Positions 1 through 64,000 of a stretch of DNA of 64,000 nucleotides are shown here, one piece after another. The position numbers and the translations under genes are program-made. The notes beneath the pieces were generated by a model. The model had not been told where the DNA came from, made no database searches, and saw only the letters and a program-made list of their open reading frames with translations. Position 1 is the first letter of the stretch, and the number at the start of each line of letters is the position of its first letter. The DNA lies in assembly GCA_027405735.1 (NCBI GenBank), contig JAPEHQ010000010.1:806001-870000 (forward strand). The letters run 5' to 3'. The stretch comes from Mucor racemosus. Its lineage: Eukaryota; Mucoromycota; Mucoromycetes; Mucorales; Mucoraceae.

Positions 1-42
1 GAAGATGATATGCTTGAAGAAGATGATCAACTCGAGGATTAA
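1..42 (+). CDS. 3' end of an unidentified gene (partial)
   Basis: The first 42 bases read as an open frame of 13 codons ending in TAA, rich in Glu and Asp. An acidic C-terminus followed by AT-rich sequence fits the end of a gene that starts left of the window. The product cannot be named from so little. Confidence 0.5.
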   Translation, partial: EDDMLEEDDQLED

Positions 43-474
43 GCCTTTAGTTTTCTTAAATGATCTGCATTGGAATAAACAAACAATATTATATTTATAT
101 CTAAAGTTTAAAATTCAAAGGATTTATTCAAGCTCTTGAAAAGCTATTAATGGTTGATATAATTTATTTACAGTATGCATTAGCGTATAGAGTATCATTC
201 CATATTTTTTGTTTTGAAAAAATACATCTTTTCAGACTGATTACACCCAAACATAAATCGGTTTTACCGAGTATTTTACATTTGTTCCCTCGACTATTTT
301 TTTTTAAATCAAAAATTACCTAAATATAGTTTAGATGCTATTACATTTTCTCTTTTTGAGAAAAACACATTCCAAAGGAATGTAAAAATCCTTTAAATTC
401 ATTGTATCGGGCAGAAATTTAAATACAAAAGGGATAAATGCAAATTATTAGTTTCAATTTATCAGTTTTATTAT
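43..474. other. Intergenic region between convergent genes
   Basis: AT-rich non-coding stretch between the end of the plus-strand gene and the end of the minus-strand gene at 475. I see no RNA gene or repeat in it. Confidence 0.5.
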
Positions 475-1713
475 TCAATGTTTGAATGGCTTTAATATCG
501 ATCCCCAAAAACTACCATTTGGTTGCTGCGATAAATTTTCTTTTTCTATATTACCACTGTCTGAACATTCAGTCATTGTTTCTTCATTAGCAATGTTTAA
601 TGATTCATCGTCGTTATCGTCAAGATTCATGTCTTCAAAATCGGATATAGCATCATAAAATATTGTTGGCGAACTTTTAGTGGCATAATTCTCCATATTC
701 GTCATAACATCTGATGTTGTATCCATATCATTATGACTTGTCATGCTAATATTATCACCTGTAGATGATACTGATGTTGTTGTTGAAGCTGTAGTGGATC
801 TTCTTCTTCGGTTGTTATGGGTTTGCGGCAAATGAGCCACATAACTTTGATTTGGTAATATAGAATGCTTGCTCAAATCAAGCTTCGATGCTTTTATATT
901 GCTATCCTCTTCTGCTGGTTCTGTAGCTGATATTACAGTAGTTGTAGTTGTAGCAGTGGTATTATCCGTCATTTCTGACTTTTTTATAATGGATCTAGTA
1001 GCAGTTGTAGTACGCCCTAATTTTCTCTTTTTGGTTGGAACACCAATAACGATGGCCGGCTTTGCTTCGTCTGTAGAGGGTATAGTAAAAGTAGATTTAT
1101 TGGGAATACCATTAGTTGTAATAATAGGCGTAGTATTGTTTGATTCCAAATATTTATCATAACTATCATCGCCATTCTCTTCAAATTCTTGCGAAGAGGA
1201 TTTTGGAATAAAAATCTTTTGAGTATTTAGTTTCCTCTTTCTTTTTAATACAGGCGCTTTTTCAGGATTTGGTAAAGTTGGCTTTGGTGGTGAAGGAGGT
1301 TTTGTTTCTTTAGTCTTTCTTTGCTTTTCTCTTTTTTCTATCGCTTCTGATGCAGCACGAATTGATCTTTTAGCTGGAGTTGGCATTGTAATAGCTGGTT
1401 GTTGTTGTGATGATGAAGGAAAAAGAGTAGTAGTAGTAGTAGTAGGAGGAGGAGAAGTTGAACTAGTTCTTTCAATCAGAGGTTTATCTAATGTAGGAAT
1501 ATTCAACTTCCTTTTCCTCTTTTTTTGAGGCACAATTGCTGTTGTTTCATTTATTTCTGGTTTAACTGAGCGTGTTGCTGACGATAATAAACGTTTTTTT
1601 CGTTTTATTGTTGGTTTCAGAGACGTGCTCGAATTGCTTGCAAAGTTGTTTGTATTAGACATAAAGAGTTGATTGCACAAAAATAGTTTATTATTAATTT
1701 TAATGTGTGACAT
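475..1713 (-). CDS. Basic, low-complexity, probably nuclear protein
   Basis: Single open frame of 412 codons. The more likely start is the second Met at about 1662, which gives 395 residues, because the first 17 residues are unlike the rest. The motif KKRKRKLN or a near copy (KRKRKLN, KKRKLG) occurs three times and would act as a nuclear localisation signal. The rest is rich in Ser, Thr and Pro, with an acidic stretch (FEDMNLDDNDDE) near the C-terminus and a final SFWGSILKPFKH. I recognise no folded domain. A nuclear scaffold or regulator is an inference only; the reading frame is clean over its full length, which supports a real gene. Confidence 0.6.
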   Translation of the reverse strand: MSHIKINNKLFLCNQLFMSNTNNFASNSSTSLKPTIKRKKRLLSSATRSVKPEINETTAIVPQKKRKRKLNIPTLDKPLIERTSSTSPPPTTTTTTLFPSSSQQQPAITMPTPAKRSIRAASEAIEKREKQRKTKETKPPSPPKPTLPNPEKAPVLKRKRKLNTQKIFIPKSSSQEFEENGDDSYDKYLESNNTTPIITTNGIPNKSTFTIPSTDEAKPAIVIGVPTKKRKLGRTTTATRSIIKKSEMTDNTTATTTTTVISATEPAEEDSNIKASKLDLSKHSILPNQSYVAHLPQTHNNRRRRSTTASTTTSVSSTGDNISMTSHNDMDTTSDVMTNMENYATKSSPTIFYDAISDFEDMNLDDNDDESLNIANEETMTECSDSGNIEKENLSQQPNGSFWGSILKPFKH

Positions 1714-1907
1714 TGAAATAACACGAACGTTTAATTGTTTATCGTTGAAATGAATGAATGAATGAAAGAAAAAAAGGAAAACTCCCTATAAAAGCTTTCG
1801 TTTTGTTGTCACTTGCAATTGTTGTCAATTTTCAAAAAAAAAACAACCATTTTTGGTTAAAAACATAACAACAAATTGCTTAAAACAACGCATTTTGTTC
1901 CACTTTA

Positions 1908-4900
1908 TTATTTTAGCGATCTATAAAATCCAATTGATTCCCAATGGTTTAGGTATTTACTGAATAATTCACTATTGATTACTGGCGACTTGGAAAGCAA
2001 TGGACTGATAGCACATGCTTTTTGAGTTTTCCATGATGGAGGTTTACTGGCATTTTTGAAGTTATTTCCGTAAAATGATAAAAGCGGATACGCAGGATTG
2101 GAATCATCTTTTTCTAAACATTGAAGCCATTCATCAAGCACTACTAAATCAAACTTCATGCCTGATTGCTGCATAGCTTCTAATACATTTGTCCATGTTA
2201 TAGCATTAGGGTTAACAATGTTAAATAAGAAATGCTCTCCATCATCAGCTGCAGAAAGATGAGCTGTATAAAGCATAATGTCAACAATAGAAGCAGAGGC
2301 ATAATCAACAGGAATCCAATCAATATGGCAATCATCTAAATCTGGCATTTTGTGCATTATAGTACCTCCACCTATAAACATGAGACAAAATTATTCATTT
2401 GTTTTCTAAATTCCATTAATGGAATCTCCACAAATTTGTCCAAGGCGCTCTATATAACATGGGATATTCTTTTCAATTTTGAGATAATTGAGTAGAATCT
2501 CGACTATAAATTTTGATTGACCATAGCCCATTCCCATAGCAATATGAGCATCCATCGGCAAAGGCTCTTCAGATGCTTGGTTGTCTTTATTGGCATTATT
2601 AGCAGCAGCAGAAACACTGGATATAAAATGAACATGCATTGGATTTTCTTGCTTGTATGCAAATTTAAGTAAATTATAAAAGGGTGCAATGCATTCCTTG
2701 TCGTAATGATCAATGGGCATATTTAAATCCAATAGCCAGGCACAATGCTGTATGATAGTTACTTCATTTTGTAAATAATGGTATCTTTCTTGACCAAATC
2801 CGAGCCATGGTTCAGAAAAGCGCATTGGTAGAATTTCAAGTCGTTCCGTCTTTAAGAGATGAATATCTAATGATCGACGATGGAATGCATCTACGAGACG
2901 ACCTTGTAAATCTTCTTCATCACCTCGAATACAAACATAAATTTTTTTGTACAGATGTGTCTTTTAGAAGATCAGCCAATATAAAAGAGCCAAGAGATCC
3001 AGTGGCACCGGTCAGTAAAATAACTTCTTCCGTATTGTCATTATAATTGTTCAATGCTACATTTGGAAAATCTATCTTTGCCTTTTCAATGTAGGACAAA
3101 ACCAAATTTTGTGATTTCTGGTATTGATCTGTACTCAAATTTTGCCTTTTCTTCATCAGAACTTCACGTATAGACCGAATACTAGAATAATGAAATAAGA
3201 AATCTTGAGGAATATCATCAAAATATTTTGCAATGTAACTCCGAAGCTGTAGAGCGTAAAGAGAGTTTAAGCCAACATTGAAGAGCGATTGTGAGCGATC
3301 CTCAAAAGCTGATTCTGGTAAATTTAAAACTTTGCTAGCACTTGCAACTAAAATTGCATCAATTTGCTCTGGTGTATCTACAGATATGTCCAATTTGCTG
3401 CTTATATTAAACCCATTCAAGAGATCTATATACATTTTGTCAACCACATTTTTATAATCCGCTGCAGCCCTTTTTCGAATGACATTGCCCTTGTCTGTAA
3501 TAGTTAAATGTTGATCCTCTTTCAAAATATAAACCATCTGAGGTAGTATTGTTGCATAATTTGAAGATTGCTCATTAGCATATTTTATAGCAGCATTGAC
3601 AGCTTTTTCAATTTCATTCCAATCCCAATTCTTTGCATAATGTTCATTGATTTCAATTAAAGCAGCAATGCATTGACGATCTCGGCCTAAAGCAAACACT
3701 TGCTTTACAATATCATGAGAGCGAATAATACCTTCTATGATATGTGGATTTACTTTTTCACCATTTTGTAATGTAATGATATTATCACGGCGACTAACGT
3801 AGATGTAGCGACCTAGACAATTAGGATCAAGTCGAAAAACATCATCAGCTGAAAAACCACCATCAGGACGATTTACTACATTGGATGCCATTGTTGGACT
3901 ATTTGCACGAGTATATAGATGCTTTACACCCGTTGTTTTATCATCAGAATCAATGTCTTCAAATACACCATAAAAATTACCATTTTCGTCCTTGTGATAG
4001 AGGCCAAGAGACTCCCAGCTTTTATTTTTAGGATCCATATTGGCATATAAAACATTGCCGCCTTCCAAAGTACCATATGTTGCACGAATATTGACACCAT
4101 GAGAATGAAACCACCCACCACACTCTTCTTTAAGATGTACACCTCCATAAATAAAGTATTTTAAACGTTGAACAGCACTGAAATCATTAGAGTTTTGTAA
4201 AAAGGGCTTCATTTCCTCTAAAATAATAGGCGGTGCAGCCATAATGGTTACATTGTTGGCACGAAGAGCATAATCTATCTCCTTTTGAGAGGGAGGTAAC
4301 CGCTTCAAAAACACTACACTTCCTCCAACAGCAACCATAGAGAATACTGCAATGAAACCAAAGATATGATACCTATAAACCAATCAATAATTTAGTTTTT
4401 GTCTTGATTGACATGTTTATTTCTTACAATGGTATACAGGGCAGATATACATCTTGACTGGAAATATGTGGAATATTCTCTCTTGCGTTAACGACAATTT
4501 GTAATCCACTAGAGACAGTAAGCAGATATTGATTACTGAGATAGATTGGTTTAGGGAATGAAGTTGACCCGGAACTAATGCAAAAATTAATATAATTTAT
4601 CAGTGAATTAAATCTAAAAAAAAAAAAAAAAATCAACCATGCATTCCTATGTAGTACCTGTGAATGATCAATGCATCATGTGTAATATCGCTATCGTTAA
4701 AATTGTAATTCAAAATATCTTGATGACGATCGTGAAGCTGTTCCTTTTTTAATGTTTCAATATCGAAAGAATCGAGCAAAATCACATTGACTCCAGGCAC
4801 ATCAATGGCTATAGCTTCTGCAATGGTTTGATATTTTGCACTGGCAATGAGTAGTTTTGATTTAGTTTCTTTCAAAAGATTAACATCGGCTGCATGAGAG

Positions 4901-5256
4901 TTGCGGGAAGAAACAGCGAGCATGATAACTTGTAATTTCATCAAAGCTAACATAACAATTAGACCATCTGCATTATGATCACTAAGATAGGCTACAACTT
5001 TGGTGTCTTTTACATCTTGGGGCCATTTACAAGCTAAATTAGTGGCAATTCGTTCGACCTCGGAATAAGTAACAGTTTTAAAAGACTCATTAAAGTAGTA
5101 TCGAGCAAAGATGGTATCAGCGTACAATTGGCTTTGTTGAGAAACATAATTTGTAAATGATTTAAAATGATCAGATACATATTGTCCATTAGTAAAACTG
5201 ACTCTTTCTGGAGCGTTTAGGCTATTTGTAGTCGACCAAGTCATGTAAGTATACAA
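1908..5256 (-). pseudogene. NRPS-like adenylation-carrier-reductase protein, damaged
   Basis: Resembles fungal A-T-R reductases of the alpha-aminoadipate reductase type. Exons: 4658-5256, 4428-4574, then 4372 down to 1908; start at 5256 or 5244. Splicing exon 1 to exon 2 creates the A3 core SSGSTSFPKP. Later come YGTLEGG (A5-like), a carrier site (VGLNSLYAL, Ser in the GxxSL position), the nucleotide-binding GATGSLG and the reductase YGQSK (YxxxK). Three lesions lie in the reductase domain. A run of seven A on the coding strand (2942-2948) shifts the frame: homology leaves one frame there and resumes in another (IRGDEEDLQGRL). Two in-frame stops follow, TAG at 2406-2408 and TAA at 2391-2393, inside a stretch that otherwise keeps the family pattern (GDxxNGIW, LMFIGGG). 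A 60-base GT-AG segment (2372-2431) could be spliced to remove both stops but would delete conserved residues. Pseudogene is the best reading; a base-call error plus an exitron is the alternative. Confidence 0.65.
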
Positions 5257-6720
5257 ATAGTATAAAGATAAATAAAGATGAGAAAGAGTATATTAAATGA
5301 AATTGATTCATAATCAAGGATTTATAGTATCGAGTGCAAAAACCAGTTCTGATAAACTTTGGATACTAAAATAACGGCCAAACTATCCATTTTAAAGTAA
5401 AATTTATGGCTTGCTTAGAGTTTTTGTGCAATAAAGTAATTCACATCGTTAAAGATACATTATATAAAAACCAACAGCATCACATTGGATTCTATATTAA
5501 TTTTGGCATATACTCATCAACTATTCTAGAATTTGAAATATGTAGATTACCCACCAGAAGTCGAGCTTTTGCAGATCTTTTTAAAACTAATACTAATACC
5601 CTAATAAAGTTCTGTCGAGTTCTTCTATAGCCTAAATGCATATACTACATGCAAATTGATAAAATAAACTTTTTCGTTTGAACAAAAAGCTTGGAATCAA
5701 ACTTGTATTTTAACTACATTATTGTGGTCTACTAGTTACCTTCTATTTTGATGAAGATGATGACAACATTTGATTTTCTCAATCTGCTGCTAAAAAATAT
5801 AGTTTTACCTTTTAAAGAGTTTATTATGCACAATTTCACTTGTTAATTACAATTAAATTATATAATAATATTTCACAGCATTTCAGGTATTTGATAGCAT
5901 TTTATTTTTTATTTTTGCTAAATATCGTATGAAATGACATTGCGTTACGACTTGAAATATGTACCTGAATTTTGAGTTTTGAATCTATCGTAGTTCAATC
6001 TCCGTTGCATAAAAAATGAAATTCTTAGATGTAAAAAAGTTTATTCGACTGGTTAAACGTATTGTAAATCAGATAAAATTGTTTTCAAACATCTTTGAAC
6101 ATCTCAAGAATATATAAATAATTTTTGTTTTGAAGTTTATCGATGAAAAATCTCAAACTATAAAGCTGAATCTTGTGGTTTAGTTTTTTCTTAACTCTTG
6201 ATCTCTGACGTTTAGTAAATGTTATTTGCTACAATGATTAGGTTTGTGGGTATGAGATATATCTGCTGTACTTTTAGGTATATAGACAAAGAAAAGTAAA
6301 CATTTTTTACCGCAGACCAAACATTACAAGTCTTTACAAAGTTTAAACTTTATATAAAGACAGGTTAAGACTAATTTCTATTGATCAATTAGTGTTGTCT
6401 CATGATGATTTCGCCACACTCAAGCCGAAACTATTATAAGAGGTAGCACGTGCAACATGTCTTACCAACCTTTGTGTCTTCAATGTACACCATTGAAATT
6501 CTATCATAATTACTAATGCAATTATTTGTTTACATGTTTCTTTGTATACTATTCAGTGAAACATACATGTTAAATATATCGTATGTTGAATGCTTTTTGT
6601 GATTTTATTTATGATTGATATATCAAGTAAATTTTATTCATTTATATATATGTTACAAAGCCAGAGTGAGTTTCATCAATGTGTGATTTTTCCACATGTG
6701 ATATTCCCTTTCAATTCATT
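5257..6720. other. Intergenic region, 1.46 kb
   Basis: AT-rich sequence between the NRPS-like gene and the RVxF protein gene. Only short, unconvincing open frames are present. It probably holds the promoter of the NRPS-like gene at its left edge. I see no repeat or RNA gene. Confidence 0.4.
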
Positions 6721-7375
6721 TTAAACAAATAGCAATCGATTCTTGAATTGCTTCAATGATCTAGTGATTTTTTGTGTTATCGGTGGGAGCGTTAGTGCCG
6801 ATGATAATATTGTTGATGATGGTGGTGGCGGCGGTATAACAAGAATTGATTTTGGCTGTGTTTCTCCTGTAGAATGTCTTCGAATTTCAGTTGGTTGTTG
6901 ATCTGGATCGGCATCTTCATCGAAAATTGTACAGACAACTACGACTTTTTCATCAAAGCTCACTCTTCTTTGTCTTTTTTTAGTGGTAGTTTGAAGAGAT
7001 GCAGGGGATGAAAATGTTGTTACAAGTGGATAAGGGCGTTTTGGAATGATTGTGATATTATTTTTAGTTGTAGTGGCTTCTTTAGGCATAATTTTCTGGC
7101 TTCTAATAGGCGAGAGGGATGAGTTTTTTGGTGCTTTACTATTATAATAGAGTTAATTTACGACCAACAAAAAAGTAGAGCAATACTTACAAATGCTTTC
7201 TTGGAATTGAAGGGATGATTTGCTTTGGTTTTTTTAGGTCTGTGTTGTTTGTATTTGAATTTAATTGTTGATAAAAGAAATAAGAATGTTGTGCACCTAT
7301 ACTAGCAAGATTTGTATGAACATTTGAGCTATTATTATCAAACGGATGTATAGCAAGGACAGACATAATGATCAA
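6721..7375 (-). CDS. Small protein with a PP1-docking RVxF motif
   Basis: Two exons, 7191-7375 and 6721-7138, with a 52-base intron (GTAAGT...TAG) that joins in frame to give 200 residues. Met at codon 4 is an alternative start. The second exon contains KKRQRRVSFDEKVVVV. This matches the basic-flanked RVxF docking motif used by protein phosphatase 1 regulatory subunits; RHSTGE downstream is a possible phosphosite. No folded domain is visible; the N-terminus is Asn/Ser-rich and PPPPPSS lies near the end. A role as a PP1 regulator is an inference from the motif. Confidence 0.6.
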
Positions 7376-7400
7376 AATATGAAAAATAGTATAAAGTGAG

Positions 7401-7426
7401 AAAAAAAAAAAAAAAAAAAAAAAAAA
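7401..7426. repeat. Poly(A) run of about 26 bases
   Basis: Homopolymer just upstream of the RVxF gene start (on its minus strand, poly-T in the promoter). Poly(dA:dT) tracts are common nucleosome-excluding promoter elements in fungi. Confidence 0.8.
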
Positions 7427-7500
7427 GAAAAGAAGAGAAACGAGGGATTTAAATAGGGAACAGGCAATATCAGATGGCTACTATATTCACGTCATTTTAT

Positions 7501-10500
7501 TTATGAAATAGCTACAAGAACAAACTGCGATACATATTCATTTTCGCTTGAAATTGTTAATTCAAATGCTACACCGTTTGATGCATCAAAAGTCATTCTA
7601 CATTTACATGATATCTTGGTTCCATCTAAAAACGTTCCAGATAGCAGTAATACATGTAGGTTATTATTTTTAGGATTTTCAGTGCCTTCCAAAGCTTGCA
7701 TACCAAGTAAATCAATAATGGATGTACAGGCAGCTAAAAAATGAATTAATACATGCTATCTAAAAAAATATTATTGTTGTTATATTCTACCTTTTAAACT
7801 AGGTGCTTTTTCTTTATCCAATGCAAATGTCTCTATAATTTGGTTATCGTTCAAATCCATGTAATTTGGTATATAATCAGGTCGAATATAATCATTTGTA
7901 GCAACTTCAATTCCTTCTACTTGATATTCATCTTGGTACCCCTCAGGGTCTGCTTCTCCTGTTGTAGGATCACAATCTTTTACTTGAAATACGAGTGTAT
8001 TACTAAATGTAACATTTGTAGCAAGTTCATCGTCAGGGTCTTGTTGTTCGAATGCAACATAAATTGAATTGGTTACACCATATTCAAGTTTATCAGCTGG
8101 AATGTCTGCCACTTGAATAAGCCCATCGATATCTGGCTGCATCATCATATGAACGTTTTCTAGTATTTGATCATTCAATGTATTTGTACAATTGAATTGA
8201 AACACAATATGTTTATCAAATATATGTTTAATACAAGATACATTGTATTCTGTTTCCTCTTCTGTTAAATCTATAACTGGACTTGATTTGAATAATGTAC
8301 CAAAATTTGAAAATTGTGAAATAGATGACAGTTTCTCTCCGTATTGCAAATCAATTGCTGCAGAGGCGATATCCTTTTTGGCGCCTGAATACAAAGATTT
8401 ACCTCCCTCATTTTTACTTGGCAGTAATGTTAAAGATGAATTCTTGACTGCACGTGTGTCTAAATATTCTGTTATTTAGGGAGCATTCAAATATATTAGT
8501 GTATAAACTTACGATCTGCTTCTATTTGTTCTTCTTCTTGAGCTTTACTGACAACTGGTATTGCACTTAAATTAAATTGCTTGGCATTTTCATGGGAATC
8601 AACATACTCTAAAAGTTCGGATTCTAACGTTGCTAATGAAAAAGTGGCATCTAATTTGTAAAGCAATTTAATAAACAATAAACATGTATATGAAATTCAT
8701 ACTAACCATTTGCTGAGTAAATCTTGGCAAGTTGTTCATTTTTCAACATGGCTAAGCATAAAGTAGCACGATCACGAACTTCATCATCGACATCATTCAG
8801 GCATCGAGTCAATAAGATAACAACACTCTTTTTAACTGATGCATCACTTCCATAAATACCAAATTTAACCAATGCACTCACAGCAGCTGCGCGTACAATT
8901 GAATTCTCAAGGATGACTCGGTTGTAGATGTAACGGATGTACTTTGTTGGTGTAGCCATCTTATGACCTTGTTGCCCCAATAAATGTAAAACTCGTACTG
9001 ACAGTTTAGGGAATTCACAATCTTCAATAAATTCACATAAATGTGATAATGCTGCTTCTCTACATTCAGGGATATGTTTAACCATAGCAATAATTGCTTC
9101 TACAATGGTCTTTTTGAAACTATACCCTCCTTCATCACGCAGAATATTCCCTAGAAAAGCTAGCATAGTTGATTGCTTGGCAGGGAATTTGAGACAAAGG
9201 GATCGGATAGCGTTTACAACAATGATTTTAAAGTCATCAGGAATATCATTCATAAAACCTGTAATTTGATGCATCAAACGATCTACAGAGGCTTCATTTC
9301 CTGTTTTAAGCAGTGTTGTAATAGCAAAGATGGCAATGCTACGATTTTGATCAGTAATAAGGTTTGTAATGTCAAGATTGCAGGGAGCAACTGCAGCAGG
9401 TGTATCGACAGATAAATTGTTTAAGGTTCGAATAGCTGCAAACCGAAGTGTGGGTTTAGGTGACGATAAAAAGATCTGCAAAACTGTAATTGCAGGAATA
9501 AGCGCCTTTGCTGGAATGTTAGGTATGTTGCAAATAGCACGAGCAGCTTCTAAAGTAACCATATCACTCTTATGGCGTAAAAATCCATCTAATATAATAA
9601 ATATTCTTTGTGTCGATCTAATATTTTAAATGATTAAAATTTGATATCCAAATGTTGTCCTGTTTCTTTATATTTTATACCCTATATCATCTTGTGCAAT
9701 TTTACAAGCAAATCGAATCAGCATACAGACAGCAGCCGGGTTTCGAAGAGTTTGACTATTAGCTTTTCCTTTTCCTCCTCCACTCAAAAAACTTCCACTT
9801 TGTTGCTGTTGCGATCCTGAATATTGTTGTACTAATTTGGTCACTGCCATTCTATCATGTTGGCGGATCAGATAAAATAGACTAATAGCATGATATTGGC
9901 TGATATTGCTATTGGAAACAATAATCTGCGGTTGCTTTGATTGACCAGCAGTAAAATAAGTGGAAGCAGCAGATGAAAAAGCCGATCCAGAAGGTCTCTT
10001 TTGATTGACAGCTTCCTGCACCTCGTTTGTCCAGCGTTTAATTATATCTTTGGCTACGCTATAAAGATGGTAAGATGAAACAATGGCTGCTGATGATACG
10101 GATGGTACTTTATCGATGATTGATGCTTTTAAAATACGCTCGATCCCTTGGATCATAGAAGGCTGTATATCTCGAAAAGATTAATGTTTGACATTTATCG
10201 ATCTACTAATAATCCTTACATCTGTGATCAAACACAAGGCACGAATTGCGTTAGCCCTGTATACAGTGTCTTGCTTTGATTGTATATCTTTGATAAGTGA
10301 TTGAGTTACCATAATAACATCCTCTGCAATGCCTGAAAGTTCTTTTATTACAAGATACATCATTTGGCGCAAGGAAGTCTACAAAACAAATGTAAATATT
10401 CAAAATTCAACCATAACCTACAATCAATTAACTTACGTCTTTAGATTGAAATAATTTAATAACATTGAAAAAAAGGTCTGTAGCTTCTTGTACCGAGAAT

Positions 10501-10740
10501 GGCTCGCTGGTATAAAGTAGGAATACAATTTTTGTCAATAGTATCCTACATCGTCTATTATTTATATGAGAATCATTGAAAATTCTAGCTTCTTGCAACA
10601 CAGTAGTTTTGTCTATATGATAGTATAAACCGACTTCACCAGCTAATGAGTAATGTAGGCATACGTTAGAAAGAGAGAGATACTGTATAACATTTAACTA
10701 TCAATATACCTGCTTCTTCGTTACGCTTCTTGTAACTCAT
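7501..10740 (-). CDS. SEC21: Coatomer subunit gamma (COPI coat)
   Basis: Gamma-COP, part of the COPI coat that makes Golgi-to-ER vesicles. Eight exons on the minus strand: 10710-10740, 10437-10642, 10220-10378, 9681-10162, 8707-9617, 8513-8650, 7791-8468, 7501-7733; total 2838 bases, 945 residues, close to yeast Sec21. The N-terminus reads [10 protein letters not shown] then a family-typical [15 protein letters not shown]. The middle is an alpha-solenoid adaptin-type region ([31 protein letters not shown]). The last two exons encode the appendage domain that binds cargo adaptors. A Ser/Gln/Gly-rich insert ([16 protein letters not shown]) lies in exon 4. Introns are 49-67 bases with clean GT-AG ends. 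Exon 4 starts at the second AG (10162), because only that keeps the frame and gives [12 protein letters not shown]. Confidence 0.95.
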
Positions 10741-11404
10741 GTAAACAAAGAAAGAGCCAACAGGAGTTATTTACGAAGAAAAGGAAAATACTATATTTAC
10801 CTTTTGCCAATGAGGAGGGGTGAAAGAAATAGACCCTAAAATAGAAGACATTTAAGGTTTCCTCAGGTTACTCAAAGTTTCAATAACAATCATCGCAGTG
10901 AAGAACAAATGTAGATCAATGATGTAGGTTTTACAAGGCCGCTTTTGAAATTAAAAAGTTATGGCTGTATATTATATCTGCTGCCTGAAGAATAGAGACA
11001 TGCTCCCACGTTTTTTAACGGCTCAAGTATATAGTGCTGAAAGAGGCATACTTTGCTAGGATGCAAAAAGTTACATAAATATAAACTTTCTCTATTCTTT
11101 TAGCTTCTTCTTTCCTAAAATTTCAGATAAATAGATATATATATATATATGGATATCTAGAATTATTTGCTTTAGCTAGATGATAATGTAAATAGGTGTC
11201 GTTCAGCTCAAGAAGCTTCACAAATAAATGAAAATAACTTACTTCTACATATACATAAGCAGAGACATTTTGTTTGTTTATTTGTTAAAATAACCATCGC
11301 AAACAGCACTGATGGACAAATCATGAATCAAACCTAAATTTGTTAGTGAAGAGCGGATGCACAATGAAAGCAGAGTATCTACAGTTTAGATTTTCTGAGT
11401 ATAC
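10741..11404. other. Upstream region of SEC21
   Basis: AT-rich sequence between the SEC21 start and the dynein gene fragment. It includes a short (TA)n tract near 11143. No gene is visible. Confidence 0.4.
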
Positions 11405-11406
11405 CA

Positions 11407-11811
11407 ATACAAGCATCTCCTATTTCTCCTCTTTACTCATTTGAACATGCAGGCGATTATGTGAATGATGTAAAATGGTCTCCTACACATCCCGCCTTAT
11501 TTGGTACTGTAGATCGAATCAGCCAATTTGATATATGGAATTTGAATACATATACCGAGGAAGCATTTGTAAGTACTCAAATTGGTTCTGGTAAAGCATC
11601 GAATAAATTGGTTTGGGGAAAAGAAGGTAAACAGACAGCAATATATTCCAGTGATAGCCATATGACATTGGAGAGGTAAGACAAAAAATCAATATAAATC
11701 AAAAGTTTCAGTTATTAACCTATATTCTATTTCAAGGTGGAAACTCCTAAGCCTGATGATTGGAGTCTGTTGCAAAGGAATATCTCTGAAATGATCTCAA
11801 ATCAAGAAAAT
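11407..11811 (+). pseudogene. Dynein intermediate chain 3' fragment (copy I)
   Basis: Reads as the last WD40 repeats of a cytoplasmic dynein intermediate chain: SPLYSFEHAGDYVNDVKWSP, then HPALFGTVD and FDIWNLNT. The exon ends at 11675, followed by a 61-base GT-AG intron and a last exon from 11737 (VETPKPDDWSLLQRNISEM). Compared with copies II and IV, a small deletion before the exon end removes the VYVYDVGE stretch and shifts the frame into the last exon, so the copy is broken. No upstream exons are recognisable. It is the only copy here that keeps the final exon. Confidence 0.8.
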
Positions 11812-12024
11812 CCTAATGGAGCAAATAATTTTATTTTTATAAAAAGATTCACCATGTTTATTCAAGAAATAGAGCTCAGGGATTTTACGTACTGAAAAGA
11901 GATTGTAATTTGACCTTTGGTTGAGTGTTTTTTTTAGAGTTATATCTTCATCACATCTTCCAGGATTCAAGCTTCTGAGACTTCCCAATAGTGCATAATA
12001 AGCTGCACGCGCAATGTACGTCAA

Positions 12025-13005
12025 CTCTAACGCGATAATCAGAAAGTAAGACTATGTTGCCATCAAATAAGTTATCACACACTATCAACAGGTGTAAAAA
12101 ATTACAGTAATAAACTTGAATCAAGTGGGTACAGCATCGTAGATTCTTGAAAAAGCTCTCAAATATCGTAAAATCTCTTATTTTTAAGACTTACAAAGCT
12201 TATAAGCGGAAAATTAAGTCCGAAAATTATTCGTGTCCAGATCATCGATTTTGACATTTTTTAATTTTTTTTTCTGATTTTGCAAATTTAGAGTTAATTA
12301 TAATACCAATTATAAAAACAAAAAATACGAGCATATAAAGAATTTAGCGTTCTATTTGCTCATTAAAAAACAATAAACATTTTTACTGTAAAATATTACA
12401 TGAAAATCCTTTAACCAAAAAACCGTTTTTGGGTCAAAAGTACAAAGTTTCGTTACTTAACATTTAATATTAAACTTTTATAAAATGCGTATTAGCTATA
12501 GCTACAATTTTCTCTCACAATGTAGCATATTTAAACGTTGATTTTGGTATCAAAATTTGATTTTTCTGTTTTTTGATGAAAATCATGAGTGTTGGTAAGG
12601 AGAAAATGAGTCCCGAAAAATGTCCGTTACAAAGTCTGAATTTCCAGACCATACGTGGTTAAATATAAGAAAAGTAAAAAAAAAAACAGTTTTTTATTTA
12701 AAAATTAGATATACGATAGGATAATAGATTTAGTCGCTTAACCTTGCTATGCTCAATTACGGCGTCGCTCTACGGGCTCGCTTTTGCAACTTTTTAATGA
12801 ATGTATGATATGACAAACGGTTTTTCTAGTAGAAAAATGTATGTTGTTTTTGTGGTAACAGATATTCCCTGCTTGGTTTAGTTTATGGTTTATGCGCTAT
12901 AATGCTGCTTTTACATTGTTGGCTGAAATGTGCAATTTAGCAGCGTTTTAATTGCGCTAAATAATGTAAAGCCTTAAAAATCCTTTTCTACGTGTGTTTC
13001 TCTCT
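12025..13005 (+). repeat. Dispersed repeat R1, copy I
   Basis: About 1 kb of non-coding sequence starting at CTCTAACGCGATAATCAG. It is nearly identical to 13944-14900 (about 20 differences over some 620 bases by eye) and is found inverted at 47041-48027. It ends directly against a CACTA-type terminus at 13006. The last third is shared clearly only with the inverted copy. Confidence 0.85.
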
Positions 13006-13250
13006 CACTACGGCCAAAGTATGCTTCCCATGGGCAAAATGATCTGCACAGACGGGCAGAATAAACTTTTTGTGCAGATCAAGAAGTCCAGGTGAGCAGA
13101 GCAATGAGATCAAGGTTTTTTAGTCAATTTCCTAAAGTATATCAATTTGAAATTTGGGGTTTGAAAGAGTTCTGCCCATGTTCTTCTTCTTTCGGGGATC
13201 AAATGGGAACAACGACAACAACCTGTTTGGTAACACTAAAAGTATTTATG
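13006..13250. mobile_element. Lone CACTA-type transposon end
   Basis: CACTACGGCCAAA at 13006-13018 is identical to the terminus of the large element at 40131. The sequence inside differs (a CCCATGGG palindrome follows). An inverted pair GATCTGCACA / TGTGCAGATC lies at about 13040-13082. No matching end in inverse orientation was found nearby, so this is probably a truncated relative. The right limit is approximate. Confidence 0.45.
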
Positions 13251-13539
13251 CCTTTGTAAATTCCTGTTTGTAACACACAAAATCTTTTTTCACCCCTACT
13301 TTTTCCTCAGCTCTTTTATTTATGTTTAAAACTATAACTAAAAGACTAATATTTTTTTATAAACTGAAATCAAATAACAGGTACAATTATATGTTTTTCC
13401 TATTGTTTATTTGGAAATAAATTATTAACTGTTAATGTTAGGGCACGCTATAATATCTTTCTCGAACAAAAAAAACGTCCAGGGCTTAGTCATTTTGTTC
13501 CATTATTTACGTTATAATCAATGCTTTTTTGGTCTAAAG

Positions 13540-13810
13540 TCGATATCTACCCGCAGAAAAACTGGTAATTATAAAAGCATGCATAGTATTGACTTGAATT
13601 GAATGAATGAATAAACTCATGTTGGTGTATTTCGTTTCTAAAAAGCATATATTTCTATTTAGTGGCCAACAGCTAAGAAGAGGAAAACAAGATGTTGTCT
13701 TGTATATCGTTACTAAATATCAAAGGTACACCATAATTATTACTTATTAGCTTGTTATTAATAATTGATTTTACTAATAAATCAATTTATATAGGTCAAA
13801 AGTAAGTTTG
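13540..13810 (+). repeat. Dispersed repeat R3, copy A, with a 63-base exon-like segment
   Basis: Closely matches 37585-37822 in inverted orientation. It contains a 63-base segment (13663-13725) flanked by AG and GT that reads GQQLRRGKQDVVLYIV in one open frame, followed by an AT-rich intron-like stretch and then the dynein fragment. I do not recognise the source gene of the 63-base piece. Confidence 0.7.
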
Positions 13811-13814
13811 TTTT

Positions 13815-13916
13815 GGTAAAGCACCACTGAATAAATTGGCTTAGGACAAAGAGGGTAAAAAGGAGGCAATAGGTTCCAGTGATGGCCATGTTTATGTTTA
13901 TGATGATGTTGGAGAG
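13815..13916 (+). pseudogene. Dynein intermediate chain exon fragment (copy II)
   Basis: Matches the exon in copy I and copies III and IV: LNKLA then a stop (TAG for Trp), DKEGKK, AIGSSDGHVYVYD and a VGE-type end followed by the donor GTAAGA. It carries a nonsense codon and a duplicated GAT. It runs straight into intron-like sequence and then repeat R1. Confidence 0.8.
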
Positions 13917-13943
13917 GTAAGACTAAAACTCAATGTAAATTAC

Positions 13944-14900
13944 CTCTAGCGCGATAATCAGAAAGTAAGGCTATGTTGCTGTAATGATCTGTAATTTTGG
14001 ACTAACAACAAAGGTGGATAATATGCTGCTTATAGATATTATTCTTGCTATTATAAATTGGTGATCACTGGATTGATGAAGGTTGGTGTTCTTATTTGTA
14101 AATTAGATATTTATTAGTGAATAAATAAAAGTAAAGGGAGTGTAACAAGATAGATAAATCTACAAGGGATCATGTAATGATTTCCTTGTAGTATTTATTA
14201 TATAAGGAATGAGGCAAGGTTTTGCATGAATGAAACTGAAATGTTTGGCTACTCATTACAGTTGCCATCAAATAAGTTATTACACACTATCAACAGGTGT
14301 AAAAAATTACAGTAATAAACTTGAATCAAGTGGGTACAGCATCGTAGATTCTTGAAAAAGCTCTCAAATATCGTAAAATCTCTTATTTTTAAGACTTACA
14401 AAGCTTATAAGCGGAAAATTAAGTCCGAAAATTATTCTTGTCCAGATCATCGATTTTGACATTTTTTAATTTTTTTTTCTGATTTTGCAAATTTAGAGTT
14501 AATTATACTACCAATTATAAAAACAAAAAATACGAGCATATAAAGAATTTAGCGTTCTATTTGCTCATTAAAAAACAATAAACATTTTTATTGCAAAATA
14601 TTACATGAAAATCCTTAAACCAAAAAACCATTTTTAGGCCAAAAGTACAAAGTTTTATTATTAAACATTTAATATTAAGCTTTTATAGAATGCGTATTAG
14701 CTATAGCTACAATTTTCTCTCACAATGTAGCATATTTAAACGTTGATTTTGGTATCAAAATTTGATTTTTCTGTTTTTTGATGAAAATCATGAGTGTTGG
14801 TAAGGAGAAAATGAGTCCCGAAAAATGTCCGCTACAAAGTCTGAATTTTCAGACTACACGTAGTTAAATACGAGAAAAACAAAAAAATTTTTTTTTTATT
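13944..14900 (+). repeat. Dispersed repeat R1, copy II (interrupted by a MITE)
   Basis: Same sequence as 12025 onward, interrupted at 13979-14261 by a 283-bp insertion. Similarity to copy I is very high to about 14870 and then fades. The dynein exon lies directly upstream, as in copy III. Confidence 0.85.
13979..14261. mobile_element. 283-bp MITE with CTGTAATGA inverted ends
   Basis: Begins CTGTAATGA and ends TCATTACAG, a perfect 9-bp terminal inverted repeat. The flanks are TTG on both sides (13976-13978 and 14262-14264), a 3-bp target duplication. The unoccupied site is visible in repeat copy I at 12053-12062 (CTATGTTGCC). No coding capacity. A 3-bp duplication is used by CACTA and PIF/Harbinger elements, but neither family's usual terminus is seen. 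Confidence 0.85.
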
Positions 14901-15383
14901 TAAAACTTGGAAATGTCATAGTATAAAAGAGTTAGCAGTTTAATATCGCAACATCGCAACTATTAATTACAGCATTGCCCTGCAGCGGGGGGGGGAGTTT
15001 GCAATTTGCTGTACAATAGTCTTTTTCTAATCTCGCTACAATTGTTTTTGCAATCTTTTTTATAATAAAAGTATAATATTTATATGTAGCCATTTGATGT
15101 CGCTACGCTCCTGTACTTTATTTGCAATTAATTATCTAGATTCTGATATAACAGTTGGTCTTTTAAAATAACGTTTTACTTAAGCGTAAAATGTTAAATA
15201 GGTAATAAGATAATGTGATATTAAGGAAGAATAAAGTTTTTATAGCTTTAATAGTTTCAGATGCTTCTTAAATGTTTTTCGAATGTTTTCGCCCAATATC
15301 GAGTCGAGTTACATCAAATCTTTAAAGATGTATCTTCCCTCTATAGGTCATTGTGTCATTGATATCTGTCTGAAAATAAAAGG

Positions 15384-15689
15384 TGATCTACCAGAATTAG
15401 AATTACTACTGAATTACCAATTTAGAACATCCGGCAAATCATGATATATGCTCTACATGCAAATCAAACAAGGTTACATTCTATGCGTCCGTCATCATGC
15501 TACTATGGAATTATGGAAGTATGATTCCAGTATATCCACATAATATCCATATGTTCATTCTAATTATATTGTCATTCACATTCAATACACTCATCCAATT
15601 AGTATATAAACCCTCTTTATAAGCTGCTCGTAATAAAACGATACTTTTTTATTTGATTAATTTTATACGTTTTACCTTCCAATAAATCA
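15384..15689 (+). mobile_element. Solo LTR-like repeat, copy A
   Basis: Begins TGATCTACCAG and ends AAATCA, giving TGAT/ATCA inverted ends. It has an internal TATA box (AGTATATAAACCC) and an AATAAAA signal in the order expected for an LTR. A direct copy lies at 48977-49273. The flanks AAAGG and AAAGA could be a 5-bp duplication with one change. No internal retrotransposon coding sequence is nearby. Confidence 0.6.
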
Positions 15690-15809
15690 AAAGAGTTAAT
15701 ATATGTGTACTGGCCTAACGGCCTAACATTGACTTAAAACTGACCTAAAATCGATTGTAAAAATTAAGCACCTAAATTGATTTATTAATTTCTTATGTTG
15801 TTCACAAAA

Positions 15810-16765
15810 TAGATCCAGTTGAAAGGTACCCTGCATTTTTTGTTTCGGCAAAAAATAGTGCTTCTTTACCCGGATAATCAAAATAATAGTTCATACTACA
15901 GCTCAAAACCTATGATATCTAAGTCCCAAAAATGATTAAAAAACAAAATCGTTTAATAGCTCGTAAACTGCAAAATAAGTAGACCTAGCATACTAAATTT
16001 CTTTGTATAGTTTTAGATTCTGCATTCATCTAAACAAAATTCAGGTAAATTTTTTTACATTAAATCCTGCGTAAAATGCGATTGAAATTTTGAAGGTTTT
16101 TTGAAGATATTATACATCATTTTTTATAAGTATATTTTACATGTCAGTAATCTATAAGATGCGCAGCAAAATTATCTATTGATATAGCCATTGTTGAACC
16201 TTCTAGCTACATTTTTTCGTAGAGAAAACGAGATTTTTGTCCAAATTCTTTTCAGATTCAGAATTTAGGATGAGGGCTTACAAGGGGAAAATGGAGGCTA
16301 GAAATGAAAGTATCTTTTTGTACGAGAAATTAACATTTAAAAAAAAACTAAATTGGATCCGAGAGATCTCAACGAGCTTAATGACATGATTATAAAAAAA
16401 ATGTTGTTCGATTTAATCAATATCTTGAAACATACTACAGAAATGCCAAAAAAAAAAAAAGGTGCTCAGAATTTTTTTATATCGAAATATGTTGTAGAGC
16501 ACTTCAAAAAAAGTAAGTTTTATTATTAGAAAGTTTTAATATTACTTAATGTTCCTCAAAGATATCAAGGGCCAAAGTTTTTAATTTTTAGTAGTGAAAT
16601 ATCTGTAAAAATCTGAAACATTAGTACTAAAAAAGTTATACCAACCGCAAAATATAGGATATTTTTGGATACTTGTTTTTGGATTAAAGTTGAGCATCTC
16701 AGGTACATTGGCATATATTTTTTTTTTGTTGTTATTTAGTGAAAAAAAAAGTAGAGCAGGGATGA
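15810..16765 (+). repeat. Dispersed repeat R2, copy A
   Basis: About 1 kb, diverged inverted copy of 36455-37475. Both copies keep a protein-level similarity (EFRMR, YKGKMEAR, ESIFLY, and LNE...KKML..L.NILK..T), broken here by frame changes. A GTAAGT donor follows at the same place in both. It looks like a decayed gene or transposon-encoded protein; the family is not recognised. Confidence 0.65.
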
Positions 16766-17256
16766 AAAGTGAGACCGAATTTTTAAGAAAAAAGCAACAA
16801 TTTTACTTGTTTTTGAGTCTTTCGAAAGATATAAAATATATTTAGGAACCGATAGTATAATGCGATCAATCCATATCTATTTTGCAATATCTAAGATATA
16901 TTCTAAAGAATTAGTATGAGGCTAACTATTAGAAAAAGTGGGAAAGCTCTAATTTCAGAGATTACGATCGAGCAAGCTTGAAAATCACCATGTTTTTTTT
17001 TCTTCAAGAACATACATATAAAAACTATATGTATTCACTTGCTATACAAAGATACTTATTCGACAATTATCAAAATCAACTCGGTAAGTTGGAGTATTTC
17101 TATGTGGACGCTTGATTACGAGTACTTGGAATTATCTGTGAATTTAAATGCACACATTTGAAACCGTACTTTTTCAACATCCAGAACCCATATTTATCAA
17201 AAAGACAAGTTTTATTGTACAACCGTATACATAATTACATGAAGTAATATATTAAA

Positions 17257-18144
17257 TTACGGGTTTGCTGCTTGAATATCCCATACATTAGTTTTCATTG
17301 AAAACTTATAAACCTATAATCAGATTGTACATGCATTAATAATTTAATCCATATATATATATATATATATAACATACAAATCTTTTGGGAGGAAATTCAG
17401 AGTAATCAAAATGTTCAACATCAGTAACTTTAAAAACCAACAAACAAAAATTATCCATCGCTATATCATGCACCAGCGTTTTGTCTACATTGCTCAGTGA
17501 TTGACAAGAGAATGAGACATCTGCAGCTTTTGGGATTTCTGCCCTGGATGGCCATGTAAACGTTGCGCGGGATCTGGCATCCAATTCATTCCATTGCTGT
17601 ATACGTTGTTCCTCCCAGTAATCAGGTGCACTTGTATCATCATCAATGATTTTTGGAGGAGGAAATCGGGTCACTTGAATAGGTGATGAGGCTATATAAA
17701 ATTTACCTTTAAAGTTGTAATATTCTTTTGTTTTTGGCATTGTCCTGTAAAAAAATTGATTAGTACTAGTTTTAAACCATTTGATCGCTTTAGTACCAGC
17801 TTATTTTGGCATTTGGATCAGATTTAATATCACCCATCAAAATGTTATCATTCATGGCCAAAGAAAATTTAAGGAACCGAGCACCATCTTTTAAAAAACC
17901 TCGAAACTGCAAGCAATGCATTGATATTTCCCCTGATCTTTTCATATTACACATTGAAACATAGACTTTTTTTTACATGCATACATATAGTTAATATAAA
18001 TAAAACAATAAGACTGCAATATTTATTACCACTGTCAAAGTTATTGCCACTATAATTATCTTGATAACTTTTCATCAATTTTGATTTCCATGGTATTGGT
18101 GTATTTGATTTTTCGATCGTTGGAGATGTTGGATGAGAATACAT
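17257..18144 (-). CDS. FMN-binding pyridoxamine-phosphate-oxidase-like protein (Alr4036 type)
   Basis: Four exons: 18030-18144, 17797-17932, 17378-17744, 17257-17313; 675 bases, 224 residues. Start is ATG at 18144. The N-terminal PWKSKLMKSYQDNY, central FRGFLKDGARFLKFS and SDPNAKISWTMPKTKEYYNF, the FTWPS segment and the C-terminal WDIQAANP follow the pattern of the pyridoxamine 5'-phosphate oxidase Alr4036-family FMN-binding domain. Such proteins bind FMN; a biochemical role in this fungus is not known from sequence. The last exon has only 19 codons. The intron before it contains a (TA)n microsatellite. The splice sites chosen are the only combination I found that keeps the frame. Confidence 0.75.
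17351..17370. repeat. (TA)n microsatellite in an intron
   Basis: About ten TA units inside the third intron of the PPOX-like gene, between its donor at 17377 and acceptor at 17314. Confidence 0.9.
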
Positions 18145-18264
18145 TTTTTTTGAAAAAAAGAAAAAGAGGCTAAATATCCTTGTAATTTACGAAAGATCTG
18201 TTTTTTTTTATATGAAATTTAAATTTGTGTGTAACTGAACAAGTTTATTAACTGATTCAAATAT

Positions 18265-18292
18265 TGTGTGTGTGTGTGTGTGTGTGTGTGTG
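18265..18292. repeat. (GT)n microsatellite
   Basis: About 13-14 GT units in the divergent promoter region between the PPOX-like gene and SIN3. Alternating purine-pyrimidine tracts like this can form Z-DNA. Confidence 0.9.
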
Positions 18293-18452
18293 ACTAAAGA
18301 AGTTTCTCTCCCTTAGGGAAAAAAAAGGGGAGTATATCACAATATTTTTAAGATCCAGAAAAGGGCATACGTCTATTCAGAAATACAACATAACGCACAC
18401 TCTTTCCGTTTGTTTGTTCTCTTTTTTCTTTAAAAAAAAAATTAAAAAAAAA

Positions 18453-21400
18453 ATGACAATATCTAACCAGTCGTCTCAAACAGATCCAAGGTAAATTTGA
18501 TAGTTGATCTCATATTAAAATGTGTGCTGAATAATTCTTTGAAATATTTCAGGAGACCTTCGGTGCCTACTTCTTCACTTCCACTCGTGGGTACTTTACC
18601 TTATGGTCATCACACACATTCAAATTCTCAACAAATTCAAACAGCAAGACACCAATACCCTTCACCTTATCCATCTTTACCTCCACCGCCTCAACCCAAC
18701 TCACATCACAGCTATAACACTGCAAATACTACTGTCGCTTCTGCTGCTGGTTTAGTCACCGCCAACAACAATGGGAATAGTAATAATGTTATTGGTAATA
18801 CACAGATACCCCCTCTTTCTTCATCCATAATGGGAGCAAGAAGTAGACCAAAGTATAGTGAATTACCACAACACGTAGTAGTAGAAACAGCTGCGGTATC
18901 AGGTACGACGAAAAGTAGTTCTGAAGCAAGCCCTGCTTCTCCAACAGCAAGCGGTAGTTATCGGCCATTGAATGTAATTGATGCTTTGGCTTATCTGGAT
19001 CTGGTCAAAGGTCGATTCGCAGATAATCCCAATGTGTATAATAAGTTTTTAGACATTATGAAAGACTTTAAGAGTCAATCGATTGATACACCTGGTGTTA
19101 TTGAAAGAGTTTCTACATTATTCAAGGGACATCCTCAATTAATTTCTGGTTTCAATACCTTTTTACCTGCTGGATATCGTATTGAATGTTCTATTGATCC
19201 AAGAGATCCTAATAGAATTATCGTTACAACTCCAAATGGTAATAAAACTACATCAACTACTTCAACAACTGAAGAAATGTTGAAAATGGAACCTCAATCG
19301 CAACAACATTTATTACATCACGACCATTATTATTCTTCTTCGTCAACACCACCAACTTATTTACCGCCACCACCACCACCGCCACAACGTCAGCAAAATG
19401 TAACAACACAATCAATGCATAACAACAATAATAATTCAGCTTTACCTTCTCCATTTAATACCAATAACAGACATTTTAATAGTACTTCTGGTTCTGCTGC
19501 TCCATCGATTCATCCTCATCCTCATCATCAACAACAGCAACAGCATATTGCTAATACTACCCCACCACCACCACCACCACCACCACAATCTACTAATTTA
19601 CCACAACAGCAGTATAACCCACTACCACCACCACCACCACCACCTTTATCAAGACATGTATCATCTACTTCACCATCTCCTGCGGTTGATAAAAAACCTC
19701 CAGTTGAATTTAATCACGCAATCAACTATGTAAACAGAATAAAGGTAATGATTCAATTTAATTTATACATTTATTTTATACTAAAATAACAATTTTAGAA
19801 TCGATTTGCACACAATCCCAATATTTATAAGCAATTTCTTGAGGTTTTACAAACTTACCAAAAGGAGCAAAAGCCAATTGGAGAAGTATATGACCATGTA
19901 CGTTATCTCTTTAATGGTGCAGATGATTTATTAGAAGAATTCAAACAATTTTTACCTGAAATTACTTCCTCTGCCTCATCATCACATTATCAACCACCAT
20001 CATCACCTGTATATGAAGTTAATAATATTAGTAACATTGGATTCAAAAGAGTCTCATCTCCAACATCTGCACCCCCTAAACGTAAAAAGACTTATATTAC
20101 TAAGAAATCAAAGCAACAGCAATATCAACAAGAAGAGGAAGATGCCATGTCATATAGCTTATTTGACCCCTCAAGGCCAAGTGTATCTTCAGAAGAAGTT
20201 GATTTATTTGACAGAATCAAAAAACACATTGGAAACAAACCTTCTTATGAAGAGTTTCTTAAATTACTCAATCTTTACACTCAGGAAATTGTGGATATGG
20301 ATACACTAGTAACTCAAGTAAAAGGGTTTCTGGGTAACAACAAGGAATTAATGGATAATTTTAAATACACTATTGGTTATGAACCTAAACAACCACCAAT
20401 TGAAAAGCCTGCCGTGTCTGCTGCAAAACCTGATTTGAACAAATGTGATGCAGTCAAGGATAGTCCTAGTTATCGTACAGTATCAAGAGAATGGCAACAT
20501 CAACCTTGCTCTGGAAGAGATCAAATGTGCTGGGAAGTATTAAACGATGAATACGTATCATACCCGATTTGGGCAAGTGAAGATAGTGGTTTTGTAGCAT
20601 CTAAAAAGAACCAATACGAAGAAGCATTGCACCGATGTGAAGAGGAAAGATACGAATATGATCTCAATATTGAAGCAAATTTGAATGCAATTGCATTATT
20701 AAAACCTATTGCAGAACGTATTGAGCATATGTCACCTGAAGAGCAACAGATGATGCGATTACAGCCAGGATTAGGTGGTCCAACTGTCTCTATTTACGAG
20801 CGAATTATCAGAAAAATTTACGATGATGATCGAGGAACTGAAATCATTGAAATGTTGTATCAAAAGCCAGCTAATGTTGTTCCAATTGTATTAAAGCGTC
20901 TTGAGCTCAAAGATAAAGAATGGAGAAGGGCACAACGAGATTGGAATAAGATTTGGAGAGATATTGATACCAAGAATTTCTATCGTTCATTGGATTATCA
21001 AGGCAATCTTTTCAAGTCAAATGATCGTAAAGCCATGCAGAATAAGGCTTTTATAGCAGAAATTGAAACATTACAAAAAGAAAATCCTACAGAACCCGTA
21101 CAATTTCAATTTGAATTCAAAGATGACACTATATTCAGAGATATTGCTCGCTTGATCTGTTCTTTTATGGATAGACAAAATGGATTTACAAAGGTTGACA
21201 AGCAAAAAGTGAGAAAGTTTCTTCGATCTTTTGTTCCCATATTCTTTCATGTCAAAGATGCACTTTCAGCAGAAACTTGTATTGAAGAACATCAACAAAA
21301 AGATGCAAATGAACACCATGATGAGGGCAATAGTAAAAATAAATCAAACACTGAGGAATCAGATTCTACACCAAGTAATAGTGTTTCTCCTCGGAATCGA

Positions 21401-22713
21401 GCTACATCTGAAGATAGCCATGGTAAATTATTAAGCGGGATTGTCAAACGAAATGCAAATAATATGACAGCATCAGCGGCAGAAACACCTGCGCAAGATG
21501 AAATTGTTGTGGCAGATGATATTATAATGGATGAAGCAAACGATAGTCTAGATTTATTTGCAGTTGCAGCAGCAGCTACAGCACCAGATATCATTAATCA
21601 AAAACGCATCTACAGCTTCTTTTGCAACTCACAGTATTATTGCTTATTCCGATTTTATCTTACCATCTATGAGCGATTATACAAAATGAAATCAATCAGC
21701 AATGATAACAATACAGGATCAGTAGGAAAGAAATTCAATCAAACTGCAGTGGAGTTGGATCTTGTACCTAATCGATTTGAAGATATTGATTTGTCAAATG
21801 GTTATTATCATGCATTGATGGAAATGTTTGATCATTATTTCGAAGGAGAGATTGATCAACCAACATTTGAAGAAAATGTGCGTTATGTATTTGGAGCTGA
21901 AGCTTATCTAACATTTACAATCGACAAGACGGTCCAATCGTTGATCAAGCAGGTTTGTCATAAATTTATCAAATAGTTGGTGAATTATGTATTAATACAT
22001 ATTTTTAGATACAAAATATTTCCATCGACAAGAAATCAAATGAATTATATACATTATTTAGTAAAGATCAACAAGTGTTGGATAATTCATCTGTTAGAAC
22101 ACTTTCTGCTTATCGATCCATTGTTGAGGATATTCTTGAATCCGATGAAAACCTGTACAAGATTAGTTTCGTAGGTGTGTGTATCACAAAGTTACACAAT
22201 ATGCTAAACCCAAATATGCATTTTAAAATAGGACACGGACACTCACATGGCTCATATTCAATTACTTGACAAGGAAAATGACACGTCTTTACCTTCAACT
22301 GGACAAGAAATGTATGAAGATTATTTAGCAAGTTATGTCGATTGGATGCACGATACTGAAGGCATTAACAAATTACTACTGAAACCTTCATTTTTATCAA
22401 GGTAAACACTTTATGAAAGAATAACTCAAACATGCACTGATACTAAAAACACCAAAATAGAAATTTGAAACCATCATTGCCACACAATCAACAGCTCGAA
22501 AAAATCCAAGTTAAATCTCAATTGCGCTATAAAATTCAACCGGAAACATACCACATGTATTATATTATAGGATCCGAGGATATTTTACATAAATCAATAG
22601 CTCAACAAAATCAAGAAAGCTCTAATAATGATGATAAAAATCAATGGAACCAATGGTTATCAAACCAAGGAAATGATGAATTAAATGATGCCACAAGAAA
22701 GTTATTCTCATGA
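18453..22713 (+). CDS. SIN3: Sin3 transcriptional corepressor
   Basis: Scaffold of the histone deacetylase corepressor complex. Six exons: 18453-18490, 18553-19744, 19799-21952, 22009-22170, 22232-22401, 22461-22713; 3969 bases, 1322 residues. Three paired amphipathic helix domains are visible: PAH1 about 148-224 ([20 protein letters not shown]), PAH2 about 395-460 ([16 protein letters not shown]), PAH3 about 543-605. The HDAC-interaction region follows at about 631-718 ([23 protein letters not shown]). The C-terminal Sin3 domain occupies the last exons. The N-terminus and the PAH1-PAH2 linker are rich in Pro, Gln, His and Asn, with several polyproline runs. The tiny first exon (12 codons) gives [13 protein letters not shown]. 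The start follows a long A-rich leader. Confidence 0.93.
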
Positions 22714-22923
22714 GGAATGATGTGATTTTTACTGCGTTTTTGTTTCACTGTAATTAAAAATTGATATGCTTTGTGAAACGATATCTGATCAATTGATAAT
22801 AAAAAATAGTTGTTTTTAATTATGTATTAACACAAAAGAAAAAAATTATTTATTGCGAGGAAATGAGTTGAATTATTTGATGAAATTTAAAAATGCATAA
22901 AGTTATGAACGAAAAAGAGAAAT

Positions 22924-24092
22924 TTAGTTCATGACAACAGCTCTGTAACGAGGCTTGGCTTGACGAACGAATTCGAAAGCTTCATTAATCTTCTCCATAG
23001 GGAAGGTGTTGACCCAAGTACGGATATTGTGCTGAGCAGCGAAATCGAGACATTCTTGGATAACAGAAGGAGAACCGATGAAAGAACCAGCAATAGTAAG
23101 TTGCTTACCGGCCATGACGAAAGCAGACATACCAGAAAGAGGAACTTCAGGAATATCACATAAGATGAAGATACCGTTGTTCTTCAACATCTTGAAGTAT
23201 TGATCCCAACACTTGTTGACAATCTTGGTGGCAAGAATGTGAGTGAAAGTATTGTAGTGAGGTTCCATTTGTTCTTCCTTTTGCATGAGGACGTAGTCAT
23301 CACAACCGAGCTTCTTGGCATCTTCAACCTTATCAGGGATAACATCGAAAGCAACGACTTCAGCACCCATTGCCTTGGCCCATTGGACACCGAAATGACC
23401 GAGACCACCGAGACCGAGAACGGCAACCTTGGAACCCTTACCAACATTGTAACGCTTGAGGGGAGCAAAGGTAGTTACACCACCACAGAGGAAAGAAGCA
23501 GCAACTTCAGGAGAGAAATCCATAGGGACATGAACAACGAAATCTTGGTTACCTCTCCACTTTTTGGCGAAACCACCATAAGTCTTATCCTTGGTAGCAT
23601 TGTCATAACGATCGTTGAAGGTCCAGACAGCATGAGTGGAACACAAGTTTTCCATACCCTTCTTACAGTAATCACACTTACCGCAAGAAGCAGATTGACA
23701 ACCAACACCACAACGATCGCCAACCTTGATACGTTGAACGTTCTTACCAACCTTGGTAACATTACCAATGATTTCGTGACCTTAAAATAAAAGTATGCAT
23801 GAGCAAATAATGTTCAAATGCTGCAAAATGTTTAATATACATACCGACAACACAAGGGAATTCAGTAGGTCCCCAACCTTCATCAACGGTGTGCTATATA
23901 AAAATGTTAATAAAACTATTCAAAATCGATCAATTGACTAAAATGACTTACAAGATCAGTACCACAGACACCACAACAGATGATATCCATTTGGACCATA
24001 TCTTCATCCCAGTGACAGAAAGTCATCTCCATAGGTTCAAGAGGAGCAGACTTGGATTTACAGGCCCAGGCAGTGAAAGTTTCTTCAGACAT
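22924..24092 (-). CDS. Zinc-dependent alcohol dehydrogenase, cinnamyl/ADH6 type
   Basis: Medium-chain dehydrogenase that interconverts alcohols and aldehydes. Three exons: 23952-24092, 23845-23893, 22924-23780; 348 residues. Catalytic zinc ligands are Cys43 (CGVCGTD) and His65-Glu66 (GHE); the structural zinc site has Cys96, Cys99, Cys102 and Cys110. The Rossmann motif GLGGLG is at about 186-191. These features match the NADP-dependent cinnamyl alcohol dehydrogenase family; substrate is not predictable. The codon choice is strikingly richer in third-position C and G (AAG, GCC, ACC, GTC) than in neighbours, a usual sign of high expression in fungi. A 3' tail overlaps no other gene and faces SIN3 convergently. 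Confidence 0.9.
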
Positions 24093-26842
24093 ATTTAATA
24101 TTTTGTTAATTGTATACAGAAAAAAAAAACTGAGAAATTGGGTCCAACATGGATCATTTTATATCTTTTTTGAACTTCTCGCTTAATTGTTTCATGCGGG
24201 CTTTCTTTTTTATGAGAAGCTCGGTGAAACCCTTGTTTCTAAGGTCTAGCAAAAACAACGTGTAGCGTAAAGAGAATCCCAAAATCAGCCGATTTTTTTT
24301 ACCAAGGATTTTTTTTTTTTTTAGATCACCTCTAGAGATAGAAAGGTTCGCAACAAGTTTTTTTTTTTCCTACTATCAATGAAATCTATGTGTACAATCA
24401 TGGTTATTGTTTCGACATTGCAACAAGTATTTTATTACTCTTTTGGCTCTTTTGTTGTTATTTACGCGTGTGAATGTTACAAGAATAGTTTTACTTTTTT
24501 TTTATAGTTAGCATGGCATTATGCGTTAAAATGTAATACTAAAATTGGTTTACTTTTATCGATTTATTCTGTGAAATCTCCATGGGTTTCAAACAAAACA
24601 TAGCCAAACTCAACTGCCATAGAGATAATATGCATTGGAATCCTTTTTATCAAGTATTTGCCAGAATGTCAAGAGAATTATATAATGATATCACAATGAC
24701 ATTATCGTAATGCAGTCAAGTGTACTACTGTCAACGAATGCGACATTTTTTTTTCACAGACATTCGAGGGCGTATAAACAATAAATGTTGAGATTTGGTT
24801 ATCCAAGTATTTCCAGTTTAAAAGCCCTCATCTCCTGTAAGCACATTTGAATACGGATCCTCCCTTTTTTTTCAATATATGGCTTAATATGGCTATGGTT
24901 CGTTTTTTTTTTAATTTTTTATTTATCGCAGTAGATGTCAAATGATCTCGCCTCAAATTATGCATTTTCAATGTTGTACGAAGAATTGAAAATTGTTATC
25001 TCGGAAATCAATGGCACATTTTTTTGCATATTTTATCGCCAATTGACTCATTTGACTACATGTCAGATCCTTTTCGATTTCATTTATTAAGCTTCAATGT
25101 ACAAATTTAAAAAGTGAGTTTGGAACTAATTGTTATAATCTTGAACTGATCAACACTTGTTTTTCTTTATCTATAGTTCGATCGACATGCAATGTTTTAT
25201 CTAAAAAATCCCGGCCAATTTTTTCTTTCCCGGACTCAACTCGACTCTTTCTCAAACTTTTTCTATTGCAAAAGTTTCCACGAAACCATTCGATAATAAC
25301 CTTTGATTATGTAATATATATTCATTTTAGCATTTTACGACTAGACTTGATATGTTTGTGTAGATTTGTGTGAGAATTTTTATTATGTAAATGTTTGTTT
25401 TTATTTTACCATAAAGCCGAGATCTAATTTTGTACATTTGCGAAATAAACTCACCACTTTTTCCTTTTTTTCCTCCGCTAGTCCTGGAGATTAAGTATTT
25501 GATTAACGAAAACGGAAATCTGATTGACCTGATCAAAAAGGCTGATAAATTTATTCTATTTTCGCCATAAAAAGTAATAATTGGAATCATTTAGAACATT
25601 CATAACGTTTCGGTATTCGAAATGAAGTTTACGTGATGGTTGATCTGATTCTTTTAACATTTGCTGTTTTGGTTTATTCTTTTTTGGGTTTCTTCCCAAA
25701 AGATAAATGAATATATAATAATTATAAGATCTCGGGGATTTAGGTACTAGGATAAGCGGCATGTTTGTATACATTCTAAATTGGTGCAGATTGTTAGAAT
25801 GCACACATCATGGTAATGATTTCATCTATAATGCATTGGAATTATGTGGAATGATATAATGAAAGTACATAGAGGGTACAGATGTATGATTTACAGTAAA
25901 CGTAAACACTTCATGGTTAATAGATATCAGATCCACCAAGTAAAACTTCTTTAACGTGTAAACATCTGTGTTTATTGCCCAGACGTCTAGTTTTTGCGCA
26001 CATGTAATGATAGATCAGTGTTAATTTTTACAGTTATCAATATTTAAGACACAAATATATAAAAAAGTTGAGCTAAATATTCATTTGACTAAATATGCAT
26101 GATTCATTCATGTATAGTAAAAAAAAAAACTGTTTAAATGTAATGCATACAAGCTGTAGAAAGATCTATATCATAGAAACGTATTTGTAGAGGATTACAA
26201 TGTTATGATTACACCTTGTTTGTCATGTAAACGACGCCATTCTCTTTCATTGACCGTCATATTAGAGCGTCATTTTCGACATGAGTCGTCAAGTGAAACA
26301 AACAATTAATACAACTCAATTGTAAAACCTAAAATGATTGCATGACACGATATATGCCATTAATTAAATTGAACCCCTGGATAAATAAACTTAACTTACT
26401 ATCATTTACAAAATAAAACCCTTTATTTGTTTGAACGCTTATAAATTACTTCTAGGAATATTGATTGAAGCTAAAAACAAATATGCTAAATTTTTAGCCA
26501 CACATTATTGTGCTTTACCTAAAGAAAGAATTGAACTATCTTTTTACTCATAAAATTAATTTACATAAACCTTTTTCAAATAACTATGATGCCGCATGAA
26601 TGTCCTAGTATTCGCATGAATGCGGTTTTACACACGAATGGATATGCGCTTGATATGTAATGCTTGAAAAGTGTTTTTTTTTTATAAACGTCAAATGAAA
26701 TGTAGAAAATATTGCTTTTTTATTGACTCATGTTGCAAATTTGGTCAATAGGCTGTACCTTCAACCCACGCATGAATCATATTATGCATATAATCATTCA
26801 AAATGGCTGTGTCAATGATAAAACTTCACTTGCTCAAGCTAG
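24093..26842. other. Intergenic region, 2.75 kb
   Basis: AT-rich, non-coding. The first part is the promoter of the alcohol dehydrogenase, with several poly-T runs (24293-24372). The rest holds only short chance open frames. It ends at the target duplication of the Fanzor element. Confidence 0.4.
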
Positions 26843-26851
26843 AATAGTGCC

Positions 26852-26945
26852 CGAAAACTTGAATCTTGCGAGTATAATAATTACCATATTAGTAAATGCC
26901 ATACAGCTTAGCCAATTTTTACTACAACTTACCAGATTCAAGCCT
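26852..26945 (-). ncRNA. Candidate omega-RNA scaffold at the 3' end of the Fanzor gene
   Basis: In transcript direction the stop codon region reads GCTTGAATCTGG and the transposon end reads AGATTCAAG, giving a 9-bp perfect stem (CTTGAATCT/AGATTCAAG) around a loop of about 66 bases that spans from the Fanzor stop codon to the element terminus. In known OMEGA systems the guide scaffold overlaps or follows the nuclease 3' end and runs to the transposon border. This placement is why I flag it; the RNA itself is an inference. Confidence 0.35.
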
Positions 26946-29900
26946 CCGCTGATGCAGCACCGCTGCCGTCCCCATGCTCGTTTCTTGAACAGAAAGCGTT
27001 GGTCTTGGTGAAAATACCAGTATAGGATTGACTGGGTTTAGGATTGAACACTGGTAATGATTCATTAAAAATTAAATTAGAAAGACCAGATACAGCAATA
27101 GCCAAAGCGGATGTTTTGTCTCTTGATTGAATTGGCTTGTGAGATCTGACAGAAATACATCTTGGATTAAGGCACCAGAAAGCACCATTTACTGTCTTTT
27201 TTGCTGATTTATCTTTGTTAGCTCTTTTGGGATGTGTGAGTGGACCAAAACAAAACATACAAGTTTGGGATGTCTTGTGTTCATTTGTAAAATGGATAGC
27301 AGAAGAAACAGCATGCAGTTTTGGCTTCCATTTACCTCCGTATTTTAGATGGCCTTTCAGCCTCGAGCCAACACCAGTGCCCCTATCCCCAATAAACATT
27401 ATAAGGGACGTTTGTGGACGTCTACCAACACAAAAAGATCTTTCTTTGGAGGCAGCACCGGAGCGAAATCTTTTGTCATTGCATTCAGTACTTCTTGTTA
27501 AATTAACCATTTTCTTTGAATGGTAGAATGCACGGAGCGTTTTGATATCTTCCTTACGATTAACCAATCTGCTCTGAATTTCATCAACATTCTTTGATAA
27601 ATATACACTAGATTTGGACAGTTTGGTTTCAATCATCTTTACTTGTCTGCCTTCTGTGCTTTGTTTGTCTTTTTCCATCAGCTTCCTCTTTCTGAATTGA
27701 CCAGACCCGAAATCAATATCTTCGGCATACATCTTGTACGATTCTGGAAGGGGCTGGAAAACGTCAGGTGCTGCATCAAGATCATCGTTGTAATTATCAG
27801 AAGCAAGAGGAGAGTATTTGTTATGCAGATTTAAGCAGTATTTATACTTGCTAATGTCAATAGCAACTGTTTCAGTCATAACTTTGAGACCATTGTCTGT
27901 TCCTGAGAATATCAAATCTCCAAGGGACTCTTCATTATGAATTTCTTCAGTCCTTGCAATACTTGGTATATTCTTATTGCGATGCTGAATGGCTTTTCTT
28001 AAATAATATTGTTGACTCCTAAGATCAGCAAGCTGTTGCTTCGTCGCTTGTAAAGCACTAAAAGCATTGAATCTATCTGCTTTCAATTTTTGGATTTCCT
28101 GATATTTACTATGATCATTCTTCCATTGAATTTTTAAATCTTTGATTCTTGTAGAAAAATCGTCTCGCCTGAATTGTCTGCTGTGCTCTTTTAATAGTGC
28201 AGAAACATTCTGAATCTCTTGTCCTATATCAGCAATGTCAGATTTCAATTCTTGATTGCTTCTCGACTGTAAATCTTTGACAGTGTCCCAATCAATGTCG
28301 ATCAAATTTGCGTTGGTGTTTGTGCTGGTAGCTTGGTCTTTGATAGGTCTATTTCCTAAGATTCTTGCAGATTTAAGTCCAGGTGAAATTATCACATTAT
28401 GAGCAAAAGTTAATTTATATGATTTACAAGCATGATTAATAGCACGAATGTCGAAAAAAGAGTTGAATACTGCATCTTTGTAGGTACGTGCTTTAACAAC
28501 TGAATCAATGACATAACCTTGAAAGTCGAAAATGGTCATCTGATCGCCTTCATTCTTCTGACTGCATAAAGCATAAATTGATGGAGCATCTAATCGTAAA
28601 GCATTCAAAGATGCATGGGAGGATGTGGGGCACAAGTCCATTACAAATTTACTATATCCAACTGATCGAAGTACATCGTTAGCTAACAATAAGAATGGAA
28701 GTTGAAATCCAATATGGCCATAATTTTCTTTGCTTGGTATATATGGAAGCAATGTGTTTGATAACATTAAATATACTGCAGTTTCAGCAGGAGTAATATC
28801 TGGAACCTCCTCTTTAAAATGATTATCGGTAATAGTCTCATCATAATGATTAAACATAAGGTCTTTTATAACAGCTTTCAGTGTTAAAATTCGTCGTCTT
28901 GTTACATCACGATCATCTGATTCTGCTTCCTCCATTTCTTCCTCCTCCAGAACTTCATTAAATGGGATGATTTCTTCAATCGGGACAATATTATCATTGG
29001 AGGCTAACCCAAATTCTTCTTGAGGAGGTTTATCACGATCAGGGCGTCTGAAACTTTGATGCATATTGTTGATTCGCTGTTGGCTTTTTTCAGCTAATAC
29101 AAACCACTTGTTATCTTCTCCTTTACCTTGAGCCTTTCTCTGATACTTTTTCAATTTGTGCTTCTCTGATCGAATGACGTTGTGGAACGAGTTTCGAGAA
29201 GGCTTTGAAACATCATCTTTTTCATGATCTTCTTTTGACTTTGATTCAATGTAATCCTGATATTTTTTCTCGCGTTTGGGAGCAAGATGTATCCGGAGGA
29301 GGACTTCAATCACCTTATTCAATATCTTGTTGAATAACTTGTTACCAGACCACATATTCTTCAAGTTGACTTTATATATGTTCAAAGCTACCTGCATCAA
29401 TTCATTAGCAGGTCGAGGAGTTTCCTGAGAAAATGACGATATCAACGGATGATTGCTTTCGGCCAAAGCATGAAATATAGGATTTGTGCTTTTTGATCCC
29501 TTTTTTCCAAATAATGTAACATGGAGGTAGTCGATGTGTTGACTTTGGAAGAGTTGCTTCAAGTTTTTGCAGAAGAACTCAGACTTGATAGCGTCTGATG
29601 ACAATGGAGGAGCAGAAAATTTGGTGTCAGATTTCATTCGAAAGTCTGGTGGAAGGATACTTTCAATTGGGAAACCTTGGCACTTGTTATATTCTACATC
29701 TCCATTTTGAGCAACCACGAATTGCGATGATTTCATAGAGAGCATCAACGTGAAAACGACCAGTTGGATATCCATGAGATAATCAGATACATTATATAAT
29801 GCAGCATTTACTTTGCGTAGAAATGCTTCAGCAATCTGTGGATTTACATCTTTTCGTAATATGCTTTTAAATGATACTGTACAGGTACGATATTCCATGC

Positions 29901-30528
29901 TTTCTTCTTCTTTTTCAATGGAAATGTCTGAAATTTCTGTTGGAGCACCAGAGATTGAAGATACTTCAGATACTACATCCATTGCAGAGAGCTCTCGACG
30001 AAGAGAAGGGATAAGGCTAGAAGATTTAGCTTGAGATGGTTGCTGTAATGTTTTTCCTGAAGAACTTGATGGTTCTGATGAAAAAGATAATACAATGTTG
30101 TCAAAATTTTCTTTCACATAGTCTTGCCAGTGTACAAAGTTTCGCTTAAAAGTATGATGTTCAAGATAATTGCTTAATTCACCTTGATTACAGTTACATA
30201 TTTTCTCAGCATTGTTAAGGATTCCAGGAGGGAGCCTCTTTATTTCAGACATCGTTTTCTTTAATTCTATTAGCTTTTTATCTTTACCAATAATAGGTTT
30301 AACCTTATTTGTAATATCATCACGCATAGATTGATAGAAGCTATCCATCAGTCTCTGAGAAGAAACTCCAGACGTTCTTGGCCTTTTTATTATAGGAGCT
30401 GCAGTGGATGATGATGATAATGGATGTTCTCTTTTTTTTCCACTTGAAGTGTTCCATTGAGGTGGATAACTAGTTTGAGTGCCATCAAAAGCATCTCTCT
30501 GTTCTTTCTTCTTACGGATGCCGGACAT
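26938..30528 (-). CDS. Fanzor (TnpB-like RNA-guided nuclease homologue), 1196 residues
   Basis: Single uninterrupted frame, unlike the intron-rich neighbours. The C-terminal third has the TnpB/Fanzor RuvC layout: RuvC-I FSGTDNG with Asp878; IMFIGDRG at 1043-1050 where the second strand is expected; TNEHKTSQTC with Glu1083; a zinc ribbon Cys1090-Cys1093 and Cys1119-Cys1124; and RuvC-III SRDKTSALAIA with Asp1137. A probable coiled coil precedes RuvC (about 745-850, KSDIADIGQEIQNVSALLKE). The first 700 residues are lineage-specific to my eye, starting with a basic, NLS-like stretch (RKKKEQ, KKREHP). In characterised Fanzors such proteins use a guide RNA to cut DNA; activity here is inferred from intact catalytic residues. 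It lies inside a transposon with its stop 86 bases from the left end. The length is well above typical TnpB (about 400). Confidence 0.85.
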   Translation of the reverse strand: MSGIRKKKEQRDAFDGTQTSYPPQWNTSSGKKREHPLSSSSTAAPIIKRPRTSGVSSQRLMDSFYQSMRDDITNKVKPIIGKDKKLIELKKTMSEIKRLPPGILNNAEKICNCNQGELSNYLEHHTFKRNFVHWQDYVKENFDNIVLSFSSEPSSSSGKTLQQPSQAKSSSLIPSLRRELSAMDVVSEVSSISGAPTEISDISIEKEEESMEYRTCTVSFKSILRKDVNPQIAEAFLRKVNAALYNVSDYLMDIQLVVFTLMLSMKSSQFVVAQNGDVEYNKCQGFPIESILPPDFRMKSDTKFSAPPLSSDAIKSEFFCKNLKQLFQSQHIDYLHVTLFGKKGSKSTNPIFHALAESNHPLISSFSQETPRPANELMQVALNIYKVNLKNMWSGNKLFNKILNKVIEVLLRIHLAPKREKKYQDYIESKSKEDHEKDDVSKPSRNSFHNVIRSEKHKLKKYQRKAQGKGEDNKWFVLAEKSQQRINNMHQSFRRPDRDKPPQEEFGLASNDNIVPIEEIIPFNEVLEEEEMEEAESDDRDVTRRRILTLKAVIKDLMFNHYDETITDNHFKEEVPDITPAETAVYLMLSNTLLPYIPSKENYGHIGFQLPFLLLANDVLRSVGYSKFVMDLCPTSSHASLNALRLDAPSIYALCSQKNEGDQMTIFDFQGYVIDSVVKARTYKDAVFNSFFDIRAINHACKSYKLTFAHNVIISPGLKSARILGNRPIKDQATSTNTNANLIDIDWDTVKDLQSRSNQELKSDIADIGQEIQNVSALLKEHSRQFRRDDFSTRIKDLKIQWKNDHSKYQEIQKLKADRFNAFSALQATKQQLADLRSQQYYLRKAIQHRNKNIPSIARTEEIHNEESLGDLIFSGTDNGLKVMTETVAIDISKYKYCLNLHNKYSPLASDNYNDDLDAAPDVFQPLPESYKMYAEDIDFGSGQFRKRKLMEKDKQSTEGRQVKMIETKLSKSSVYLSKNVDEIQSRLVNRKEDIKTLRAFYHSKKMVNLTRSTECNDKRFRSGAASKERSFCVGRRPQTSLIMFIGDRGTGVGSRLKGHLKYGGKWKPKLHAVSSAIHFTNEHKTSQTCMFCFGPLTHPKRANKDKSAKKTVNGAFWCLNPRCISVRSHKPIQSRDKTSALAIAVSGLSNLIFNESLPVFNPKPSQSYTGIFTKTNAFCSRNEHGDGSGAASAEA

Positions 30529-31258
30529 TTAGCTTAACTTATAATTGAACAAATGTTAGTTCTCGTATGTTAAAACCGAACACTGATTGTGTCATACATA
30601 CTTGTAATACTTGTATATCCTGATTGTATATGTTTTTATTGATGTATTTGTGAAAAAGTGGTAAATAGGATTAGAAAGAGAGAGAGAGAAAAGAAAAAGA
30701 AAAGGCGTAATAAACGTTTGATATACAATACCTTTTGGGCTATACCCTGAGCTCAATTAATATATCATGAATGATTTCATATTCTATATGCCATTTTAAC
30801 AGTCAGTTGAAATACATTACATTCTGTATGCTGACTTGACGATGTATGTAGGTCAATTCAGCCTGGATTATAAAGAAGATACGTATAATACTGAATATGA
30901 ATAATGAAGAAATTCAAGCCGACTACAATACAAATTTCTTGTACTATCTCACTTTGATTATATTCTATACTGGCATTACTTCAGCATGCACAATAAATTT
31001 ATCTCAATGATCCAAACACTACAGTAGTATACTTGATTGAGCAAATTACATAAATTGAAAGTGAGTTTAAGAACAATTATCTGTGTTAAATTAAATTTAT
31101 CTATATTATAAATTTTATCAATTGAGTTAAAAATAATAATACAGTAGAACCATGTAGGAGCTATGGCATGCTAACATTGCATTGTCATATGGATTCTTCT
31201 GCAAGTTTAGTGTGTAAAATATATTATACTCGCAAGATTCAAGGCTTGCAATAGTGCC

Positions 31259-32525
31259 GTTGGCGGCATTTGAATTCCATTTTTTCCAAATGTCCCAGAT
31301 TCATCAAAAAACTCATTCTTTTAAAAAAAATTACGTTTTTCGAGATTTATTACATGTTTTTATAAGCTAGTACCTGTTAAAAATTAATTGACTATTGTAG
31401 TGTCTTTGATCCTGCATCTGATGGTGTATACAAATAATAAAAATTACACACAAAATTTCGTTATATTTCTCGAAATTCATGATTTTGTTTTTTGAGGAAA
31501 AGTCAAAAAAATTTGTTTGAAATATGAGCTTATACATTTGTAAACAAAAGAACAAGTTTTTACGGTCATTTGGTACCAGTATTTACCTTAACAAAAAGTG
31601 CCAAATTTCGGGTGAAAAAATGGATTTTGTCAAAATTGCGATTTTCCATGAGGTATACCTCATGGAAAATCAATGAGAAATGAACTACTAAGGATAAGTG
31701 TAAATATACTTCAGAAAATATCTATAAAATCAGAGAAATTGTTTGGGATGCTTCTGAGCATCATAGGATTCCTGTAACAAGAGTTATGCGCTCTTTAAAG
31801 TGTGGATTTATGCGGATTTTCATGATACAATGATCTAAAATCAACCGTATTGCGAGAAACCAACTTTTCATCATAAAAAAAAAAATATTATATGTATTCC
31901 AATACATTTTTCATCATATGGATAAAGTTCATTTTGCTTTTGAATAACAATCTATTTTAGTTAAAATCCTTTAAAAAATTATTTTTTGAGCGGAGTACTA
32001 CTCCAGGCTAGAAGACTCTACCAACTATGGGAGAGAAAATAATATACAGTAAAAATAAAAACTAGCATGGTGTAGTTGTAGTGTAAAAGGTTGTAATAGT
32101 TTATGTGGCGTAAACGTATCTTACATACATTATTTTATATTGTATTTCCCAAGGTGAGGCATTTCGAAGCGTAATACGTTTAATGGAAAATCAGATACAG
32201 GCCAAATTCTCTTGTGTAGGCGTTTTTATTAAAAAGTATCGCTTCTAACGCTAGATTTACCTCCAAAAGTTATCAGAATTGGTGAAATATCTCTTGCACA
32301 AAGAGTTAAAAATAAAGTAGATGTTTAACATTTATAAATTGTTATATCCCAAAAAACACATGTGTAGATTTTAATTAATGGTAGATATGACATTGTCTTA
32401 ATTTAATATTATTTTGATTATTATTCTATTGCGTATGATATTAGTTCAAAAGAGAGTAGAAACAAGGTGGTAAGCGTAAAGAGTATTGCGTATAGGAATC
32501 CGATAGTAAGGTAGATGCAATTTAC
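31259..32525. other. Intergenic region with a 32-bp palindrome
   Basis: AT-rich, non-coding, between the Fanzor element and the 3' end of LCB1. Apart from the palindrome at 31640-31671, I see no gene or repeat. Confidence 0.45.
31640..31671. repeat. Perfect 32-bp palindrome
   Basis: Arms GATTTTCCATGAGG and CCTCATGGAAAATC meet around TATA, which is itself palindromic, so the whole 32 bases equal their reverse complement. It could extrude as a cruciform, bind a dimeric protein, or be a remnant of a folded transposon end. Confidence 0.95.
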
Positions 32526-34179
32526 TTATTTTCTCCATTTACTAAAGACTTTAATGATAGCGGACTTGACAATGCCTGCAGCTTTCTCATTTTCTTTCTT
32601 GGTTAAACCAACAGTGACATTAATCTTAATGCTAGGTCTAGGACAATCACGTTCTTGATCAATGACATATTTTGCACGAGTAATCAAAACACCTTGATAA
32701 GCACATTCGTCCACTACGTCCTGCAACAAATATTCTTCATCATCACGGGAAACATCAATTTCGTGATCTAAAATATGAGATTGCAAGAAGGAAGGCTTGG
32801 CTCTAATATGGAAGAAAGGGGCAGGATTTTCGAGATCTGCCGAGAAAAGCTCGACAAAAGGTTCAAGAGTCTTGTGTAAAAGAGTTTGGCGAAATGTTTT
32901 GCCACGCTCAGCAAGCTCTGTTAAAGTAGCAGGTTGTTCCTTTATGATTTTGATAGCTTCACTAGCAGAAACAGCGAGCATTGCTGGAATTGAAGCAGAG
33001 AAACAATAGGCAAGGCCTGATAGACGTTGATGATCAATGATTTCTTCAGAACCAGCACAGAAACCACCTGAAGAACAGAGTGAATTGGCCATTGAACCAA
33101 CAATCATATCAATATCCACTGCTGGGATATCGAATAAATCTGTCAAACCAGCACCACGACTACCTAAAACGCCAATTGATTGTGATTCATCTAAAACCAA
33201 TCTATATTTGAACTTTTTCTTCAATTCTACTAACTTGTCTAAAGGAGCAATGTCGCCATAATTGGCAGAAAGCCCTTCAGAAACAATGAAACGACGAGTA
33301 AGACGCTTCTTATGAATGATATCGTCCATGCGAATCTCTTCTAAGACTCTCTCGAGATCAGCCATGTCATTGTGCTTGTACCAACGAACAATTGAACGAG
33401 AGATTTGAACACCCTTTTGAATAGCAAAGCTTACACTGTCATCACAAACAAGGATATCACCTCTTTTACAGAAAGCAGGAATAACAGAAGAAATGGTAGA
33501 GAAGCCTTGAGCATAAATGATGGCTTGCTCTGTTCCTAAAAATTGGGCAATATCTCGCTCAAGATCCATATGAACATCAATAGTACCATAAAAACCAGGA
33601 GGACCACAAGAACCAACACCATAATTCTTGAGTGTGGCAATTGCTTTTTCACGAATTTGTTCGGAAGCAACCAAATTGAGATAATTAGTGGTGGCTAAAT
33701 TCATTAAGGGTTTAGCGAAACCAGCAACCTTTGGCTTGATGGATTGAGCACCCATGATAATGGGTGTTTTATCCATATTAAATTTATCGTACTTTGAGAG
33801 GGAAGGTACAAGAGGTTCAGGGTGCCATTCCTCGACAAGATCATCAATTTCCTTTTTGAATACAATGAAAAATTAAATAAATATGTAACTTGGAAAACTG
33901 AATACAAACATTAATTACCTTATCTGTTAATTTGACAGCATTATCATGGGGTTTATATTTTGCAGACATCATGTATCTAATAGCAAAGAAAACTAAAAAG
34001 AGCTCAAGAGCAATACGGAAAGGGTCATGTTGATAGGCACTTTTAAGGTAATTAATAGCATGATGAGAGCCAGGAATAGCTGCAATGGCTGTATATAGTG
34101 AGTTTACAGTAGAATTAATAAATTCGGCATGCTCTTCAATTAAAGGAGGTGCAGTGCTAGTATCCATGATTAGTGGCAA
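32526..34179 (-). CDS. LCB1: Serine palmitoyltransferase subunit 1
   Basis: First step of sphingolipid synthesis in the ER: joins serine and palmitoyl-CoA, as a heterodimer with Lcb2. Two exons, 33919-34179 and 32526-33851, with a 67-base intron; 528 residues. A membrane segment lies at about 50-66 (FRIALELFLVFFAIRYMM). The alpha-oxoamine synthase fold is clear (TTNYLNL, GVGSCGPPGFYGT, RLVLDESQSIGVLG). At the place where Lcb2 carries the PLP lysine this protein has GSMANSLCSSGGF with no lysine, which identifies it as the non-catalytic Lcb1 subunit. Start ATG at 34179 gives the expected N-terminal length. Confidence 0.94.
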
Positions 34180-34629
34180 TAATTATGAAATGAAAAGGAA
34201 AATTTAGAACATGAAAAAATTTGTAATAAATATGAGTTTCTATCATTCTGAAACCTTTCTCGGAGTTAAGTTGTACTAATTGCTTGGATATGTTGGTTGA
34301 ACAATCGCCCTAATTGCATTTTAATGGGGTGATATATATAATGAAAAAAAGAAGCTCTATCTGGATATTCATTCTGCTTTGATGCAGAGAATGTCAGTGT
34401 GACATTTACACAATTATAACTTAAAAATTGTATATTTCGTATCGTTTCAATTAAAGTATATATAATCATACATGACAAAGGTAAAGATTTTTAATTCATC
34501 TTTAGTTGAGATTTCCAAATTGTCTCGTTACGATAATGCTTTATATCATTTATAGATTACATAAACATTTTTTGTTTCGAGTTTTTATATACACTCTTCT
34601 ATATTGAAGTTTGCACCATCAAATCTTTC

Positions 34630-34633
<4 letters not shown>

Positions 34634-34663
<30 letters not shown>
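34634..34663. repeat. Poly(T) run of 30 bases
   Basis: Homopolymer between the SKI8 3' end and LCB1 promoter. The length is likely to vary between isolates and sequencing runs. Confidence 0.9.
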
Positions 34664-34664
<1 letters not shown>

Positions 34665-34694
34665 ATTTCTAATGTTACACCTTACGATTTATTA

Positions 34695-35981
34695 TTAAGA
34701 AGAACCACTACTAGCAAACCATTTCAAAGCTTTATCGTCAGAACCAGAAACTAACTTTGTGCCCTCTGAATTCCATGCAATACCCCAAACCTATCATAAA
34801 AAAAAAAAAAATATTAGGCGAGGAGAATTTCCAAAAATAAAGATCGACCATTTACCTGATCTGTGTGTACTTCATGTGTCTCTAATACAGATCTTAAAGC
34901 AAGATCCCAAATTTTGATACGTTTATCAGATCCACAACTAGCCAATTGCTGTTTGCTAATATCTGGGTTAGCAGCAACAGATAGAATCCAATCTGAATGG
35001 CCTGTCAATGTGGATGCTAATTGACCATGTTCAACATCGTATACATGAATACATTTATCATCACTTCCACTGATTAAAGTTTTACTATCGCTTGCAAAAG
35101 AGAGTGTGCGAACAGCCATTGCGTGCCCCGATAAAGTATGTGCTAATTGATTTGTTTCGATATTAAATACATAAATAGCACCATCCTCAGCTCCACCTGC
35201 AACGTATCTGCCATCAGGACTCTGATGATATGATTATTAATGGACAATTCTTATTGAATCAAAAAAAAAAGTTACTTACATAAGCAGTGGACATGATGAA
35301 TTTATTCTTGGTAGGTAAGCTATTAACTTTCTCACCAGATTCAACATTGAAAAAGTTAATATCACCATTATGTGATCCAGTGGCAACATAATGACCATCT
35401 GGACTGAATTTAGCTTTCCAAGCTTCAACAGGAGCCGCTGTAATTGATTTGATGAGCTTTCCATCATTTTCAAGATCCCAAATACGGATATTAGAGTCGA
35501 TAGAAGTCGAAACAAGGCCTAATTTTAATAGATTAATAATTCAAGAGTACAATATAAATTTTATCTTTTGTACTTACGAGTGCCATCGACAGAAACATCA
35601 ACAGAAATAACACCCATAGCGTGTCCTTCAAGTGTAAATTTTAATTCTCCAGAAGAGCCATCCCTAAATAGAATAACGCGTACATAAGAAACCATGTTTA
35701 CAATTGAAATTATTAATGAATATTTACCAGCATTTGACTGTATTATCTTCAGAACCTGTGATAACCAAGTTGCTGTGATTTGACCAAGCAACGTCCCAGA
35801 TACCATCAGTATGTGCTAAATAAAACATTGTCTGTATGAGAATAACTTTTTTTTAATGCGATTCAATAAATAAAATAATTACCATCGTCATTAACAATGG
35901 TAGGAATGTATGTAGTAGGCTGTAATTTATAAACTTATTAGTTGCTTGATTCAAGATTCGCTCGCGTGTGGTATTTACCAT
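34695..35981 (-). CDS. SKI8: Ski8/WDR61-type WD40 protein
   Basis: WD40 propeller that bridges Ski2-Ski3 in the cytoplasmic exosome cofactor; homologues also act with the Paf1 complex and in meiotic recombination. Seven exons: 35979-35981, 35883-35919, 35728-35815, 35578-35663, 35280-35518, 34856-35221, 34695-34790; 915 bases, 304 residues, almost exactly the family length. Exon 1 is only the ATG; joining it to the next exon gives [22 protein letters not shown] motifs include [33 protein letters not shown] and the C-terminal [11 protein letters not shown]. Introns are 58-67 bases. Confidence 0.9.
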
Positions 35982-36454
35982 GGTGAAAGATACAGTTAAA
36001 ACTAAATCTTGCTGCTGGTTCCAACTAATTTTATCAGTCAAGAAGAATGGTATACAACGGTCACTTAGTTTTGGTCTTTTTGAATAATGGAACTAAATAT
36101 GCCATGCAGGAAATAATCAGGTTTAAAACACAATTGTAAAATATGCTGATCACTGAGTGGATAACATCTTGGTCAATTCAGTATGTTTGAAAAGGTGAGT
36201 TGATGTAATATATAAATGAAATTTCTCAATAAGGGCTTTTCTCTATCATATCATACAAAAATTGATGTTTTTATTATTTATTGGCGTGGTCTATTACAGA
36301 TGAATATTCATATAATGTTAAACTACTGTCTGTCAGGTTTTACAAAATACAGCATACTGAATTAGAGCCATTGCTAAATGTTTTTTAATTATACCATAAC
36401 TTAATATTGTTGCTCAAAAACCACCTTGAAAAAACATGAAAACTGGGTCTCACA

Positions 36455-37475
36455 TTTCATCCCTACCCAACTTTTTTTTTTCACTAAATAACATCAAGAA
36501 AAAAAAATATGCCAATGTACCTGAGATGCTCACCTTCAATCCAAAAACAAGTATCCGGAAATATCCTATTTTTTACAGTTGGTATTAATTTTTCAGTGCT
36601 AATGTTTCAGATTTTTACGCGTATTTTACTACTAAAGAATTGAAAACTTTGAGGCTTCATATCTCTACAAAAAATTAAGCTATACTAACACTTTCTAATA
36701 ATAAAACTTACTTGTTTTAAAGTGCTCTATAACATATTTCAATATGACAAATTCTGAGCACTTTTATTTTTTTTTTTTCATTTTTCTGACATTTTTGTAG
36801 TAGATTTCAAAATATTTGTTAAATTGAGCAACATTTTTTTTACATTCATGTCAGCAATCTCGTTGAGCTCTCTCAGACCCAATTTAGAGTTTTTTAAAAT
36901 ATTGATTTTTCGTGGAGATATCCTTAAAAATGTGTACAAAAAGATACTTTCATCTCTAGCTTCCATTTTTCCCTTATATACCCTCATCCTAAATTCTGAA
37001 ACAGAAAATTTTTTTGACAAAAATGTTGTTTCCTCTACGAAAAATGCAGCTAAAAAGATTTTACAATAGCTCGATCGATAGATAATGTGTTTGCGCATCA
37101 TTTCAAGTAGTTATATTTTAAATATGCTTATAAAAAGTGGTGTGTATCTTCAAAAAACCTTCAAAATTTCAATTGCATTTTACGTAAAATTTAATGTGAA
37201 ATGTTTTTCTGATTTTTGTTTAGATGTATACAGAATTCAAAACTCCACAAAAGCTACTTAATACTCTAGGTCAACTTACTTTGTAGATCGTGAGCTATTG
37301 AACAATTTTGTTTTTTTGCATCATTTTTCGTTCATTTCAACAAATAAATTTGGAGCCCAGCTATCATCAGATTCAAGCTGTAATGTGAATTATTATTTTG
37401 ATTTTCTCAACGAAAAATCAATATTTTTTGCTGAAACAAAAAGTGCAGAGTAGCTTTCAGTTAGATCTTTGTTAC
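36455..37475 (-). repeat. Dispersed repeat R2, copy B (inverted)
   Basis: Inverted, diverged copy of 15810-16765. This copy keeps an open frame of 107 codons (36778-37101, minus strand) containing EFRMRVYKGKMEARDESIF and LNEIADMNVKKML, followed by a stop. It is joined directly to the dynein exon fragment at 37476, which copy A is not. Confidence 0.65.
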
Positions 37476-37572
37476 CTCTCCAACATCATAAACATAAACA
37501 CGGCCATCAGTGGAACCTATTGCCACCTTTTTACCCTCTTTGTCCCAAGCCAATTTATTCAATGCTTTACCA
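37476..37572 (-). pseudogene. Dynein intermediate chain exon fragment (copy IV)
   Basis: Reads LNKLAWDKEGKKVAIGS, then DGRVYVYDVGE and a GTAAC donor. Within the exon piece the frame is intact, so this is the best preserved of the short copies. No neighbouring dynein exons are present; repeat R3 lies on one side and R2 on the other. Confidence 0.8.
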
Positions 37573-37584
37573 GAATAAACTTAC

Positions 37585-37822
37585 TTTTGACCTATAAAAA
37601 TTGATTTATTAGTAAAATCAATTATTAATAACATGCTGATAAGTAATAATTATGGTGTACCTTTGGTAGTTGGTAGTGATATACAAGACAACATCTTGTT
37701 TTCCTCTTCTTAGCTGTTGGCCACTAAATAGAAATAAATGCTTTTTAGAAACTAAATAGACTAACATGAGTTTATTTATTCATTCAAATCAAGTCAATAC
37801 TATACATGCTTTTATAATTATC
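37585..37822 (-). repeat. Dispersed repeat R3, copy B (inverted)
   Basis: Inverted copy of 13540-13810, similar over the whole length by eye. The 63-base exon-like piece lies at 37661-37723 and again reads GQQLRRGKQDVVLYI, with AG and GT borders and the same length. Confidence 0.7.
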
Positions 37823-40130
37823 CCTATTTGCACATAGTAATTAAATCTGACCATAAGAATAATGAGCTGATTGTATGTGCAGTGGAATTACATGCTAAAA
37901 ACGCTTGATAAAAATAAAACAACCTAAATTCCAAGTGTCGCTCATAAGATATGATGCCACTTGAAATGTGAACAACAATAATAAACAAACGCTTCAATTG
38001 AACACAATAACAAACGCATGCTAAAAATATGAAATACCCTTTTTGAACCATACATGTCGTGTAGATGATAGCACCCTTGATCACGGCACAATCAATTACA
38101 CAAATGACATATATATCAAAACAGGATTCTATCCAAATCAATAATGACAATAAACAAAGATATTAATTTAGTCAACTACTCATCTATATCGAAGTTGCAC
38201 TATCAATACAAATAAGATTCAAGCATATAAAAACTACCCCTTAAAAATCAAGATTACATAAAATAGATATAACAGAAATAAACAAAACAACCATTTCCCA
38301 AAAGGTCGATATTGTCGCACTTGACATACAATCCCTTATGGTCAATGCTCTACACAATTTACCCCTTAAAATATCAAATCAATAACAATGTACTCAAAAC
38401 TGGAAGATTACTAAATATACATCCATTCAAGTCTGATGGTATCAAAGTTCTCCAAATCACTATAAATACCCTCATACTTTTCAATTATTTTAACTCTTCT
38501 TCAGAAATCTTTTGTAATAAAAACTTTAGCTGATTATAATTGTATTTCTGCTGCTTTTATTTTTATATTTTTTTTATTTTAGTAAATAATATCGTCATTT
38601 ACTGCAGTATGGGTACAAATTGGTTTGCACATGAGCATTGTGCCGTTCTCAAAAAAATTCCATTGCATATTTTACTGGAATAATGGGGGTTTAAATTACA
38701 TTTGCTTTCATTAATATAGATTGTAGTAGACAATAATACAATTTAATGCGTCGTTGATGTAGAGTAGTACATACAAGAGCTAATACATTTACGATTATTA
38801 TCAGTTGTAAATACGTTTATAGCTTTAATGTCTACAGCAACAATGATTTCTGCTCGAGCATAAGCTTAAATAACATTTATTGCTTAAATTTATATGCAAG
38901 CCAAATCTAAGGTTATAAATGTTGTTGCATCCACAGATCTGGGTGCATTCCTTGGTTATTAAGATTACAACACATTTTGATATGTTAAGTTTTACATTGC
39001 TGTGTATTATGTTATTATGAAGCTCCGTTTATACAGGAATGTGGAACTAGAGTGTGTCACCTAGACTTGATTGGATATATATTATATATATATATATATA
39101 ATTAGACTTATTTTAGACTAGTCATATAATTAGAGAATGTGAATATAAAAGAAGATGGTTCGATCTTGTAATAAAGCTCTTTAGTTTTAGTGTGCTCTTT
39201 CATTTTGTCGTATATTTTCAGGATTGATAAATATTACTTAAAAAAGAATACAATTATAAAAGAATGAGTAATTAATCAGTTCTTCAACTGTATAATAAAA
39301 ACAAGATATCGTTTATTTAGATGTAAAAGTATGGCCTTTTATATTGATTAGACATTGAGATCCTGAGTGATTTATCGAGACTTTATAAATTAAGATCAAC
39401 GTAAAAAGTACCGTTTATTAGAATGAATTAAATATGGGTTTATATAGTTATTGGAATTGTGTGATAAGATCTAGTGGACAGGGATCCATTAGATGTGACA
39501 ATAGATATTATTATTAATGTGTATGAATATAACATGTTATGTTTCAGTGGTAATATTGCTATAAGTTATGTTTCATTGTTAGTTCCTGGGTGACAGGAAC
39601 CAGTTACTGGATAGATAAGATCTGCTAGATTTGTCGGAGATCTTCTATATATCGAATGTTGTAATTCTGATAGATCACTGAGATGTAATTTAAGGCACTA
39701 TTGAACTATTGGATCTGTTTGATAGTAATCTATGGATTGAAATGGATCAATCATAATTTAACCGTTCTTGCAGAGCTTGTGAGTTGTGTTGTTTCAATGC
39801 TGCGCTAAATATGCTTGGATGTTGATTTGATAACTACTTGATTGGTTAACTGCTGGGATGAAATAATGTGGTGTCATAATTGAGGTCCAAGCGTTCTTGG
39901 TAATTACTGGATTAAACTTGGTACGCTAGGAGTTTCTTATATCCGATATCAAGACTTGCACTTCAATACATGTCGTAGTCAATAGATTGTAAGATGTATT
40001 GATACTATAGAAGGTGATAATGTATGATACTAGTAGGTGGAATACAACACATTTTATAACAGTTTTCCTTTATTTTATTAAATGATTTAGTACATATTTT
40101 AGCTTTGAGATTGATATAATCTTCTGGCGT
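37823..40130. other. Gene-poor region, 2.3 kb
   Basis: AT-rich sequence with a (TA)n tract at about 39079-39105. Open frames are short and unconvincing. No recognisable gene. Confidence 0.4.
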
Positions 40131-40262
40131 CACTACGGCCAAATGTTTCAGCTCATGAGCTGATTGATCAGCTCATTTGGGCTGACATTTTTGGTGTAAA
40201 TTTTCACTTCAGTGAATATGGTTAACTTCTTATCGATCAGCCCATGAGCTGAAATGTAATTT

Positions 40263-40490
40263 TAGCTCATATGCTCATCCAACTGTCTATATGGGCTTAA
40301 ACATTTCACCTCATACGCTCATCGAACTGACTATATAAGCTTAAACATTTCATCTCATGCTCATCAAACTGCTTATATGGGCTTAAACATTTCAGCTCAT
40401 ATGTTCATCGAACTGCCTATATGAGCTTAAACATTTCATCTCATGCTCATCAAACTGCTTATATGGGCTTAAACGTTTCAGCTCATATGC
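40263..40490. repeat. Subterminal tandem repeat, about 43-bp unit, five copies
   Basis: GCTTAAACATTTCA (one copy with G for A) recurs at 40295, 40339, 40381, 40425 and 40467, spaced 44, 42, 44 and 42 bases. The alternation suggests an 86-bp dimer. The units also repeat parts of the terminal repeat (CATTTCAGCTCAT), as in subterminal transposase-binding arrays. Confidence 0.85.
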
Positions 40491-43238
40491 TTAATTTGAA
40501 ACTCTTTTGTACTCATATAATAATGCCTATTGGCTTATTTGGCTTTTTTTCTTAAAAACGGCATAAATGTATTGCAGATACAATTCTTCAAACCATAATT
40601 TATTTTATTATTTAGTTGCATATGGTATTCAATTGATAGTTGAATAAGTTTACCATGCCGAGACAAATCAAATACAAATTTATCTAGAATATAAAAAATG
40701 GTGCATTAGTTAGCGGTACAAATTAACTAAACTTGCTGGCACATTTATGTTATGATCTTACATATTAATATTCTTAACATCTAATCTTGCAACCATCTAT
40801 GCATTGAAAAAAAAAAAAAGTTATTAAGCAGCATGTGAACAGAGCACACCTTTTTCTTATGGAATTTTACCTTTTTCACAAACACATTATGTCCAAATTA
40901 TGATAATGAGCCAATTTAATTCTATAAAATTAAGCCTGATAATGTTCGAAAGCAAACTGATTGAAGCCGGCCATGATGAGAAAAAGTTTATGAATGCTCA
41001 AATATAATGTTTGTAGCTCACAAACTGTAAACTAAGTATAAAAAATGTATTCAATATAAAAACAATTGTATTTTGCAATGATTGAACTTTACACTATTGG
41101 CCGCTTTTGGTATATTTCTGTAACTTTCATGAGTAGTTTGGTTAGGTTATCTCTAAATAAAGTAAGGATAGGCACTGTTATTGTCGTATATAAGCATGAT
41201 TGATGAAAGGAATTGTGTTATGCATTATACTTTACCTGTCTTAAATTAGGAATTCTTGGATTTCATACTAGTCAGTCAGCCAGTCTTTGAAAGGTATATA
41301 CATAGTAGTATATAGCTATCAAAGAAATTCTGGTTTGCTTGACTGGTTAAATATCATCAAAAAAGAGGGAATCAGCAGGATACAAAATATAAAAAGTGAG
41401 CATTCCCATATTTTTCGTAAGAAAAGAGAATAAAAATGCTTTTAATATGGATAGCAAGGCTTTAGATTATTTAGTTCAAATATATAAAACCTCGCTAAAT
41501 TATCAAACTGAGCCAATCTTGAGGCTGCTTTGTACTGTTTTTTAAATTGAATGCTAAAACAGAATATGCAATATGCTACACAAACCATCAAACATAAAAT
41601 TCTTGACTCTATACTATGATGCAAAAATTCTTACATGCAAACGAGTGTCTTTTTGTCTAAATGTAAACTTCAATGGGAATTGCCACCATAATCTAAATTG
41701 CCTTTGGAATACATTGTCTTGTAAGTATCTCATTGAAATTGCTTTGAGAAACGTACAAACTGTACATTAGTAACGAGGATTGCATTGGTAAATCGTGTAG
41801 TGATTTTGAATTAAATTTATCTTAACTAAAACAACTTTTGAGGTTGATTGCTTTAGCTAAAAAAAAATGGCAATTTCCGAATTGAAATGGCCTGAAATGG
41901 CTCATAAATAGAGATAAATTCAGTGTAAATTTAAGTGAAATTTGTAGTTTATTATCTGCATATCACAAGGTTATATATTTTTATTGATTCAAATCATTAA
42001 TAGACATGTCTTCATTGTCGAAATCATAACAATTTCATGTTGTTTTGACCAGACAAGTAAGCTTTTTACAATGAATTTTAATTTTTATGACCCAAATTTG
42101 ACACAACCAATTATACAATGTATAATTCAAAATAAAGCCCAAATATTTCTCTTTAACATGATATTTTTTTTATTTTATTTTTAATAGTAAAAATGTTGAT
42201 CTTGCATCCAAAATATGTACCATTTCCCTCCCCCACAAAGTCTAATTGTTGCATATATGTCATTTTTTTGCTGCAAAATGCAATATGCTCGATCCACAAA
42301 AGCTCCAAATACTCTTAATTACCTTTTCTGCCATCATTTAAACCACTTTGTCAAAGCATATCCTCATTTCCTTGATCATTTTCTCATAATATCAATATCC
42401 ATGAAACCGAATCCAGCCTCCTTTTCGTTTATTTTCAGCGATAATCCACATAGCTGAAATGCAAAACACATTATCAATCAATACAGCAGTAGTTACTACT
42501 AGTTTCAGTTACTACTATTTACCATAAAAAATCTATTCATAAAAATCAAAAATGTCGAATACTATCGTAGCAATACCACATAAAATAGTACAAGAACCAA
42601 TAATTTGTTTTAAAAATACCAGTGTTTCTGCTCAAATTCCTAGTAATTCCTCTTTTAACGTGATCTTGATATCCAGGGGCACAAATACGACTGTTTAAAA
42701 TTAAATAAGCTTGAAACCGCCGGTGTATTGATGGGTTCAATCCATGTATTACATTCAAATCATATTTATGTAACTTATAAACATATACAAAAAAAGAATA
42801 AAAAAAGATTTGAACCATAATGAAAAGTTTTTATTAGCAGTCTTGTGGCTCTTTTGTAAACAAAGGGGAACTCTACTATATTCTTTTGCATTGCAATATA
42901 GCTTGTAGTAGCTTCAAAACTGCTGTACATTTTTGATTTTTTTGGTGTTAAAATTGCGGAAAATGTATAATTTTTTTTTTAGATAAATTTAAAAATTTAC
43001 ATCTTTTTTTTATATGATAGATAAACATAGGTTTATATAGTATTTAACCATCTAAATAAGTGTTTTAAGATATCTTTATGTCTATTGGCGTTATTTAATC
43101 AAAAAATTCAGAAAATTGGATTTTGTAATTTTCTCTGAAAAATAAATTAAATTTTGCGCTATATATGCTACTTTCTCTGTATAATTTGAAAGCGTACAGC
43201 CAAGCAATCCAAGTTTCTTATGGGGATGATAATTTTTC

Positions 43239-43700
43239 TGCATATTTTCCGCAAGCAATTGCAAATTACGCAGGAATCTCAATGGCCTGCAGTTTCTGCA
43301 GTAACTTTCCGTGCGGATAATGCAGGCATTGGGATTTTTGCATGATTATTGCACGCGAACTACTAATAATTACAGGAGCGTAAGTAAATTTCACAAATTT
43401 GCTACATAGTGAATATGATATAAATAACATAGTTAATGATCTACCTGTATACAATTGTTGAAATACTCTTTGCGTATATCATTGAATGATGATAAGTGAG
43501 CATATACATATTGACTCACTATGGAGAAAATATCAAAAAAATAGCTCCGCTCGAGCAGAAAAAAGAGGTTTCCATGCAGAAAGCGTGCTGAAATGGTCCT
43601 TCCCGAATTATTCTGCACGCAAATGGCTGCTGAAAATGCTAGCGCTGACTGATTACTCCAATTTTTAGACTAAAAAGCAATTACTTGCGTTTTTTCTGCA
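43239..43700. repeat. Possible nested MITE with imperfect inverted ends
   Basis: TGCATATTTTCCGCAAGCAA at the left pairs imperfectly with the reverse complement of the segment ending TTGCGTTTTTTCTGCA at 43700. GCAC/GTGC-rich subrepeats lie inside. No target duplication was found, so the limits are uncertain. Confidence 0.3.
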
Positions 43701-44936
43701 AGAAGTTTAATAAATTAAAAATAACAAAAAAAAAAAAAAAAAAAAATAGGCAGCACCTAAAATTATGGCTGCAACACAAAAAAAAAAAAAAAAAAAAAAG
43801 CAATGCATGCGTGAAATGATTATATATAAATGTTGGAACCAGCAGTGTCAAGCAAACTTGCCGTAAAGACATTATTGGAAGTAATGACACTATAATTACA
43901 GTAGATGAGGATTCTGCAATTTTATATTTCACCAATCCAACAACAGATTCCGTCTCATAAAGAGAAAAACTGCTGTTTTCTTTCTTTTGAAATAACTCAA
44001 CTATAGTTATGGTAGAATCATAAGTTGCAACTGTATTAGTTTTGGCCGTATTCGCTAGTATCAAAAACCTTTGAATACCACTGCTATAATGACAATAAGT
44101 ACATTAAAAACATTCAAGATGCATCTACATTAGCTAAATGAGTGTGAATATTGAAGGTTCCTTCTGAATTGCTGTTAATTAGTTTCTATCAAAACAATCA
44201 ATGGAACTGCATTGAAAACAAAAAAGTCTACTTCAAAAGAGGATTTTAGTGAAGAGAAAAAAATGATAGCCAGGCTCCCACAACTACTACTGTATAATGT
44301 ACTTTCAAGATTTTTAAAGAATTGTTTTTGCATAAATAAAAAAGCATTTAACACTGGTTTTTTTTTTCTATTATTATTCAATATCTAAGATATACAGGAA
44401 CATTTTTATTTTAAACCTTTTAGTTGATTAAACATTACACAACAATACAGAATCGAAAAATCGAAAAACGTCGTCTCTTGTTGGTATAATATTATTCAGG
44501 GTGCTACCACATTAAAATCACAGTCTTGGGTACACCAAAATTCATTATCATTCCTTCATAAATACTATCCTCATGCAACTTATCTTTCTTTTGTATACTA
44601 TTATTATACTAAGCATATTAATAAAATACTCTATTTCATTATGATGATAAATTAATAACAAAAATTGTATAAAAATTCAAGTCTGCTAACTGCTTATTTC
44701 ACAAGGTAAATATATATTTATTAACATGAAATGACAACTCCTGCTTAATATATTAATAATTTCGCGCCTATTTTCTTAGTTTTATAGTTGTATGATTGAT
44801 GACAAAATTTGTTCCAACAAAGCCCAAAATACTAAATTACAGAAGCCTTATATTGGATAAAGTGGATCAATTATAAACATTTCAATGGTATTACATTTAC
44901 AAAAGTGATCCTAGAGAATTATTTAAAAATAAGACT

Positions 44937-45612
44937 GGTTGTAAATCAGTTTATGGTGCTCGATGCTGCTTATTATATTTAATTCAGTGTGATGGTACCA
45001 AGTTCATTCATCTTAATGGAAATTTTGGTGGGATGATTTACACTTGAAAATCAACTTGAGATGATCAAAATGTTGCTTTTATTCAATTCAGTACGATGAT
45101 ATCAAATTTATTCATCTTGGTGGAGGTTTTGGTGGGATTTTTTACACTTTTAAATTAGTTTATGGTAATCAAAATGTTGCTGATACCCAATCCAGTGTAA
45201 TGGTACCAAGTTTATTCATCTTTGTGGAGGTTTTGGTGGGATGTTTTACGCTTCAAAATCAGTTTATGGTGACCAAGATGCTACTTATACTCAATCCAGT
45301 TTGATGGTACCAAGTTCATTCATCTTAAATGGTGGCGTTGGTGGAATGTTTTACGCTTAAAAATCAACTTGAGATGATCAAAATGCTACTTGTACTCAAT
45401 TCAGTATGATGGTACCAAGTTCATTCATCTTAATGGAGGTGTTGGTGGGATGTTTTACACTTGAAAATCAGCTTGAAATGATCAAAATGTTGCTTATATT
45501 CAATTCAGTACTATGATACCAAGTTTATCCATCTTTGTGGAGATTTTGGTGGGATGTTTTACGCTTCAAAATCAGTTTATGGGGACCAAGATGCTACTTA
45601 TACTCAATCCAG
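44937..45612. repeat. 104-bp tandem repeat, about 6.5 copies
   Basis: Units start at 44991, 45095, 45199, 45303, 45408 and 45512, with half a unit before. Each carries GGTACCAAG or a near copy, ATTCATC, GTTTTGGTGGGATG and a variable tail of two types (CAACTTGAGATGATC or CAGTTTATGGTGACC). It lies inside the CACTA-type element. No long frame crosses it, so it is a minisatellite, not a repeat protein. Confidence 0.9.
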
Positions 45613-46552
45613 ACTATAGTGCTGATTACTATTAAAAAGCTCAATCCCTACATCTCTACCCTAATATTCTTTGTCTTTACATATACAATATTTCTGTTAA
45701 TGTAAATGTATCGACTACCATACCATTATTACAGTCCTAATGCAAACGAAATTACCTCCTCAATTAATATACCATTTTTACTGCGAAAAAAACTCTCTAA
45801 AAAAAAGCAACGCAATTACGCACAAATGAATTACAATTTATTAATCAAGAGTGTATTTTTGTATTTTTTATATGTTTATTAGCTACACATGATGGGATCT
45901 ATAGTGAATTATCGTACTTTTATGCACATAAAATAAAAGAAACAGTATAATAATATATACTAAAAAAAGCCAGTTATATGTTTATGACCAGAACAGATAT
46001 TTAAATGTTATTTTTCATGTTGGTGGATGTATATTGATAATGTGATGGTATGTATTTATTTAAAAGATTGATTCACCATCAATTCTTATTATTTTAATCT
46101 GGTTTTAGCTTATTGAATTTATAAATTGCTTTGTATTTATCTGTTTGTTTTCATTATAGACTGTTATATGTATCTGCAAGTAATAGTTGTTGATAAAGCT
46201 GAAGAATTCCTTTGAAATACAAAAAAGCTTAAAAACGCTCAAAAAACCTGATGCGCTCATTTGGTCTCTTTATGAATCTCATGAGCTGAATTCATTTTAT
46301 CTCATAATTTCAAACTGTTGTATCTCAATGATGAAGCGGCCGATTTAAATGAAAGTAACTCTTATGCACTTTAATTTACCACAGGTATCTCTAGTATTAA
46401 TATTAATGCTGTTGTAATACTTTTTATAATTGGTAAAAAAATGTTGATCTGAAACTTAAGCAGATTTGGGCTACTTCATAAGCACAATGTCTGATTTTCA
46501 GCCCGTTTAAGCTGATCAATTAGCCCATGAGATGAAACATTTGGCCGTAGTG

Positions 46553-47040
46553 CGCGTAACAAATGTTACTTTATCACTCATAAAATTTAAACAACAAATT
46601 AATCTTTTTTAAACTTACTATTTTAGTTTACGATTGTCAGCTGTAAAAAGATTTGTTTTCAAGTATAGCTACGATCATAACTATCGTTATTAGGCAAGAC
46701 ATTAGATTATTCTCTTTTTTTGTGTTTCTACAGTATATCATTTGAAATTTTATCACTTTTATGGAACATTTCGTGAGTCTGTAGTCAACTCTAGCTTTTC
46801 ATTGAGTAGATATTATAAATGTCATTGACTTCGATTTGATCTGGTACTTAAGAAATACGCCAACAATACAGTAGTAAATAATGATGTTTGATCTTAGAAT
46901 GCGGTTAAATAAAAATATCAATCTCTAATATAGACTGCTACCTATATTAAAAACATTATTCAGATAAAATAAAAGGATATCAGCTTGATAGTCAAATAAT
47001 ATGCCTTATCAAACAGTGAATATATCTTGAAATACGAAAA
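46553..47040. other. Spacer between the CACTA element and repeat R1 copy III
   Basis: AT-rich, non-coding; nothing recognised. Confidence 0.4.
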
Positions 47041-48027
47041 CAAAAAAAAGAGAGAAACAACACACGTAGAAAAAGATTTTCAAAGCTTTACATTATTTAG
47101 TGCAATTAAAACTCTGCTAAATTGCTCATTTCAGCCAATGTAAAAGCAGCATTACAGCGCATTAACCATAAATTAAACAAAATAGGCAGTAACTGTTATT
47201 ATAGAAACATACATTTTTCTACCAGAAAAACCATCTATCATATTATACATTCATTAAACAGTTGCAAACGCGAGCCTGTAGAGCGACGCCGTAATTGAGT
47301 ATAGCAAGATTGAACGCTGTCTCGTATGTTATAGTAAATATCTAAGCTTTAAATAAAAAACGCGCCTTTTTTTTTTTACTTTTCTTATATTTAACCATGT
47401 ACGGTCTGAAAATTCAGTTTTTATAGCGGACATTTTCGGGGCTCATTTAATCCTTACCAACACTCATGATTTAGATCAAAAAACAGAAAAATCAAATTTT
47501 GATACCAAAATCAACGTTTAAATATACTACATTGTGAGAGAAAATTGTAGCCATGGTTAATACACATTTTATAAAAGCTTAATATTAAATGTTAAGTAAT
47601 GAAATTTAGCATTTTTGGCCCAAAAACAGTTTTTTGATTAAAGGATTTTCATGTAATATTTTGCAATAAAAATGTTTGTTATTTTTTATTGAGCAAATAG
47701 AGCGCTAAATTTTGTATATGTGTATATTTTTTGTTTTTATAATTGGTAGTATAATTAACTCTAAATTTACAAAATCAGAAAAAAAAATTAGAAAATGTCA
47801 AAATTGATGATCTGGACAAGAATAATTTTCGAAATTAATATTCCGCTTATAAGCCTTGTAAGCCTTAAAAATAAGAGATTTTTAATACTGGAAAACTTTT
47901 TCAAGAATTTACAATGCTATACCCACTTGATTCAAGCTTATTACTGTAAACCTTTAAACATGTTAATATTGTGTGGTAGTTTATTTGACGATAATATAGT
48001 CTTACTTGATAATTACTGCGCTAAAGA
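47041..48027 (-). repeat. Dispersed repeat R1, copy III (inverted)
   Basis: Inverted copy of 12025-13005, more diverged than copies I and II are from each other, but extending over the whole length, including the segment CAATTACGGCGTCGCTCTAC. As in copy II, the dynein exon is directly upstream in repeat orientation. Confidence 0.8.
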
Positions 48028-48053
48028 TGATTTACATTGTGTTTTAGCCTTAT

Positions 48054-48275
48054 CTCTCCAATATCATAAACATAAAAATAAACTTGGCCATCACTGGAAC
48101 CTATTGCCGCCTTTTTACCCTCTTTGTCCCAAGCCAATTTATTCAGTGCTTTACTAGAACCAACTTAAGTACTTACAAATGGCTTCTCGGTATTTGCATT
48201 CAAATTCTATAAATTAAATTGACTGATTTCATCTACAGTAGTATCAAACGTATCATCAGCTTGCCCTATGATAAA
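48054..48275 (-). pseudogene. Dynein intermediate chain exon fragment (copy III)
   Basis: Reads TTVDEISQF, NLNANTEKPFVST, then LNKLAWDKEGKKAAIGSS and DGQVYFYVYDIGE. It has two in-frame stops, a small insertion, and ATAAG where the GT donor should be. It covers more of the exon than copies II and IV. Confidence 0.8.
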
Positions 48276-50877
48276 TATTTAATCTAAAATCAGAAACATC
48301 CCATTGTCATTGTTATAAGCTATGAAAAATTTGATTTTTAATATTGGGCGAAAACATTCGAAACTATTGCAAACCACCTGAGATCTACTTTTCACAACCG
48401 TAAAAAACCGAAAACATAACCTTATCTCGGCGTAATTGCAATCCTAATAGCTTCCAACTTTACATGAGTGTAGGTATACATTCTGGACACGATGATCTCA
48501 AAGGACAACTTCCACAACCTACTGTGTGTCGAGAAAATTATAATTAACGTGCACTTATCGCTTACTGCTACACACTTTTATTGAAAACAATTAAAAATAT
48601 GATTTCTATGAATACTAATCCAAGTAAGCGGCCACTTTTCATGGATATAGATACAAATAGATACAAGTGTTTCAGATACCAGCTTCCATGGGTTATTGTG
48701 CATTCGGTAAGTTTGAACAACAAGTTAGTTACCTGCTATTTACACTTACTAAGGCGAGTAAGCTCACTAGTTCTTGACAAATATGGATTCAAATGACTTC
48801 TTCTTGTTGCAGTGGCAGTGCAGTAAAATGTAAAAAAAAAAAAAAAAGCTTTAGAAAGATACAGTTTAAATCCTTCCTTATTCAAAAAATGGATCGTGTG
48901 CAATAGGTCTACATTTTTATTTTATTTATATTAGTTGTGATTTTATTATATCTGGGAGTTGTACCGTAACTGTCAGTGATCTATCAGAATTAGGAATAAC
49001 CGAATTACCAACTTAGGACATCTGTCAAACCATGATGTTTAACATGCAAACCAGACAATGCTGCATTCCATACACTTATCATCATGTTACTATTGAATCA
49101 TAGAAGCATGTTTCCAATATATCCACACAATACCCAAATGCGCATTCTAATTATATTATCATTCACATTTAATACACTTATCTAACTAGTATATAAACCC
49201 TCTCGAAAAGCTTATAATAAAACGATACTTTTTTCATTTGAATAATTTCATATGTTTACCTTTCGGTAAGTCAGAATTATTGTATACACCAACGTTTCTA
49301 TGAAATTAAAAGGATAAACTGTTATCATACAACCTATTACCAATACTTGACATTAAAAAATATAACTGAGAGTCTTGATAACAAAAATACATTGCATCTA
49401 TATATTTATTAAAAGTTGTTCTATATTATAATAAAAGGAAATGACATTACGTACATTTGCTCTTAATAATTTTGGTGCTTACAGTGAAACCAGACAATGT
49501 TTTTGAGTTGTGCGCACAACTATATTTAGATGCATAAATGCACGATACAATATAAGAAATCGCTCGTCCCTTGGCAAACAGCATTTTGTAGGTTATATAC
49601 TCTTTTGTGGTGTGATTTTCAAATAAGGCTCTTTGCGCGATACAAATTAGAATATTCCAGACACAAGAACTAATGCAATATGTTGCATACAGATCAAAGC
49701 TCTGTCGTTGCTAATTTAAAAATTCGTATTTTTAGCAGTAAAAACTTGCATTATCGAACACAATAATTGAAAAAATGTGGCATGTACATTTGCATAATGC
49801 AACACGAAAGCCATCGCATGTTACTATACATTAACAGTAGAAGGGATATGATATACGATACCTATTTGTATTTTCAAAATGTGGACAAAGCGCAAAAAGA
49901 TCTCTTTGTAACCCCATTTTCAAAACAAAGCATCTGTGAGACATTCTATGTTTATTGAAAAAAAAAATGAATTTCTTTGTAATATAGACACATATTTCTG
50001 ATTTAGATGGTGAGTACAAAGTAGTACCTCATATTTGAATGTACCCAGTTTTGCTTTGGTAATCAAGATGTACAATTATTCATGATACTAGTCTTGTAAA
50101 AGCAAGTGGTTTTTGAAGAAAAAGGCATAATAGCCTACTATGTATTATGATGCGAATCTCAAGGTAACATAATTTATATAGTGTCTTTTGTAGTATTTAA
50201 CAATAAGAAGCAACCTTTCCTATTACTAAATGGATCCGTTACACAATTCTTTTAGATCTAAAGCTCCTGCACACATACACAGGGAAAGTGAACACAAACG
50301 AGTTTAGTAATAAAAAGCATAGATTTTTACAATAAAATAAAAAGAAGATTGAGTAATAAAAAAGCTGATATCATAAGCAAACGTTTCATAATTGGCTGCT
50401 TTGGTATGATTATAAAATAATAAATGGTGTATTACAAACAATTACATCTTGCAGATTTTTACATTAAATGCCTAATCAAATGTATCGATATCTGATTACA
50501 TTTATCATATATTATTAGTATGTAATAGTAAAACCATAGTAATGCAATTTAGTCCTTTTAGTAGTCAGTCAATAATAATGCTTTGCCTTACTCTGAATAG
50601 GAAAAACACTCTAATTTGAGTTGGTACGACAATCAAACATTATAAACCATGCGTTAACTGGTTCGGCGGTAATTATTTTTTTGTGCTTTTACTACTTCCT
50701 CTCGTTGTACGTATGTTCAAAAAGAAGCTGAATGCAGTGCTACCATGAATTTGATCCTCACATCATCTCAGATAAGTAAAATCCATGTTCTATTGCTTCT
50801 TTTTGATCAAGTTTTATTTTCCACCTCTTTACTTTCTTCCTTCCTTTCTTTCTTTCTTTCATTGATATTTTGTAATT
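48276..50877. other. Gene-poor region upstream of the Kelch gene
   Basis: AT-rich; contains the solo LTR at 48977-49273. Short open frames only. The last 60 bases are a CT-rich tract (TTCCTTCCTTTCTTTC) typical of a strong fungal promoter or 5' leader. Confidence 0.45.
48977..49273 (+). mobile_element. Solo LTR-like repeat, copy B
   Basis: Direct copy of 15384-15689: TGATCTATCAG at the start, TATA box (AGTATATAAACCC) and AATAAAA inside, GTAAGTCA at the end. GTCAG occurs at 48972-48976 and 49270-49274; this would be a 5-bp duplication if the LTR ended at 49269, so the exact 3' limit is open. Confidence 0.6.
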
Positions 50878-53130
50878 ATGGTAACAGCAATGGCACCTAA
50901 TGTTGCATCAATGAGCAACAATAATGGACCTACAGCAGCTCGACAATCTATTGCAGATCTTACAACCAATATTAAAACGACTAAAGGAGATGTTCCGCCA
51001 CCATTAGTTGGAGCATCTACTACAATTATTGGTGAAAATATTTACGTATTTGGTGGAAGAGTAGCATCAACAAGGCAAATGACAAATCATTTATATATTC
51101 TTCATATACCTACACTTGTTTGGGTTCGACACATTGCTCCGCCAGATTCAGCTTCCCCTCCGGTTCCTCGGTATTTTCATTCATCCTCAACTTATTTAGA
51201 TCAATATATTGTGGTATTTGGCGGTATGGGAAATACTGCTGGCAGTAGAAGACCTCGTCAACAGCAATTACTTCAACAGCAACAACAACAAATGTCGAAC
51301 GGAGATGAACAATTGAGTGCAATGGATGATATATCCATGTTTGATGTTGACACAATGTGTTGGATTGACATCAAAATATCCCCAAGCATTTTTACACCTC
51401 AAGCTCGTTATGCTCACCTTTCAACTGTTTGGGATTCGGATAAATTAGTTGTCATGGGAGGACAGGATATTGCAAATCAACATATCAACGAAATTAATGT
51501 ATTTGATTTAAAAGAATTAGCTTGGATTCATGGTGGTCCAATTAATGGTCCATATGATGCTTATCGTGCAGTGGCTTTTTGTCCATTATCTAATACCAAC
51601 AATACTACATCAGCTTTTGGTCGTAAAGGAACTACAGACTATTTTTGGAACAATAAAACCAATGAAGAAATAAAATCACAACCCCAACAAAAGCAGCAAG
51701 CAGCACCTCCTGTATGTGTTTATTCAAATTACAATTTTAATGATTTGACTCGAGAACTACAAAGCTTTTATCCCATGAAATCAGCAGGTGCTGTTGAATT
51801 TCATAATCATGCTGCAGATATGACAGGTTCCTTGTTACCACCTGGTCTTCGTTTTCCCACAGGTCAATTAGTAGGCCAATATTTTGTTGTTTCTGGCACT
51901 TTCTTGAGTTCTACTAAAAGAGGATTTCAAGTTTGGGCATTGAATTTAACAAATTTAACTTGGTCTCATATTGATACTAGCTCAAATTTATCTAATGGCT
52001 CTTGGAATCGTGGTTTACTTTCCAATCAAAAGTATTATGTTCTTGGCCATAGTCAACGTGATTTAAAGGAAGATTATAGTTACCGACGCACTAATTTCGA
52101 TCATATCGCATCCATTGATTTAGAAGCATATGGAATTTATTGTTTACCAACTTCTACATGCTCTTCGGAGGCCCAAGAATTGGGGTTATCTATGCTCAAT
52201 GAACCTAGTATTACAGATTTGACCATTTGGACATCAGATCAACAGGCTTTACCTATCAATTCAATTATATTAGCTGAACGTTGGCCCGGGTTTGCTCAAA
52301 TACTGCAAGAACAAAAAACAACAAAAACATCAACAATTAAACCAAGTACAAATACACTTCAAATCCAAAAGAAACAACTGCTATTCCCTGAATCCTATTC
52401 AGTAACACTTGCCTTTTTACAATTTATATACACTGATCATTTGATTACTGCACAACAACATCAACCTCAAATTCTTTGTCGACTTTTAATTCTTGCAGAC
52501 ATGTACAAGATGAAGAGACTCTTGGAGTTGACTACATATGCGCTTCATCAATTGCTTACTATATCAACAGCAAGTATGGTTTATGAAACTGCTGCACTTA
52601 CATTTCAGAGTGCATTACAAATTCGTGCTTTAAGAATCATGATCAATGCCAAGCGCATGTTATTAGGTCAACAACATCAACAACAAAAGGAAGTACCATC
52701 TCTTCCACAACATCATCATCAACAAATGCAACAATCCTTATCTTCACCCACCTATAATAATAATCATGAACAATATCATCATCAAGTAGAATTTACCTCA
52801 TTTTCTGCTACAACATCACCTTCTACCAGTATGTCAGTTAATTCTCCCTCTTCTGGATCTATTTTCTCTGATGAACCTCAATCGCCAATGTCTTTGGCTT
52901 CATCTACTCCTTCTGCTCAATCTTATAGTAGCTTTAGAAGATTAGCTCAACATCATCAACAGATGGTACCGCCTTCTCCTGGGGAAAAACCTGCTAGATA
53001 CATGATGAACAATCCAATCAAGTCTTCTTCTTCTACATCTAGTAAAATTACTTCTTCTTCTAAATCAAACAAGAAACAAGGATATTTTGATTTAGGCTCT
53101 AGTACAAAATACTTGACAGCCCTGCAATAA
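50878..53130 (+). CDS. Kelch-repeat protein with a BTB-like domain (Mds3/Pmd1-like)
   Basis: Single exon, 750 residues. Kelch-type blades are visible at about 45-120 (GASTTIIGENIYVFGGR, RYFHSSSTYLDQYIVVFGG) and 155-240 (RYAHLSTVWDSDKLVVMGGQ). A BTB-like segment lies at about 440-565 (LPINSIILAERWPGFAQIL, FLQFIYTDHL, LLILADMYKMKRLLELTTYALHQLL). The C-terminus is rich in Gln, His and Ser. This arrangement resembles fungal Mds3/Pmd1 regulators of development and pH or nutrient signalling; I rate that family match as tentative. ATG at 50878 follows a CT-rich leader. Poly-Gln stretches occur within the Kelch part. Confidence 0.8.
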   Translation: MVTAMAPNVASMSNNNGPTAARQSIADLTTNIKTTKGDVPPPLVGASTTIIGENIYVFGGRVASTRQMTNHLYILHIPTLVWVRHIAPPDSASPPVPRYFHSSSTYLDQYIVVFGGMGNTAGSRRPRQQQLLQQQQQQMSNGDEQLSAMDDISMFDVDTMCWIDIKISPSIFTPQARYAHLSTVWDSDKLVVMGGQDIANQHINEINVFDLKELAWIHGGPINGPYDAYRAVAFCPLSNTNNTTSAFGRKGTTDYFWNNKTNEEIKSQPQQKQQAAPPVCVYSNYNFNDLTRELQSFYPMKSAGAVEFHNHAADMTGSLLPPGLRFPTGQLVGQYFVVSGTFLSSTKRGFQVWALNLTNLTWSHIDTSSNLSNGSWNRGLLSNQKYYVLGHSQRDLKEDYSYRRTNFDHIASIDLEAYGIYCLPTSTCSSEAQELGLSMLNEPSITDLTIWTSDQQALPINSIILAERWPGFAQILQEQKTTKTSTIKPSTNTLQIQKKQLLFPESYSVTLAFLQFIYTDHLITAQQHQPQILCRLLILADMYKMKRLLELTTYALHQLLTISTASMVYETAALTFQSALQIRALRIMINAKRMLLGQQHQQQKEVPSLPQHHHQQMQQSLSSPTYNNNHEQYHHQVEFTSFSATTSPSTSMSVNSPSSGSIFSDEPQSPMSLASSTPSAQSYSSFRRLAQHHQQMVPPSPGEKPARYMMNNPIKSSSSTSSKITSSSKSNKKQGYFDLGSSTKYLTALQ

Positions 53131-53706
53131 TCATAGTATATATACACATTCATATAATTTATACCATCACTCTATATATTTTAACAAAACAGTCTGGAAC
53201 TGTTGCGATTTCAATATTGAATAAAAAAAAAACTTCAGATATCTTTCACAATATTTCACTTCAAAGGATTTTTTTGTATACTTTAAATCAGTTAATTTTA
53301 CTTTTAAAATTATCAAAGGGTTATTAAGCATGTTCTATTTAACCTTCATATTTTTGATTTGCAAAAACTTGCTTCAATTGCACCTTTTGAGCTGGTTTTT
53401 TTTGCAGAGGTATTGCATCTGTTTCTGACATCGAATCTCAGACAATTAACATTATAGAGGTTTTTTGATGATCACTTTGACCTTTTTACCCTCAAAATAA
53501 AAGCATTACAGGGTTACTCTACATGTATTGTTTCATTATGTATTTTTTGATTTGTATTTAATTGTTGAGATCAGATCAAATCAACATTACTAAAGATTCA
53601 AGGCACATTATGAAATTAGCGGCGCCGAAAAGAAAGACAAGCCACAGATGGATGTATAGTTTTGCTTGACAAGAAAGTAATTGGTACAAAGAACATTTTA
53701 TTGTTG
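53131..53706. other. Intergenic region between the Kelch gene and TAD3
   Basis: Non-coding AT-rich sequence. A short ATG frame starts at 53610 but stops after 19 codons; it could be an upstream ORF of TAD3 or chance. Confidence 0.4.
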
Positions 53707-54921
53707 ATGGATATTAAAGAAGAAAAGCCAAAGCAAGGTAAAATAAGTCTGGTCCTTTATCGAATAAAAACGGACGTACTAACCGCACATTTTCAGCTAA
53801 ATCTCAACAAGAGACATATATTCCTCGTGAAGATTGGCCTTTTGATGAAGTTTTAGCAGACGAATATGAACGCCAGCTAGAAACCATTGATGTTTATACA
53901 GCACATGTAGAGCCAAAACAAACAAATTCTATTTTAAAGTATGTGAATGACACACAAGTCATGATTTCGGCCATAACTGACGCTTTGATTATAGATTCGC
54001 ACAAAAGAAATTACCATCATTAGAAGGCTTGGAACATTGTAAAAAGATTAGACGTATAGCCAAGCCAGAAACCGAATCAGGTAAAGCATAATAATGCACA
54101 AATTACCAACAATATTGCTAAAAACAGATTATCAGGATTCGAATTAGAAGTTATAATGTGCTTGAAAGAAAAGTTTGAACAAGAAAAGCTTGAACAAATG
54201 TTGAGAGAACATCAATTTGAAAACTGTAAGATCAGCACAGTTTCTGTATCCAAGTATGCACCACTTAATAGACAACAATTTGAAGCTTGGCATTATTTGT
54301 GGCCAATGTCATATAGAGAAGATACTAGATTAGACCCCAAATTTACACAACAGGATATAGATATTATTCATAGTCATATGCAAGAATTATTAGCAAATGA
54401 GAAATCTACGGTTGTTTGTCGAATAGTGGACCCGAGTACAAATGAAATTATGGCAGAGAAGGGTGATACTAGAAGTGAGCATCCACTTCATCATGCTGTC
54501 ATGAATAGCATAGATTATGTAGCACAAAATGAAAGCAAATTGTATGGAGGTAGTGGGCGAATGAAAAGAACGGCAAGCCAGATGACAGTAGATGATATTG
54601 AATCACCAAAAAAGACGGCTTATCTATGTACAGGTTATGATATTTATATAACTCATGAACCATGTGCAATGTAAGTTTTTTTTCTCGGAAGCTTGGTTTC
54701 CATAGTTACTAAAAAAAAAAATCTATAGGTGTGCAATGGCACTTGTCCATTCTCGAGTATCTCGAGTATTTTATAGTATACCCTCAAAAACTGGTTCTCT
54801 TGGAACAAATTATAAAATACATTCACATGCTAGTTTAAACCATCATTATAGAGTATTTAGACATGTATTAAAAGATACAACATTTATATTAGATAGTTCG
54901 CTTGGGGATCAAGAATTATAA
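53707..54921 (+). CDS. TAD3: tRNA adenosine deaminase subunit 3 (ADAT3)
   Basis: Non-catalytic partner of Tad2; together they make inosine at the wobble position of tRNAs. Five exons: 53707-53737, 53797-53938, 53995-54080, 54136-54670, 54729-54921; 987 bases, 328 residues. The deaminase core has HAVM at about 206-209, with Val in place of the catalytic Glu, the mark of the Tad3 subunit, and PCAMCAMAL with Cys263 and Cys266 as zinc ligands. The last intron falls inside this motif. ATG at 53707 was chosen because it gives MDIKEEKPKQ in frame and no earlier in-frame ATG exists after the upstream stop. Confidence 0.9.
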
Positions 54922-55015
54922 TCCCGGTTTTCAATAAAAAAGAAAGTCTTAAAAATATCAAAAGGGGGGGGAGGAAGAGGGCTTGTAATAGTAAGGGTTC
55001 TCTTTGCTGTATAAT

Positions 55016-56393
55016 ATGACATTTCTTCGTTCGAGAATATCATTATTATTCTACAAACCAACATTTATAGCTAGACCCACATCGAGGTTATTTTCTACGT
55101 CAAAGCCTAGAAACAATAAAGTTGATTGCTACATTTCAACCATCAACGATGCTTACACAAATCTAGCCATTGAAGAATATCTTTTAAGAGAAACAAAGCC
55201 AGATCGTTATATACTTTATTTATGGAGAAATAAGCCATGCGTAGTTGTTGGTAGAAATCAAAACCCTTTTCAAGAATGTAATTTACGATTTATGAGAGAA
55301 AATAATATTCCTCTTGTGCGTAGAAGATCGGGAGGAGGAGCAGTTTATCATGTAAAGCAGATTTTGTATTCAAAATTTTGGGGATGAATCACTAAAAACA
55401 TCTCATATAGGATATGGGAAACTCAATTTATACAATTTTCATGCCTCGTGAAGCATTTTCTCGGAAAACAAATGCTCAGCTTGTAGCCAGATCTTTAAAT
55501 CAACTCGATATTCCAGCAAATGTGAATGAACGACATGATATTGTTGTAGATAATCACAAGGTATCAGGAAGTGCATACAAAATTACTAGTTCCAGAGCTT
55601 ACCATCATGGTACTATGTTGATTGACGCAGAAACAGAGATATTAAAAGGATGTTTATCTAAAAAGAGAATGAATAACGTAAATCTGAAATCAAGTGTATG
55701 TAGTTGAAATAATAGCTAACATCCCCAGAACATTTGTTAGACTGGAATTGTATCAAAAGGTGTTGAATCGGTACCTTCCCCTGTTACAAATCTAAGAGAC
55801 TACTCTTTTACAGTAGATCACCAGCAATTTTGTGAATCTGTGTTGGCTGAATTTGTAGTTGCATATAATGACGGAATGACTGTAGAGGTGAGAGGGTTAT
55901 ACAGCACTTGATGCACATGATGTGGAATACTAAAAGAGTCCTATATAGCCAATTATATTTAATCAGAACAGTGTTCTTCCTGAAAAGGTAAAAGAAACGA
56001 GACAGGAGCTCAAGACTTGGGATTGGTTATATGGCCAAACACCAGAGTTTACTAATACAATTGAAACTGATTTTAAGTGGGGACATGTGGTAAAGCAATA
56101 TTCTATCTATAATATACAAAATTGCTGATATACATATATATCTACATTAGAAATCTCACATACTCTCAAAACATGGCAAAATCCTGAAAGCGGACATTTC
56201 AACCAATAATAATTTGTTGCATGAACCAACGATTGCAGCAGCTATTTCTGTTGCATTAGAAGGCTTACCTTATTCTCAGTTTGTCGTCAATGAAGCAATT
56301 GAAAAGATAAACTCAGAAGTACCGGGACTCATTAACTCTGAAAATGATCATATTGCAAAAGATATAAGCAATTGGTTACAAACTAAATTATAG
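55016..56393 (+). CDS. Lipoate-protein ligase / lipoyltransferase, mitochondrial
   Basis: Attaches or transfers lipoate to mitochondrial dehydrogenase E2 and glycine-cleavage H proteins; resembles yeast Aim22 and human LIPT1. Five exons: 55016-55351, 55411-55695, 55741-55887, 55967-56089, 56151-56393; 377 residues. The N-terminus ([23 protein letters not shown]) looks like a mitochondrial presequence. Core motifs: [18 protein letters not shown] at about 103-112 and [11 protein letters not shown] with the conserved Lys near 162. A C-terminal accessory domain follows ([12 protein letters not shown]). Splice joins restore [11 protein letters not shown]. Confidence 0.9.
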
Positions 56394-56601
56394 ACAAAAA
56401 TAAAAAAGAAAAGACCTCACATGATTTGTACCTTTCAAATTCTTTGTTGTTCTTGTAGTATAACATAATTTCGACATGACGTTTCTCCTTTAAATTTGAC
56501 ATCGCCTTTGTGATTTCCTATAAAAGAACCCAATTATCTTTCCATATCTTTCTTTTTCCTTTTCTTTTTTTATTATATATTCATTATACAAATCATATAA
56601 A

Positions 56602-56950
56602 ATGGGTACTCACTACAGTGCAGAAGTTAAATATGTTTATACTACTATCAATGGTAATCGTGTGGCTATTCCTTACATGCGTCTCTCTAATGGTCAATGG
56701 GTTCCACTTCAACAGCAATCACAACAACAATGGTATATTCCTCAATATACCCATCAACATTACTTGAATCAAAATCTTGTGAGCCCTCTTGTTGCCAATA
56801 ATAGAGCTGTTTATCCAATTACCAACCAGTAAGTCTCTGTCATTTATAAATAAATTCAGGTACATGTTTACTTATTGCCATAGCAACCGTTACCATAGCG
56901 ATTACTTTTTACCTACAAATCAACCTTATTTTGGTAGCTTCTTCCGTTAA
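56602..56950 (+). CDS. Small Gln/Tyr-rich protein of unknown function
   Basis: Two exons, 56602-56828 and 56884-56950, with a 55-base intron; 97 residues. It starts MGTHYSAEVKYVYTTINGNR and ends NQPYFGSFFR. Rich in Gln, Asn and Tyr; no signal peptide, membrane segment or known domain. The AAA before ATG is a good start context and a CT-rich leader precedes it, suggesting expression. No function can be assigned. Confidence 0.65.
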
Positions 56951-57788
56951 TTGATTTCCTTATAGATTGTCCCTTTTGTATTATAAATTATCTCATAACT
57001 TATCCTCCCCTTTTCATACACACACACACATATATATATATACATATTTCCACACTATAAATAAATTTTATTCAATTTTTCTATGCTGTCGTCGTGGCAC
57101 ATGCATAATTATACGATAGAAAACATATCAGATTTTACGTTTTGCTGAGCAATATACATGTAATTATTCATAAAAATGCATATTGCCAAATGCAGCAACT
57201 ATTTTTGTAAAAGAATATGGACAATTGATTTGTTTAAATTTGTTACTGGGGCAGATTTTCTTCAAATTACCAAGGTCAGACATGCTGCTTTTTCTTCGGA
57301 TTTGCACCAAAAGCTGTACATGTACATTTAGAAGCTTTTTTCTTTTTTTCTTGTGTGGGGTTTTTTTTATTCAGGGATCATCCTAAATTTAATTTACTGT
57401 CTGCAGTATGTATGCAGTGCAGCAATCCAGCATTTTCCCTCTCTTTTCTTTTTTGCTTTTTGTTTCAAATTTACAAATTTCATATATAGAAAGTCGTCTG
57501 ATGGAACTGTTTCAAAAAAATAATAAAGGATCCAATTAAATGATTGAAATAAAGCATATCATCTTATGGCAGGTTTATTCGTACCACTTTATTCCTAATT
57601 ATCATATGATGAACTATATTCTCTCTCTCTCTCTCTTTTCAATGTAAAAAAAACATCATCAGTTTGAGCAACAACAACCTTTTTATACATTTGAGACGCA
57701 GCCTAAATCGAAACCATTTACATAACAACATGTTTTTGTAATTTCTTTTTGCTTTTCTCATTTTAATTTCATAAAAAATTATTTAACC
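56951..57788. other. Intergenic region upstream of URA6
   Basis: Non-coding. Contains a (CA)n/(TA)n tract at about 57019-57041, and a (CT)n run at 57621-57638 that probably belongs to the URA6 promoter. Confidence 0.45.
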
Positions 57789-58581
<793 letters not shown>

Positions 58582-61142
58582 ATTGTTTAATTTAGAATTA
58601 AAAATAAAACGCCTTTGATTTTCTCTTCTTTATCAGTAAAGTAATCTTGATGGGCATTGATTGTAATGGGTTTCAAAACTCAATGTGACGGTCCGTAATC
58701 TATTCAAACATAAAATGAATGAAAATTTTTCAATCCTTTCTTATCTTCTTTATCCTTAAAGTGTAAAAAAAAAAAAAAAAAAAAAAGGAACTGAAATGGT
58801 AAGCAATTAATAACATACATAATAAGAATGATGGGAGGGCTTTGAAGGATGAATTGCCGTTGTCTTATACAACTAGAAGAGAGAATCAATGATTCAAACA
58901 CATCTGATTTGCTAACTGATAAAAGCCTTTTCATCTATTTTTGTATTTATTTTTTCTACTCGAAAAAGATACTAATTATATATTTGTAATTTGTAGATAT
59001 ATACCCCTGTGTCATTATTTCGGTTTATTTTTTCATAAATTAATAAAGATCTCTTGTATAAAACTAATTTTTTTCGCCACGTTTTTTGTTTTGGATGTTT
59101 TTAATTTGTTCATTTGACATTTCTGATGGCCCTTAGAACCTTAATTTTGTCAGAGCTTCATGGCAGCAAAGTCAAAGTTGCTACTTTGTTTGGGGATATA
59201 CGCTGAAAGAAGGGCCCAACTTAGCTGAAAAACTGTCTAATTACGCGTATATGACGAATACAGTGATTTCGCTCTCAATTTACTAGACGTTTGAAAACAT
59301 TGCCCACATTTTTGAAAAAATTTGCTCCAATTGTTTGAAAATAAGTTGCCCAGAAGATCTCACTTTATTTGGTCATATTTGGTCAAAAAGTAAGACATTT
59401 TCTGTTAAATTGAGAGTGGAAACAATATATCCTTGAGTAAACCCCAGAAGTAATCAGTGTAAAGTAAAATAAAAAATACAGGGCAAAATTTTAGCACCTT
59501 GCGATGGATAAACAAACAAGTGCCAACCGATAGAGCTATTAGTTCAGGCAAATTAATCCTTTAAAGCTAAACATCACCCCAAAATGATCAATTTTGAGCC
59601 TCTAATTCACATGCTTCAAATGCGCTTTGAGAGAGGGTAATAAGATGGAATCATCATACACGATCCATAGTATCATCCTGATGCGTTTTCTCGATTTTTT
59701 TTAGTCATGAAAAATCAAGCGATTCTATCGAAATTTTGCCTTGCTACCATGCGTCAAAATTGATCAAAATCACTCTACTCTTATTTTTACCCCAAAAACG
59801 AAATTTTCAAGTACGCATTTATAATACCAAAACAGCTAGAATTCTTCAATACAACATATAAAATTATTTGTTTTGATATTAATTATTCAAAAAATTGACT
59901 TTTATCCAAAAAACACATTTTTCGAATTCTTCAATTTACGAAATATTCTTGATGCAAAATTCATCGCAAATAGCCTCAGTAGAACCGTAACTTAATACTC
60001 TATGTATAACTATTATAAAGCTACACACACTTCATATACTAGCTCTTGAGTAATTGATGAAAAAGCGTAAAAAAGATTGCAGAATGTGTCATTTTTTTTT
60101 TTTTTTGTATCGAGAAACCGAAATATTGTAAAGCGGATGTTGAATTATTTTAGCGGAGCGACGATGAGGGGTTGGTTTTAGTTCTGGCTGGTGGGTGATT
60201 TTAATATGAAAATGCATTTAAAAGAATATTTAAAGGTGCTTACTGAAAGAATCAATATTATATATATGCTATATATCAATTTTTGAGAGCCTCAGGTATA
60301 TTTTTTTATTTTTTTATTAGAGAAAAGGGGATTGTAATAGGCTTTAATTGAGTTTTTTTTTTCTATAAACGACATTAGTGGAAGTTACGTAGGATATGTT
60401 ATCGACAGTATTTATAATGTAAATAAGTATATTTTTGCTAAAAAGGATTACATAGAAACCAATGTAAAGAATCAATATTTTTGTCTCTCTGTGTAATTGT
60501 GGAGTGGATGCTTTTTAGAGGAAGTGTTTCTGAGTGTATGAATAGAATTGTTCATCAATTATGCATTTTATCTATCTGACCCTTTGAATTTATCATGGCG
60601 TAAATAAAAATAAAGGGATTTGGAAAGTTACCAAACTTCCACAGTATTCCTAGGTGTTTTTAGCAGATTCGTGAGGATCTTCACCCAGATAAGTCGAAGG
60701 TTTTTATACGAAAAATCAGCTCCTTATCAACCGAGATTAGCTGCCTTCTCTTTGATATTGTAATATAATTCGATTTTTATATGATCCTTTGTAGATTTGT
60801 CTGTCTTTCTTCTTTCTATTGTATAACCTCACTAGATGTTGATGCATAAAGAGCATACACAAAGTATTATATAATGCATATGAGACAAAGCCTATTTTTA
60901 CATTAAATTCCTTTTGATGGTTAGTATGAATGAAAAAGGAGATCTGCGAGCTTATTTTCCATGAGCGTTTTAGTGGAAATTTAGGCAAGATGATATATTG
61001 TATTTTTCTTGACGTAATTTAGTTACACCAAGTGGTGATGTTACACATATATCCCTCTCTCTTTTATTTAAATGCATTTGCTTGATTTTAGCTTTTAGCT
61101 TTTTTCTTCTTTTTTTTCCCTCATTATTATATAAATTATACC
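58582..61142. other. Intergenic region, 2.56 kb
   Basis: AT-rich, non-coding, with a poly(A) run at about 58767-58786. Weak inverted repeats (CTCTCAATTTA at 59272 and its complement at 59406) are present but no convincing element. The last 60 bases are T/C-rich and precede the RhoGAP start. Confidence 0.45.
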
Positions 61143-63373
61143 ATGAAACGCTCAAATAGCAATCCGACAACTACTTTAACCAAACGAAAGTCTTTTCGTG
61201 GCTGGTTAAAGAGAGTTACTATCCCCAATGGTGCTGCCAGTCGAAAGATTGGGCCTGACGCCACACCAAAAGGTACGTTTTGATCTAATCAATTTATACA
61301 TTTGATCTAATTGAAATGATAGGTGGTGTCTTTGATATACCGCTTGAAATGTCTATTAAATACGCAAAAACTACTGTTGGTTATGTTGACGATGATGGCA
61401 TTAAACATACAAAAGCAGGAGCAATTCCCATTGTTGTTGCAAAATGTTGCTCATATCTCAAAAAGAATGGTTTGTACTTGTTGGAATCCGTGGTATATGA
61501 TAGATTTAATTAACAATGCTTGAATGTAAAATGAATAGGTTTAGAAGTCGAAGGAATTTTTCGTATCTCTGGTAACTTTAAACGAGTAAATGCCTTGGAA
61601 TTTCAATTTGATCAAAACGCTAGTAGTTATGGATTAGATCTAAATTGGGAGGGTTACACAGTTCATGACGCTGCAAGCGTTTTGAGAAGATATCTGAATA
61701 AACTACCTGATCCAGTTATCCCATTTGAATATTATCAGAAGTTCCGTGATGTTATGAGTAAGTAATCCAATACATATGACAACATTTCATCATCTTTTAC
61801 TCATAAAAACTTTATAGATAACAACACTTACAAAGATACAGAGCATCGTATAGAAGCATTTCAAAAATTGATTCAAAGTTTACCACCTTCTCATCAACAC
61901 TTATTGCTTTATTTACTCGATACACTTAGCTTATTTGCTACAACTGCATCTGAAACAAAAATGAATATTTCAAATCTCTCTGCTGTATTTTGCCCTGGTA
62001 TTCTTCGCCATCCAGACCATAATACACCTGTTCAATACAAAATATCACAATATGTCATTGAATTTCTAATTGAATTCCAATCCTTATTCACTATGCAATT
62101 ACTTGTACCTACAAAGCGAAAGAAGTCTTCCACTACCAGTAGCAGTGGTGGAGATGCTCCCCCTGTACCATTATTATTACCGTCTTCATACCATAAACAA
62201 CCCGCACCACCACCACCACCACCTGTTCCTTTGCATGTCGTCAACCCATCTGCTCCTTCTGAGCTATCCTTGTCATTAAAAGAACCATCTCTTATTGAAT
62301 CACCACTTGAAATCGATGCTCAAGATCAACAACAGAGAAGTATAGTTGGTATTGCATCTTTGCCTACACCAACAACATCAATATCAACAACAAACAACAA
62401 TCAACAGTCATTTATGCATAGAGCAACTAAAGTAACTACTCCATACTATCATCTCATGCTGCAAAAATCGAATGAATTTAAACGTATGATTGAGCCATGG
62501 ATCGGTAAGTGTAATATAAACATAATGACTCACATGCAAGTATCCATCTAACACCTAAATTACTTTTTATCAGCTAAACCCGCTGCATTACTGATTTGCA
62601 TTTCCGTTCTTATGGTCACACTAATAATTATTGCTTATGAAGCTTATTTGGCCGTTACCCTTTGTAGTTTTGAACCATATTTGTTTTTTGCTGGATTAAT
62701 CTCTTATTGGGGTTTATTATACAAGGGTTTGCCACCCTCACCTCCTTCTTCTCCAGTTTCTATTATATCAGATTCAAGAGATGTTCTTCAACAACCTGTT
62801 GCAGAAGCATTACCAGAAACTACCACAGAAGATGAAAAGGTGAATGAAGACATGTTCCCAGAAGCAGTTATGGATTCAAATGTTGAAAAAGCCATGATGC
62901 AGGATGAGTCAATCATGTCTGAATGGAGAGATTTACTTACTAGAGCTTGGAAAGTAAATGACAGCAGCGATGATTCCGATACTAAAACAATCTCAACTGC
63001 ACCAGCCGATGATATGGCATCTGTCATGAGTCGATCTAGCCGATTTAATGAAGAAGACGAAGATTTTGCTCCTGATACTAGTGTGAGTAGTAGTGAAGAA
63101 GATGATGAAGAGGAGCTCGGATTTGATCCAGATACATTGGAAATGTACTTGTCTCAATATGACCAAATCAAAAGAGATGCTGAATTAGCAAAGAGGCTTC
63201 AAATTGAAGAACAAAAAGCAAGAGATGAAAATAATCCCTTTGTTGTAGAAGATTTAGCTGTTGGAAAATCTCGTAGTATCAATGGTAAAGGTGCTTCTGA
63301 AGAAAAAATTGAAAATGTTATCACTCCAACTGATGAAAAAGAAGAATGGAAAATTAGAGTATTTCCTCGTTAA
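61143..63373 (+). CDS. RhoGAP protein with a C-terminal-half membrane anchor
   Basis: Stimulates GTP hydrolysis by a Rho-type GTPase, inferred from the domain. Five exons: 61143-61272, 61323-61469, 61539-61757, 61818-62504, 62574-63373; 660 residues. The RhoGAP domain spans about 44-270, with the arginine finger Arg101 in GIFRISGN, and LRRYLNKLPDPVIP and NISNLSAVFCPGIL further on. Then comes a Pro/Ser-rich linker with PPPPPP. Two hydrophobic segments at about 398-420 and 425-443 (LLICISVLMVTLIII, YLFFAGLISYWGLLY) suggest a membrane hairpin, followed by an acidic tail with a coiled-coil-like end (LAKRLQIEEQKARDE). The basic N-terminus reads KRKSFRGWLKR. Confidence 0.88.
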
Positions 63374-64000
63374 ATATTATATATACACTCCTTTATATTA
63401 TGTACCATTATAAACCTCTCAATATGTATCTATGATATCCCCTCTCCCTCTTTTTTTTTTTACCTTACAATATACTATTATTATTGCCCATTATCGTTTT
63501 ACTTTATCGTTGATTACTCATTCTTGGCAATAATCAGTGATTATACAAACATCGCCTTATTTGATTTTAAGTTTTAAGCTATCAAGAAGCATCAATATGA
63601 CGAACGTTGTTTGTATATACGTTTGCTCGGAATCTATATACTACATTTTGATTCAGAATATAATCTACTGTTTTCAGATAAATTTGGAGTTACATTTGCT
63701 TTTCTCATAAGAATATATGTAAATTTATGGGTGATAACGAGACCAAAACAATAGGGTACCCTTACTTTTCTGCTCATGTATGTAGTACGTGCAACAAAAG
63801 AATATGAATTTAAGCTATTTTCTCGTACAACATTTATCAGGAACTATTTTATAATTGGGATTTTGTGTCTTCAAACGTATCCGAATCAAGCAATTCAGCT
63901 ATATATATATATTTGTTTGGTTTCTTAATAATGTAAACAAATACTGATAAATATGTTTCTTTTAAGCATTGGCCCTTTTTTGTTTTGTTTGTAGACTAAC
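63374..64000. other. Right-hand flank, non-coding
   Basis: AT-rich sequence after the RhoGAP stop, with a T-run near 63451 and a short (TA)n tract near 63900. No gene is visible before the window ends. Confidence 0.4.

Follow-up and report, generated by a model that had tools for sequence, protein, structure and literature searches.

Fanzors are the eukaryotic relatives of CRISPR nucleases. Fanzor1 elements that lack a transposase and carry 9-bp target duplications were described from the Mucorales in 2013 (Bao and Jurka, PMC3627910), hence the element analysed here is of a known kind. The MuDr-type elements ROr-4, PBl-3 and MCi-4 of Rhizopus, Phycomyces and Mucor, compared by description only, share with it a Mucoralean host, a Fanzor1 gene, terminal inverted repeats (TIRs), the lack of a transposase and 9-bp duplications, and their section of that paper gives neither a target motif nor a fixed orientation. 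The combination of a fuzzy or truncated 5' end with a duplication, seen in 4 of the 11 copies described below, is also on record for Fanzor1 elements belonging to other transposon types, namely MCi-2, which has no TIRs, and CRe-1/2/3, which are Helitrons (PMC3627910). The ascovirus SfAV Fanzor1 element is likewise TIR-flanked and free of a transposase, its TIR being predicted as part of the guide RNA scaffold (PMC10711439); its duplication, TTAN (PMC3627910), is counted to the scaffold, whereas the duplication here varies freely. Concerning the protein, SpuFz1 likewise has a D/E/D triad, in which E541 and the final D606 are 65 residues apart, as compared with 54 here (E1083, D1137), and its TAM adjoins the target (PMC10432273), whereas no adjoining TAM is visible in our copies; in PDB sequence searches the present protein had no match.

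The window, a stretch of 64,000 nucleotides from Mucor racemosus, harbors the features collected in Table 1. The central observation of the first-pass annotation, an intact Fanzor-like frame in a cleanly bordered transposon, is confirmed, including the perfect 9-bp direct repeat and the 22 identical bases common to both inverted repeats (26858-26879 and 31222-31243, 100% identity). With up to 3 mismatches allowed, this 22-nt core occurs twice in the window (shuffle mean 0.00) and at 89 places in the genome, full-length copies included, the latter as compared with none for the reversed control. Beyond the core, the terminal 6 bases of one end agree with those of the other in only 2 of 6 positions, so the element ends are asymmetric. 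As also stated earlier, there is no transposase among the open reading frames of the element.

Table 1. Features of the Fanzor-like element and its target site in the window.
Feature	Position	Strand	Basis or remark
Whole element	26852..31249	- (ORF orientation)	4398 bp; borders as defined by the perfect direct repeats around 11 full-length copies
Target duplication AATAGTGCC, ORF-3' side	26843..26851	.	
Target duplication AATAGTGCC, ORF-5' side	31250..31258	.	
TIR, ORF-3' end	26852..26879	+	CGAAAA + 22-nt core
TIR, ORF-5' end	31222..31249	-	GCAAGC + 22-nt core
Host target motif TTCAAATGCCG	31264..31274	-	5 bp outside the duplication, ORF-5' side
Candidate guide-RNA scaffold	26852..26976	-	small hairpin over last codons + 15-bp stem closing on element end
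Putative intron-like stretch after stop codon	26865..26932	-	GTAAGT ... TACTAAT ... CGCAAG, 68 nt
Fanzor-like ORF, 1196 aa	26938..30528	-	ATG to stop; homologues; C-terminal signature
Codon Asp878 (RuvC-I, GTDNG)	27895..27897	-	
Codon Glu1083 (TNEHKTSQTC)	27280..27282	-	
Four-cysteine ribbon C1090, C1093, C1119, C1124 (CxxC ... CxxxxC)	27157..27261	-	C-terminal signature
Codon Asp1137 (RD, RuvC-III)	27118..27120	-	

The protein is Fanzor-like as judged from its sequence, as had been proposed; the frame is complete, with the acidic residues and the ribbon where they were first placed. The published C-terminal Fanzor1/TnpB signature, D-X(125,275)-[TS][TS]xx-C4-X(5,50)-RD, applied with a spacing inside the C4 ribbon of our own choice, is present in the window protein and in 8 of 14 homologues, while the other 6 each lack part of that region, and it occurs in none of 20,000 shuffles. 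The acidic triad aligns with that of a canonical relative, P0014 (GTDNGLK/GVDPGVK, TNEHKTSQTC/TSEYLTSKLC, RDKTSA/RDKNAA), which the window protein matches with a BLASTP E of 3e-25 in a single comparison and at 99.8% in a profile comparison; P0014 itself hits PF07282 (Cas12f1-like_TNB) weakly, with an E of 0.0086 that is below the curated cut-off. Nearest among named homologues are Mucor proteins. Searches of Pfam, NCBIfam and the PDB sequences with the window protein yielded nothing significant, and it had no match to the curated TNB profile, for which 1 of 12 aligned members appeared at E 0.53, and PDB sequence searches with P0008, P0012 and P0014 returned nothing significant. Structure models were poor both for the window protein (12 sequences, mean pLDDT 48.7) and for P0014 (8 sequences, mean pLDDT 44.4).

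The genome contains 10 further full-length copies, 96-97% identical to the window copy, and the 11 differ pairwise by 1.1-3.6%. All 11 are enclosed by perfect direct repeats, 8 bp or longer, the duplication length across the family, short derivatives included, being 8-10 bp. The 3' border base is identical in all 10 siblings and the 5' border in 6 of 10 (L006 with 2 extra nt), the remaining 4 differing as damage only, and the clean borders proposed at first thus hold in the sibling copies. In 4 of the 11 copies the 5' end is damaged right up to the intact duplication, as compared with 0 of 11 at the 3' end, a pattern suggestive of protection at the latter. Identity among copies is 99.0% in the last 86 nt, 97.8% in the ORF and 95.1% in the 5' leader. 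The frame is intact in 8 copies and broken in 3, and pooled pN/pS across the family is 0.328, which shows that the Fanzor frames are under purifying selection. The recent activity suggested by the first-pass annotation is moderately supported by the low divergence, but the window copy is not the youngest of the 11, because its 34 private codon changes are, together with those of L009 (33 and one stop), the highest. The neighbourhood, described as degenerate, is not so: the closest frames with 220 aa or more lie at 22924-23655 and 32526-33776, and from their translations we take them to be alcohol-dehydrogenase-like and aminotransferase-like, respectively.

Cut-and-paste elements with inverted repeats are expected in either orientation. 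In this family, the ORF-5' end faces a TTYAAnnnCCG-like motif located 5 bp beyond the 8-10-bp duplication, in register and in one orientation in all 11 full copies, with the exact TTYAAnnnCCG in 6 of them. A matrix built from these 11 was applied to the other ends, i.e. fragments and short derivatives, in a rank test where the best placement at the expected distance must outscore all 97 others in the same flank; the motif was found at 19 of 29 other 5' ends, no two of whose flanks are alike, as compared with 1 of 37 3' ends (Fisher p 1.8e-8), and 10 of the 29 failed. Exact patterns in the whole genome lie 11 times at 5'-type tips and twice at 3'-type tips, these being raw counts not scaled to the number of tips of each type, with most of the 11 already among the earlier counts. 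One site has been used twice to the base, CTGAATAAC being present three times, around one Fanzor copy and one short derivative. In L004 and L005, whose flanks have diverged from each other, separate insertions lie at the aligned motif. Two derivatives of 146 and 186 bp (L067 and L071), with 45 nt in common with the 3' end, obey the rule as well. Neither the first 8 bases of the duplication nor the 4 bases adjoining it are conserved, hence no ordinary TAM is visible. A host repeat as target was rejected, given that the genome shows no enrichment of the motif (614 versus 706 in the reversed control) or of TTTAAACTCCGA (43 versus 50).

Members of the family thus seem to enter the genome one way round and with a constant, short spacing to the motif, a behaviour that one would not expect from a cut-and-paste transposon of their type. 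Tn7 and CRISPR-associated transposons, which are bacterial and employ dedicated targeting proteins, also insert with an orientation bias and at a set spacing from the sequence they recognise, with no sign of relatedness to the present element. The freely accessible article text searched mentions no target motif of Fanzor elements, and as far as these searches show both the motif and the fixed orientation are new. The first-pass annotation did not mention a target-site rule.

We infer that this is probably a non-autonomous DNA transposon whose sole gene encodes a Fanzor1-type RuvC nuclease, moved in trans, directed by the motif and inserted in one orientation. A transposase outside the element, probably of the DDE kind, would recognise the 22-bp repeats and so mobilise in trans both the element and the shorter members of the family, and by reading the motif it would place the asymmetric ends in one orientation. 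By analogy with TnpB and Fanzor biology, the 3' end would be transcribed as a structured guide RNA with flanking host DNA as guide, and the nuclease may recut the emptied site so that the element is restored or spreads. With this fixed polarity, target motif and guide would lie on opposite sides of the element, as they do in TnpB elements. The rule suggests that a eukaryotic transposase with sequence-directed targeting awaits discovery, and a one-way family carrying an RNA-guided nuclease gene makes it testable how the target choice of the transposase relates to the recognition needs of the Fanzor.

That the element is simply a Mutator (MULE) derivative which acquired a Fanzor gene and targets in the ordinary way is possible if doubtful. 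The Mutator-like donor first suggested fits the 8-10-bp duplications, within the 8-11 bp given for MULEs (PMC6446971), a length that is not specific, and published Mucoralean relatives were assigned to MuDr (PMC3627910). The target rule speaks against such a plain derivative, as does, weakly, the absence of PF10551 matches in the genome, the control for this profile being positive in 3 of 14 genomes, all prokaryotes. PF03108 gave no MULE match either, with a control silent in all 14 genomes. A hAT donor was rejected, none of the 70 hAT dimerisation domain matches in the genome being linked to these ends. Among the 89 core places, inspected by eye, end pairs at ~4 kb are Fanzor copies only, with no autonomous partner seen in a survey that covered the inner sequence of only some of the single ends; two pairs at ~2.1 kb enclose Fanzor remnants.

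Polarity and motif might instead arise after random insertion, if only correctly oriented sites usable by the Fanzor were kept or copied back; the polarity is indeed what a TnpB-type nuclease needs and many short derivatives keep ~280-370 nt of the 3' end, but we hold this improbable, because L067 and L071 follow the rule with only 45 nt of it, the motif stands 5 bp off the duplication rather than adjoining it, and the reuse of one site to the base looks like targeting. We likewise give little credence to a host DNA-binding factor, e.g. a Pol III factor at a B-box-like sequence, tethering the transposase: TTCRAnnnCC resembles the tRNA B-box consensus, but the positions equivalent to G53 and C61 of the B-box are not conserved, the motif lacks genomic enrichment, and 12 sources (the window and the 11 copy loci; bacterial settings, copy flanks of ~1.5 kb) contain 0 tRNA genes, on which tRNA targeting was rejected. 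It seems unlikely that the Fanzor has decayed or been repurposed, lacks nuclease activity and travels as a mere passenger: RuvC-I reads GTDNG rather than the usual GxDPG, none of the profile libraries used recognises the protein and 3 of 11 copies are broken, but the triad and the four cysteines are kept in homologues having the region, down to 26% identity (P0008), and the pooled pN/pS argues against decay. It is conceivable, given the likeness between TTCAA in the motif and the ATTCAAG that the TIR contributes to the 3' end of the RNA, that the Fanzor ribonucleoprotein helps to choose the site, which would make this a eukaryotic, RNA-assisted, one-way, site-directed transposon; this we regard as very improbable, and L067 and L071, which lack the RNA region, would need the service in trans.

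Concerning the candidate guide RNA of the preferred, transposase-directed reading, the 3' end folds with a z of -2.75 (1 of 200 shuffles as stable) and the 5' end of the same strand with -0.50. The consensus fold of 21 3' ends shows few compensatory changes (2 of 17 pairs), i.e. weak covariation, one of two short derivatives folded is no better than shuffles (z -0.66), and Rfam gave 0 matches at gathering score within the window. The retention of 280-370 nt in short derivatives was rejected as proof of RNA function, because many begin close to the same residue of the 327-aa query (~236), which a single founding deletion would explain. By the splice consensus, the stretch following the stop codon resembles an intron and may be one.

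Several intact Fanzor frames are available from this one genome. The 3' element end, undamaged in all 11 copies, is where the guide RNA would lie.

The strand opposite to the one given carries a frame of 1,196 codons, preceded by a leader of 721 nt and followed by 86 nt past the stop codon, within an element whose clean ends and 9-bp duplication, as claimed by the first-pass annotation, were confirmed between the direct repeats listed in the table. The encoded protein gave no significant match in direct searches of Pfam, NCBIfam and the PDB, and its RuvC-I motif, GTDNG, is unusual. Homologues were sought in three protein searches, in each of which about 8,000 candidates sharing most words with the query were scored; the 14 obtained come from Mucor, Apophysomyces, Mortierella and unlabelled sources, Mucor supplying the nearest named relatives among the candidates scored. 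One homologue, P0014, contains GVDPGVK, SEYLTSKLCSIC and RDKNAA, which we take to be the canonical motifs; the catalytic half of the window protein aligns with it at an E value of 3e-25 (single comparison), and a profile comparison of the two gave 99.8%. The C-terminal Fanzor1 signature D-X(125,275)-[TS][TS]xx-C4-X(5,50)-RD, published by Bao and Jurka 2013 (PMC3627910), is found in the window protein and in 8 of the 14 homologues, the remaining 6 being without part of the region. Alignment and signature together bear out by sequence the Fanzor identity proposed earlier, which we hold with good confidence.

Location of the features discussed
Feature	Position	Remarks
Whole element	26852-31249	ORF on - strand; AATAGTGCC on both flanks
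Intron-like stretch behind the stop codon	26865-26932	putative acceptor within the terminal repeat
Inner repeat core (inverted copy)	26927-26942	
L085, member of a second Fanzor family	1-1200 (C9:1547200-1549200)	
L017, short derivative	C21:501975-502965	

The search for sibling copies suggested by that annotation, run over the genome (53.2 Mb, 54 contigs), found 11 full-length copies (L001 to L011) with pairwise identities of 96.4-98.9%. The frame is intact in L001, L002, L003, L004, L006, L007, L010 and L011, and is broken by a frameshift in L005 and by stops at codons 839 and 1168 in L008 and L009, respectively. When all 11 copies are pooled, the broken ones among them, pN/pS is 0.328; for changes found in one copy only it is 0.37. 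Purifying selection acts on the family as a whole, a statement that concerns the family and not the window copy.

Once the 11 copies were turned ORF-forward, their 5' flanks aligned without gaps up to the edge of the duplication, with T, A and G invariant at -15, -12 and -6, respectively, and C at -8 and at -7 each present in 10 copies. TTYAAnnnCCG occurs exactly in L001, L003, L004, L005, L007 and L008; the remaining five copies deviate from it once or twice. The 15 positions examined in the 11 3' flanks display no comparable pattern.

A matrix built from these copies was then scored on unseen ends. The collected loci, which hold a subset of the ends in the genome, gave 86 distinct ends in all at up to 4 mismatches. 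An end passed when the best of 5 placements, 11-15 nt from its edge, beat all 97 others in the flank. Of 30 unseen 5' ends, one was set aside because it belonged to full copy L010, whose 5' end is damaged; 19 of the other 29 passed (binomial p 1.6e-18, chance being 5 in 102), namely 10/12 with a Fanzor-type and 9/17 with a derivative-type interior; the 29 flanks are dissimilar to one another. Only 1 of 37 3' ends (11 from the full copies, 26 from elsewhere) did so (Fisher p 1.8e-8 for 5' versus 3'), the classes resting on element-internal sequence and not being blind, because their patterns were written after the ends were inspected. Among 12 further unclassable ends, one ranked first. Concerning the misses, by eye the motif can be recognised in L016, L069 and L076, displaced from its usual distance, and the ends of L007 and L059 adjoin other copies, while L030, L041, L043, L078 and L084 are plain failures or weak fits. 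The motif of the 30 sites, a selected set since it joins the 19 passing ends to the full copies, approximates TTCAAACTCCGC, and all 30 share the A at -12 and the G at -6; the duplication has no fixed base across them, and none of the bases adjoining the presumed guide is conserved. The 3'-type pattern has two matches in the whole genome, one in the 3' flank of L010 and one at L017, an unusual element. L017, one of the 19 passes, has 3'-type tips (CGAAAA) at both ends, and its motif adjoins the end with the 5'-type interior.

The copies provide two natural controls. L007 reads motif, CTGAATAAC, Fanzor element, CTGAATAAC, short derivative, CTGAATAAC, so that the same nine bases served twice, as the target rule (5' end facing the motif) predicts. 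L004 and L005 have flanks that are related, at 69.5% over 128 nt to one side of the element and at 71.8% over 646 nt to its other side, and in which the motif is aligned; they carry elements 97.6% identical with differing duplications. The pattern suggests that a separate insertion hit the same place in each of two related sequences. According to PMC3627910, Fanzor1 elements of Rhizopus, Phycomyces and Mucor share terminal inverted repeats (TIRs), 9-bp duplications and the absence of a transposase with the window element. The portions of the literature searched mention no target motif, fixed orientation, rule common to derivatives or site reuse for Fanzor elements; within that scope these four appear to be new.

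The outer part of the 5' repeat is lost or rearranged in L007, L008, L010 and L011, where the duplication touches the damaged end and the distance to the motif is unchanged; all 11 full copies have an undamaged 3' end. The 5' damage may stem from abortive cleavage there, with subsequent resection and rejoining, or the elements may already have been shortened when they inserted. Bao and Jurka describe fuzzy or truncated 5' ends with duplications for the Fanzor1 elements of MCi-2 and Helitrons (PMC3627910), comparable to the 4 of 11 copies damaged here.

The last 125 nt of the element fold at -36.1 kcal/mol (z -2.75, a stability reached by 1 of 200 shuffles) in a structure where the terminal repeat pairs with the inner, inverted repeat core, as against z -0.50 for the 5' end on the same strand. 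Across 21 related 3' ends, the consensus fold retains the stem and a small hairpin, with changes on both sides in only 2 of 17 pairs, and the 3' folds of two short derivatives have z scores of -0.66 and -2.33. By analogy with the Fanzor1 of an ascovirus, where the TIR is a predicted part of the scaffold (PMC10711439), a guide-RNA role of the 3' end is likely; an equally possible function of the inner repeat copy is that of a transposase site, marking the 3' end and setting polarity. Excision of the intron-like stretch would give CTTGAAT-CTG-ATTCAAG, a predicted perfect hairpin adjoining the flank.

A query of the 327 C-terminal residues has at least 122 matching stretches in the genome (122 scored of 162 candidates); among those scored, C-terminal open frames of 299 aa (21 stretches) and 286 aa (13 stretches), at 36-39% identity, point to one or more additional large Fanzor families. 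This second family is more numerous than that of the window. Its one member read, in part, is L085, where a short intron apparently separates the C-terminal from the N-terminal frame and the stop codon is followed by GGTAAGT, a feature that the window element has too. There is also a non-autonomous derivative family of about 650 bp (L065, L041, L042, L068, L069, L072 and others), the 3' part of which is 68-74% identical to the Fanzor element over about 280-370 nt. Finally, the hAT dimerisation domain has 70 matches in the genome, and since many score identically, an abundant hAT family is likely.
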